From: a virus
DNA length: 37,851 nucleotides
Reading direction: 5' to 3' (one strand)
Virus record (IMG/VR): IMGVR_UViG_3300049255_000147
Coordinates: 1 to 37,851 of that record
The position numbers and the translations under genes were made by a program. Below are positions 1 to 37,851 of the stretch, one piece after another (positions within the stretch are counted from its first letter, which is position 1; each line of letters begins with the position of its first letter). Under the pieces are notes generated by a model. The model had not been told where the DNA came from and made no database searches. It saw only the letters and a list, made by a program, of their open reading frames with translations.

Positions 1-1
1 C

Positions 2-247
2 TTCGCCACCGGCGAGGTGCGCTGGCGCGTGACGCCGCCGAGCGTGGCGCTGAAAGGCGTCGAAGCGGTGCTGAAGAAGCTGCGCGAGATGAAGCTGTTC
101 GACCTGATCCGCACCAAGGAGGAGGTAAACAAGGAAGCCATCCTCGCCGCTCCCGACGCGGTGAAGGGCATCGCCGGCATCACCATCGAGCAGCACGAGG
201 AGTTCGTCATCGTGCCGCACGGGGCCGAGCTGGAGGACGTGGCATGA
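2..247 (+). CDS. gam: Host-nuclease inhibitor Gam, C-terminal part (partial at window edge)
   Basis: The reading frame is open to the first bases of the window, so only the last ~81 residues are present. It carries the typical Mu Gam C-terminal signature: VRWRVTPPSV, then RTKEEVNKEAIL, then a GIAGITIEQHEEFVIVP ending. Mu Gam binds the ends of linear double-stranded DNA and shields them from host exonucleases; it is a Ku-like fold. In Mu-like phages it lies after transposase B in the early operon, which fits its place here at the left of the late genes. The next gene starts inside its last codon (ATGA overlap at 244-247). Assignment by motif recall, not by search. Confidence 0.9.
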   Translation, partial: FATGEVRWRVTPPSVALKGVEAVLKKLREMKLFDLIRTKEEVNKEAILAAPDAVKGIAGITIEQHEEFVIVPHGAELEDVA

Positions 248-831
248 ACGGCGGATGGGTGGTGCTGTCGCCGGCGCGCGGCATAAGCAACGGGCTGCGC
301 AAGACCGCCGTGATGATCAGCATTCCGGCCGCCGGGCGCCGCGCTCGGCGGTCAGTGACGATCTCGCTGCGGCCTGAGCTGCTGGACGGCGTGACGTGGC
401 TAACGCCAGGCACCGGCGTGGAAGTGGCGCTCGGCATCGGCGCGTTCCTGGGCCGCGTCCGGCTGTCCGCGAACGGGCCGATGCTGCTGCGCGCGCAATC
501 CGGAAAGCGCGTGAAGATGGCCAGGGGTGTTTCGCTGGATGTGCCGGAACTCGCGTCCAAGCTGGCTCTGCCGAGCGAGGCGATGAAGGCATGTTGCGAG
601 GTGGACTGGGCGCCCGATTGGGTGGAGTTCGCCCTGCCAGACTGGGCGCGCGCGGCCACCGCCGCGACCGTCACTGGCAAGGAACTCGCCTCAGCGATTG
701 CGGAACGGCCGCCAGTGGCGACGGACGCGAAGGGCGTGCCGTTCCTCGGCGTCGCGCAGCGAACCGGTGTCGCCGGTGTGCCCGCCGCGCCGCTGCCGAT
801 CGGGCCGCTGACCGGAGGAGCGCGGCGATGA
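244..831 (+). CDS. Hypothetical phage protein, 195 aa
   Basis: The start is ATG coupled to the gam stop by a 4-bp overlap. The protein is rich in Ala, Val and Arg. It has a basic N-terminal third, a central LSANGPMLLRAQSGKRVKM stretch and an Ala/Pro-rich C-terminus. I see no signal peptide, membrane segment or known catalytic motif. Its position between Gam and the GemA-like gene is where Mu-like phages carry variable small early/middle genes. Function unknown; the frame is credible because of its coupled start, coupled stop (ATGA at 828-831) and codon bias like its neighbours. Confidence 0.6.
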   Translation: MNGGWVVLSPARGISNGLRKTAVMISIPAAGRRARRSVTISLRPELLDGVTWLTPGTGVEVALGIGAFLGRVRLSANGPMLLRAQSGKRVKMARGVSLDVPELASKLALPSEAMKACCEVDWAPDWVEFALPDWARAATAATVTGKELASAIAERPPVATDAKGVPFLGVAQRTGVAGVPAAPLPIGPLTGGARR

Positions 832-962
832 TCGTTACGCACCGCCGGCGCCGCTGGCTGCGGCGGCATCAGGCGACGATCGAGACCGCCATCATCGTCG
901 CAATGATCGTCGGTGCCCTGCTGGCATATGTCGCGATCGCCGTCCGGATCGCGGGGCCATGA
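828..962 (+). CDS. Small single-span membrane protein, 44 aa
   Basis: ATG overlaps the previous stop (ATGA), and its own stop overlaps the next ATG in the same way. The N-terminus is strongly basic (VTHRRRRWLRRHQ), followed by one hydrophobic span of about 21 residues (ETAIIVAMIVGALLAYVAIAV) near residues 22-42. This predicts a one-span inner-membrane protein with the basic end in the cytoplasm. Small membrane proteins of unknown role are common in phage early regions; a holin or antiholin role cannot be excluded, but the lysis genes lie 1.5 kb further on. Confidence 0.55.
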   Translation: MIVTHRRRRWLRRHQATIETAIIVAMIVGALLAYVAIAVRIAGP

Positions 963-1378
963 GCGGGGCACTCGACCGGCGCGGGATGATCGCCAAGCTG
1001 CACGTGGCGAAATCCCAGATCGGTATGGCGGAGACCGATTACCGCGCCATGCTGATGCGGGTCGCGGGCGTGGAGTCTTCTCGCGTGGCCAGCGACGGAC
1101 AGCTGCTGGCGTTGCTCGCGGAAATGCGCCGGCTCGGCTTCAAGGATCATCGCCCGGTCAGCGACAAGCCGCATGTGCGGAAGGTGTGGGCGGTGTGGCG
1201 CGACATGGCGCCGCTGCTGGCCGACGGCAGCGACGCGGCCCTGCGCAGCTTCTGTTTCCGGCAGGTGAAGCTGGCGGACCCGGAATGGCTGGATGGGCAT
1301 CAGGCCAACAAGGTGATCGAGGGCCTGAAGGCATGGAGCGCCCGCCTGTCGGCGGCGAAAAACGAGGTGCGATCATGA
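959..1378 (+). CDS. GemA/gp16-like regulatory protein (DUF1018)
   Basis: 139 aa. It shows the family layout: N-terminal IAKLHVAKSQIGMAETDYRAML, then LLALLAEMRRLGFKDHRP, then VRKVWAVWRDMAPL, and a C-terminal WLDGHQANKVIEGLKAWSAR. This matches Mu gp16/GemA-type proteins found in the middle region of nearly all Mu-like phages. In Mu, GemA affects host gene expression and DNA supercoiling/replication; the molecular action is not well defined. The gene is coupled to both neighbours by 4-bp overlaps, so it is part of the same operon as gam. Confidence 0.85.
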   Translation: MSGALDRRGMIAKLHVAKSQIGMAETDYRAMLMRVAGVESSRVASDGQLLALLAEMRRLGFKDHRPVSDKPHVRKVWAVWRDMAPLLADGSDAALRSFCFRQVKLADPEWLDGHQANKVIEGLKAWSARLSAAKNEVRS

Positions 1379-1656
1379 GCGACGTGCGCCCTGACTTCAC
1401 GCTGCCGGCGCTGACCCTGGAACAGATGGCCGATCTTGGCCGCTGCCTCGTCGGACTGGAGCGCGCCCGCGATCTGCTGGAGCAGCAGCTCGGGTGCGAC
1501 CCACAGCACGACCCGACGGTGCTGGCGCTGCGTTCGGCCCGCGCGGCGCTCGAACTGATCTATGTCGAGGAGGTATCTGCGCCGGACATGCGCCGTGTCG
1601 CCCAGACGCTGCACGCCGAGATCGTCATGCGCGGACCGGAGGCCGGCCATGGCTGA
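1375..1656 (+). CDS. Hypothetical protein, 93 aa, helical
   Basis: ATG at 1375 overlaps the stop of the GemA-like gene. The sequence is mostly amphipathic helix (LTLEQMADLGRCLVGLERAR; LRSARAALELIYVEE). It is acidic and has no signal peptide or membrane segment. The family is not recognised. The coupled start and stop and the codon bias support expression in the same transcript. Confidence 0.55.
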   Translation: MSDVRPDFTLPALTLEQMADLGRCLVGLERARDLLEQQLGCDPQHDPTVLALRSARAALELIYVEEVSAPDMRRVAQTLHAEIVMRGPEAGHG

Positions 1657-1882
1657 GATCAGCGTGGCCGACATCGAACTGCTGCGCCTGCTGCCGCACT
1701 CCGTGTGCGGGGTTTCGCAGAAGCAGTCGGACGTGCCCGCCGCGGTGCGGCGGATGCTCGATCGCATCGACAGACTGAAGCGGCTCGGCCTGCTGACCGC
1801 CACCATGTCGTCGTGTGGTCCGGGGCGGGTGAATGTCGCCTGCATGCTCACCGAGGCCGGCGCGGCGGTGGCGCGGCGATGA
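1649..1882 (+). CDS. Small winged-helix-like protein, 77 aa
   Basis: ATG at 1649 overlaps the end of the upstream gene by 8 bp. The pattern ISVADIELLRLLPHS, then VPAAVRRMLDRIDRLKRLGLL, then a short beta hairpin ending MLTEAGAAVARR looks like a minimal winged helix; the closing LTEAG is common in such domains. Likely a DNA-binding regulator of the phage, but this is inference from pattern only. It might act with the Mor-like activator two genes downstream. Confidence 0.55.
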   Translation: MAEISVADIELLRLLPHSVCGVSQKQSDVPAAVRRMLDRIDRLKRLGLLTATMSSCGPGRVNVACMLTEAGAAVARR

Positions 1883-2112
1883 GGCTGCTCCGCAACAAGC
1901 TCGCGCCCGCCGGGCGGTTCGCCGCCGCCGAATTCCTGGTGTTCGACGAGGCACTGACGATGCACGAGGCGATGCGGCGCGTCGGCTTCGCATTGAAGCC
2001 GATGGCGCGCGTGTATCGCGACGGCAACCACCTCACCGTGCGGCTGGTGTGGCGCCGCGCGTGCAGCGGCGAAAGTGCCTTGCTGGCGCTGCGCGTGCGG
2101 ATCGCGGGATGA
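1879..2112 (+). CDS. Hypothetical protein, 77 aa
   Basis: ATGA-coupled to the gene before and the gene after. Basic; begins MRLLRNKLAPAGRFAAAEF and ends in a short beta-rich part (NHLTVRLVWRR). No membrane segment and no motif recognised. Kept as a gene because of the coupling and the phage codon bias. Confidence 0.5.
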   Translation: MRLLRNKLAPAGRFAAAEFLVFDEALTMHEAMRRVGFALKPMARVYRDGNHLTVRLVWRRACSGESALLALRVRIAG

Positions 2113-2468
2113 CCGAGGCCGCCAGCCCCGAGGCCGCGCTGGTCGCGCTGATCGGCGAGACGGCGGCGCTCCTGCTGATCGAGCGGCACGGCGGCACGCG
2201 CATCACCGTGCCGGTCAGCGGCGGCGCGCTGGCGGCCGAGATCGGCGCCGAGGCGGCGGCGCGGCTGTTCGGCCATTTCGGCCATGACCGCGTTCATGTG
2301 CCACTGGCGAAGGCATGGCGGGCCGGCATTTATCGGCAGCGCGGCATGAGCTATTCCGCGATTGCCCGCAAACTCGGCTGCAACGAAGCGAGCGTGTGGA
2401 AACACCTGCATCCGCAGCCCGGCCGCGAACAATACAGCCTGTCGCTGTCCCTTCCGGAGAAGGGATGA
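2109..2468 (+). CDS. Mor/C-family-like late transcription activator
   Basis: 119 aa. The N-terminal half (LIGETAALLLIERHGGTRITV) and the middle (LFGHFGHDRVHVPLAKAWR) match the pattern of Mor-type proteins in Mu-like phages: an all-alpha dimerisation part, a short beta strand, then a helix-turn-helix. The HTH here is MSYSAIARKLGCNEASVWKHL (about residues 79-99). Mu Mor turns on the middle promoter and C the late promoters. Placement directly before the lysis and morphogenesis genes fits an activator of those genes. The last codons and the TGA lie inside a palindromic repeat (2449-2470). The HTH is clear; the Mor assignment is likely but not certain. Confidence 0.7.
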   Translation: MTEAASPEAALVALIGETAALLLIERHGGTRITVPVSGGALAAEIGAEAAARLFGHFGHDRVHVPLAKAWRAGIYRQRGMSYSAIARKLGCNEASVWKHLHPQPGREQYSLSLSLPEKG

Positions 2469-2489
2469 CGGGCATGTCGCGCGCGCGCG
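2449..2489 (+). repeat. Palindromic REP-like repeat, copy 1
   Basis: CCCTTCC-GGAGAAGGG forms a hairpin, followed directly by ATGACG and then an alternating CG run (2478-2489). The same unit occurs inverted at 13309-13350 and direct at 25242-25283. Here the palindrome supplies the last codons and the stop of the Mor-like gene. Confidence 0.7.
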
Positions 2490-2521
2490 TAGCGTCCACC
2501 GCGAACCCCGGAGACCGCAGC

Positions 2522-3079
2522 ATGAGTGGCAGCGCCAGCGACGATGTGTTTCCGCGCATCTGGGCCGTCACCGCCGGCTTCGAGGGCAGCACGCTCGACC
2601 TGACATACGGCGATCGCGGCAACTGGCGCACCGGCCGGGTCGGCATTGGCGTGCTGGCGGGCAGCAAGTTCGGCGTCTCAGCCGCCAGCTATCCCGACGT
2701 CGATATCGCTGCGCTGACCTATTCCGCCGCGATGGAGATCGCGCGCCGGGATTTCTGGACCGCCGTGCGCGGATCCGAGATGCATCCGGCGCTGGCGCTG
2801 CACGTGTTCGACAGCGCCTTCAACAATGGCGCGGGCAACGCCGCGAAACTGCTGCAGGCGGCGCTCGGCGTGACGATCGACGGCGTGATCGGGCCGCGCA
2901 CGCTGGCCGCCGCCGCCGCATGGAAAGACGTCGCATTGCTGTGCGCGGACTTCCTGGCGCAGCGCATCGCGTTCACGGCCGAGATGCCGGAATGGATCGA
3001 CGACGCGCATGGCTTCGCGGCGCGCCTCGCCCGCATCGCCTTCGCCAGCATTCCGTTCCTGACGGCCGCGACTCGGTAG
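2522..3079 (+). CDS. Endolysin, GH108-type N-acetylmuramidase
   Basis: 185 aa from the ATG at 2522, chosen because GGAG lies about 8 bases upstream; ATG at 2465 in the same frame is possible but would encode the repeat. The N-terminal part has the family pattern PRIWAVTAGFEGS with a likely catalytic Glu21, then VGIGVLAGSKFGVSAASYP, then a FDSAFNNGAGNAAKLLQ segment and a C-terminal peptidoglycan-binding domain (VTIDGVIGPRTLAAAA, residues ~117-132). GH108 enzymes cleave the glycan backbone of murein. No signal peptide or SAR segment is visible, so a holin is expected, but none is obvious nearby. First gene of the lysis block. Confidence 0.85.
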   Translation: MSGSASDDVFPRIWAVTAGFEGSTLDLTYGDRGNWRTGRVGIGVLAGSKFGVSAASYPDVDIAALTYSAAMEIARRDFWTAVRGSEMHPALALHVFDSAFNNGAGNAAKLLQAALGVTIDGVIGPRTLAAAAAWKDVALLCADFLAQRIAFTAEMPEWIDDAHGFAARLARIAFASIPFLTAATR

Positions 3080-3133
3080 CGCGGCCGGAGACCCATGCCG
3101 CGCGGGGTGCGCGGCGCAACGTTGAGGATGTTC

Positions 3134-3412
3134 ATGTTCGATCTTTCGCATATCGCGTCCGACTTCCGCGGCGCCGTCACCAACTTGGTGGCGCTGGCCG
3201 CCGGCGCGGAAAAATCTGTGCAGAAGCTGGAAGCCTCCGACCCGCTGGTCGCGTCGGCGATCAAGCTGGCCGAGGCGGAAGTGCCCGGCCTGTCGCAGGC
3301 GGTCGGCGCCGCCGAGATGGTGCTGGTCGGCGCGCAGTCCGTGGTGGCGGCGATGCAGGCCGCGACGCCCGCCCCGGCACCGGCACCCACCGTCGCCGGT
3401 ACAGCATCGTGA
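3134..3412 (+). CDS. Hypothetical protein next to the endolysin, 92 aa
   Basis: Two starts are possible: ATG 3134 with GAGG six bases before it (preferred), or ATG 3095 with GGAG four bases before it, adding 13 residues. The protein begins MFDLSHIASDFRGAVTNLV. It is mostly helical and Ala/Val rich, and ends in a Pro-Ala-rich tail (PAPAPAPTV). Not hydrophobic enough for a clear holin. It is coupled to the next gene by a GTGA overlap. Its place in the lysis cassette suggests a role in lysis, but nothing in the sequence shows it. Confidence 0.55.
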   Translation: MFDLSHIASDFRGAVTNLVALAAGAEKSVQKLEASDPLVASAIKLAEAEVPGLSQAVGAAEMVLVGAQSVVAAMQAATPAPAPAPTVAGTAS

Positions 3413-3822
3413 ACGGCTGGTCGAAGACGGCGCCGCGCTTCCGGCGGCCGTGGCCGCAGCGCAATCGCTGGATCGCGCTCGCCGGCGTCAGCATGATCGC
3501 GCTGCTGACGGCTGGGTGCGACGAAACGGCCACCGCGCCGGTGCCGGCTGCGACACAGGCGGCGATCACCGGCGACGCGGCGATCGCCACGGCCAGCGCG
3601 AAGATCGCGTCGTCGCTGGTCGCCGCCATCCCGAACGCGTCGCCCACGCTCCTGAAGAATTTGGCGTGCGGCGACGCCGCCATCGCCGATCTCGCGACCA
3701 CGGTGGCCAACGCCGTGACCGGGAGTTCGGCGGAGGCCGACGCCATCGCGGCCCTGGTGCAGGCGCTGGCGAGCTACAACAGCCTGACCGTCGCCGGCGG
3801 CGCCTGCGCGCCCGCGAAATAG
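3409..3822 (+). CDS. Phage lipoprotein, possible outer spanin component
   Basis: 137 aa from GTG at 3409 (GTGA overlap). A basic N-terminus (PRFRRPWPQRNR) leads into the hydrophobic segment WIALAGVSMIALLTAGC, a lipobox with Cys at about residue 38. The ~100-residue mature part is Ala-rich and helical (TAAITGDAAIATASAKIAS). Lipid attachment to the outer membrane and its place in a lysis cassette suggest an o-spanin-like role together with the membrane protein that follows; spanins evolve fast, so this is only inference. ATG 3493 is an alternative start that leaves a very short signal. Confidence 0.55.
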   Translation: MNGWSKTAPRFRRPWPQRNRWIALAGVSMIALLTAGCDETATAPVPAATQAAITGDAAIATASAKIASSLVAAIPNASPTLLKNLACGDAAIADLATTVANAVTGSSAEADAIAALVQALASYNSLTVAGGACAPAK

Positions 3823-3825
3823 CCG

Positions 3826-4173
3826 GTGACCGTGCCCACGCCCGCCGACTGGCAGACACTGGCCGCCATCGTCGCCGTGATCGGCGGCGTTGGCGGCATC
3901 GTGCTGTGGCTGACCCGCAACGCGCTGCACGGCAGCTTCGCGCCGCTGCGCAGCCACCAGGGTTTGGAGAAGCGCGTCGAGTCGCTGGAGCACCGCTCCA
4001 ACACGGTGCCCGGCCATGGCGAGTTCCTGGCTCTATCCCTGCGCGTCGGCGCCGTGGAAACCGGCGTCGCGGTGCTGCAACAGAGCATCAATGGCGTCGC
4101 GGAAGGCGTGAAGCGGATCGAGCACATCAACGATTTGCTGCTGAAACACCAGATCGGAGAGGGCGAGGTATGA
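3826..4173 (+). CDS. DUF2730-like membrane protein of Mu-like phages
   Basis: 115 aa, GTG start. An N-terminal transmembrane helix (LAAIVAVIGGVGGIVLWL, residues ~11-28) is followed by a coiled-coil type region (LEKRVESLEHR; LRVGAVETGVAVLQQSI; VKRIEHINDLLLKHQ). This layout and position, between the lysis genes and the gp26/gp27 genes, is that of DUF2730 proteins in Mu-like phages. The topology (one membrane span with a periplasmic or cytoplasmic coiled coil) would also suit an inner-membrane spanin partner of the lipoprotein upstream. ATGA-coupled to the next gene. Confidence 0.7.
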   Translation: MTVPTPADWQTLAAIVAVIGGVGGIVLWLTRNALHGSFAPLRSHQGLEKRVESLEHRSNTVPGHGEFLALSLRVGAVETGVAVLQQSINGVAEGVKRIEHINDLLLKHQIGEGEV

Positions 4174-4475
4174 GTTTCGCCGAGGAACTGGCGGCCGACC
4201 GCCGGCTGGTGGTGTTGCGCGCGCTGGCCGAAATGCCCGGCAATGCCGGCAACGAGAGCGTGGTGAAGCAGGCGCTGGACTATTTCGGCCACCGCGTCGG
4301 CAGCGACATCGTGCGCGCCGACCTGCAATTTCTGTCCGACCATGGGCTGCTGCGCATCGAGAAGATCGAGGCCGCGAAAGGCGATCTGTGGGTTGCCCGG
4401 CTGACGCAAGCCGGCGACGACGTGGCCGCCGGCCGCTCGGTGCATCCCGGGGTCAAGCGGCGCGGCGCGGAGTAG
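4170..4475 (+). CDS. Mu gp26-like winged-helix phage protein
   Basis: 101 aa. The pattern DRRLVVLRALAEMPGNAGNESVV, then GSDIVRADLQFLSDHGLLRI, then LWVARLTQAGDDVAAGRS and the closing PGVKRRG is that of a small conserved family that precedes the small terminase in Mu-like phages (annotated elsewhere as VpaChn25_0724-type). It reads as a winged helix. Role in packaging or regulation is not established. Start coupled to the upstream gene by ATGA. Confidence 0.75.
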   Translation: MSFAEELAADRRLVVLRALAEMPGNAGNESVVKQALDYFGHRVGSDIVRADLQFLSDHGLLRIEKIEAAKGDLWVARLTQAGDDVAAGRSVHPGVKRRGAE

Positions 4476-4480
4476 CGGCC

Positions 4481-5056
4481 GTGACGCGGCCCAGCAGCAT
4501 CGATCAGTTGCCCGAGGAAGTGCGCGCCGAGATCGGCCGCCTGCGCGGAATGGGCTGGACGATCGACCAGATCCTGGAGCACCTGCGCGCGCTGATCGAC
4601 CGTGCCCCCAGCCGCAGCGCGCTGGGCCGGCACATCCAGGGGCTGGACAAGCTGGGCGAGCGGATGCGCCGCAGCCGGCAGGTGGCCGAGGCGCTGGTGC
4701 GCGAGCTGGGCGACGCGCCGCAATCCCGCGCGGCCGCGCTGAACATCGAGTTGTTGCACAGCGCGGTGCTCGACCTGTTCATGAAGGCGGCCGACGGCGA
4801 GGCGGTGGACGGCGACGGCGCGGCGGCGCTGGCCGGCAACCCCGAGGGCACGATGATGCTGGCCAAGGCGCTGGATCATCTGTCGCGCGCCAGCAAGACC
4901 AACGTGGAATTCGTCGCCGCCGCCGAGAAGCGGGCGACCGAACGCGCCAAGCGCGAAGCCGCGACGGCGGCGGAGACGATCGCGCGCGAGCGCGGCATCA
5001 GCGGCGAAACGCTGGCCGCCATCAAGGCCGGCATTCTGGGGGTGAGGGCGGCATGA
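4481..5056 (+). CDS. Small terminase subunit, Mu gp27-like (DUF3486)
   Basis: 191 aa from GTG 4481, giving the usual N-terminus TRPSSIDQLPEEVRAEI, which is the DUF3486 signature. Further family features: WTIDQILEHLRAL, then SRSALGRHIQGLDKLGERMR, then a long helical region up to the C-terminus. Small terminases recognise the packaging site and regulate the large subunit; in Mu the pac site is near the left end. In Mu the gp28 large subunit follows directly, but here eight small genes intervene. Confidence 0.88.
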   Translation: MTRPSSIDQLPEEVRAEIGRLRGMGWTIDQILEHLRALIDRAPSRSALGRHIQGLDKLGERMRRSRQVAEALVRELGDAPQSRAAALNIELLHSAVLDLFMKAADGEAVDGDGAAALAGNPEGTMMLAKALDHLSRASKTNVEFVAAAEKRATERAKREAATAAETIARERGISGETLAAIKAGILGVRAA

Positions 5057-5220
5057 CCGAGCGGGACATCCAGGGCCACGTCACGGCCTTCATCGAAGCA
5101 ATGGACAAGGATGACGAACCGACCGCCAAGCGGGCGTTCGCCGTGCTGCTCAGCACCGCCCTTGTCGATCTGCACCGCATCGCCGACGCGCTGGAGGCAA
5201 TGGCGGCAAAACGCACATGA
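5053..5220 (+). CDS. Small hypothetical protein, 55 aa
   Basis: ATGA overlap with the small terminase gene. It begins MTERDIQGHVTAFIEAMDKD and is helical, with heptad-like spacing near the end (LVDLHRIADALEAMA). No membrane segment. Family not recognised. Codon bias agrees with neighbours, and its stop overlaps the next start. Confidence 0.55.
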   Translation: MTERDIQGHVTAFIEAMDKDDEPTAKRAFAVLLSTALVDLHRIADALEAMAAKRT

Positions 5221-5364
5221 CCATCGATCTGCTCGGCGACGGTGCTGGATGCCGTGTTGGCCGCCGTGCCGAAAGCGCCGCCCGGCGAGCCGCCGCACGT
5301 CATCGCGTCCTGGACGCATCCGCCGTGCAGCACCATCACTGTCGGCCACGCGCTCTGGAACTGA
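5217..5364 (+). pseudogene. Small gene with an apparent single-base frameshift
   Basis: ATG at 5217 (ATGA overlap) reads MTIDLL and then turns into a low-quality Arg/Ala-rich frame. One base after the sixth codon, the frame that starts at 5236 reads ATVLDAVLAAVPKAPPGEPP and on to HALWN with a stop at 5362-5364, which has good coding character. An extra G near 5235 would explain this: removing it gives a 48-residue protein. Alternatively the real gene starts at GTG 5242 with no good ribosome-binding site. Function unknown. Confidence 0.45.
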
Positions 5365-5462
5365 TGCAGCAAAAACGAGTGACGTTCAGCGGCGACGCGT
5401 TCGACCGCCGCTACTGGCGCGCCAGCCCGGCAGCCGCTGATAGCGTGGCGCAGGCGGCATGA
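5364..5462 (+). CDS. Very small hypothetical protein, 32 aa
   Basis: ATG at 5364 shares its A with the stop of the preceding frame (TGATG). Encodes MQQKRVTFSGDAFDRRYWRA followed by an Ala-rich tail; its TGA overlaps the next ATG. The translational coupling on both sides is the main support. No function visible. Confidence 0.4.
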   Translation: MQQKRVTFSGDAFDRRYWRASPAAADSVAQAA

Positions 5463-5929
5463 GCAACGCAGAGAGTCTCGCCTACGTCGTCGGAGTCTAC
5501 GAAGGCTCCAGCGGCGACGCGACCAAGGCGCTATATGAGCGGCTCGGTGGCTTGGGGCCAGCCGGCACGATCGCGCTCAACCTGTTCCGTGCCCAGAAGA
5601 ACTCAGCGCGGGCGAAGGTGTACCGGCGCCGCTACAAGCATGCGGCCTATGACCGCAAGCAGTGGGCAATGGGCAACCTCGCGCAGGCGCTATGCGACCA
5701 TGCCGATGCGCTGAACATTCGCTGGGGTTGGGGCGAGGACCCGGCGCAGGAGTATCACCGCGTCGTGCTGTATGTGGATTTGCCGACCGGGCAGGTCAGC
5801 TTCCACACGGACGTTCGCGGCGACGGTCCCGACTATCCGGGCGAATGGGACGGCGTTCGCGGGCAGTCGGCGGCGCGGATCTGCGCATGGACGGCGCGGG
5901 TCCTGGCGCATGAAAGCGCGCCCGCATGA
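5459..5929 (+). CDS. Conserved phage hypothetical protein, 156 aa
   Basis: Well-formed coding frame with ATGA-coupled start. Features: an N-terminal AESLAYVVGVYEG, a basic middle (RAKVYRRRYKHAAYDRKQW), then a beta-rich half with YHRVVLYVDLPTGQVSFH, GDGPDYPGEWDG and a closing SAARICAWTARVL. I recall the GPDYPGEWDG type motif from other phage proteins without assigned function. No catalytic motif or membrane segment. It ends 8 bases before the convergent stop of the PLD gene. Confidence 0.6.
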   Translation: MSNAESLAYVVGVYEGSSGDATKALYERLGGLGPAGTIALNLFRAQKNSARAKVYRRRYKHAAYDRKQWAMGNLAQALCDHADALNIRWGWGEDPAQEYHRVVLYVDLPTGQVSFHTDVRGDGPDYPGEWDGVRGQSAARICAWTARVLAHESAPA

Positions 5930-5937
5930 ACGCGCGC

Positions 5938-6456
5938 CTACTGGGTGGCGGCGCGGGCCTGGCGGGCTTGCCAATTTCGGGTGAACTCGGCCGCCACCTC
6001 GGGCGAGACGGTGACGGTCACGTCCTCGACGTTCCGACGCTCGGCGCTGGCGGTGTAATTGTAGCTGCCGCCGATCACCACGCGGCTGTCGATGATGATC
6101 GCCTTGACGTGCGCGATGCCCGGCACACGGTCAATCCACACCGGGATGCCGGCGCGCTGCATCGCCGCCAGCCCGCTGCCGTGCCCGTGCTCGTTGGAGC
6201 GATCGAGCAGCACCGCCACGTCCACGCCGCGATCCTTGGCGCGCAGCAGGGCTGCGATGATCGGGCGGGCGCTGAAGCCGTACGCCTCCACCCGGATGCT
6301 GGCGCGGGCGCTGTCGATCGCCGCCACGATGCGGCCGGCGCAGGGCTCGGCCGGGACGAAGCAGGTGTCCACCGTCGCCGGCGTCGGCTGCGCGGTGGCG
6401 AGGGCGGGCGCCAGGGCGGCCACCACCAGGGCGGCGAGAGCGGTGCGGATTTTCAT
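5938..6456 (-). CDS. Exported phospholipase D-family nuclease (single HKD motif)
   Basis: 172 aa from the ATG at 6456, chosen because a perfect GGAGGTGA lies 5 bases upstream. A signal peptide (MKIRTALAALVVAALAPALA, then TAQ) is followed by a PLD domain with the HKD motif HVKAIIIDSRVVIGGSYNYT: His116, Lys118, Asp123, with Gly129-Gly130 and Asn133. Length and the single motif match the Nuc-type periplasmic DNA nucleases that act as dimers. It is the only minus-strand gene inside the prophage, with its own strong ribosome-binding site, and so behaves like a cargo gene (moron) expressed in the lysogen. Periplasmic location would allow it to cut incoming DNA; that role is inference. Confidence 0.85.
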   Translation of the reverse strand: MKIRTALAALVVAALAPALATAQPTPATVDTCFVPAEPCAGRIVAAIDSARASIRVEAYGFSARPIIAALLRAKDRGVDVAVLLDRSNEHGHGSGLAAMQRAGIPVWIDRVPGIAHVKAIIIDSRVVIGGSYNYTASAERRNVEDVTVTVSPEVAAEFTRNWQARQARAATQ

Positions 6457-6511
6457 CGGATCACCTCCGTATCCGATCCTGCCCCCACGCTGCAACCGAT
6501 GCATTAACGCC

Positions 6512-6685
6512 ATGATAACGGGCTGGCACGTCGCAATTTATCGGTCGCGCATCTGCTGGATCGCGCTGGCCCGCCGCACGCCGTTCCCGCGCGGCGAGCT
6601 GATGCCCGGCCCCGGCGGCCGCTTCGCCTTCGGCCAGTCGCGCGACGAGGCGCTGGCGAACCTGCGCGATGAGGTGGCGCGGTGA
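6512..6685 (+). CDS. Small hypothetical protein, 57 aa
   Basis: ATG at 6512, divergent from the PLD gene with 55 bp between the two starts. Begins MITGWHVAIYRSRICWIALA. The C-terminal FAFGQSRDEALANLRDEVAR resembles the end of HicB-type antitoxin domains, but the fold is too short to be sure and no HicA-like partner is adjacent. GTGA overlap with the next gene. Confidence 0.45.
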   Translation: MITGWHVAIYRSRICWIALARRTPFPRGELMPGPGGRFAFGQSRDEALANLRDEVAR

Positions 6686-6840
6686 GCGGCGATGTCGGCC
6701 TGGAGATCGCGATGCTGGTGGAGGAGCTGTTCCACCAGAGCGTGCCGCGCGACCGGGCCGCCCGGCATCTGCTGCGGCTCGATCTGCAGGAGCTTTACCA
6801 CCACGCCGCCCGCAATCCGGAAAAGGTGAAGGCCGAATGA
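6682..6840 (+). CDS. Small hypothetical protein, 52 aa
   Basis: GTG at 6682 overlaps the previous stop (GTGA). Helical and acidic at the start (GDVGLEIAMLVEELFHQSVP), with a short basic stretch RDRAARHLLRLDL. ATGA-coupled to the next gene. No family recognised. Confidence 0.45.
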   Translation: MSGDVGLEIAMLVEELFHQSVPRDRAARHLLRLDLQELYHHAARNPEKVKAE

Positions 6841-7040
6841 TCGAGGGCGGACTCTGGCGCCACTACAAGGGCGGCCTGTACCGCGTCATCTGCCGCGCGC
6901 GCGACGCGAACGATGGCGTGCCGCTGGTGATCTACGAGGACATCGGCACCGGCCGCATCTACGCGCGCCCGGAATGCGAGTGGGAGCAGCCGATCCTGGA
7001 GCGCGGCCCTGGCGTGCTGCGCTTTGTGCGGGTGCCATGA
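6837..7040 (+). CDS. DUF1653-like small protein, 67 aa
   Basis: Contains LWRHYKGGLYRVICRA, then PLVIYEDIGTGRIYARP and a WEQPI segment, the pattern of the short DUF1653 fold ('HYKG..Y.V......PLV.Y......W.RP...F'). These are small beta-barrel-like proteins of unknown role, sometimes carried by phages. ATGA overlaps on both sides. Confidence 0.6.
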   Translation: MIEGGLWRHYKGGLYRVICRARDANDGVPLVIYEDIGTGRIYARPECEWEQPILERGPGVLRFVRVP

Positions 7041-7237
7041 GCGACGTAATCCGCATCGAAGTCAGCCTTTGGGACAGCGGCTGCCTGCCAGAGTTGCTGC
7101 GCAAGGAGATCGCGGCGGTTGAGCGGTATTTGCGCGCCATCGGCGATCAGTTGTCGGCAAGCGATCTCGCCGGCAAGAGCGCTTATCGCGACCAACTTGT
7201 GAATTGCGCCAGGGCTGTCGCAAAGGCACGCGCATGA
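7037..7237 (+). CDS. Small hypothetical protein, 66 aa
   Basis: ATG at 7037 coupled to the stop of the DUF1653-like gene. Starts MSDVIRIEVSLWDSGCLPEL and ends in a helical region with several Ala/Lys. No family recognised. Its stop overlaps the start of the large terminase (ATGA at 7234-7237). Confidence 0.5.
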   Translation: MSDVIRIEVSLWDSGCLPELLRKEIAAVERYLRAIGDQLSASDLAGKSAYRDQLVNCARAVAKARA

Positions 7238-8802
7238 CCGCCCTTCCCGATGTCCTGCTGCCCTATCAGCAGCGCCTGTGGCAGGCGATCGATGCGAGTG
7301 CGCTCAGCGTGCACGAGAAGTCGCGGCGCACCGGCTTTTCCTGGGCGCTCGGCGCGGTCGCAGCTGCGACGGCTGGCGCGGCCCGCTCGGCCGGCGGCCA
7401 GGACGTGCTATATATGGGCTACGAAAAGGACATGACGCGCGAGTTCATCGGCTACGTGGCCGAATGGGCGAAGGCGTTCCAGGTCGCCGCCGGCGAGGTG
7501 CAGGAGTTCCTGTTCACCGACCCCGAGAATCCCGACAAGTCCGTCGGCGCGTTCCGCATCCGCTTCGCCAGCGGCTTCGAGGTGATCGCGCTGCCCAGCG
7601 TGGCGCGCGCGCTGCGCGGCAAGCAGGGGCTGGTGATCCTGGACGAGGCCGCGTTCATGGATGACCTGGAGGCGGTGCTGAAGGCGGCACTCGCGCTGCT
7701 GATCTGGGGCGGCAAGGTGGTCGTCGTCTCCACCCATTTCGGCGAGGAAAACCCGTTCAACGGCCTGATCAACGACATCCGCGCCGGCCGCACGCGCGGC
7801 GCGGTCACCCGCACCACGTTCGACGAGGCGCTGGCGGAAGGGCTGTATCGCCGCATCTGCCTGCGCCTCGGCCGCGCATGGTCGGCCGAGGCCGAAGCAA
7901 AATGGCGTCAGGAGATCCTCGACACCTATCGCGACAACGCCGACGAGGAACTGAACGTCATCCCGAACCCCACCAGCGGGGTATATCTGCCGCGCGTGCT
8001 GGTCGAGGCACGGTGCGTTCCCGATGTCCCGGTGGTGCGCTGGACCGCGCCCAAGGGCTTCACCCTGTGGGCGGAGCATATCCGGGTCGCCGAGGCACTG
8101 GCGTTCTGCGAGCGCGAGCTGCTGCCGGTGCTGTCGGCGCTGCACAAGGACGAGGCGCACGCACTGGGCAGCGACTTCGGCCGCGTGCGCGACCTGACGG
8201 TGGACTGGCTGCTGGCGATCGGCCGCGACCTGGTGCGCCGCCCGCGGCTGGTGCTTGAGCTGCGCGAGGTGCCGCACGAGCAGCAGCGGCAGATCCTGTT
8301 CTACATCCTGGACCGCGCGCCCAAGCTGCGCGCCGTAAAACTCGACGCCGGCGGCAACGGCAGCTACATCGCCGAGGCCACGCTGCAACGCTACGGCGAG
8401 TGCGTCGAGCCGGTGCAGTTGTCCGAGCTTTGGTATCGCGAGCACATGCCGCGCTGGAAGGCGGCGATCGAGGACGCGGCGATGCTGCTGCCGCGCGACC
8501 GCGAGATCGTCGATGACCACTGCATGGTCAAGCTGGTGCGGGGCATCGCCAAGATCCCGGACCGCCGCCGCACCGCCGCCGGCGAGCAGCGCCACGGCGA
8601 CGCCGCGATCGCCAGCGCCCTCGCCTACGCCGCCAGCGAGGCCGAGGTGATGGAGTACGGCTACGAGGGCGCCATGCCGTCGGCGCTGAAGCCGCCGGCG
8701 AGCAACCGCTGGCGCGACCGCCCGAACCATGACGACGACGTGGACGCGCAGCCGAGCGGCCGAGGCTGGATGCCCGAAATGAGGGGAGGATTGATGCTGT
8801 GA
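7234..8802 (+). CDS. Large terminase subunit, Mu gp28-like
   Basis: 522 aa; start chosen at the ATGA overlap. The ATPase part has a Walker-A-like EKSRRTGFSWALG (residues 28-40), Walker B GLVILDEAAF (132-141, with the catalytic Glu) and a coupling motif VVVVSTHFGE (162-171). The C-terminal nuclease domain begins near ALGSDFGRVRDLTVDW with its first metal-binding Asp. A likely later acidic residue is in the HGDAAIA segment near the end. It cuts the concatemeric or inserted phage DNA and drives it into the prohead through the portal. The last ~50 residues are a low-complexity Asp/Pro tail. Confidence 0.93.
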   Translation: MTALPDVLLPYQQRLWQAIDASALSVHEKSRRTGFSWALGAVAAATAGAARSAGGQDVLYMGYEKDMTREFIGYVAEWAKAFQVAAGEVQEFLFTDPENPDKSVGAFRIRFASGFEVIALPSVARALRGKQGLVILDEAAFMDDLEAVLKAALALLIWGGKVVVVSTHFGEENPFNGLINDIRAGRTRGAVTRTTFDEALAEGLYRRICLRLGRAWSAEAEAKWRQEILDTYRDNADEELNVIPNPTSGVYLPRVLVEARCVPDVPVVRWTAPKGFTLWAEHIRVAEALAFCERELLPVLSALHKDEAHALGSDFGRVRDLTVDWLLAIGRDLVRRPRLVLELREVPHEQQRQILFYILDRAPKLRAVKLDAGGNGSYIAEATLQRYGECVEPVQLSELWYREHMPRWKAAIEDAAMLLPRDREIVDDHCMVKLVRGIAKIPDRRRTAAGEQRHGDAAIASALAYAASEAEVMEYGYEGAMPSALKPPASNRWRDRPNHDDDVDAQPSGRGWMPEMRGGLML

Positions 8803-9185
8803 TGCGGTATCTCGGGCTGTGCCTTGTCGTGTCCGCCGCACCGACCCTTGCCGCGCCGCCGCCGGAAGGTCCGCTGCTGGATCGGCTGAAGCCACACAAG
8901 GACTGGATCGAGGGGCAATGGCGGCACTGCCACAACCCGCCCAGCGATCTGTGCTACTGCTGCAACGTCGCCGATGGCCGGCCGGTCGAAGCCGAGCAGC
9001 AGCGCGACGGCCACTGGCGAGCGCATGTCACGCCGGAGATGTGGCCGGGCGCGCCGGACAAGTGGGAAGACATGCCGCGCGAGATCGAAGTGCCGGACAG
9101 CCCGTTCATGTTCGAAGGCTTCCTATGGCGCAGCCCGAAGACCGGCCAGAATTACTGCTTCGCGCCGCCGGCCGGTGGCGTGTAG
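8799..9185 (+). CDS. Exported Cys-rich hypothetical protein, 128 aa
   Basis: Starts GTG 8799 or ATG 8802, both overlapping the terminase stop. The N-terminus YLGLCLVVSAAPTLAAPPP looks like a Sec signal peptide with cleavage near residue 20. The mature part has an unusual Cys cluster, HCHNPPSDLCYCCNVADGRP, and a later YCFAPP. Such clusters suggest disulphides in the periplasm. Function unknown. It lies with two more small genes between the large terminase and the portal, an interval normally empty in Mu. Confidence 0.6.
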   Translation: MMRYLGLCLVVSAAPTLAAPPPEGPLLDRLKPHKDWIEGQWRHCHNPPSDLCYCCNVADGRPVEAEQQRDGHWRAHVTPEMWPGAPDKWEDMPREIEVPDSPFMFEGFLWRSPKTGQNYCFAPPAGGV

Positions 9186-9493
9186 TGAGCGCGCACATCG
9201 CCGCACCGCTTGACGAAGAGGATGCGTGGCGCGTCGCGCATGCCCGCACCGTGGCGCTCGGCCTGGTGATGAACGCGCTGCACCTTATCGACCGGCGCAA
9301 GCTGCTGCCGCGCCATTGGGAGTTCGTTCGCTACGTCTGCTGCAAGCCGGTGGAACACCTTTCGATCGCGCAGCGCGACCATGTGCTGCGGCTCGGCTGG
9401 CGCTACCGCGAGCATCTGCCGGCGCACCTGGCGCCGAAGGTGAACCCCGCCGACCCGATCGTGCGCGAAATGGAGGCGCAGCATGCCGGATGA
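9185..9493 (+). CDS. Hypothetical protein, 102 aa
   Basis: GTG at 9185 overlaps the previous stop by one base. Contains a helical region (EEDAWRVAHARTVALGLVM; LIDRRKLLPRHWEFVRYVC) and a basic segment IAQRDHVLRLGWRYREHLP. No known motif. Its end overlaps the next start by 11 bases. Confidence 0.5.
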   Translation: MSAHIAAPLDEEDAWRVAHARTVALGLVMNALHLIDRRKLLPRHWEFVRYVCCKPVEHLSIAQRDHVLRLGWRYREHLPAHLAPKVNPADPIVREMEAQHAG

Positions 9494-9695
9494 ACGCGTG
9501 ACCTATGGCGTGACCGATGATGGGGATGTGACGATCCAGGACGGCGATCGCACATGGCTGGCGACGAACGCCCTGCGATTTTCCGAGCGGCGCGGGCCAC
9601 CTGGCCAGCAGCGCGTCCTGCGCATCCTGCAACAGCTTTGGGTCTGTGACGACGGCGAGCCGGAATGGCGCGACGTGCCGCCGGAGCCGGTCTGA
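9483..9695 (+). CDS. Small hypothetical protein, 70 aa
   Basis: Starts MPDERVTYGVTDDGDVTIQD; small acidic beta-rich protein ending EWRDVPPEPV. No family recognised. TGATG overlap with the portal gene supports translational coupling. Confidence 0.5.
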   Translation: MPDERVTYGVTDDGDVTIQDGDRTWLATNALRFSERRGPPGQQRVLRILQQLWVCDDGEPEWRDVPPEPV

Positions 9696-11353
9696 TGGCG
9701 GAGGAAATGTCCGGCCTGCTCGATGCCGACGGCAGGCCGATCCCGCGCAGCGTGCTGGCGCAGATGCGCGCCGAGATCAGCGGCACCGACGCGATCGAGG
9801 GCCGGCCGCCGTTCGCCGGCCACTTCGCCACGCGGATGCGGCCGGAGCTGCTCGGCGGCATCATCCGCGCGGCCGACAACGGCTCGTCGCTGGAATGGCG
9901 CATCGTCCAGGAGGAGATCGAGGAGATGTATCCGCATTACCACGCGGTGCTCTCCAAGCGCCGGCGCGGCGTGTGCCAGTTGCCGATCACCGCACGGCCC
10001 GCCAGCGACGACGCCGAACACGTCAAGCACGCCGCCTTCGTCACCGACTGGCTGAAAACCGGCGTGCTGGAAAGCGCGCTGTTCGACATCACCGACGCGA
10101 TCGGCAAGGGCGGCAGTGTCACCGAAATCGTGTGGGAGACGAAGCCCGGCTGCGTTCGGCCGAAGGAGCTGCTGTTCCGCGAATGGCGGTTCTTCGAACT
10201 GTCCTGGCGCGACGGCGACACCATCTGGCTGCGCACCGGCGCGGCCAACGCCAGCAGCGAGACCCTGGGCGGCTTCGCGGACCTCGCGCCGCACAAGTTC
10301 ATCCAGCATCGCCACAAAGCCAAGAGCGGCCTGACCATCCGCGCCGGGCTCACGCGCATCGTGGCGTTCCTGTGGATGTACTCCATGTTCACGCTGCGCG
10401 ACTGGGCGCTGTTCACCCAGGCGTATGGCATGCCGATCCGCCTCGGCCGCTATGGGCCGGAGGCGTCGCAGACCGACAAGTCGATCCTGTGGCGCGCCGT
10501 GAGCAGCATCGCCGGCGACGTGGCGGCGATGATCCCGAAGTCGATGGAAGTCGAGTTCCCGACCATCGCCGACCGCAAGGGCGGCAGCGAGCTGTACGAA
10601 AAGCGGCTGGACTGGCTGGACCGCACCGTGTCGAAAGTCGTGCTGGGGGGCACCGCCGGCACCGACGCGATCGCCGGCGGCCATGCGGTGGGCAAGGAGC
10701 ACCGCGACGTCGAACAGGACGTGGAGCGGTTCGACGCCGGCAAGCTGTCCAATACGCTCACCCGCCAGGTCATCCAGTCGATGATCGCGTTTACGTTCGG
10801 GCCGCAGGAAGCCTACCCGATCCTGCATATCGGCCAGCCCGACCAGGTGCCGCTGAACGAGTTCATCCAGGGCGCGGCGGCAATGATCCCGCTCGGTCTG
10901 AAGGTGCGCGCCGACGACGTGCGCGAGCGCCTCGGGCTGGCCGCGCCCGAGGGCGACGACGAAGTGCTGGCGCCGCCCGCGCCGGCGGCGGCACCGGGCG
11001 CGGCCGGGAAGCTGCTGCCGGCGGTGAAGCCCGACGACGCGACGGCCGACATGCAGACCGCCCGCCGCTACCTCGGCCGGCTGATCACGCTGCAGGCCGA
11101 GGCCGCGCCCGAACTGGTCGAGCAGCTCACCGCGCGGGTTGCCGGCGAGGCGGCCGGCGCGCTGGCCGGCATGACGGGTGCGGTGCGCCACGCCTTCGAC
11201 CAGGCCACCGACCTGCACGACCTCGCGCACCGGCTGAGCCGCCTGGAACTGCCGCAGAAGGAGTTTGCCGAGGCGATGGCGCGCGGCATGGCGCTGGCGC
11301 AGATCGTCGGCCAAGCCGACTTGCTGGACGAGATCGGCGTGCGGCGGCACTGA
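9695..11353 (+). CDS. Portal protein, Mu gp29-like (DUF935)
   Basis: 552 aa from ATG 9695. DUF935 features: an N-terminal region with ALLDADGRPIPRSVL-like wording (GLLDADGRPIPRSVLAQMR), EWRIVQEEIEEMYPHYHAVL, SKRRRGVCQLPI, and TEIVWE. The central part (MYSMFTLRDWALFTQAYGMP) and the segment GHAVGKEHRDVEQDVERFDA are also family marks. It forms the ring through which DNA enters the head and to which the tail attaches. It follows the terminase and precedes the F-like head protein, as in Mu. Confidence 0.92.
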   Translation: MAEEMSGLLDADGRPIPRSVLAQMRAEISGTDAIEGRPPFAGHFATRMRPELLGGIIRAADNGSSLEWRIVQEEIEEMYPHYHAVLSKRRRGVCQLPITARPASDDAEHVKHAAFVTDWLKTGVLESALFDITDAIGKGGSVTEIVWETKPGCVRPKELLFREWRFFELSWRDGDTIWLRTGAANASSETLGGFADLAPHKFIQHRHKAKSGLTIRAGLTRIVAFLWMYSMFTLRDWALFTQAYGMPIRLGRYGPEASQTDKSILWRAVSSIAGDVAAMIPKSMEVEFPTIADRKGGSELYEKRLDWLDRTVSKVVLGGTAGTDAIAGGHAVGKEHRDVEQDVERFDAGKLSNTLTRQVIQSMIAFTFGPQEAYPILHIGQPDQVPLNEFIQGAAAMIPLGLKVRADDVRERLGLAAPEGDDEVLAPPAPAAAPGAAGKLLPAVKPDDATADMQTARRYLGRLITLQAEAAPELVEQLTARVAGEAAGALAGMTGAVRHAFDQATDLHDLAHRLSRLELPQKEFAEAMARGMALAQIVGQADLLDEIGVRRH

Positions 11354-11356
11354 GCC

Positions 11357-12523
11357 GTGCCCACCACCGCTGAAGCGATCGACCTGCCCTTTCATGAAGC
11401 GATCGACTTCTTCCGGGGCAAGGTGCGCGTGCCCACCGACCACTGGACCGGCGTGTGGAAGGAGGCGCACACGCGTGGCTTCATGGTCGCCGGCGCTGCC
11501 TCTGATGCCCTGCTGAGCGACTTCCAACAGGCCATTCAGAAGGCGCTTGAGAAGGGCACCACGCTGGCCGAGTTCCGCGCGGACTTCGACCGCATCGTGA
11601 AGACCCACGGCTGGCAGCACACCGGCGAGCCGGGATGGCGGGCGCAGGTGATCTATGAGACGAACCTGTCCACCGCCTACAGCGCCGGCCGCTACGCCCA
11701 GCAGACCGACCCCGACGTGCTGCGGCATTTCCCCTACTGGCAGTACCGGCACTCCGGCAGCCGGCATCCGCGGCTGATGCACTTGGCGTGGGACGGGCTG
11801 ACGCTGCGCGCCGACGATCCATGGTGGGACACGCATTACCCGCCGAACGGCTGGCACTGCGGCTGCCGCGTGTCGCCCACCAGCGAGGGCGGCATGCGCC
11901 GCATGGGCAAGGACGGGCCGGACGCCTCGCCGCCGCTGGTGACCAAGCCCTGGACCAACCCGCGCACCGGCGAGCTGCACCACGTGCCCGTCGGCATCGA
12001 CCCCGGCTTCGATTACAACGTGGGCAAAGCCTGGAGGGCCGGCCGGGCGGCCGAGCTGCCGGTGCGCGCGCCGAACCTGCGCCCGGTCGGCCCGCGCGAG
12101 CCGCAGCCGACCGACAAGGCGCTCGACGCGATCCGCGAATTCGTGCGCGACCCGAAGGGCACCATTCCGATCGGCCGCATGCCGGAGGCGGTCAAGGCGG
12201 CGATCGGCGCGCAGAGCGACGTAGTGCTGCTGTCCGCCGACACCATGGAGAAGCAGTTGCTGCGCCATCCCGACCTGACGGTGGACGACTATCTGCTGGC
12301 GCCGCTGGCGATCGCGCAGCCGAGCGTTGTGGTAGGGCAGCAAGCAGGCCGCGTGGTGCTGCTGCGCGCCGGCGCCAAGATCCTGCGCCTAGCGATCAAG
12401 ACGACGCTCGACCGGGCTGAGAACTATCTGCTCAGCCTGCACTACATGGACGATGCGACCACCCGGAAGTTCCTGGCGCGAGCCAAGCTGCTGTTCGGCT
12501 CCGACGCGGATGTGTTGAGGTGA
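11357..12523 (+). CDS. Mu F-like head morphogenesis protein with C-terminal PBECR-type nuclease domain
   Basis: 388 aa, GTG start. Residues ~1-180 are the Mu F (gp30) domain: FHEAIDFFRGKVRVP, YETNLSTAYSAGRYAQ, WQYRHSGSRHPRLMHLAW and the Cys/His-rich WWDTHYPPNGWHCGCRV. F-like proteins are minor head proteins made with the capsid and may be injected. Residues ~250-388 form a separate domain: DVVLLSADTMEKQLLRHPDL, DDYLLAPLAIAQPSVVV, VVLLRAGAKILRLAIKTT and ENYLLSLHYMD. This pattern resembles phage Barnase-EndoU-ColicinE5/D-RelE-like nuclease domains (PBECR group), which are C-terminal toxin modules of MuF proteins. The first domain is certain; the second rests on pattern recall. Confidence 0.85.
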   Translation: MPTTAEAIDLPFHEAIDFFRGKVRVPTDHWTGVWKEAHTRGFMVAGAASDALLSDFQQAIQKALEKGTTLAEFRADFDRIVKTHGWQHTGEPGWRAQVIYETNLSTAYSAGRYAQQTDPDVLRHFPYWQYRHSGSRHPRLMHLAWDGLTLRADDPWWDTHYPPNGWHCGCRVSPTSEGGMRRMGKDGPDASPPLVTKPWTNPRTGELHHVPVGIDPGFDYNVGKAWRAGRAAELPVRAPNLRPVGPREPQPTDKALDAIREFVRDPKGTIPIGRMPEAVKAAIGAQSDVVLLSADTMEKQLLRHPDLTVDDYLLAPLAIAQPSVVVGQQAGRVVLLRAGAKILRLAIKTTLDRAENYLLSLHYMDDATTRKFLARAKLLFGSDADVLR

Positions 12524-12645
12524 CGCTGAACCGGATGGGCGTGCCGGTGGGGCCTGTCGGTAACCCCACAAATCGCTCCGGCCTTGCGACCGTGCTACGG
12601 CAGACAGAATTGCACCGCGTCGCGGCACGCCCGAAACCGATATAG
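12520..12645 (+). CDS. Very small ORF after the MuF toxin gene, 41 aa
   Basis: GTG at 12520 overlaps the stop of the F-like gene (GTGA). Encodes MTLNRMGVPVGPVGNPTNRS and a short helical, basic end. MuF toxin genes often have an immunity gene just downstream, so the position is suggestive, but 41 residues is short for an immunity protein and no motif supports it. May be a chance frame. Confidence 0.3.
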   Translation: MTLNRMGVPVGPVGNPTNRSGLATVLRQTELHRVAARPKPI

Positions 12646-12669
12646 GCCAACATCGCAGGGAGTTCCAGC

Positions 12670-13203
12670 ATGGCCGGCGCCACCGTCACCGTCAGCTTCC
12701 AGGGCGACTCCATCGCCGCCGGATTCCGCGCGTTGCAAAAGCTGGGGCACGAGCCGGCCGGCATGCTGCGGGCGATGGGTAGTGAACTTCGCACCGTCAC
12801 CGAACACCGCTTCGAGACCGCCAGGGACCCGCAGGGCAATGCCTGGAAGCCGTGGAGCCCAGGCTATGCGGCGATCACGAAAAGCATATCCATCCTGCGC
12901 GGCGGCGTGGTGCGGCGCGGCAGCCTCATGGGCAGCCTGACGTTCGATGTGCAGGGCCACACGCTGCGGCTGGGGAGCAACAAGATCTACGCCGCCGTGC
13001 ATCAGTTCGGCGCCACCATCGTGCCGAAGAACGCCAAGGCGCTGTTCTTCCCGATGATGGGCGCCAGCGGCCACGTGTTCGGCGTGCGCGCGAAGAAGGT
13101 GACGATCCCCGCGCGCCCCTACCTTGGCTTCGGCCCGGCCGACCGGGCGGCGGTGCTCGGCATCGTCCGCGTCGAGCTGCAGGGCGCGCTGCGCAGCCGC
13201 TGA
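12670..13203 (+). CDS. Virion morphogenesis protein, Mu G (gp31)-like
   Basis: 177 aa; AGGGAG about 8 bases before ATG 12670. The family pattern is present: an N-terminal beta strand (ATVTVSFQGD), PAGMLRAMGSELRTVTEHRF, WKPWSPGYAAI, ILRGGVVRRGSLMGSLTFDV, YAAVHQFGATI and a C-terminal IPARPYLGFGPADRAAVLGI. These proteins (phage_tail_S/gpG type) act in tail completion or head-tail joining. Location after the F-like gene is as in Mu. Confidence 0.88.
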   Translation: MAGATVTVSFQGDSIAAGFRALQKLGHEPAGMLRAMGSELRTVTEHRFETARDPQGNAWKPWSPGYAAITKSISILRGGVVRRGSLMGSLTFDVQGHTLRLGSNKIYAAVHQFGATIVPKNAKALFFPMMGASGHVFGVRAKKVTIPARPYLGFGPADRAAVLGIVRVELQGALRSR

Positions 13204-13386
13204 TCCCCAGTCGCGTTTAAGTAGCCTATAAGAGCCGTAAGAGCGGGGTTGTGCGGCTTTGGCGGCTTCACACGGGTCTGTGTAGCCCCCCGCCGCTTGA
13301 TCGCCCTGGCGCGCGCGCGAGTGGCCGCATCATCCCTTCCCCGGAAGGGGTGATGCGGCCGGGCTCGCCCCGCCATCCTCCGGCCC
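13204..13386 (+). other. Intergenic region with AT-rich box and strong inverted repeats
   Basis: This is the longest gap within the head genes (183 bp). It holds an AT-rich box (GTTTAAGTAGCCTATAAGAG at 13215-13234) with a TATAAG hexamer and no good -35 element, which could be an activator-dependent promoter. Next come GCGGGG at about 13241 and CCCCGC near 13288, which can pair, and the palindrome at 13325-13358. No run of T follows, so a classic Rho-independent terminator is not seen. Confidence 0.35.
13309..13358 (-). repeat. Palindromic REP-like repeat, copy 2 (inverted)
   Basis: On the minus strand it reads CCCTTCCGGGGAAGGG then ATGATG, and then an alternating CG run at 13319-13309, the same order as copies 1 and 3. 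The palindrome is extended here to 34 bases (13325-13358): CCGCATCA pairs with TGATGCGG, with one G-T pair inside and CCCTTCC/GGAAGGG at the centre. Confidence 0.7.
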
Positions 13387-14320
13387 GTGACCGCCACCAT
13401 CACCCTTCATACCGCGCTCGATGCCGGCGTGCCCGAGTGGGTGCAGCTTGTGCCGGCCGGCACGTTCAAGGGCGCTGATGGGCGCGGTCCCTACACGCTG
13501 ACGAACGCCGCCGCCGTGATCGCCGCCAGCATGGCGGGACCGAACGCGCGCCTGCCGGTCGATGAGAACCACAGCACCGACATCGCGGCGCCGAAGGGCG
13601 AGCCGTCGCCGGCGCGCGGCTGGATCGTCGAACGGCATCTGGGGCCGCGTGGAATGGACCGACACCGGACGCGCGCTGCTGGCCGATAAGTCCTATCGCG
13701 GCATCAGCCCGGTGATGGACGTCGAGAAAAACACCGGCCGCGTGCTGCTGCTGCGCCGCGCGGCCCTGACCAACACCCCGAACCTGACCCAGCTCGCCAC
13801 CCTCAACCACCAGGAGTCACAGATGGACGTAGTCCGGATGCGGACGCTGCTCGGCCTGGCCGCCGACGCGGATGAGGCGGCGATCCTCGCCGCGATCGAG
13901 CGCCAGGCCGCCGAGCGCACGGCGCACGCCGCGCGCGTCACCGAGTTGCAGGCGCAGGTCGCCGCGGCCGTGAAGCCCGAGCTGGTGACGCAACTGCAAA
14001 CGCAGATCGCGCAGTTGCAGGCCGACGGCGCCCGCACCCGCGCCACCGCGTTCATCGACAAGGCGATCGCCGACGGCAAGCCGATCGCGCCGCTGCGCGA
14101 CCACTACGTGACGCGCCACATGGCCAACGCGGCGGATGTGGAAACCGAGATCGGCAAGCTGCCGTCGATCCACACCGGCGGCGCGGGCCAGCACACCGTG
14201 CGCCACGACGCGGCGGACGGCGACGGCGACGGGCTGACCGAGACCGAGTCCAAGGTCTGCCAGACCATGGGCATCGACCCGAAGAAGTTCGCGGCGGCGA
14301 AGAAGAAGAAGGCGGCCTGA
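13387..14320 (+). pseudogene. Head maturation protease, Mu I (gp32)-like, frameshifted
   Basis: The frame from GTG 13387 has the N-terminal protease part: PEWVQLVPAGTFKGADGRGP, ARLPVDENHSTDIAAPKG with the likely catalytic His of DENH, then PARGWIVE. After about 13626 the family sequence continues one frame over: NGIWGRVEWTDTGRALLADK, YRGISPVMDVEKNTGRVLLL, and the scaffold region. In intact relatives about five residues lie between GWIVE and the G-W-G-R-V-E-W-T strand; here they are missing, so a small deletion of 3n+2 bases is likely. The protease cannot be made full length from this sequence unless ribosomes shift +1, and no clear slip site is seen. Confidence 0.8.
13823..14320 (+). CDS. Head scaffold protein, Mu Z (gp33)-like, from internal start
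   Basis: 165 aa from ATG 13823, preceded by AGGAG with a 6-base spacer (13812-13816). It is in the same frame as the C-terminal half of gene I, as in Mu, where Z is the C-terminal part of I translated separately. Features: MDVVRMRTLLGLAADADEAA, then long helical stretches (AIERQAAERTAHAARVTELQ; LVTQLQTQIAQLQAD), then a compact C-terminal HALF (VCQTMGIDPKKFAAAKKKK), the usual capsid-binding end. Scaffold directs prohead assembly and is removed by the protease. This start lies after the frameshift, so Z should still be made. Confidence 0.8.
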   Translation: MDVVRMRTLLGLAADADEAAILAAIERQAAERTAHAARVTELQAQVAAAVKPELVTQLQTQIAQLQADGARTRATAFIDKAIADGKPIAPLRDHYVTRHMANAADVETEIGKLPSIHTGGAGQHTVRHDAADGDGDGLTETESKVCQTMGIDPKKFAAAKKKKAA

Positions 14321-14324
14321 TCCC

Positions 14325-15068
14325 ATGGCACTGACGCAGTTCAACCCGATCCAGCGACGCGGCCCGCTCGGGCCGGGCGCGTTCGGCTACCAGGTCGCTC
14401 CCGGCGAGCAGATCTGGGGCGGCGGCATGGTGGCGCTGAATGCCAGCGGCTACCTGCAGCGCGTGCAGACCGCCGGCAGCGTGGTCGCGGTCGGCATCGC
14501 CCAGCGCGACTACAACAACACCGCCAACGCGGCCGCATCCAGCGACTACGTGGTGGTGGACAAGGGCTTCTGGGTGGTGCCGATCACCGGCGCTGCGGTG
14601 GCCAGCATCGACGGCAACGTCTACGCCACCGACGACGGCACGTTCACCATGAGCGGTCCGGGGGGCGCCGAAACGGCGGCCGCCGTGGCTGGCAACGCGC
14701 AGTTCGGTCTCGGCGCGGCCTATCCGTTCACCGCGCTCGGCAAGAGCGGCGCCAATACCGGCAACGGCACCTTCGGCACCATCACGGCGGCCGACAGCGC
14801 GCCGATCGGCGGCTACCTGGTGCTGTTCAGCGCAGCCACCGTATTCGCGGTCTACCGGCCTGACGGCACCAAGTTGAACACCGTGGGCGGCACCGGCACC
14901 GCGTTCGTCGATGGCGGGCTGAGCTTCACGATCACGGCGGGGGGCACCGCCTTCGTCGCCAACGACAGCTTCATCATCACCGTCGGCGCCACCGGCGCCC
15001 CGCTGCTGGTCGGCACCTTGTCGGGCTTCGACAAGGGCACGCCGTGCCTGCGCGTGAAGGGGACCTGA
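14325..15068 (+). CDS. Capsid cement/decoration-like protein, 247 aa
   Basis: Starts four bases after the scaffold stop. An N-terminal part (QVAPGEQIWGGGMVALNASG; VVAVGIAQRDYNNTANAAAS; YVVVDKGFWVVPI) looks like DUF2190-type cement proteins that sit on capsids. The Ala/Gly/Thr-rich C-terminal part is beta-rich (AFVDGGLSFTITAGGTAFV) and could be an Ig-like or decoration domain. Position between scaffold and major capsid agrees with a decoration protein. No signal peptide. Confidence 0.65.
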   Translation: MALTQFNPIQRRGPLGPGAFGYQVAPGEQIWGGGMVALNASGYLQRVQTAGSVVAVGIAQRDYNNTANAAASSDYVVVDKGFWVVPITGAAVASIDGNVYATDDGTFTMSGPGGAETAAAVAGNAQFGLGAAYPFTALGKSGANTGNGTFGTITAADSAPIGGYLVLFSAATVFAVYRPDGTKLNTVGGTGTAFVDGGLSFTITAGGTAFVANDSFIITVGATGAPLLVGTLSGFDKGTPCLRVKGT

Positions 15069-15071
15069 CCC

Positions 15072-15995
15072 GTGGATATCACCTTTCCGGCTCTCCAGAG
15101 CATCAACGACGCCGTTTCCCTCGCCTACAACACGCAGTTCTGGGAAACGGCGACGATCTTCGACAAGTTCAGCTTCACCGCGCCGTCCACCGGCCGCATC
15201 CAGATCTATCCGCGTCTGGCGCTGCTGCCGGGCCTGCGGGAATGGCTGGGCGACCGCGTCGTCAACCAGCTTTCCACCGCGACGTTCTCGATCACCAACA
15301 AGGATTGGGAGCAGACCATCGGTGTCAGCCGCAACGACATCGAGGACGATCAGTACGGCATGATCACGCAGGGCGCGCAGCAGTTGGCCATGAACGCGCG
15401 ACACCTGCCCGATTTGCTGATCGCGCAGCTGATGCAGGCCGGCAACACGACGCTGACCTATGACGGCGTGAACTTCTTCAGCACGGCGCATCCGAACCCG
15501 AACAACGCCGCCGGCACCGGCGGCACGACGGTGGCGAACTACCAGTCGGGCAGCAACCCTTGGTGGTTCCTGATCGACACCACCAAGGCGGTCAAGCCGT
15601 TCATCTGGCAGACCCGCAAGCCGTTCGTGGTGATCCCCAAGTTCTCCATGACCGACCCGCAGGTGTTCTGGAACAAGGAATTCGAGTGGGGCGTCGATGG
15701 CCGCGCCAATGCCGGCTACGGGCTATGGCAGCTCATCTTCGGGTCGCAGGCGCAGATGACCATCGCCAACGTCACTGCCGCGCGCACCGCGATGGCCAGC
15801 ATCCGCCGCCCGGATGGCACGCCGATGGGCATCAAGTCGGACCTGCTGGTGTGCGGCACCCAGTTGTATCCCGACGCGCGCGCATACAGCGAGAACGAGT
15901 TCGTGCCGATCGACGCCACCTCGGGCGCGGCCACGCTGGCGCCCAACCCGCTGCGCGGCCTGTTCAAGGCGCTCGAAAACACCTGGCTGGACTGA
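15072..15995 (+). CDS. Major capsid protein, Mu T (gp34)-like
   Basis: 307 aa, GTG start. Family marks: MDITFPALQSINDAVSLAYN, YPRLALLPGLREWLGDRVVN, WEQTIGVSRNDIEDDQYGMI, a long E-loop region and RTAMASIRRPDGTPMGIKSD, with SDLLVCGTQLYPDAR typical of the P-domain. It forms the HK97-fold icosahedral shell. The gene order scaffold, cement, capsid is usual for alphaproteobacterial Mu-like phages. Confidence 0.92.
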   Translation: MDITFPALQSINDAVSLAYNTQFWETATIFDKFSFTAPSTGRIQIYPRLALLPGLREWLGDRVVNQLSTATFSITNKDWEQTIGVSRNDIEDDQYGMITQGAQQLAMNARHLPDLLIAQLMQAGNTTLTYDGVNFFSTAHPNPNNAAGTGGTTVANYQSGSNPWWFLIDTTKAVKPFIWQTRKPFVVIPKFSMTDPQVFWNKEFEWGVDGRANAGYGLWQLIFGSQAQMTIANVTAARTAMASIRRPDGTPMGIKSDLLVCGTQLYPDARAYSENEFVPIDATSGAATLAPNPLRGLFKALENTWLD

Positions 15996-16141
15996 TGGCG
16001 CCGGTCGTCGCCCTGGCGCGGGCCGGGCTGCTGCGCGTGCGCGGGGTTCGGCCGCCGCGCCGCGCCGCCGCCAAGCCGGCCACCAAGGTGCGGCCGGCCA
16101 AGGCCAATCCGGCCGCCCGCCGCGCCGGCGCGGCGCACTGA
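15995..16141 (+). CDS. Small basic protein, 48 aa
   Basis: TGATG overlap with the capsid stop, and its own stop overlaps the next start by one base. Very rich in Arg, Ala and Lys (MAPVVALARAGLLRVRGVRP; AAKPATKVRPAKANPAA), so it may bind nucleic acid. It holds the place of Mu gp35, the small gene between capsid and gp36, but I cannot show homology. Low sequence complexity lowers confidence. Confidence 0.45.
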   Translation: MAPVVALARAGLLRVRGVRPPRRAAAKPATKVRPAKANPAARRAGAAH

Positions 16142-16629
16142 TGGCCTACGCGACCGCGCAGGACCTGGTATCGCGTTTCGGCCAGGCGGAGATCATGCGC
16201 CTGTCGGTGCCGGAAGGCCAGCCGCAGGACGTGATCGACATCGACGCCTGCAACGTCGCGCTCGCCGATTCCTCGGCGGTCATCGACAGCTATCTGCGCC
16301 GCCGCTACCTCACGCCCGTGGTGCCGACGCCGCAGGAACTGACGCGCGCCTGCTGCATCCTGGCCCGCTACGACATGGCGCACGGCGACGCCACCAACCC
16401 CACCACGCAGATCGTCGTCAGCCGCAACGAGACCATCAAGTGGCTGGAGGCGCTGCGCGACGGCACGGTGCTGCTGGCCGACGGCACGCCGGCGGGGGCG
16501 CAAAGCTACGGCCAGGTGCAGGATGCCGGCTGCCCGGTGTTCAACGACGGCAGCAGCACGCTGTCCGGCACCGGCTACAACCCGCCCGACAGCGTCACGT
16601 TCTGGTATGGCGGCCTCGGCGGCACATGA
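16141..16629 (+). CDS. Mu gp36-like head-tail connector (DUF1320)
   Basis: 162 aa. Typical pattern: MAYATAQDLVSRFGQAEIMR, then SAVIDSYLRRRYLTPVVPTP, then LTRACCILARYDMAHG and RNETIKWLEALRDGTVLL. DUF1320 proteins are adaptor-type connectors between capsid portal and tail. Coupled by one base to the upstream gene and by ATGA to the gene after. Confidence 0.9.
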   Translation: MAYATAQDLVSRFGQAEIMRLSVPEGQPQDVIDIDACNVALADSSAVIDSYLRRRYLTPVVPTPQELTRACCILARYDMAHGDATNPTTQIVVSRNETIKWLEALRDGTVLLADGTPAGAQSYGQVQDAGCPVFNDGSSTLSGTGYNPPDSVTFWYGGLGGT

Positions 16630-17303
16630 GCGGCATCACCGCACCGCCGGGCACGCCGGGACCCGGCACCAGTTCGTTCCAGCAGTTGCCGGCCGGCGCG
16701 CTGGAAGGCTGGAGCGGCGAAGGCCCGCTGCACTTCATGGCCCGCGCGCTGCAGGCGCGGCTGCAACAGGTGTTCCCGCCGCAGCAGTTCGACTGGCACT
16801 GGCTGGACGGCAAGATGGGCAAGCAGCAGTGGAGCGCGCTGACGCGGCGCTGCCCGGCGGTCTGCCTGGGGTTCGCGGGGGTGACGCCGCACGCGGAAAA
16901 CGCCGTGATTTTCGGCGGCGACAGCCATTGGTTCCTGGCGGTCGTGACGCGCAACACCGGCGGCCCGATGCTGCGCATGCTGGGCGACAAGTTCAGCCCC
17001 GGCGTGCTGTCGCTGATCCGCGCGGCCACGCTGGCGGTGCATGGCTACCTGATCAACCCGCCGGACACGCCGTGGGCGGCCAGCGGCACGGTGCGTGTCA
17101 GCGACATCCTGGCACTGAGTTCCGAGGACTGGGTGGACGAGGCGCTGGCGGCCGGCGCGCTCAGCCTGACCATCCCCTACGAGGAACTGCTGCCGCCCGG
17201 CCTGGATACGCCGAACAACATGGACGCGCTGTCCGAGACGTGGGCGTTCGCCTCGGCGCCGGCCACGACGCAAATGACCGATCTGGTGGAGTTCGCCACA
17301 TGA
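16626..17303 (+). CDS. Mu gp37-like tail/connector protein (DUF1834)
   Basis: 225 aa. Contains MARALQARLQQVFPPQQFDW, an Arg/Cys segment TRRCPAVCLGFAGV, HWFLAVVTRN and a closing acidic region. The order gp36, gp37, gp38, sheath is diagnostic of Mu-like tails, and the fold matches DUF1834 by pattern; likely the tail terminator. ATGA-coupled on both sides. Confidence 0.78.
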   Translation: MSGITAPPGTPGPGTSSFQQLPAGALEGWSGEGPLHFMARALQARLQQVFPPQQFDWHWLDGKMGKQQWSALTRRCPAVCLGFAGVTPHAENAVIFGGDSHWFLAVVTRNTGGPMLRMLGDKFSPGVLSLIRAATLAVHGYLINPPDTPWAASGTVRVSDILALSSEDWVDEALAAGALSLTIPYEELLPPGLDTPNNMDALSETWAFASAPATTQMTDLVEFAT

Positions 17304-17530
17304 GCGTGCCCAACATGCTGCGGGTCCGCCCGCACGACAGTGTCGGCGACCTGCCGGTGCCGATGCCCGGCGGGAAGCACAAGTGGCTGACCCGCGCGGC
17401 CTGCCCGCCCGAGGGATATCTGGTGGCGGACGACATGCACGTGCGCCAGCTGATCTTGCACAACGACCTGGTGCTGCTGGCCGAGGGCACCGCCGCACTG
17501 CCCGCCGCGCATGAGGGAGCCGCGCCATGA
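17300..17530 (+). CDS. Mu gp38-like small protein (DUF2635-type)
   Basis: 76 aa between gp37 and the sheath gene. Begins MSVPNMLRVRPHDSVGDLPV, matching the usual start 'V.P......DP..G..LP' of DUF2635 proteins in this position. Role not known. ATGA overlap with the sheath gene. Confidence 0.6.
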   Translation: MSVPNMLRVRPHDSVGDLPVPMPGGKHKWLTRAACPPEGYLVADDMHVRQLILHNDLVLLAEGTAALPAAHEGAAP

Positions 17531-19104
17531 GCGGCAGCCAGTCCCAGCTCGCGACCCAGACGCCGCCGATCAGCATCTCGTTCAACGAGATCCCGGCGAA
17601 CCTCCAGGTTCCCGGCGCCTTCGTCGAGATCGCGCCGAACTACGATGCCTCCGGCCTGATCGCCTACCCGGCGAAGGTGCTGATCTGCTCCTCGATCGTC
17701 GCCGGCGGCACCATCGCGCCGCTGACCGCCGTGCAGGTGTTCACGCCGCAGCAGGCGGCCCTGCTGCTGGGCTACGGCGGCATCGGCCACCGCATGGTGA
17801 CCGCGTTCATCCGCGCCAACCCGTGGACCGCGCTGTTCGTGATGGGCATCCCGGACGGCAGCACGCCGGCGGTGAACACCTGGACCATCCCGATCACCGC
17901 CACCAGCCTGACCGGGCCGGCCGGCCCGCTGAACCTGTATGTCGGCGGCCAGCAGATCTCGGTGACCGTCACGCCGGGCGTCGATACCGCGACCACCATC
18001 GCGGCCAACATCGTTCTGGCTGCCAACGCGCTGCTGCCGCCGCTGCCGGTGATCGCGACCAGCAGCACCAACACCGTCACGCTGACCAGCCGGGACAAGG
18101 GCGTGCTGACCAAGCAGCTCGACGTGCGCTGGAACCTGCTGCCGGGCGACAACTTCCCCGGCGGCCAGACCGCGGGCGCCTACAACCTGCTGGCGCCGAT
18201 CACCAACAACGCCAACGGCGCCGGGCTGAACAGCATCGGCAACGCCTTCGCGGCGATCCCCAGCACGTGGTTCACCCACTTCGTCATTCCGTGGTCGGAC
18301 AGCGTGACGATGGGGCTGGTCGCCACCGAGATGGCGCGCCGCTTCAACAGCATGGTCGGCCTGGATGGTCGCTGCTTCAGCTTCGTGTCGCAGACCAGCC
18401 TGACCAACCTGATCGCGGTCACCAGCGGACTCAACAGCCAGTTCATCAGCATCGGCGGGTTGCAGAACGAACCGACCGCGCCGTGGGAGATGGCGGCCCT
18501 GTACGCCGGCGTCGCGGTGTTCAACCTGGTCAACGACCCGAGCCGCCAGTTGCGCAACCTGGTGCTGCCGGGCGCGGTGGCGCCGGCCTCGGCCGACATC
18601 CTGACCGAGACCGCCGAACAGACGATGCTGACCACCGGCATGGCCACCTTCACCGTCGGCAACGACGGCACGGTGCGCATCCAGCGCGCGGTGTCCACCT
18701 ACCAGTTCGCGTCGGGCAGCATCCCGGACACGTCCTGGATGGACATCATGACCGCCGAGACGATGAGCCGCATCCGCTACGACTGGATCAGCTACGTCGG
18801 CCTGACCTATCCGCGCAACAAGATGGCGGCCGACGGCACCATCGCGGCGGAATACGACGACACCATCGTCACGCCCCGGCGGATGCAGAGCAGCTGGGGT
18901 GCGCGCTGCCGGCTGTATGAGCAGCTCGGCTGGATTCAGAACTCGCAGGCCACGGTGGCGGCATCGGTGTTCCAGCTCGACGCGACCAACCCGAACCGGA
19001 TGGACGCGCGGATGCAGATCCAGCTGATCGACAACCTGATGATCTTCGCGGGCCAGTTGCAGTTCAGCCTGCTCGCCGACGTGGCCACCACGGCCCAGAC
19101 GTAA
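17527..19104 (+). CDS. Contractile tail sheath protein, Mu L (gp39)-like
   Basis: 525 aa. N-terminus ISISFNEIPANLQVPGAFVE is the typical sheath start (F..IP...R.PGV..E), followed by KVLICSSIVAGGTIAPLTAV, a beta-rich insertion (NLYVGGQQISVTVTPG), and the conserved C-terminal core with TLVNDPSRQLRNLVLPG, IRYDWISYVGLTYPRNKMA and a closing QIQLIDNLMIFAGQLQF. It forms the outer contractile cylinder. Length agrees with Mu L (495 aa). Confidence 0.93.
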   Translation: MSGSQSQLATQTPPISISFNEIPANLQVPGAFVEIAPNYDASGLIAYPAKVLICSSIVAGGTIAPLTAVQVFTPQQAALLLGYGGIGHRMVTAFIRANPWTALFVMGIPDGSTPAVNTWTIPITATSLTGPAGPLNLYVGGQQISVTVTPGVDTATTIAANIVLAANALLPPLPVIATSSTNTVTLTSRDKGVLTKQLDVRWNLLPGDNFPGGQTAGAYNLLAPITNNANGAGLNSIGNAFAAIPSTWFTHFVIPWSDSVTMGLVATEMARRFNSMVGLDGRCFSFVSQTSLTNLIAVTSGLNSQFISIGGLQNEPTAPWEMAALYAGVAVFNLVNDPSRQLRNLVLPGAVAPASADILTETAEQTMLTTGMATFTVGNDGTVRIQRAVSTYQFASGSIPDTSWMDIMTAETMSRIRYDWISYVGLTYPRNKMAADGTIAAEYDDTIVTPRRMQSSWGARCRLYEQLGWIQNSQATVAASVFQLDATNPNRMDARMQIQLIDNLMIFAGQLQFSLLADVATTAQT

Positions 19105-19114
19105 GGAGAGCGCG

Positions 19115-19480
19115 ATGGCGCAGGCACTTGGCATCGTCAATATCGTCTGGAACGGCCAGAAGATGGCTGTGGAAAAGGGCAGCACGTTCCAGAACGGCGG
19201 CCTGCAACAGAAGGCGGTCGTGAACGGCAAGCAGATCGACTATGCCGACGAAATGGTCGCCGGCAAGGCGATGTGCACCAAGCGGCTGCTGCGCGGCGAC
19301 AGCCTGTTCGGCATCTGGACCACCGGCACCGGCGAACTGCAGATGCAGTGCGACACCGGGCAGACCTATGTCATCCCCGACGCCTTCCTGACCAATACCG
19401 TCAACTGGACCGGCGGCGAGGGCGGCAAGGTGAAGATGGAGTGGGCGTTCGGCATCGCCACGGAGCTGCTCAATGGCTGA
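19115..19480 (+). CDS. Tail tube protein, Mu M (gp40)-like
   Basis: 121 aa; strong ribosome site AAGGAG about 6 bases before ATG 19115. Contains NIVWNGQKMAVEKGSTFQNG, QKAVVNGKQIDYADEM, LQMQCDTGQTYVIPDAFLT and GGKVKMEWAFGIATELL, the usual tube pattern for Mu-like phages. It forms the inner tube around which the sheath lies. The good ribosome-binding site fits a protein needed in many copies. Confidence 0.9.
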   Translation: MAQALGIVNIVWNGQKMAVEKGSTFQNGGLQQKAVVNGKQIDYADEMVAGKAMCTKRLLRGDSLFGIWTTGTGELQMQCDTGQTYVIPDAFLTNTVNWTGGEGGKVKMEWAFGIATELLNG

Positions 19481-19913
19481 CATCGCGCCCGCGAGCTTCC
19501 CCGGCGTCGAGATCATCGACCTCGACGACAAGTCCGCGCCGGCCGACGACATCGAGACGCTGGATGTCGCCGGCGACGACGGGCTGCCGAAGCACGCGCG
19601 CCGCCAGCCGGATGGCAGCGTGATCCTGCCGCTGCTGTATCCCGTCACGCTGCGCTACCGCACGCCGGGCGCCACCACGCCGACCGAGGAACACCACGCC
19701 GAACTGCATTTCCGTCGGCTGACGGGCGCCGACATGCGCGCGGTGGCCAGTGCGCCGGCCGAGGACCGGGCAGTGGTGGTGATTGCGCGCAGCGCTCAGG
19801 TGAAGCCGGCGCTGATGCACCGCCTGTATGACCGAATGGATGCGGCCGACGCCAACGCGGCGAGCGCGGTCGTGGGTTTTTTTCTGGGCAGTGGACGGAC
19901 GACTGGCCGCTGA
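19473..19913 (+). CDS. Tail assembly chaperone, short form (Mu gp41-like)
   Basis: 146 aa, overlapping the tube gene by 8 bases. Typical contents: VILPLLYPVTLRYRTPG, EEHHAELHFRRLTGADMRAV, VIARSAQVKPALMHRLYDRM and DAADANAASAVVGFF. It matches gp41-type chaperones that bind the tape measure during tube growth. The last nine residues after the T-run (LGSGRTTGR) lie in the zero frame; a -1 shift at 19877-19883 gives the long form. Confidence 0.85.
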   Translation: MADIAPASFPGVEIIDLDDKSAPADDIETLDVAGDDGLPKHARRQPDGSVILPLLYPVTLRYRTPGATTPTEEHHAELHFRRLTGADMRAVASAPAEDRAVVVIARSAQVKPALMHRLYDRMDAADANAASAVVGFFLGSGRTTGR

Positions 19914-20047
19914 TCCTGGCGGCGATCGGCGCGCACTACCACTGGCCGAAGGCCGACCTGGACGCCCTGACCGCCGAGGAAGCCGCCTTCTGGCACAACG
20001 CCGCCGTCGCTTGGTCTGAACGGGTGCGGGAGAGCATGCAGCCATGA
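19473..20047 (+). CDS. Tail assembly chaperone, -1 frameshift long form (gp41/gp42-type)
   Basis: After GGT TTT TTT (19875-19883) a -1 slip continues in the frame SGQWTDDWPLILAAIGAHYH, then WPKADLDALTAEEAAFWHNA and ends at TGA 20045-20047, one base into the tape measure start. The extension of ~54 residues has good coding character and a typical GpT/E-like motif content (WPL.LAAIGAHYHWP). The long form would keep the first 137 residues of the short form. Such double products are conserved in tailed phages; in Mu itself the shift is reported as -2. Confidence 0.88.
19877..19883 (+). promoter_or_regulatory. Slippery heptamer for -1 ribosomal frameshift
   Basis: Seven T residues arranged as T TTT TTT relative to the chaperone frame (GGT TTT TTT CTG), the X XXY YYZ slippery form. 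It is very unlike the GC-rich surroundings. The extension frame opens directly after it. Confidence 0.88.
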
Positions 20048-22146
20048 GCGGCGCCGCCGGCGAGATAAAAGCCAGCCTGCTGCTGACGCTGGACGATCAG
20101 CTCAGCGCCGGACTGACGGGATTGATGGAAAAGCTGGACAAGCTGATCGGCGTGACCGGCGACGGGTTCACCACGCTGGGCGATAAGCTGGACGCCGCGT
20201 TCAGCAAGGTCGGGCCGGCGACCGAGAAGGCGGCCGAACACGTCGGCGTCTTCGAGAAAGTATTGATGGAAAAGCTGGACAAGCTGATCGGCGTGACCGG
20301 CGACGGGTTCACCACGCTGGGCGATAAGCTGGACGCCGCGTTCAGCAAGGTCGAGCCGGCGACCAAGAAGGCGGCCGAACACGTCGGCGTCTTCGAGAAA
20401 GTGCTGATTGGCCTCGGCGACACGGCCGGTGCCGTGGGCAAGAAGCTGGACGGAATGTGGACCGGCGCCGGCCACTTCGCCGACAAGATCGGCGGCATCG
20501 GCGGCGCGGTCGCCGGCATCTCGATCGTCGAGCCGGTGGAGCAATACGCGGCCTACGAAAACACGCTGCGCCACATCGCGATCGCCGGAGGTAAGAGCGG
20601 CGATACGGTGAAGCCGGAGATCGACCGCCTGACCAAGCTGTTCGCCGAGGACGCCCAGAAGACCGGACAGTCGAGCGATAGCATCGCCAAAGCCTACTAT
20701 GACCTCGTTACCACCGGCATCCCGGCCAACATCCTGGACAAGGTGATCGGCGCGCACAGCCAGGCGGCCACCGCCTACAACATCAGCCCCGAAGCGCTTG
20801 GGCCTGCCGTCGGCGCGCTGTTGCAGAACTTCAAGGTGCCGGAGGAGAAGATCGGGAGCGCCCTGTCGGCGATGGCACAGGCGGCGAAGGAAGGCCGCTT
20901 CAAGGTTGAAGACTTCTCGCGCGAATTGCCCGGCGTGTCCGGCTTCATGTCGTCGCTCGGGATGAAGGGACGCGAGGGCGCGGACTATAGCTTCGCAGCA
21001 CTTGAGACGGTGATGAAAAATGCCAGTAACCCCGGCCAGGCGGCGGCGGACTTTTCCGACGCGCTGAACTACCTGACCGGCAACGCCGCGAAGAACGCAT
21101 TCCAGAAAAACGCGGGCATCGACCTGCCGGCCCTGCTGCAAGAAGGCGAGAAGGCGGGCAAGAACCCGATGGACACGATCCTGGACAAGCTGGCCGAGAT
21201 GACCAAGGGCCAGGACCCGGTCAAGATGTCCGAGACGCTGCACGGCGTGATGCACAATCAGCAGGCCGAACAGGCGGTGATGGCGCTGTTGCAGCACCGC
21301 GACGAGTTCAACGCGCTGAAGACCAAGCTGGATGGCGTCGATCAGACGACGGTGCAGCGGGACTTCAGCACCGCTGTCGCCGACCCGATCACGCAGGTGC
21401 GGCTGTTCCACGAGAACATCGAGCAGATCACCCGCACCATCGGCGAGGGCTTCGCGCCCGCGCTCCAACTGGTGACGCGCGTTTTGGGCGACATGAAGGA
21501 CGGCATCACCGCGCTGAACGATGCCTTCCCGGTCTGGGGTCCGCGCGTCGAGGCGGCGACGGGCGTCGTTGGCGCGCTGGGCGCCGCGATCGGCGTGATC
21601 AGCATGGTGGCCGGCGGCCCGGTGGCGCTGGCGATCGCGGCCGTGGTTGCGCTCGGCGTGGCGGCGGTGGAGATCTACAAGCACTGGGACGGCATCAAGC
21701 AGTATTTCACCGACCTGTGGCACGGCGTGCAGGACGCCTTCACGGCGTGGGAGACGTGGCTGGGCGCTTGGATCGGCGGCGCGATGACCGCGACGATTGG
21801 CCGCATCCGCACCGCCTGGAGCGGCCTGACCGACTTCTTCGCGAAACTCTGGGCTGACATCCGGGCACCGTTCGATGCCTTCGCCGGCGACGTAGAGGCG
21901 GTGCTCCAGAAGCTGCACCTGGTCAGCAAGCCCGCGACAGCCGGCGCGGCGGACGCGAGCGCACCCGCGCCGGCGAGCGGCGGCGGCAAGGGGCTGTTTC
22001 ACCATGCCGCGGCCGCCCCGCAGCCGCCGGTGGACGTGAACGTGCACGTCACGCACGACCCCGGCCTGAAGGTGGACACGGCGACCAACAGCGGCGGCGC
22101 CGTCACCACGCAGGCCGACCCGAACCGCGTCGTCGGCCGCGACTGA
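20044..22146 (+). CDS. Tape measure protein (Mu gp42-like, PhageMin_Tail type)
   Basis: 700 aa. Begins MSGAAGEIKASLLLTLDDQL. A tandem repeat of two near-identical 47-residue units covers residues 28-121. The middle has the TP901-type tape measure core (EQYAAYENTLRHIAIAGGKS; LVTTGIPANILDKVIGAHSQ; FSRELPGVSGFMSSLGMKG). Hydrophobic segments GVVGALGAAIGVISMVAGGP and VALAIAAVVALGVAAVEIYK near residues 507-545 may insert in the host membrane during DNA entry. C-terminal tail of low complexity (Ala/Pro/His). It sets tail length and is chaperoned by the frameshift products. Confidence 0.92.
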   Translation: MSGAAGEIKASLLLTLDDQLSAGLTGLMEKLDKLIGVTGDGFTTLGDKLDAAFSKVGPATEKAAEHVGVFEKVLMEKLDKLIGVTGDGFTTLGDKLDAAFSKVEPATKKAAEHVGVFEKVLIGLGDTAGAVGKKLDGMWTGAGHFADKIGGIGGAVAGISIVEPVEQYAAYENTLRHIAIAGGKSGDTVKPEIDRLTKLFAEDAQKTGQSSDSIAKAYYDLVTTGIPANILDKVIGAHSQAATAYNISPEALGPAVGALLQNFKVPEEKIGSALSAMAQAAKEGRFKVEDFSRELPGVSGFMSSLGMKGREGADYSFAALETVMKNASNPGQAAADFSDALNYLTGNAAKNAFQKNAGIDLPALLQEGEKAGKNPMDTILDKLAEMTKGQDPVKMSETLHGVMHNQQAEQAVMALLQHRDEFNALKTKLDGVDQTTVQRDFSTAVADPITQVRLFHENIEQITRTIGEGFAPALQLVTRVLGDMKDGITALNDAFPVWGPRVEAATGVVGALGAAIGVISMVAGGPVALAIAAVVALGVAAVEIYKHWDGIKQYFTDLWHGVQDAFTAWETWLGAWIGGAMTATIGRIRTAWSGLTDFFAKLWADIRAPFDAFAGDVEAVLQKLHLVSKPATAGAADASAPAPASGGGKGLFHHAAAAPQPPVDVNVHVTHDPGLKVDTATNSGGAVTTQADPNRVVGRD
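20125..20406 (+). repeat. Tandem 141-bp duplication in the tape measure gene
   Basis: Unit 1 is 20125-20265, unit 2 is 20266-20406. They differ at about four or five bases (for example GTCGGGCCG versus GTCGAGCCG and GAGAAG versus AAGAAG). Both encode MEKLDKLIGVTGDGFTTLGD onward to VFEKVL. The DNA identity points to a recent in-frame duplication. Confidence 0.93.
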
Positions 22147-23480
22147 TGGATTTTCCGGTCTCCATCCTGGGTCTGCCTGGCGCGCTGGCCGACGCATCCT
22201 GGAACGGCGTGCCGTTCTACATGCCCGACAGCCGCCACAGCGTTGGCCGCCGGGTGCAGCGGTTCTTCTTCCCCGGCAGCGACGACACCGACTTCCAGGA
22301 TCTCGGCGCGTTCGACGGGCCGATGAAGATCACCGGCCTGATCGTGGGCGACCTGTACGTGTCCTACGGGCGGCAGATCGAGGACGCGCTGCGCACGCCG
22401 GGGCCGGGCACGCTGGTGCACCCGTGGCTCGGCGACCTGCAAATGGTGCTGACCGAGCCGGCCGAGATCACCTTCAGCCAGAAGGAACAGCGCGTCGTTC
22501 GCTTCAGCGCGACCTTCGCGCCGTTCGTGCCGCCCGACCAGCAGGACGAGTCCACGCTGGACGAGCTGCTCGACGCAGTGGCCGCCGTGCAGACCCAGGT
22601 GCAGAGCTTCCTGTCCGCCGTGCTGGCCCCGGTCAGCACGCTGCTGTGGCTGGCCGGCAGCGTGGAAAGCTACGCCAACGGGCTGGTGGGCTACTGGCAG
22701 GCCGCCACCGGCGTGTTGGGCAGCAACGGCGCCGCCGGCAACCCGCAGCTCGCGGCGGCCGTGGCGCCCGCCATCGCCGGACTGTCGGGCGTGGTGGACG
22801 TGCCCAGCGGCGCCGCCTACGGCGCGGGCGTCGGCGCGCTGATCGCGGCCGTGCCCGCCGCCGTGGTGGCCGCCAGCCAGACGTTGCTGACGCCGGCCGT
22901 GGGGCCGGGCGATGCGGCCGTGGTGCCGACGCCGATCGACGGCCGCGTGACGATGGGCATCCTGCTCGCCGCCAGCACCAGCGCGCAGGCACAGTTCACC
23001 ACGCTGGGCCTCACCGCCAGTTTGGCACTCGCCGAATCGGCGCTGAGCGCGATCGCCGCCGCGCAAGCCGCGACCACCATCGCGTGGAACAGCGCGCAGG
23101 AAGCGCAGTCAAACCTCGCGCTGCTGCTGGCCGCGATCGACGCGACCGCGACCCAGGCGGCGATTGCCTCGGTGCCGACCGTCACCACCGTCGCCGCCGC
23201 CGTGCAGGCGGGGCTGCTGTGGTGCGAGCTGCAGGACGCACGCGCGGCGCTGGTGGCGGACATGACGGCCACCATCGGCCGGCTGCCGCAGGTGCAGACT
23301 GTCGTCGCCGCGTCGCTGCCGGCGTGGCTGATCGCCAACATCCTGGCCGGCGACACGCCCGGCCTGATTCAGTCCACCTATGCCGACCTGATCACCCGCA
23401 ACACGCTGCGCAATCCGGCGCTGGTGCCGGCCGGCCCGCTGGAGACGCTGGCGAGCACCGCCAGCCTGGTGCCGGCATGA
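22146..23480 (+). CDS. Mu N (gp43)-like baseplate/DNA circularisation protein
   Basis: 444 aa, starting at the tape measure stop (1-bp overlap). The N-terminal domain fits the DNA circularisation N-terminal family: WNGVPFYMPDSRHSVGRRVQ, FFFPGSDDTDFQDLG, FDGPMKITGLIVGDLYVS and PGTLVHPWLGDLQM. The C-terminal ~300 residues are Ala/Val-rich helices. In Mu, N is a tail/baseplate component injected with the DNA, where it circularises it. Order tape measure, N, P is as in Mu. Confidence 0.85.
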   Translation: MDFPVSILGLPGALADASWNGVPFYMPDSRHSVGRRVQRFFFPGSDDTDFQDLGAFDGPMKITGLIVGDLYVSYGRQIEDALRTPGPGTLVHPWLGDLQMVLTEPAEITFSQKEQRVVRFSATFAPFVPPDQQDESTLDELLDAVAAVQTQVQSFLSAVLAPVSTLLWLAGSVESYANGLVGYWQAATGVLGSNGAAGNPQLAAAVAPAIAGLSGVVDVPSGAAYGAGVGALIAAVPAAVVAASQTLLTPAVGPGDAAVVPTPIDGRVTMGILLAASTSAQAQFTTLGLTASLALAESALSAIAAAQAATTIAWNSAQEAQSNLALLLAAIDATATQAAIASVPTVTTVAAAVQAGLLWCELQDARAALVADMTATIGRLPQVQTVVAASLPAWLIANILAGDTPGLIQSTYADLITRNTLRNPALVPAGPLETLASTASLVPA

Positions 23481-24661
23481 GCTGGAGCAGTGGCGGCGGC
23501 CGGGTCGCACTGACCATCAACGGCGTCGCCTACACCAAATGGCTGTCGATGACCCTGACGCGCGACCTGCGCAACATCACCGGCACGTTCAGCCTGTCGA
23601 TGCGCGACGCCGGCCGTGCCGACGCGGCGATGCCGGGCAGCACGTTCGCGCCGGTGCCGTCGCCGATCCTGCGCCGGCAAAGCTGCACGCTGGCGCTCGA
23701 CGGCGAGCTGGTGCTGGACGGCTGGATCGACAAGATGGAGGGCAAATGGACCGATGGATCGCTTTCTTTAAGCATTTCCGGCCGCGACAAGACTGGCGAT
23801 CTCGCCGACTGCTCCGCCGCCCCGACCGGCCCCGCCGAATGGCGCAACGCCACATTGCTGCAAGTCGCGCGGCAGGTTTGCGCCCCGTTCGGGATATCCG
23901 TGGCGGCGCAGACCGATGTCGGCGCGCCGTTCGTTCGCCTCGCGATCAACCCGCACGAGAGCGCGTTGAGCCTGCTGGAGAAGGCGGCGCGCCAGCGCGG
24001 CGTTCTGGTGGTGAGCGACGGCGTCGGCGGCCTGCTGCTGACCAGCGGCGGCCGCGCGGCGGCGCCCGGCGACCTGATCGTGGGCGGCGGGGGCCTCGTC
24101 CAGTCCGCCGCCTTCACCTTCGACGACACGCACCGCTTCAGCGACATCTACGTGAAGGGCCAGTCGGAAAAATGCGCCGGGCATCGGCCGTCCGGCGCAC
24201 CGCCGATGGGGCACGACTATGTGCCCGGCACCCAGCCGAACATGGCGGGCGCGCAGGCGATCGAGGCCGCCGGCATCCTGATGACCGGCCACGCCACCGA
24301 CCCCGAGGTGACGCGCTTCCGGCCGAGTGTGCGGATGACGCGCACCCAAAGCGGCAGCGCGACACAGCAGCAACAGGCGGAATGGGCGGTGCGGGTGGCG
24401 CGCGGCGAAAGCACCGGCCTGACCTACACCGTGCTCGACTGGCGCGCGAACGGCGAGCTGTGGCGGCCGAACACCACCGTGCGGGTCTACGACCGCTACG
24501 CCGGCATCGACGACGTGATGCTGATCCGCAGCGTCGGCTTTCGGCTGGGGCCGGACGGCGCGAAGCCGGCGACGCCGACCACCGACATCGGCGTGGTCGG
24601 GCTGACCGCGTTCGACCGCATCGACGAGCCGCAGCCTAAGCGCCCGCTAAAGGCGCCCTGA
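23477..24661 (+). CDS. Baseplate hub protein, Mu P (gp44)-like
   Basis: 394 aa from ATG 23477 (ATGA overlap). Contains RVALTINGVAYTKWLSMTLT, FSLSMRDAGRA, ELVLDGWIDKMEGKWTDGSL, SISGRDKTGDLADCSA and WRNATLLQVARQVCAPFGIS, followed by the hub core HESALSLLEKAARQRGVLVV. This is the gpD/gp27-like hub at the tail tip, as in Mu gp44. The C-terminal part (YTVLDWRANGELWRPNTTV) also fits the family. Confidence 0.9.
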   Translation: MSWSSGGGRVALTINGVAYTKWLSMTLTRDLRNITGTFSLSMRDAGRADAAMPGSTFAPVPSPILRRQSCTLALDGELVLDGWIDKMEGKWTDGSLSLSISGRDKTGDLADCSAAPTGPAEWRNATLLQVARQVCAPFGISVAAQTDVGAPFVRLAINPHESALSLLEKAARQRGVLVVSDGVGGLLLTSGGRAAAPGDLIVGGGGLVQSAAFTFDDTHRFSDIYVKGQSEKCAGHRPSGAPPMGHDYVPGTQPNMAGAQAIEAAGILMTGHATDPEVTRFRPSVRMTRTQSGSATQQQQAEWAVRVARGESTGLTYTVLDWRANGELWRPNTTVRVYDRYAGIDDVMLIRSVGFRLGPDGAKPATPTTDIGVVGLTAFDRIDEPQPKRPLKAP

Positions 24662-24665
24662 GCGC

Positions 24666-25241
24666 ATGAAAAAGCCGCTTTCGGAGACGGTGATGGAGCT
24701 GCGCGGCACCGCGATGCGCGGGCTCGTGCAGGCGGTGAATGACACCGGCGCGATGCAGACGGTGGACGTCATCACGCATGACGGCATGCTGCGCAGCGCG
24801 ATCGAGGTATATCAGCCGTTCGGGCTATCGACCGCCGCCGTCGCCGTCGGCTCGGTGGTGCATCTGCTGGCGATGGGCGCCGACCCCGGCGACTTGGTCG
24901 CGCTTCCCGCCGTCACGCCGGGGCTACGCTTCGGCGGTCTGGCGCCCGGCGAAGTGGTGCTCTACGACGCCACCGGCGACCGCGTGGCGCTGCGCCAGGG
25001 CGGTATCGTCGATGTGCTGGCGGCCAGCCAGGTCAATCTGGCCGTCGGCGGCATCAGCATCGCGATGACCACGAGCGGCATCACCATCACCGGCAACGTC
25101 GCGATCGTCGGCACGCTGACGGTCACCGGCAACGTCACCGCCGGCCAGGGCACCGGCGACCAGGTGGATCTGCTCGGCCATATCCACGGCGGTGTCCTGA
25201 CGGGCGGCGGCGATACGGGGCCGCCGGTTGCCGGCAGCTAG
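24666..25241 (+). CDS. Baseplate spike protein, Mu gp45-like
   Basis: 191 aa. Begins MKKPLSETVMELRGTAMRGL. It contains the OB-fold-type region VIEVYQPFGLST (AIEVYQPFGLSTAAVAVGSV), a phage_base_V pattern LAPGEVVLYDATGDRVALRQ, a triple-beta-helix stretch (SIAMTTSGITITGNVAIVGT; LTVTGNVTAGQGTGDQVDLL), and an end GHIHGGVLTGGGDTGPP. The C-terminal HIH would bind iron at the needle tip, as in other gp45-like spikes. The spike punctures the outer membrane. Confidence 0.9.
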   Translation: MKKPLSETVMELRGTAMRGLVQAVNDTGAMQTVDVITHDGMLRSAIEVYQPFGLSTAAVAVGSVVHLLAMGADPGDLVALPAVTPGLRFGGLAPGEVVLYDATGDRVALRQGGIVDVLAASQVNLAVGGISIAMTTSGITITGNVAIVGTLTVTGNVTAGQGTGDQVDLLGHIHGGVLTGGGDTGPPVAGS

Positions 25242-25283
25242 CCCTTCCGGGGAAGGGATGACGGCGCTCCCGCGTGCGCGCGA
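25242..25283 (+). repeat. Palindromic REP-like repeat, copy 3
   Basis: CCCTTCCGGGGAAGGG is a perfect 16-base palindrome, followed by ATGACG and then GCGTGCGCGCG-type alternating sequence. It starts at the stop codon of the spike gene and ends about 11 bases before the gp46 start. Confidence 0.75.
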
Positions 25284-25294
25284 GGATCAGCGCC

Positions 25295-25843
25295 ATGTCC
25301 GGCACCGCATCCAACGCCACGCTGCTGCAATCGGCGGCGCGCTACGCGCCGATCGGCACGACGGCCGGCGTGCTGGACATCGCGCTGGTCTGGGACCCCA
25401 CCCGCGAGGGCTGCGACCTGGTGTGGAATGGCGGCGATTTCGCGCTCGACACCACGCCCGTCACCAACATGCTGATGGCGCTGGGCTGCGACCGCCGCGC
25501 GCGGCCGACCGACGTGCTGCCCGAGCCGGGCGCCGGTTGGTCGGTGCCGGCGCCGGGCCAGCCGGTCCCGCTGGTGGATCTGCGCCGCGGCTGGGCGGGC
25601 GACGCGCTCGATGCGCAGGGGCTGCGCACCGGTTCGCGGCTGTGGCTGCTGGTGAGGGCCAAGCAGACAGAGCAGACCCGCAAGCTGGCCGAAGGTGCCG
25701 CGGCCGAGGCGCTGGCGCAGGTGCAGGCCATGCTCGGCACGCCGGTCCAGCTCGCCGTGCGCTGGGTCGCCCCTGGCATGCTGGGCATCCGCGCGATCTC
25801 CGGCGGGGCGGCCGCCGACACCACGCAGCGCGTCGCCGTCTGA
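25295..25843 (+). CDS. Baseplate wedge component, Mu gp46-like
   Basis: 182 aa from ATG 25295, with GAGGA about 10 bases upstream. Contains LDIALVWDPTREGCDLVWNG, FALDTTPVTNMLMALGCDRR and RLWLLVRAKQTEQT, the typical GP46 layout (D-rich strand, 'AI...L...RRA...'). It belongs to the gp25-like wedge proteins with lysozyme-like fold. TGATG overlap with the gp47 gene. Confidence 0.87.
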   Translation: MSGTASNATLLQSAARYAPIGTTAGVLDIALVWDPTREGCDLVWNGGDFALDTTPVTNMLMALGCDRRARPTDVLPEPGAGWSVPAPGQPVPLVDLRRGWAGDALDAQGLRTGSRLWLLVRAKQTEQTRKLAEGAAAEALAQVQAMLGTPVQLAVRWVAPGMLGIRAISGGAAADTTQRVAV

Positions 25844-27126
25844 TGCCCTGGCCGATCCCCACGCCAGTCGAGATCAGCAACCGCGCGGCCGGCGTGTATG
25901 CCGGCATCTACGGCAATTTCAACGCCACCGCCGCCAACACCCTCGCCGGCGCCAACGCGCGCATCGTCGGCATGACTGCCTACGACCTGTATCAGTACCA
26001 GTCCTACGTGATGGGCGAGCTGTTCCCCGACACCACCATCGACAACCTCGATCACCATGCCAGCATCTGGGGCCTGACGCGCATTCCGGCGCAGGCGGCG
26101 ACCGGTTCGATCGTGGTCGCCGGCACCAACGGCACCGTGCTGCCGTCCGGCATCGTCGTCACCGACAGCCTCGGCAACAGCTACGTCACAACCGCCGGCG
26201 CGACGATTTCCGGCGGCGCAGCGACGTTGCCGCTGACCGCCAGCAGCGCGGGCGCGCAGGGCAATGTGGTCGCCGGCACGGTGCTGACATTGCTGTCGCC
26301 GCAGGCGGGGCTGAACCCGCAATCGGGCGTCGTGCTGGGCACCGGCACGGTCAGCGGGACATTGGGAACGGTCGTGCCGTCTGCGCTGGCGATGCAGGAC
26401 AGCGTCGGCAACGGCTACACCACCACGTCGGGCGGCACGCTGGGCAGCTCGCCGCTGACGGTGGATTTCGTGGCCAGCCTGACCGGCGTCACCGCCCTCG
26501 TGGCCGGCGCGGTGCTGACCTTGACAACGCCGGTGAGCGGCCTCAGCCCGGAGTCGCTCACAGTCACCCTGCCGGGCCTGACCAGCGGCGCCGCCACCGA
26601 GAGCAACGCCGCCCTGCAAGCGCGGCTGCTGCAACGCATCCGCCAGCGCGGGCGCGGCGGCAACGCGGCCGACTACACCACCTGGGCCGAGGCTTCGTCG
26701 TCGTCGGTCGCCTACGTGCAGGTGATCCCGAATTATGTCGGCGCCGGCAGCGTCGGGCTGTTCGTCGCCGGCATCGGACCGTCGGAACTCAGCACCGCCC
26801 AGGTCGCCACCGTGGCCGCCTATGTCGCGGGCGTGCGGCCGGTCACCGCCTATGTGCTGACCGCCACCGCCGTCACCCAGACCATCAACGGCACCGTGCA
26901 TCTGGTGCCCGACACCACCGCCAACCGCACCGCCGCAGCAAACGGCTTCGCGTCCTGGATCACCACCACGGCTGAGATCGGTGGCACCGAGTATCTTGAT
27001 GACATGGCCAGCGCCATCAAGGCGGCCGGCGGCGGCGCATTCAGCTTCGACATCAGCGTGCCCGCGGCCGATGTGGTGCTCGGCCCCGGCACCATCGCCG
27101 TCGCCGGCGTGCTGAGTTTCGTATGA
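25843..27126 (+). CDS. Baseplate J-like wedge protein, Mu gp47-like
   Basis: 427 aa. N-terminus PTPVEISNRAAGVYAGIYGN, then LDHHASIWGLTRIPAQAATG, and the conserved core AATESNAALQARLLQRIRQR with GRGGNAADYTTWAEASSSSV and AYVQVIPNYVGAGSVGLFVA. Between residues ~85 and 245 two similar beta-rich modules lie in tandem (each: G-T-V-L/V-P-S, then D-S-x-G-N-x-Y-x-T-T, then a hydrophobic strand with A-G-A/T-V-L-T-L). Common relatives have one, so the protein is longer than usual in that part. It joins the wedge to the fibre module. Confidence 0.9.
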   Translation: MPWPIPTPVEISNRAAGVYAGIYGNFNATAANTLAGANARIVGMTAYDLYQYQSYVMGELFPDTTIDNLDHHASIWGLTRIPAQAATGSIVVAGTNGTVLPSGIVVTDSLGNSYVTTAGATISGGAATLPLTASSAGAQGNVVAGTVLTLLSPQAGLNPQSGVVLGTGTVSGTLGTVVPSALAMQDSVGNGYTTTSGGTLGSSPLTVDFVASLTGVTALVAGAVLTLTTPVSGLSPESLTVTLPGLTSGAATESNAALQARLLQRIRQRGRGGNAADYTTWAEASSSSVAYVQVIPNYVGAGSVGLFVAGIGPSELSTAQVATVAAYVAGVRPVTAYVLTATAVTQTINGTVHLVPDTTANRTAAANGFASWITTTAEIGGTEYLDDMASAIKAAGGGAFSFDISVPAADVVLGPGTIAVAGVLSFV

Positions 27127-27788
27127 CCGCGCCCGCGCCCCGCACGCCGGCGCAGGTGCTCGGCGAGCTGCTGGCGCTGACGCCGCCCGGCTGGGCACTG
27201 CCGCACGATCCGGCCAGCGTGTGGGCGACGTTCCTGCAACCCTGGGCCAGTGAGGCGTCGCTGATCGAGACCACGGCGGCCTCGATGCTGAACGAGATCG
27301 ACCCACGCAGCGCGGTCTACAGCCTGCCCGACTTTCAGCGTGTGCTCGGCCCCGACCCCTACGGCCGCGACGCCGCCAGCCAGGAACTGAGCGAGGCGGC
27401 GCTGGCGACGCTGGAATGGAGCCGCTGGGCCGAGGGCGGCAACATGGCGCCCAGCGACTACATCGCGCTGGCCGCGACGATGGGCGTGACCATCACGATT
27501 CAGGAATACTGGCCGTCCGTCGCCGGGCTTTTCGCGGCGGACGGGTGCGTCGGCTGCGACCTGCCGCGCAACGTCGCGGGCGTGCTGGTGGCCGGCGACA
27601 CGCTCGGCGCCGATCCGCTGGCGTTCTACTGGCTGGTGCGGCTGCCGACCTACCTGTCCGATCCCGCCGAGGCCGGCACGATGCGCGCCGGCGACCTGGT
27701 CTCGACCTCGCTCGCCACGCCGGTGCCCGCCGTGATCCTCGGCGAGGCGCCATCCCACACCATCCCGCTTTTCCTGTTCACCGGGTGA
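27123..27788 (+). CDS. Mu gp48-like tail protein (DUF2313/YmfQ)
   Basis: 221 aa. Begins MTAPAPRTPAQVLGELLALT, then PPGWALPHDPASVWATFLQP, EASLIETTAASMLNEIDPRS, and DFQRVLGPDPYGRDAASQEL. The pattern 'L...LLP.G.AW......L......LA......I...A..L..E.DP.TA...L..WE...GLPD' is that of DUF2313. It connects baseplate and fibres. ATGA overlap with gp47; Cys-rich region GCVGCDLPRN near residue 140 is typical. Confidence 0.87.
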   Translation: MTAPAPRTPAQVLGELLALTPPGWALPHDPASVWATFLQPWASEASLIETTAASMLNEIDPRSAVYSLPDFQRVLGPDPYGRDAASQELSEAALATLEWSRWAEGGNMAPSDYIALAATMGVTITIQEYWPSVAGLFAADGCVGCDLPRNVAGVLVAGDTLGADPLAFYWLVRLPTYLSDPAEAGTMRAGDLVSTSLATPVPAVILGEAPSHTIPLFLFTG

Positions 27789-27792
27789 CCTG

Positions 27793-28992
27793 ATGCTCCG
27801 CACCACCGGCCTCTATTCGACGACGCTTTCGCCCGGCAGCCGCACCGGCTTTCAGAACCCGAACCCGCCGACGGTGCCAAACGGCTCGCAGGTGAACGCC
27901 GCGTGGCTGAACGATGTGCAGGAGAACGTCTGCGGCGTTATCGAGAGTACTGGCATTACGCTGGAAGACAGCGACAGCAACGGCGGCGCGGGGCAGTTGC
28001 AGCAGGCGGTCCGGCGGCTGACCGGGTCGAACTATGCCCTGATCATCGCCTCGATGTCGCCTTTCACGCTCACGCCCGACAGCGCCGGGCGCATCGTGGT
28101 CAACGCCGCGGCGGGCAATATCGTCATCACCCTGCCGCTGTCGGCGTCCATGGCCGGCACGCTGTGCGGGAGCGCCGTGAGCAACAGCATCGCGTTCAAG
28201 ATCTTCCGCGACGACAACTCCTCCAACACGGTGACCATCCAAACAGCGGGCAGCGACAATATCGGCTTCGCCGGACTGACCGGCACCAGCTTCCTGATTC
28301 CGCCGCTGGCGACCGCTGAGCTGTTCAGCGACACCAACATCACCTGGCTGATGACGGTGCCGCCGGTGTCGGGCGGCCCGCCGCAGATGATCTCCTACCT
28401 GACGCCCGGCACGAACACGTTCGTGGTGCCGGCCGGCAAGACCATGATCCGCGCGACCCTCACCGGGGCGCCCGGCGGCGGCGGCGGCACCCACACCACC
28501 GGCGACGCGGGGGTGGCCGGCGCGGGCGCGCCCGAGGCGGTGTTCATGCTCGCGGTGCAGCCGGGGTGGTCGCTGACCGTCGTGGTCGGGGCAAGCGGCA
28601 CCGGTGGCACCGGGGGCGCCAGCCCGACGGCGGGTGGCGCCGGGGGCACCACGTCGATCGCCCATGGCGCAAGCACACTCGCAGCGATCAGCGGAGGCAC
28701 CGGCGGGGCAGCCAGCAACTCGGCCGGCATCGCCAACACGGGCAACATCGCCGGCTTGGTGACGACCGGCACGCCGGTGCTGACGCGCGCGGCGGCGGCC
28801 GGCGGCTTCGCTTACGCGGCGGGGTCCGCCCTGATCAACGCACAGGGCGGCGCGCCGGACGGCGTCTCACCCTCGACCATCATCACGGCCACGGGCGCGA
28901 CGCCGTTGCTGCCGGGCTGCGGCGGCTATGGCGGCTGCGGCGGCGGTGGCGGCGGCGCGGGCGGCCCGGCGCGCGTGGTGCTGGAGTACTGA
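27793..28992 (+). CDS. Tail fibre protein with glycine-rich tip
   Basis: 399 aa. The N-terminus (TGFQNPNPPTVPNGSQVNAA; WLNDVQENVCGVIESTGITL) is the phage-fibre baseplate-binding pattern, including the V-N-A-x-W-L-N-x-V-Q-E-N motif. The middle is beta-rich. The last ~200 residues are rich in glycine (APGGGGGTHTT; TGGTGGASPTAGGAGG; GGYGGCGGGGGGAGG) and end in PARVVLEY. Polyglycine loops of this sort form host-binding tips in some phages, so this is the likely adhesin. The sequence is low in complexity, which makes homology judgement risky. Confidence 0.8.
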   Translation: MLRTTGLYSTTLSPGSRTGFQNPNPPTVPNGSQVNAAWLNDVQENVCGVIESTGITLEDSDSNGGAGQLQQAVRRLTGSNYALIIASMSPFTLTPDSAGRIVVNAAAGNIVITLPLSASMAGTLCGSAVSNSIAFKIFRDDNSSNTVTIQTAGSDNIGFAGLTGTSFLIPPLATAELFSDTNITWLMTVPPVSGGPPQMISYLTPGTNTFVVPAGKTMIRATLTGAPGGGGGTHTTGDAGVAGAGAPEAVFMLAVQPGWSLTVVVGASGTGGTGGASPTAGGAGGTTSIAHGASTLAAISGGTGGAASNSAGIANTGNIAGLVTTGTPVLTRAAAAGGFAYAAGSALINAQGGAPDGVSPSTIITATGATPLLPGCGGYGGCGGGGGGAGGPARVVLEY

Positions 28993-29315
28993 TGTCCGGC
29001 GCATTCACCTACGTCGTCCGGCTGAAGCAGGGCGCCACCCTGGCACTCGACCTGCTGTTCACGGACGACAGCGGCAACCCCATAAATCTCGCCACGGCCA
29101 CATCGGTGGGCGTGCTGATCTGTGACGCGTTCGGCAACGTGGTGGCGACGCCCGCGGTGACTCTGAGCGCGGAACTGGGCTGGGGCACCGTCACGGCCGA
29201 CACCACCGGCTGGCCCTATGGCGGCCTGCCCTGCCAGACCGAGGTGGTGGCGGCCGGCATTACCACCATCAGCGACACCTTCTACATCTTCCTCGATCGC
29301 GGGGTGAACGCGTGA
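28992..29315 (+). CDS. Small baseplate/fibre-associated protein, 107 aa
   Basis: TGATG overlap with the fibre gene. Beta-rich Ig-like pattern: FTYVVRLKQGATLALDLLFT, DDSGNPINLATATSVGVLIC and TISDTFYIFLDRGV, similar to the N-terminal domain of BppU-like upper baseplate proteins. No signal peptide. Likely a structural adaptor for fibres or spikes; inference only. Confidence 0.55.
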   Translation: MSGAFTYVVRLKQGATLALDLLFTDDSGNPINLATATSVGVLICDAFGNVVATPAVTLSAELGWGTVTADTTGWPYGGLPCQTEVVAAGITTISDTFYIFLDRGVNA

Positions 29316-29596
29316 ACGTCTTCGTCCGCCCCACCGGCCAGACCCTGGGCCAGACGCTCGGGTTCGGCCCGAACGGCAGCGCCGCCAGCCTGGACACCGC
29401 GCCGGTCAACGCCGGGCTGCTGACGGGCGACTACCTGCTGGTGCAGTCGGGCGGCGCGCTGGCCAAGGTGTTGGCCTCGAACCTGTTCGGCAGCGGCATG
29501 TCGGCGTGGCTGGCCACGCTGCCGACCAGTTACACGGGCCTGCCGATCGGCGCGTGGTGGAACAACGGCGGCACACCCGTGCAGGTGCAGGAATGA
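29312..29596 (+). CDS. Small fibre-module protein, 94 aa
   Basis: GTG at 29312 (GTGA overlap). Gly/Leu/Thr-rich: GQTLGQTLGFGPNGSAASLD, then GLLTGDYLLVQSGGALAKVL, and a C-terminal SYTGLPIGAWWNNGG that recurs in other phage fibre-region proteins. Function unknown. ATGA overlap with the next gene. Confidence 0.5.
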   Translation: MNVFVRPTGQTLGQTLGFGPNGSAASLDTAPVNAGLLTGDYLLVQSGGALAKVLASNLFGSGMSAWLATLPTSYTGLPIGAWWNNGGTPVQVQE

Positions 29597-31830
29597 AACG
29601 CTTCATTGCCGGCGCGGTCGCGCTGCTGCTGCTGGCGACGGCGGCGATCGGCGGCCCGCAGCATATCACCGCCTCGGTCCTGTCCACCGCCACCAGCACC
29701 TGGACCGACATCGCCCAGCGGTTCAGCCACATCCCGAACATCGTCGATGACTGCGGCGCGCCGACCGATGGCGTGAGCGACGCCGGGCCGGCGATCAACA
29801 CCTGTCTCGCCACCTATGGCCGCGTCGCGGCGCCGAGCGGAACATTCATGATCGGGACGTCCATCGTTCCGGTCGCCTATGGCGGCCTGCTCGGCTCGAC
29901 CGCCGGCCAGACCACCATGAAACTGATGCCGTCGCACGACGGCACTGACCTGGTGCTGTGCACCAACGCCTACGCGCTGTTCGGCGCCGGCGACGTGACC
30001 AGCAACGCCGGCACCACGTCCGCCTCGGTCGCTGGCGGGGTCGCCACGCTCGCCCTCAACCAGTCCGAGACGCTGCCGGTGGGCAGCACCATCGTGGTCG
30101 CCGGCATCACCAGCACCGGCGGCAATCCGCAGGGCTACAACGGCACGTTCGTCATCACCGCGTCGTCGGCCGGCAGCGTCTCCTACGCCGACGCGGCGGC
30201 CACCGGAACGCAAAGCGTCGCCGGCACCGTCACCATCACCGCGGACGGCTTCGAGCTGGGCAACATCACGTTCGACGGCAATTACGCGGCGCAGGCGGCC
30301 AGCAATCCGGCGCAGACCAACGGCATCGTCTGCTATGGGCAGCTTTGGAAATGGCACGACCTGATCGTGCAGAACACGGTCGGCGCGGCCTTCCATACCG
30401 GCTTTCAGAACTCCGGCGGCGGCGGGGCCTATAGCGTCGGTCTGGCGCATCTGAGCCACCTGCGCATCGTCAACGCGCAGCAGGACGGCTGGGATTGGGA
30501 AGGCCCGCACGATAGCTGGCTTGACCACATCGACATCGAGAACGCCTGCCAAGCCGCAGACAACACTTATTTCTCGTTCAATGCCACCGCCAGCAATGGC
30601 ACCGTCGATACGATCCACACCTATCTGGCCGGCTCATCTTCGAACCGATGCGCCACGCAGTTCTATGCGCCGGGCGGAAGTTTCAACATCTACAACGGCT
30701 ATTTCGAAGGCGGCCGGCAGCAAGTCGATCTTGGCCAGAATAGCCACTTCATCGGCGGCCATGTGTTCGCGCAGTTCCCGGAAGGCAGCGCCACCGGCAC
30801 CTGCCAGCTCACGCTGCAATCGAACGGCATCATCGTCCAGGGCGTGCAGTTCAACGGCTGGCCAACGGGTTCTTCGCAACAGCGCGACATGCACGGCGTC
30901 TGCCTTGGCACCAGCGGCGCCGCCGCGAGCGGCAACATGCTGGCCGGCAACAGCTTCTGGGATTACGACGTCTCCGGCGCAATCGACTACGTGAACGCGA
31001 GCGCGGGTAGCAACCAGATCTCCGGATGGGGCACCACCAGCGGCTCAGGCACGTCGCCGATGCTGGTTGGAACGGTCCCGAGCACCGACGACATCTACGT
31101 CGTCCAGGGCGGCACGGACCCGTACAGCGACACGCAAATCCCGAACCTGCCGGGCCAGCCGACAAGCTATGTGACGCTGACCAACGGGGGCACCTATAGC
31201 GCCGGCACCGAGGCGGTGTTGTGGATTTTGACCGGTGTGACCGGGCAGACCATCACGCTGCCGTCGGGCGTGAGCAACGCCAGCACCTATTCGGTTTGCA
31301 GCAAGGGCGAAAGCACGGGCATCGCCTGGGCGGCGCCGGGCGGCGAGAGCACCGGCGGCCTGATCCCCTCGGTGATCGGCAACGGCCAGTGTCTCACCTG
31401 GTATTATCGCCTCTCGACGACGGTATGGCAGGCGCAGAACGGCTTCGACCCCGCTTCGCCGCTGCCGATCGGCGCCACCACGCCGGCGGCCGGCAGCTTC
31501 ACGGCGTTGACGCGCGGACTGGAGGCGGTCGGGTCGGGCGCCGTCAGCACGGCCACGCCGGGCACCAGCGGCAGCACCATCAGCATGCCTACCGCCACGG
31601 CGGTGCTGAATATCCGTCCCGCCGCCGCCGTCACCAGCGTGACCATCACATTGCCCACGCCGTCCGCTGACCAGACGACACTGCTCATCCGCGTCATCGG
31701 CCAGCCCTTGAACGCCAGTTCGATCACCTGGGGTGGCCCTGGCGCTGCCAGCAGCGTCCCGACCGCCATCGCGGCGAACACCAGCCTGACCCTGTGGTGG
31801 GACGCCACCAGCGGCAAATGGACATTGTGA
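29593..31830 (+). CDS. Beta-helix tail spike (pectate-lyase-like) with N-terminal signal peptide
   Basis: 745 aa from ATG 29593. The first residues MKRFIAGAVALLLLATAAIG form a textbook Sec signal (two basic residues, hydrophobic core, small residues at the cut). Then comes CGAPTDGVSDAGPAINTCLA, the start of a pectate-lyase-3-like right-handed beta helix, followed by repeating short beta coils (LWKWHDLIVQNTVG; HLRIVNAQQDGWDW; NIYNGYFEGG; NSHFIGGHVF). The C-terminal ~170 residues form separate beta domains (GQTITLPSGVSNASTYSVCS; TATAVLNIRPAAAVTSVTIT). Spikes of this fold bind or cut surface polysaccharide. The signal peptide is not expected for a virion protein. Confidence 0.8.
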   Translation: MKRFIAGAVALLLLATAAIGGPQHITASVLSTATSTWTDIAQRFSHIPNIVDDCGAPTDGVSDAGPAINTCLATYGRVAAPSGTFMIGTSIVPVAYGGLLGSTAGQTTMKLMPSHDGTDLVLCTNAYALFGAGDVTSNAGTTSASVAGGVATLALNQSETLPVGSTIVVAGITSTGGNPQGYNGTFVITASSAGSVSYADAAATGTQSVAGTVTITADGFELGNITFDGNYAAQAASNPAQTNGIVCYGQLWKWHDLIVQNTVGAAFHTGFQNSGGGGAYSVGLAHLSHLRIVNAQQDGWDWEGPHDSWLDHIDIENACQAADNTYFSFNATASNGTVDTIHTYLAGSSSNRCATQFYAPGGSFNIYNGYFEGGRQQVDLGQNSHFIGGHVFAQFPEGSATGTCQLTLQSNGIIVQGVQFNGWPTGSSQQRDMHGVCLGTSGAAASGNMLAGNSFWDYDVSGAIDYVNASAGSNQISGWGTTSGSGTSPMLVGTVPSTDDIYVVQGGTDPYSDTQIPNLPGQPTSYVTLTNGGTYSAGTEAVLWILTGVTGQTITLPSGVSNASTYSVCSKGESTGIAWAAPGGESTGGLIPSVIGNGQCLTWYYRLSTTVWQAQNGFDPASPLPIGATTPAAGSFTALTRGLEAVGSGAVSTATPGTSGSTISMPTATAVLNIRPAAAVTSVTITLPTPSADQTTLLIRVIGQPLNASSITWGGPGAASSVPTAIAANTSLTLWWDATSGKWTL

Positions 31831-31838
31831 AGGACAGC

Positions 31839-32207
31839 ATGAAACGGATCCTGCTCACGCTGGGGCTGGTCTGCGCGGCGTGGCCCGCCGCCGCCACCAA
31901 CACGCCGGCCACCGGCAGCCTGACCTTGGCCAGCGCCGGGGTAGCGCAGAATTTCCAGAATGCGGGGGTTTCGGTCTTCTGCGTCATCAAGAACCCCGCG
32001 ACAGCGACCGAGCAGGGCATCGGCACCGCTGAAGCGATCTGGGTGAACGTCACCGGCACGGCGGTGGCAGGCGGCGGGGGCGCCAGCATCTCGCTGGAGC
32101 CCGACGAGTCACAGACCGTCGGCTGGACCGGCGGCCTCGCGATCAGTTGGGTCGCCGCGACGGCGGGGCATAAGATCGAGGGCTACTGCCAGGCTGCCTA
32201 CCAATGA
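31839..32207 (+). CDS. Small exported protein between two spike genes, 122 aa
   Basis: ATG 31839 has AAGGA about 6 bases upstream. Signal peptide MKRILLTLGLVCAAWPAAAT is followed by a ~100-residue beta-rich domain (GSLTLASAGVAQNFQNAGVS; AEAIWVNVTGTAVAGG; ISLEPDESQTVGWTGGLAIS). It could be a small carbohydrate-binding or Ig-like domain. No known family. ATGA overlap with the SGNH spike gene. Confidence 0.6.
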   Translation: MKRILLTLGLVCAAWPAAATNTPATGSLTLASAGVAQNFQNAGVSVFCVIKNPATATEQGIGTAEAIWVNVTGTAVAGGGGASISLEPDESQTVGWTGGLAISWVAATAGHKIEGYCQAAYQ

Positions 32208-35062
32208 GGCGCATGTTTCTGGCGCTGCTGGCGCTGCTGGCGGCGGGCGCCGCCCAGGCGCAGCTGACCGCGCCCAGCGGCGGCGTGACCCCCGCCGCCA
32301 TTTCCAACGCATTGGGGTTCACCCCGCTGCCGCCGAGCTATGCCCAGCAGGGCGTCTCGTTCGGCATGTTCGGCGACAGCCACGGCACGATCGGCATGAT
32401 CGACGGGGCGCCCTATAACTTCGCGGGCGGGTACAACGCCAATCAGTACACCTGCTCGGCGCAAAATCCCTATTGCCTCGCCGCCGGGCTGTCCAAGGGG
32501 CTGATCCGGTTCGACCCGCTTGGCTACCAGCCGAGCACGCACGGCTCTCAGGTCGCGGTGGACTGCACAGTCGGCAAGGCCGGGACGGGCTACGCGCACA
32601 CCGATTACGTGACGCTGTCCAGCGGACAGCAGATGTACTTGGACGTGAATTCGTCAGGTGGGGTGATCGGCTGCGCGACGCCCGTTTCAGGTTATATCGG
32701 CGGCGCCAGCGCCATCACCAGCATCACCACGCTGGCCGGCTACGGCGCCTACATGAACGCCTTCACGCCGGGCGCCGGCGACTTCTCGATCTCCGGCGAG
32801 ATCACCGAGACGGCGGCGGGCACCGGCAATTATTACCCGCAGGCCCTGGTGTCCGCCGCCAATCCGCCCACCGCGCCATTCACCGCGGCCGGCACCATCA
32901 ACCGTCTGACCGACGCACTGGCCGCCAGCGGCAACTACGGCAGCCATGGTGCGCAGGTGTCGGTATGGGGCATTCACCTTGGCGGCGACGACACCGACCG
33001 CCTGGCGCAAGCCTCGGTGACGACGACGCTGGGCTCGAATGTGGTGACCGCAGCGTCGGCGCTGCCCTACGGCTACACCGACCACCGATACTTCTTCCAG
33101 ACCAACGCCACCGGCACGAGCTGCTTCCCGCTCGGCACGTTCATCGAACAGATGACCAGCCAGACCAGTTTCACGGTCGGCTACTATGTCTGGAACGGTT
33201 CAGCCTGGGCGTTGACGGCCGCCAACAGCACCTGCGCCACGCAAACGCGGAATTCCGCCATCGAAGGCGTCGAGCTGTTCGAGATGGAGGCCAACTACCT
33301 GCACATCTGGAGCACGTTACTCGCCGCCGGCAAAAGCGTGATCCAGACCACCTTGCCCTATCATGCGTTCAGCACCTGTAAGGCGCTCGGCGTCAGCGAG
33401 AGCCAATGCGCGCTGGGTGTGGCCGAGACGGCCCGCATCAACCACTGGATCGTCGATTACATCCAGCAGAAGCGCTGGGCGGTGGCAGCGCCGAAAGGCG
33501 CCAACCTTGTGCTGTATGACGACGCTGCGCGGCAGGTAAACCCGGCCGATCCGTTCAGTTTCGCCTTCCCGGCCTTGATTTCCACCGCCGACCTGATCCA
33601 CCCATCGCCGGCCGGCGGGGCGATCGAGGCATCCGACATCGTGGCGGCCGAGGGGCCGATCTTGTCGGGCGCGGGGGTGCCGGCGGTCAGCGTCGGCGCG
33701 TACGATCTGTGGGATTCCCTGATCAACCCGGCTGGCGAGATCGGTTCGTCGCCGACCCACATCCTGTGCGGCCTGACCGTCGGCCAGACCACGTTCGGTG
33801 CTGCGTCCGGCGCCAACGCCTGCCAATATTTCGCCAATAGCAACACCTGGCCGAACGGCGCCACGATGCTGATCCGCGCGATGGATTTCCCGCCGGGCAC
33901 GCTGGCCACGCTGTCGGGCACCCTCGGCACCACGTCGCCGTCCGTCCCGGCGATCGCCGAGAGCAACTTCACCGGCTACATGACTGGCAGCATCAGCACC
34001 GGCGGGTCGATGGTGATCACCTCCGTCGCGTCGGGCGGCGTGAACACCGGCGACAAGGTGACTTGCGTCGGCTGCGCCGCCAGCATGGCGGTGACGCAGG
34101 CGAGCATCACCAATGGGCAGGCGGGCACCTATAGCGTCTCACCGTCGCCGGCTGCGACCATCCCGGCGGGCACCACGATCCTGCTCGCGACCACGCCCGC
34201 AGTGGCCAACGGCGAGAGCATGTATGCGGTGCGTTACGGGCTCGACATGGGGGTCAGTGGCGGCACGGCCTCGTGCGGGTTCACCGGTTTCGTCCCGTTC
34301 GGCATGGGCGCGCAGTGCTTTGCGACGTCGGTCCTGGGCTATATCACCGGCAGCACCCTGACGGTCGGCACCGAGTATTACGGCCTCATCGGCTCGGGTC
34401 ACATCACCACGTCCGTCGGTGGCTGCACGATCGCCGCCAATACCTACATCAATGGCGGCCCTGGCACCGGCGGCCCCGGCGCCTACTCGCTCAGCGCCAC
34501 CCCGACCGGCAGCTGCGGCACCAGCGGCAGCCAGATCGCCTTCACCATCACCGACGACAGCCATGGCACCGATGCCATCACTTGGAGCGGCACCCAGAAT
34601 GCGCTGGTGCCGGGCGGCGACTCCTGGACCGTGACCATCTCGGACGCGGCGGGCGCCTACCCGGCGATTCTGCAGCTCGTCTGGCCCTATGCCGTCGAGA
34701 CGCCCGCCAGCGTCGGGTTGAACACGGGCGATCAGGTCTATGGCCAGTGCGCGGTGACGGTCAGCAATGCTGCCAACGTGAATCTTGCCCAGTTGGCGGT
34801 GCGGACCACCGATGCGATCGCCAACTATCAGCTGGCCAACGGCACCGGCCCGATGATCTCGGCCACCGGCGCGGCCGGCATCACCCAAATCGGTGGCACC
34901 ATGAACCTGATCGCCGCCACCTGGCCGCTGACGGTGGACGCAAACAGCGGCAACCAGAACATCCTGCAGGGCAGTTTCGACGTGCAGATGATGCCGAACA
35001 CCACGGGCACGCTGACCGTGACTCTGTCGAACTGTGGCATCTACGTCGCCGGACGCGACTGA
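32204..35062 (+). CDS. Large tail spike with SGNH/GDSL esterase domain and signal peptide
   Basis: 952 aa. Signal peptide MRRMFLALLALLAAGAAQAQ. A phage-fibre-like LTAPSGGVTPAAISNALGFT precedes the catalytic domain, with block I VSFGMFGDSHG (Ser59), a possible block III VWGIHLGGDDTDR (~255-266) and block V STADLIHPSPAGG (Asp463, His466), which together give the SGNH triad. The domain is enlarged by a beta-rich insertion between block I and block III. The C-terminal ~460 residues are repeated beta domains with many Cys pairs (KVTCVGCAASMAVTQ; GGCTIAANTYINGG). SGNH esterases on spikes remove acetyl groups from host glycans. Confidence 0.82.
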   Translation: MRRMFLALLALLAAGAAQAQLTAPSGGVTPAAISNALGFTPLPPSYAQQGVSFGMFGDSHGTIGMIDGAPYNFAGGYNANQYTCSAQNPYCLAAGLSKGLIRFDPLGYQPSTHGSQVAVDCTVGKAGTGYAHTDYVTLSSGQQMYLDVNSSGGVIGCATPVSGYIGGASAITSITTLAGYGAYMNAFTPGAGDFSISGEITETAAGTGNYYPQALVSAANPPTAPFTAAGTINRLTDALAASGNYGSHGAQVSVWGIHLGGDDTDRLAQASVTTTLGSNVVTAASALPYGYTDHRYFFQTNATGTSCFPLGTFIEQMTSQTSFTVGYYVWNGSAWALTAANSTCATQTRNSAIEGVELFEMEANYLHIWSTLLAAGKSVIQTTLPYHAFSTCKALGVSESQCALGVAETARINHWIVDYIQQKRWAVAAPKGANLVLYDDAARQVNPADPFSFAFPALISTADLIHPSPAGGAIEASDIVAAEGPILSGAGVPAVSVGAYDLWDSLINPAGEIGSSPTHILCGLTVGQTTFGAASGANACQYFANSNTWPNGATMLIRAMDFPPGTLATLSGTLGTTSPSVPAIAESNFTGYMTGSISTGGSMVITSVASGGVNTGDKVTCVGCAASMAVTQASITNGQAGTYSVSPSPAATIPAGTTILLATTPAVANGESMYAVRYGLDMGVSGGTASCGFTGFVPFGMGAQCFATSVLGYITGSTLTVGTEYYGLIGSGHITTSVGGCTIAANTYINGGPGTGGPGAYSLSATPTGSCGTSGSQIAFTITDDSHGTDAITWSGTQNALVPGGDSWTVTISDAAGAYPAILQLVWPYAVETPASVGLNTGDQVYGQCAVTVSNAANVNLAQLAVRTTDAIANYQLANGTGPMISATGAAGITQIGGTMNLIAATWPLTVDANSGNQNILQGSFDVQMMPNTTGTLTVTLSNCGIYVAGRD

Positions 35063-35080
35063 AGCCTCCAGCGACGGGGG

Positions 35081-35123
35081 TCGGGCTGTTGAAGCAGCCC
35101 GAGCCGGGCGGCGGGGGCCGCCC
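35081..35123. terminator. Two tandem hairpins after the spike operon
   Basis: TCGGGCTG-TTGAAG-CAGCCCGA (35081-35102) is a perfect 8-bp stem; four bases later GGGCGGC-GGGG-GCCGCCC (35106-35123) is a perfect 7-bp stem. No T-run follows. They lie 18 bases after the last late gene and are the best candidate for a late transcript end or processing point before the methylase. Confidence 0.5.
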
Positions 35124-35183
35124 ACGGATGAACCGCCCCGCCATCTCCGGCCGGAGACGGGGCTATATCAGTGGTAATCCGAC

Positions 35184-36002
35184 ATGGAGTCGAGTCTCGA
35201 AACGACGCCTATTCGCCCTGCCGCGCCGGTCGCCGCGTATCTCGGCGGCAAGCGCAACCTTGCCAAGCGGATCATCGCCCGCATCGGCGCCGTGCCGCAC
35301 GCGACCTATGTCGAGCCGTTCGTCGGCATGGGCGGCGTATTCCTGCGCCGGCCGTGGCGCGCCCGGTCGGAGGTGATCAACGATCTCAGCCAGGATGTGA
35401 CCACGCTGTTCCGTGTGTTGCAGCGGCACTATGAGGCGCTGATGGACATGCTGCGCTGGCAACTCACCAGCCGGGCCGAGTTTGACCGGCTGCTGGCCGC
35501 CAACGCCGATACCCTCACCGACCTGGAGCGGGCGGCCCGCTTCCTCTACCTCCAGCGCACCGCGTTCGGCGGCAAGGTTGTGGGGCAGCATTTCGGCGTC
35601 TCGCCGGGGTTGCCGGGCCGATTTGATGTGACAAAGTTGGCATCGGTGCTGGAGGGGGCGCATGAACGCCTTGCTGGCGTCGTCATCGAGCGGCTGCACT
35701 GGCATGAGCTGCTGCGCCGCTACGACCGGCCTGAGACGTTGTTCTACCTGGACCCGCCATACTGGGGCAGCGAGACGGACTATGGCGCCGGCCTATTCGC
35801 CCGCGACGACTTCGCCCGGCTGGCTGAGGCGCTGTCTGGGCTGAAGGGTAAGTTTCTGCTGTCGCTCAACGACCGGCCGGAGGTGCGTGAGGTATTCGCC
35901 GCCTTCGCCCAGGAGCGATTGGAGACCACTTACATGGTCGCCGGCGGCGGCCGAAGCCAGCGCGTCGCCGAGTTGCTGATCTCTCGCCGCCCGCCCCTCT
36001 AG
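35184..36002 (+). CDS. DNA adenine-N6 methylase, Dam type (D12 class)
   Basis: 272 aa. Motif I AAYLGGKRNLAKRIIARIG (the FxGGK class), then a catalytic DPPY at YLDPPYWGSE, and the D12 marks YVEPFVGMGGVFLRRP and RTAFGGKVVGQHFGV. It transfers a methyl group from SAM to N6 of adenine. It stands alone at the right end of the prophage in the place of mom in Mu, which also modifies adenines. Protection of virion DNA against host restriction is a likely role. No restriction enzyme is next to it, so an orphan methylase. Confidence 0.93.
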   Translation: MESSLETTPIRPAAPVAAYLGGKRNLAKRIIARIGAVPHATYVEPFVGMGGVFLRRPWRARSEVINDLSQDVTTLFRVLQRHYEALMDMLRWQLTSRAEFDRLLAANADTLTDLERAARFLYLQRTAFGGKVVGQHFGVSPGLPGRFDVTKLASVLEGAHERLAGVVIERLHWHELLRRYDRPETLFYLDPPYWGSETDYGAGLFARDDFARLAEALSGLKGKFLLSLNDRPEVREVFAAFAQERLETTYMVAGGGRSQRVAELLISRRPPL

Positions 36003-36357
36003 AGCCCCCATAACAGGCCGATTAGCGTGCTCTCAGAGGGCTGAGGATGATCCCGCGTGGTTCCGGAATCGGGTGGCAAATTGTCCGGAATCGGATGGCG
36101 CGCTACAACCACCAGCGGCCCGGGGAGCCGCCGCAGATGCCCATGCCGCGCGATCAACTGGCACAGCAGGTCGGCGATGGCGGTGAGGCGGGTGAGCGGC
36201 ATGGTTAGAGATACTAACGCAAAGTGGGTGGGCGGGGCAAGGGGGGATGGTTTGTGGACCACGGGAAGGCGGGTGAAACCGCCGCCGCAACGCGCCGGCG
36301 CCTCCGTCGGCGGACCTGTGACTTGCGCCACGCGGCCAGACGCGCCAACAGATTGCC
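36003..36357. other. Non-coding region at the prophage/host junction
   Basis: No convincing gene. It holds the direct repeats at 36061-36099, a possible prophage end near 36107 and a short minus-strand frame that begins at 36202 (MPLTRLTAIADLLCQLIARH) and runs up to the putative end, where it could be a host gene cut by insertion. Composition changes from phage-like GC to mixed. The part from about 36215 resembles sequence that often lies around RAYT genes, but this is recall only. Confidence 0.4.
36061..36099 (+). repeat. Two 17-bp direct repeats with 22-bp period, candidate transposase sites at the right end
   Basis: TTCCGGAATCGGGTGGC (36061-36077) and GTCCGGAATCGGATGGC (36083-36099) differ at two positions and are spaced by exactly 22 bp. 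In Mu, R1 and R2 are 22-bp MuA sites that abut. A CA dinucleotide follows 7 bp after the second copy (36106-36107), as would be needed at a Mu-type end. IS ends are an alternative. Confidence 0.4.
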
Positions 36358-36493
36358 GTTACGGACTGCCTCCGCAAGCGCGTGCCAAGCGGCATGTACT
36401 GCTTCACGGTCAACCTGCTCGACCGTAACAGCGATTTGCTGACCGACAACATCAACGCGCTTCGCAAATCGGTCCGCGACGCCCGCGCCCACG
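36358..36493 (+). pseudogene. RAYT (REP-associated tyrosine transposase) N-terminal remnant
   Basis: The frame reads TDCLRKRVPSGMYCFTVNLL, then DRNSDLLTDNINALRKSVRD and ARAH. This matches the RAYT start ('TDYRRNRVPGGTYFFTVNLLDR.SDLL...I..LR..V...RA..PF'). The ATG expected before TDC is GTT. After ARAHG (about 36493) the similarity ends and the His-x-His catalytic centre 'LPDHMH' is absent, so it is a dead fragment. RAYTs move or maintain REP palindromes. Confidence 0.72.
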
Positions 36494-36552
36494 GGGCGAT
36501 ATGTCGGTATTCGCCCTCAGGCTTCCAACGAACTGGATCGGACGCCAAGATG

Positions 36553-37851
36553 TCAGCCAGGGTCGCGGAGTACTGCGAGCAGACTGACGCATGGACTTCC
36601 AATGTTGAGTTGTTCACTTGCCGGTCGAAGGCCAGCCTCTCCGGCGAGTTCAACCAATTCCTCGCGGATCAAACCATGCTGAAACATCCCCCGCCGAGCA
36701 TCACTGAGGTAGCCGTCGCCTTCAGGCGGCCAGAGCTTTCGCGCGGCTTCACCGTCGATCTCGGCCCGCGATCGGGCAACCATCAACAAGCGTCCCTTTG
36801 GTAATAGACAACGGGCAGCACCGCGGATCGATTGCAGCCTTTGTGATTCTGTAGGTAACACGTTTAGAACATATAAAAGGAGGACAAGGTCAAATCGGTC
36901 GGATGGTAGAAAGGCGCGACCAAAATCCGGGTGCGGATCGTATCCGGCTACTGCGTAACCAAGGTTGGTGAGGTGCTGCACGTCGGCGCCGTGCCCGCAT
37001 CCGTAATCAAGGATAGAACGTACCCCCCATCGCCCGAGTGCGCCTGATGCGACGAGTTTTCGGACCGGCTTCGATGCGATGGAACGATGAATTGCAGTGT
37101 TGTGCGGGCGGACATTAATTGACGTCGTGACGGTAGCCGACTGAGGCTCGCTATGGGGCGGTGAAAAGGTGGGCGCTCCTTCAATTGCCATTCCTGGCCG
37201 TAGGTCAACGATACAGGCTGAGTGGTCGGTAAACGCGTTCGATCCGCTTCGCACCTCATGGTCGTAGCGGGCAACAAAAGCATTGCCTTCGGTAGCGAAG
37301 GCCAGATCACAGCGAAATCGCGTCCACTTACCCTTGTTGATCCGCTCAAACGTATATTGCTGCCCTCCTAGCCGAACGCACGTTGTGAGATCAACCAGCC
37401 CGATTTCGGCAAGCAATCTTGTGAGTGCGGCGCGTTCACCTGCGCTCGTCCATTTGCTCTCGTCGTCACCGTAGCGGCCGTCCATCGGCATGGGCGCCAA
37501 ATTGAAATCGCCAACCAATACAAGCGGCTTGGCATTGTCCATAAGCGAACAGCGAAGGGCGTCGAGTTGCCGAACCCGAACCCTGCTCGAGTAGGCCGAT
37601 AGATATATGCAGCAAATCAGGGTAGAATCTGATTCCACGAACACGGCTGGAATGTCGCTGTATCTAATTAGACGAACAACTTTTTGCTTAGCCCAACACG
37701 CAACGTGCCCGTCACCTGCGACTAGATCCATATCCACGATCTTCGGCGGCAAGCCTGCGCCTGGGCCAACAGCCTCCTGCAGCAGAAGAACTTCGGGATC
37801 GACGCGAACCAGCCATCGCTGCATTGCTCCCAGAGTCTTCGGATCATTCAA
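36553..37851 (-). CDS. EEP-family nuclease fused to SAM methyltransferase (5' end outside window)
   Basis: 432 residues visible; the frame is open at the window edge, and a few N-terminal residues including the first EEP strand are missing. Residues 1-220: endonuclease/exonuclease/phosphatase domain with catalytic Glu in VLLLQEAVG (Glu26), VLVGDFNLAP (114-117), RCDLAF and the DH pair in NAFTDHSACIVDL (209-210). Residues ~245-432: class I methyltransferase with NTAIHRSIASKPVRKLV, SILDYGCGHGADV (282-288), AGYDP and a YVLNVLP strand, resembling DNA phosphorothioation-associated methyltransferases. Clearly lower GC and different codon use than the prophage. Confidence 0.8.
   Translation of the reverse strand: MNDPKTLGAMQRWLVRVDPEVLLLQEAVGPGAGLPPKIVDMDLVAGDGHVACWAKQKVVRLIRYSDIPAVFVESDSTLICCIYLSAYSSRVRVRQLDALRCSLMDNAKPLVLVGDFNLAPMPMDGRYGDDESKWTSAGERAALTRLLAEIGLVDLTTCVRLGGQQYTFERINKGKWTRFRCDLAFATEGNAFVARYDHEVRSGSNAFTDHSACIVDLRPGMAIEGAPTFSPPHSEPQSATVTTSINVRPHNTAIHRSIASKPVRKLVASGALGRWGVRSILDYGCGHGADVQHLTNLGYAVAGYDPHPDFGRAFLPSDRFDLVLLLYVLNVLPTESQRLQSIRGAARCLLPKGRLLMVARSRAEIDGEAARKLWPPEGDGYLSDARRGMFQHGLIREELVELAGEAGLRPASEQLNIGSPCVSLLAVLRDPG

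Follow-up and report, generated by a model that had tools for sequence, protein, structure and literature searches.

A predicted exported nuclease of the Nuc type encoded antisense between the terminase genes of a Mu-like phage

Nuc of pKM101 is an exported, plasmid-borne nuclease. The DNases of the Campylobacter jejuni prophages CJIE1 (which is Mu-like), CJIE2 and CJIE4, and IdeA of a Vibrio ICE, are not known to be of the PLD type and belong to another nuclease family. They are exported DNases of integrated elements for which a drop in transformation has been measured. According to the accessible part of PMC4774983, transformation is lowered by CJIE1 Dns by three orders of magnitude, by the CJIE2 and CJIE4 enzymes by two, by IdeA by two to three and by YokF by one. 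All three isolates that carry CJIE1 gave a positive result for its DNase, which was not detected in the single isolate lacking the prophage (PMC4004267, in the section accessible). Exported DNases carried by prophages are thus already known; the predicted one described here is of the Nuc type. The titles and abstract openings listed in searches of open-licence literature, with most subscription journals outside its scope, showed no prophage-encoded PLD nuclease that is exported and has been tested.

The nuclease subfamily of the PLD superfamily has a basic groove and includes dimeric members, and the groove of Nuc accepts double-stranded DNA (PMC5714352). NucT of Helicobacter pylori (6ehi) is a periplasmic PLD-type endonuclease; its inactivation has a modest effect on competence, and the accessible part of the paper describes no block (PMC5714352). 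A role of Nuc in the partitioning of pCTX-M3 is cited in PMC12365149, where deletion of nuc was without effect on the stability of pOXA-48. A different envelope-associated nuclease that acts on DNA at entry is SNIPE, a GIY-YIG protein with DUF4041, an inner-membrane anchor and its nuclease on the cytoplasmic side (PMC13190303, as far as its accessible text goes).

The gene described here is phage-borne and antisense in the terminase region, unlike that of Nuc. Its product shares with Nuc a single HKD motif and the fold, and Nuc is its best relative in both sequence and structure; Nuc is, however, without the CF-x-P...C cysteine pair in the aligned stretch. NucT has the same fold at a lower similarity (E-value = 2.3e-7). 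In contrast to the Campylobacter and Vibrio enzymes, the protein is known from its sequence and a model. The SNIPE-type domains GIY-YIG and DUF4041 are absent: a Pfam search at E-values up to 0.001 gives only PLDc_2 and a SACK1 match below its cut-off. DrmC of DISARM also has a PLD domain and is the top NCBIfam match, and DrmC models come first in PADLOC; however, the score of 47 bits falls short of the NF038319 cut-off of 133, so that membership in DrmC is rejected. Unlike DrmC, the protein has a predicted signal peptide, and no DISARM genes were found among the neighbors scanned. The phospholipase D gene of Wolbachia phage WO is Nuc-like (41% identical over 80%), but is located beside a patatin gene near tail genes and elsewhere in the tree.

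The gene and its predicted product

The window (the whole stretch of DNA that was analysed) corresponds to one IMG/VR record, linear and 37,851 bases long, with a G+C content of 0.687. Its first bases are already within a Mu Gam-like gene, so that it lacks the early region. A late activator, an endolysin, a Gp27-like small terminase subunit, a large terminase subunit and a Mu-like portal follow, and further genes encode an F protein, a virion morphogenesis protein, a protease, a sheath and a baseplate-hub protein. By its gene content the record is thus a fragment of a Mu-like phage without the early region. Related large terminases are present in 96 phage records, 51 of which are named after Pseudomonas. 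The best match is in Chromohalobacter phage YPCBV-1 (51.6% over 87%); next come Rhodobacter phage RC1 and Rhodovulum phage RS1 (45.5% over 98%). Features of the locus are listed in Table 1.

Table 1. Coordinates of the features at the nuclease locus, in positions of the window.
Feature	Position	Strand	Basis
Small terminase subunit (Mu Gp27-like), bounding the slot on the left	4388..5056	+	family match
gpx, conserved 156-aa protein; left insertion edge, convergent with the PLD gene	5459..5929	+	homologues
Exported single-HKD PLD-superfamily nuclease (Nuc type), predicted	5938..6456	-	open reading frame, family, structure, selection
HxKx4Dx6GSxN catalytic signature, residues 116-133	6058..6111	-	signature definition in PMC5714352
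Cys32...Cys39 pair (CF-x-P motif), possible disulfide	6340..6363	-	alignment of 40 viral-contig homologues
Putative signal peptide spanning residues 1-22, expected to be cleaved behind A20-T21-A22	6391..6456	-	read from sequence
Interval of 55 bp from the PLD start codon to the divergent small plus-strand ORF, well conserved	6457..6511		comparison
Shine-Dalgarno sequence GGAGGTGA	6461..6468	-	4 bases ahead of ATG; identical in homologue L003
Divergent small ORF, 57 aa, in conserved block	6512..6685	+	codon-position substitutions
Large terminase subunit (TerL), right border of the slot	7234..8802	+	family match

The minus-strand open reading frame at 5938–6456 encodes 172 amino acids and is a real gene. 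A comparison with homologue L003 (90% aa identity) gives a dN of 0.060 and a dS of 0.240, and the nucleotide differences at codon positions 1, 2 and 3 number 15, 6 and 29. There are 17 amino acid changes in the PLD frame; there would be 33 if the overlapping open plus-strand frame were coding. The codon-position differences, together with the family matches, rule out a chance open reading frame or a plus-strand gene at this position, and judged by these rates the protein is under purifying selection. The G+C content is 0.723 in the gene vs. 0.692 in positions 1–36000, and sliding windows display no step. An exchange of the PLD cassette later than its flanks was considered and is not clear from the dS values of 0.24 for PLD, 0.48 for gpx and 0.30 for TerL.

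The protein displays the residues H116-x-K118-x4-D123-x6-G130-S131-x-N133, i.e. the complete signature. These are invariant in alignments of 15 and of 40 chosen sequences, which are hand-picked loci, so that invariant columns lean to intact members. The full signature is found in 76 of 80 viral loci (it is absent in L168, L177, L180 and L181) and the HxKx4D part in 79. The Pfam family PLDc_2 is matched with an E-value of 2.7e-23 (82.7 bits vs. a cut-off of 27), and in PHROGs the match is to an unnamed phage family, phrog_12711 (4e-34). A phmmer search of the PDB places Nuc of pKM101 (1byr) first (E-value = 6.5e-23), followed by Zucchini/MitoPLD and NucT. An AlphaFold2 monomer model, built from the alignment of 40, has a pLDDT of 91.2; with this model Foldseek also places 1byr first (TM 0.78/0.88, 1.8 Å), then NucT and Zucchini, with lipid PLDs lower. 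By signature and by its proximity to the nuclease rather than the lipase members, the protein classifies with the Nuc subfamily, and it is very probably a nuclease.

The N-terminal region reads as a hydrophobic, Sec-type sequence that ends in A20-T21-A22. The viral loci encode 75 distinct homologues, 64 of which have a hydrophobic N-terminal stretch by a crude hydrophobicity rule. Ten of these 64 show lipobox matches, two of which (L105 and L107) are the cysteine of the CF-x-P motif and no lipobox. Thus export seems to be a property common to the family of PLD homologues, and there is good reason to predict that the protein sits in the cell envelope. Among the 40 aligned viral-contig homologues, 25 have both cysteines of the CF-x-P...C pair, six have one and nine have neither.

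The first-pass annotation had proposed that the gene has a perfect Shine-Dalgarno sequence, a complete HKD motif and a signal peptide, and that its product is a periplasmic nuclease. The first three are borne out by the features described above and in Table 1, and for the fourth an envelope-directed nuclease is supported over a phospholipase, with Nuc at the top of both the sequence and the fold searches.

A search of positions 5400–7300 for sigma-70-type promoters and for terminators yielded none of either, with a consensus that may not fit this host. A 7-bp inverted repeat, ATCGGAT/ATCCGAT, is found at positions 6455–6477; it flanks the Shine-Dalgarno sequence, is conserved in homologue L103 and could be an operator. 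An RNA hairpin that would control the Shine-Dalgarno sequence was rejected, the fold being no better than that of shuffled sequences (z = -0.5). Seven of 12 substitutions at positions 6457–6690 fall in third codon positions of the divergent 57-aa open reading frame, which has no PHROG match.

The interval between the terminase genes and the relatives of PLD

Loci were collected by the large terminase (48) and by the small terminase (10), which after removal of three duplicates gives 55 contigs, several of them near-copies. Both terminase genes are present on 52 of these. The gap between Gp27 and TerL, measured from one matched stretch to the other, is 120 bp or less in 30 of the 52, 121–320 bp in two and larger than 320 bp in 20. 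Both PLD contigs belong to this last group. Among the retrieved stretches of the 55 contigs, PLD is found only in L041 and L049. Over 11,928 bases L049 shares 99.97% identity with the window; L041 is 80%–89% identical in pieces. The open reading frames in 15 gaps were inspected by eye: rightward genes of lipase-like (L047, L056), MT-A70-like (L086, L093) and GcrA-like (L059, L062) type are found there, together with others to which no name could be assigned by eye.

The gpx gene, which has neither a Pfam nor a PHROG family match, is found in 18 viral loci and lies between the terminase genes in eight of them, L041 and L049 included; the genome loci L004–L040 gave no match to it. Where PLD is missing, the spacing between gpx and TerL is about 28 bp in L184, L190 and L191, 79 bp in L186 and 1,044 bp in L187 and L188; in L187 the space holds a lipase-like gene and another open reading frame. 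PLD and the small open reading frames that follow it therefore resemble an insertion at a site also used by other cargo. A fixed two-gene cassette of gpx and PLD was rejected, since in L184, L186–L188, L190 and L191 the terminase genes enclose gpx but not PLD.

The first-pass annotation had regarded the gene as a candidate moron. Its placement agrees with this: PLD is inserted between genes that adjoin in related phages (L184, L190, L191, and the 30 short gaps of 52). The definition of morons, as well as Mu-like phages with variable accessory regions, is given in PMC4378225 (accessible in part). By its position, PLD fits a moron of a temperate Mu-like phage. The terminase cargo slot of Mu-like phages is a place to look for more accessory genes.

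A separate observation concerns an open reading frame at positions 8799–9185 (plus strand), between TerL and the portal gene. It has a signal-like N-terminus, several cysteines and no PHROG match, and its product evolves much faster than TerL (38% vs. 90% identity to L041).

PLD relatives are frequent on viral contigs: an alignment search found 86, of which 80 were kept. These IMG/VR contigs are viral by prediction, and plasmids or host DNA may be among them. The scan of genome contigs used patterns from one sequence, and near homologues in genomes may therefore be missed. A tree of 109 rows, with a midpoint root and a bootstrap that is not fully settled, was built after six sequences were dropped as too long or identical and one locus had no match. 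In this tree the window is in a starred set of seven rows, all of which are viral contigs (98/89).

Gene contexts in the set of the window are as follows. L104 has a portal of phrog_21, and its PLD adjoins an integrase and is antisense to the portal and endolysin genes. L105 and L106 have a portal of phrog_156 and integrases, and PLD has the same direction as the portal. In all three, PLD is downstream of the identified structural genes. Thus three of the closest homologues of the window sit in two other phage types; set members L107 and L126 count as viral by the IMG/VR prediction. The Mu-like contigs L122, L130 and L174 also have a Nuc-like gene, co-directional with the terminase genes, and in L122 and L130 this gene is among lysis-type genes (names assigned by eye). 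L122 and L130 fall into other starred groups of the tree, which suggests that Mu-like phages acquired a PLD-type gene on more than one occasion; the branch of L174 is long and its placement unsure. Because gene calling put some genes of the window on the wrong strand, orientation is given here for individual loci and not as a count over the 80 viral homologues.

At least 5,000 plasmid records match PLD. In both of the plasmid relatives inspected the gene is in a transfer region, which means that this family of enzymes is not bound to DNA exclusion. Relatives are also carried by Candidatus Megaera plasmids and by phage WO.

A search for the lysogen host in 385 genomes, from the class of the Kordiimonas locus L023, yielded no host. 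PLD is matched at 1e-25 in 14 of these genomes, with a best identity of 45%. Genomes of 2.6 Mb or less make up 13 of the 14 with a PLD relative (E-values up to 1e-25; L200–L214).

Possible roles of the enzyme

PLD is proposed to be an accessory cargo gene for an envelope DNase that is made in the lysogen and degrades incoming or free DNA, with a probability of roughly 0.45. The enzyme, a single-HKD nuclease of the Nuc type by sequence and fold, would have to pair to form one active site. Its signal peptide would direct it through Sec to the periplasm, where Cys32 and Cys39 may form a disulfide. Transcription would start at a promoter of its own and take place mainly in the lysogen, because late transcription would run antisense through PLD; expression in the lysogen is, on balance, the prediction slightly favored. 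In the envelope, cutting of DNA without sequence specificity would then degrade foreign DNA that crosses the periplasm.

The benefit with the best precedent would be a block of natural transformation, a process through which recombination can remove a prophage. Deletion of prophages through transformation is described in the accessible part of PMC12637031, and this gives a prophage a reason to block transformation. The closest experimental precedent found also concerns natural transformation, by the DNases of Campylobacter prophages, rather than superinfection (PMC4774983 and PMC4004267, both accessible in part). The same activity could also exclude other phages or plasmids, or make use of DNA as food. 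By analogy with these systems, a benefit through the blocking of DNA entry is plausible, at somewhat less than even odds. If this is true, another nuclease family is used by prophages to control DNA entry into the host, which bears on mobile-element conflicts and on why prophages reduce transformation. The failure to find a promoter or terminator at positions 5400–7300 and the only slightly raised G+C content of the gene count against the proposal, and so does gene orientation in some relatives: PLD faces the same way as the portal in L105 and L106, and the co-directional arrangement with the terminase genes in L122, L130 and L174, in the first two among lysis-type genes by eye, speaks for a lytic role there.

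A broader form of the proposal appears doubtful. It would make exported Nuc-type nucleases widespread prophage genes, acquired on several occasions by temperate phages of unrelated kinds as well as by conjugative plasmids, which act as a general periplasmic barrier to DNA in transformation and to plasmids and phages, the copy in the window being one instance.

Superinfection exclusion, in which the periplasmic nuclease would cut the DNA of other phages during injection, had been suggested in the first-pass annotation and is unlikely. The signal peptide and the nuclease fold are in accordance with it, and so is the homologue in L105, which is near an anti-phage gene. However, in the periplasm the DNA that a phage injects is for the most part shielded, a chain of 172 amino acids would leave no room for a targeting domain, and the low DrmC score given above also argues against this role. 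SNIPE shows that nuclease cleavage of phage DNA at injection exists, but it does so with a cytoplasmic nuclease domain of another family that associates with entry proteins (PMC13190303, accessible part). The anti-phage gene in L105 (positions 3981–5516) encodes a dCTP deaminase (PADLOC, 3.6e-157).

A lytic-phase enzyme is a slightly weaker candidate. Made around lysis, it would degrade released host DNA in the envelope or the medium, or aid lysis. The homologues in L122 and L130, with their direction and their lysis-type neighbors, point to such a role, as do the direct placement of the L130 gene behind a Mor-like gene (by eye) and the co-directional gene in L174. Against this, the gene in the window faces against the late operon, and the L104 gene against portal and endolysin. 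In the L130 segment at positions 1473–3564, PLD directly follows the Mor-like gene, and lysis-type and lipase-like genes come a short distance after it, again with names assigned by eye.

The envelope DNase might, with still lower probability, serve as a scavenging enzyme that feeds nucleotides and phosphate to the host. NucT of H. pylori has been linked to purine salvage (PMC5714352), and extracellular nucleases are said to serve nutrient acquisition (PMC6085458, accessible in part). However, no transport or nucleotidase gene was found among the few neighbors scanned, and one further nuclease would add little in a host that usually possesses nucleases already. A phospholipase acting on membrane lipids is the most improbable, since Nuc is first by fold and by sequence with lipid PLDs well below, although the superfamily is shared, phage WO and plasmid relatives are annotated "phospholipase D" (names only), and the WO gene adjoins a patatin-like gene.

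Other leftward genes of the record

According to the first-pass annotation, no gene of the prophage other than PLD faces left. This is only partly true: as far as about position 36,000, PLD alone among leftward genes has homology or selection behind it, but a second leftward gene is present at positions 36553–37824. Simple gene calling gives seven more minus-strand open reading frames to the left of this second gene. Four of them (2–247, 959–1378, 1833–2468 and 13562–14320) overlap plus-strand genes supported by homology, and for the other three (9152–9484, 23768–24184 and 36214–36492) there is no PHROG match on either strand, which leaves these as candidates.

The second leftward gene has methyltransferase and endonuclease/exonuclease/phosphatase domains and a G+C content of 0.565, compared with 0.692 in positions 1–36000. 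Its product has no match among 50,697 phage records. It matches seven plasmid records, four of which are annotated as DNA phosphorothioation-associated putative methyltransferase, and it may be host DNA, or a phage or defence-like cargo gene.

Follow-up and report, generated by a model that had tools for sequence, protein, structure and literature searches.

Predicted Sec signal peptides on three tail-spike-type proteins encoded at the end of the tail operon of a Mu-like myophage

The stretch of DNA analysed here (the window) is a 37,851-base IMG/VR record with 68.7% G+C, and its genes follow the order of a Mu-like contractile-tailed phage (Mu-like myophage): terminase, portal, Mu F-like minor head protein, protease, major head protein, sheath, tape measure, baseplate hub, J, gp48, and fibre. 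Three genes (genes 1 to 3) are placed in the tail module, 3′ of the baseplate, fibre, and adaptor genes, and each starts with a predicted Sec signal peptide. The features of this region are:

25840-27126, plus strand: baseplate J-like protein (Pfam PF04865, E 1e-43; phrog_6, E 4e-49)
27123-27788, plus strand: Mu gp48-like baseplate wedge protein (phrog_203, E 1e-23; PF10076, E 1e-5)
27793-28992, plus strand: ordinary tail fibre without signal, with a glycine-rich C-terminal domain (phrog_863, E 2e-10; PF21722, E 3e-5)
28989-29315, plus strand: small structural protein (108 aa), in place of a Gp77-type fibre-tail adaptor (34% identity to the protein at 5343-5648 of locus L004, which has the same place)
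29312-29596, plus strand: 94-aa protein with the C-terminal end LPTSYTGLPIGAWWNNGGTPVQVQE, a motif that precedes signal-bearing spikes in relatives
29593-29652, plus strand: predicted signal peptide of gene 1, MKRFIAGAVALLLLATAAIG (score 5.87)
29593-31830, plus strand: gene 1, 745 aa, beta-helix-like tail spike with predicted Sec signal (10 mature cysteines; fibre-type motif PIGATTPAAGSFTALT)
31839-31895, plus strand: predicted signal peptide of gene 2, MKRILLTLGLVCAAWPAAA (score 5.59)
31839-32207, plus strand: gene 2, 122 aa, small domain with predicted Sec signal (2 mature cysteines; no family match)
32204-32260, plus strand: predicted signal peptide of gene 3, MRRMFLALLALLAAGAAQA (score 5.93)
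32204-35062, plus strand: gene 3, 952 aa, fibre/SGNH-type protein with predicted Sec signal (18 mature cysteines; N-terminal fibre motif VTPAAISNALGFTPL)
32372-32380, plus strand: SGNH block I of gene 3, GDS, residues 57-59 (sequence reading)
33590-33604, plus strand: SGNH block V of gene 3, DLIHP, residues 463-467 (sequence reading)
35184-36002, plus strand: phage D12 adenine methyltransferase, the 3′ neighbour (PF02086, E 6e-21; phrog_56, E 4e-78)

The preliminary description of this DNA had called the three genes tandem and translationally coupled, and the coordinates agree: the 94-aa gene runs into gene 1, and gene 2 into gene 3, through ATGA overlaps, and gene 2 starts 8 nt past the stop of gene 1, behind GAAGGA. 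It had also allowed that different true starts might remove the signals; however, the ATG starts are conserved in syntenic relatives, and the in-frame GTG codons upstream of ORFs 1 and 2 fall inside the preceding genes. Genes 1 to 3 close the late tail operon and are tightly coupled. This position bears on the proposal that a lysogen makes the proteins constitutively and so masks or modifies its own receptors (lysogenic conversion or superinfection exclusion): export and glycan-active domains would suit such a role, as would the glycosidase-like and acyltransferase-like genes found before the same methyltransferase in another locus (L014), but the genes form part of a late tail operon, to which they are coupled, and no sigma-70-like promoter was found on the plus strand between 27000 and 35400 (alphaproteobacterial promoters may depart from that consensus). 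We consider constitutive expression by a lysogen unlikely. The D12 methyltransferase, which served as a handle for locating related tail ends, has its nearest relatives in named genomes mainly in Roseomonas and other Acetobacteraceae (65-73%), the best match being a proteobacterial MAG (77%); because these relatives are mainly Acetobacteraceae, the host of the window phage is likely a member of that family.

Signal peptides were scored with a home-made rule (basic n-region, uncharged hydrophobic core, and small residues at -3/-1), by which E. coli OmpA, MalE, PhoA, LamB, Bla, and DsbA reach 4.5-5.9 and LacZ and GroEL 0. The rule-based scores of genes 1 to 3, listed above, match those of the E. 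coli periplasmic proteins, and the signals are conserved in relatives, which upholds the earlier claim of Sec signals on all three. Scores of at least 5 from the first start codon were obtained for 11 of 1809 six-frame ORFs of at least 120 aa, and for 5 of 358 called genes upstream in related loci; chance thus accounts for about 1% per ORF, and the expectation for three neighbouring chance signals is about 1e-6. Each N-terminus has the basic n-region, hydrophobic core, and AxA-type site expected for Sec and signal peptidase I. As judged from sequence, Sec export of the three proteins is well supported, since two independent criteria, the conserved signals in relatives and the paired cysteines (see below), point to it.

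The three proteins appear to be of tail-spike or surface-glycan type, as first described, but the domain labels then given (beta helix, small beta domain, SGNH esterase) are weaker than claimed. The beta helix of gene 1 is sub-threshold (PF12708, E 5.9e-5, 23.4 bits against a cut-off of 27), gene 2 matches no family, and gene 3 has no Pfam, PHROG, or PDB sequence match, its SGNH label being given by motifs only (the GDS and DLIHP blocks are present, and block III would be GGDD); an AlphaFold prediction of gene 3 made without relatives has a mean pLDDT of 34.5. Direct searches with the window proteins returned no usable relatives in phages, viral contigs, genome contigs, or 299 Acetobacteraceae genomes: their own sequences are near-orphans, with almost no relatives. 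We therefore compared the slot instead of the sequences, reaching related tail ends (given L numbers) through the neighbouring methyltransferase, gp48, and the motif gene; a baseplate J search of viral contigs found no usable relatives.

The window slot is the fibre slot of other phages. Methyltransferase-linked tail ends with signal-bearing spikes include L004 (289 and 966 aa), L036 (a 265-aa protein and a GH66 enzyme, Pfam E 9e-76), L046 (several, one a 635-aa SGNH-like protein), L082 (596 aa, SGNH-like by motif), and L089 from Sphingomonas immobilis (500 aa, PF13472, E 3e-8). A gp48 search gave matches in 78 of 397 Acetobacteraceae genomes, and signal-bearing spikes occur in at least 10 of the 79 oriented tail ends (L201, L206, L207, L208, L211, L227, L234, L237, L274, and L288), a minimum, since some contigs are cut short and gene calling performs poorly at low G+C. 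Among 13 tail ends sampled from the phylum, no signal-bearing spike was found in the tail module. One Acetobacteraceae genome (L208) repeats the window layout of large, small, and large proteins, in the order fibre, Gp77-type adaptor, 118-aa motif gene, 673-aa beta-helix spike, small protein of ∼130 aa, and 909-aa fibre, with signals on the last three. Its adaptor, two genes 5′ of the first spike, matches Gp77, the fibre-tail adaptor of podophage GP4 (PF23148, E 1e-15), and is the counterpart by position of the 108-aa window protein; the latter differs in having no match to PF23148, and is linked to the adaptor by position and by its identity to the L004 protein. Across these phages, mostly of Acetobacteraceae, the slot holds beta-helix spikes, SGNH esterases, a GH66 glucanase, and fibres, all bearing signals. 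Tail-end spikes with predicted signals are not unique to the window phage. Signal matches on small lipoprotein-like genes or on late lysis-region genes were left out, as were those of L078 and L124, which sit on lambda-J-like tail-tip proteins (L078 3987, L124 5230); these hydrophobic, signal-like N-termini are probably membrane segments and not cut signals.

Three of the signal-bearing fibres (L288, L207, and L227) have a common short mature N-terminus, QFxPPxGLPLxTPLG, and a signal-like N-terminus is present on every member found of their family, including relatives from viral and Acetobacteraceae genomes (most score above 4.5; L301, L304, L307, and L308 were judged by eye). The mean identity among 14 sequences of this family is 0.37 in the signals versus 0.58 in the next 28 residues, as one would expect of a signal retained for its properties, and the signals mostly end in AxA followed by Q or AP. 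Homologues without a signal, which the preliminary description had thought worth comparing, do exist. Known tailed-phage spikes and fibres, such as P22-type beta-helix spikes and SGNH minor tail proteins, resemble the window genes in their place at the end of the tail operon, their beta-helix and SGNH-type domains (putative in the window genes), and their fibre repeats, but those examined have no signal peptide: it is absent from 6 of 6 SGNH relatives of the L089 protein checked in cultured Gordonia, Rhizobium, Mesorhizobium, and Shewanella phages, those of Gordonia phages being annotated as minor tail proteins. The signal therefore belongs to certain alphaproteobacterial phages and not to the enzyme family.

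Proteins that fold in an oxidising compartment tend to have even numbers of cysteines. We clustered 54 signal-bearing proteins (40% identity), counting only cysteines beyond residue 28; 28 of the 32 clusters are even, two are odd, and two have no cysteine (even in 28 of 30, binomial p 4e-7). In both odd representatives (L004 and L155) a cysteine lies just before the fixed cut, and with the predicted cut site the count is even. Large signal-less tail proteins of Acetobacteraceae phages, by comparison, include 17 even, 12 odd, and three without cysteine (28:2 versus 17:12, Fisher p 0.002). This control was preferred because a broader signal-less gene set (81 even, 102 odd) may contain miscalled ORFs; gp48 was dropped as a parity control, being uninformative after clustering. 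The even pattern was first noticed in 24 of the proteins and held after the set was enlarged to 54, and membership of the set was decided by signal and position without regard to cysteines, which makes the signal and parity evidence independent. The mature counts of genes 1 to 3 are all even, and the 18 cysteines of gene 3 accord with the several disulphide-capable cysteines ascribed to it earlier. Given these even counts, the signal-bearing tail-end proteins most likely fold in the oxidising periplasm.

Cultured Acetobacter phages carry such genes as well. In phiAO1, which like phiAP1 was located through the adaptor search, the 820-aa protein phiAO1_380 bears a signal (N-terminus MSPLFKTRFLLSLCSGVVMLAGAEA), and the short segment PNHxLPQFxxLG is fused to the spike as its start, behind this single signal; in phiAP1-like phages (L335, L336, and the phiAP1 record) a distinct gene encodes the same segment, and this gene has a signal of its own. 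In the phiAP1 record (L311, 8800-8875) the second signal-bearing gene is frame-shifted within the signal and hence annotated from a later start; it is intact in the close relatives L342 and L343, and the difference may be a sequencing error or real variation in phiAP1. The tail end of phiKM1 has no signal-bearing gene. phiAX1, with P22-like structural genes, has two, a 321-aa protein and a GH66 enzyme (phiAX1_450) with 47% identity to that of L036; the module therefore moves between phage types. The annotated start of the phiAX1 GH66 gene (L401, 27384-29312) cuts off the signal, which sits upstream. Both GH66 proteins belong with the GH66 dextranases and cycloisomaltooligosaccharide glucanotransferases, and differ from them in being phage-borne, in bearing signals, and in lying within clusters of structural genes; no GH66 gene occurs in the window.

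The divided segment also speaks to the reading that the hydrophobic N-termini are parts of the virion, e.g. membrane-interacting or coiled segments at the spike base, and not Sec signals. The lambda-J-like tail-tip proteins of L078 and L124 do have hydrophobic N-termini that are probably virion membrane segments, but in the proteins considered here both halves of a split protein have separate signals, small residues at the cut site are kept while the sequence diverges, the mature parts have even cysteine counts, and tail-end proteins of very different folds share only the signal feature. Such a virion role is very improbable.

The gene directly 5′ of the spike is a further shared element. The C-terminal motif of the 94-aa window protein is common to short adaptor-type genes preceding many signal-bearing spikes; these end in an LPTxxxxxGWWNNAGIPT- or LPTTDPxxxGxWWNNGG-like motif, often with an ATGA overlap into the spike. 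At Acetobacter-type motif loci the next gene is signal-bearing wherever the sequence exists, by score in L318, L321-L334, and L338-L341 (L331 and L332 reach only 3.8) and on inspection in L319, L320, L335, L336, L342, and L343. The WWNNGG-type motif is also found at protein ends in unrelated, mostly metagenomic phages, where it is followed by the gene of a fibre-like protein; of the other motif loci, 52 have a next gene, and none of these 52 genes bears a signal; as the motif loci include many near-duplicates, the contrast is one between lineages and not among ∼75 independent cases. One motif gene (L292, 9228-10004) has three tandem copies of a W-NN-G motif, as if to provide multiple sites for docking.

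The tailspikes known to date fold, and are attached, in the cytoplasm. Our literature search found no published precedent for tail spikes or fibres that bear signal peptides. Signal-directed passage of phage late proteins through Sec is known from Lys44 of fOg44 and from SAR endolysins (PMC6116005); those are lysis enzymes, whereas the cargo in the window is of tail-spike type. We think it fairly probable that the three genes form an exported tail-spike module. The sequence evidence supports the first steps, namely late synthesis together with the tail, passage through Sec, removal of the signals, and disulphide formation in the periplasm; lysis would then set the proteins free, and they would act on glycans of the envelope or exopolysaccharide by binding or by lyase or esterase activity. 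After release, at least some may dock on a virion-carried adaptor (the products of the genes at 28989 and 29312), so that the spike would be added outside the cytoplasm. Features that suggest docking are the occupancy of the fibre slot, the coupling to the motif gene, and a build resembling that of fibres; we favour it as only slightly more likely than purely free action. The stronger proposition, that a lineage of tailed phages completes its virions outside the cytoplasm by attaching a Sec-exported, disulphide-bonded adhesin to a displayed adaptor at lysis, is put forward tentatively, at a little short of even chances.

Several observations weigh against parts of this scheme. The spikes follow ordinary signal-less fibres and may thus be dispensable on the virion; the GH66 domain fills the L036 protein (residues 46-651 of 664), leaving little room for a virion anchor; and virions in the cytoplasm would have to meet periplasmic spikes efficiently. 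A TEM survey of acetic acid bacteria phages found contractile particles and detected no tail fibres on 15 phages (PMC8566455), which is weak evidence against virion-bound spikes. The exported proteins might instead never join the virion, acting as soluble depolymerases, esterases, or binding proteins that are freed at lysis and strip or occupy surface and matrix glycans, whereby progeny would not be trapped on debris and could spread. The signals and paired cysteines, the retained signal-less fibre, a GH66 glucanase with hardly any sequence beyond its catalytic domain, and the TEM result all agree with such free action; but some members resemble non-enzymatic fibres (L227, L207, L299, and L306), a conserved short mature N-terminus with variable C-termini is the usual build of virion-attached fibres, and the linkage to the motif gene is tight. 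We regard an entirely free existence as a serious but somewhat doubtful alternative. Signal-bearing, cysteine-paired spikes are in any event at odds with the textbook view of tail spikes finished inside the cell: under the docking reading some phages would add adhesins outside the cytoplasm, and under free action they would keep a secreted, glycan-active spike arsenal beside the virion. Either would alter what is read from genomes about host range, depolymerase release, and phage-matrix interaction, in acetic acid bacteria and related alphaproteobacteria, where cultured temperate phages make it testable.

A few further observations concern other loci and other parts of the window. At 6501-9766 of L014, just before the phage methyltransferase, an acyltransferase-like gene comes after the gene of a signal-bearing glycosidase-like protein; the two are a possible surface-glycan conversion module (labels by sequence reading). 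Between the terminase and portal genes of the window, a small gene (8799-9185) has a weaker signal-like N-terminus (MRYLGLCLVVSAAPTLA, score 4.0), and its product is possibly exported; a minus-strand ORF at 5938-6513 has an internal start with a strong signal-like segment (MKIRTALAALVVAALAPALATA) and is overlapped by a plus-strand ORF. The last part of the window (36000-37851) shifts in composition and has the look of host or cargo DNA, with a minus-strand ORF that reads like a nuclease or methyltransferase.
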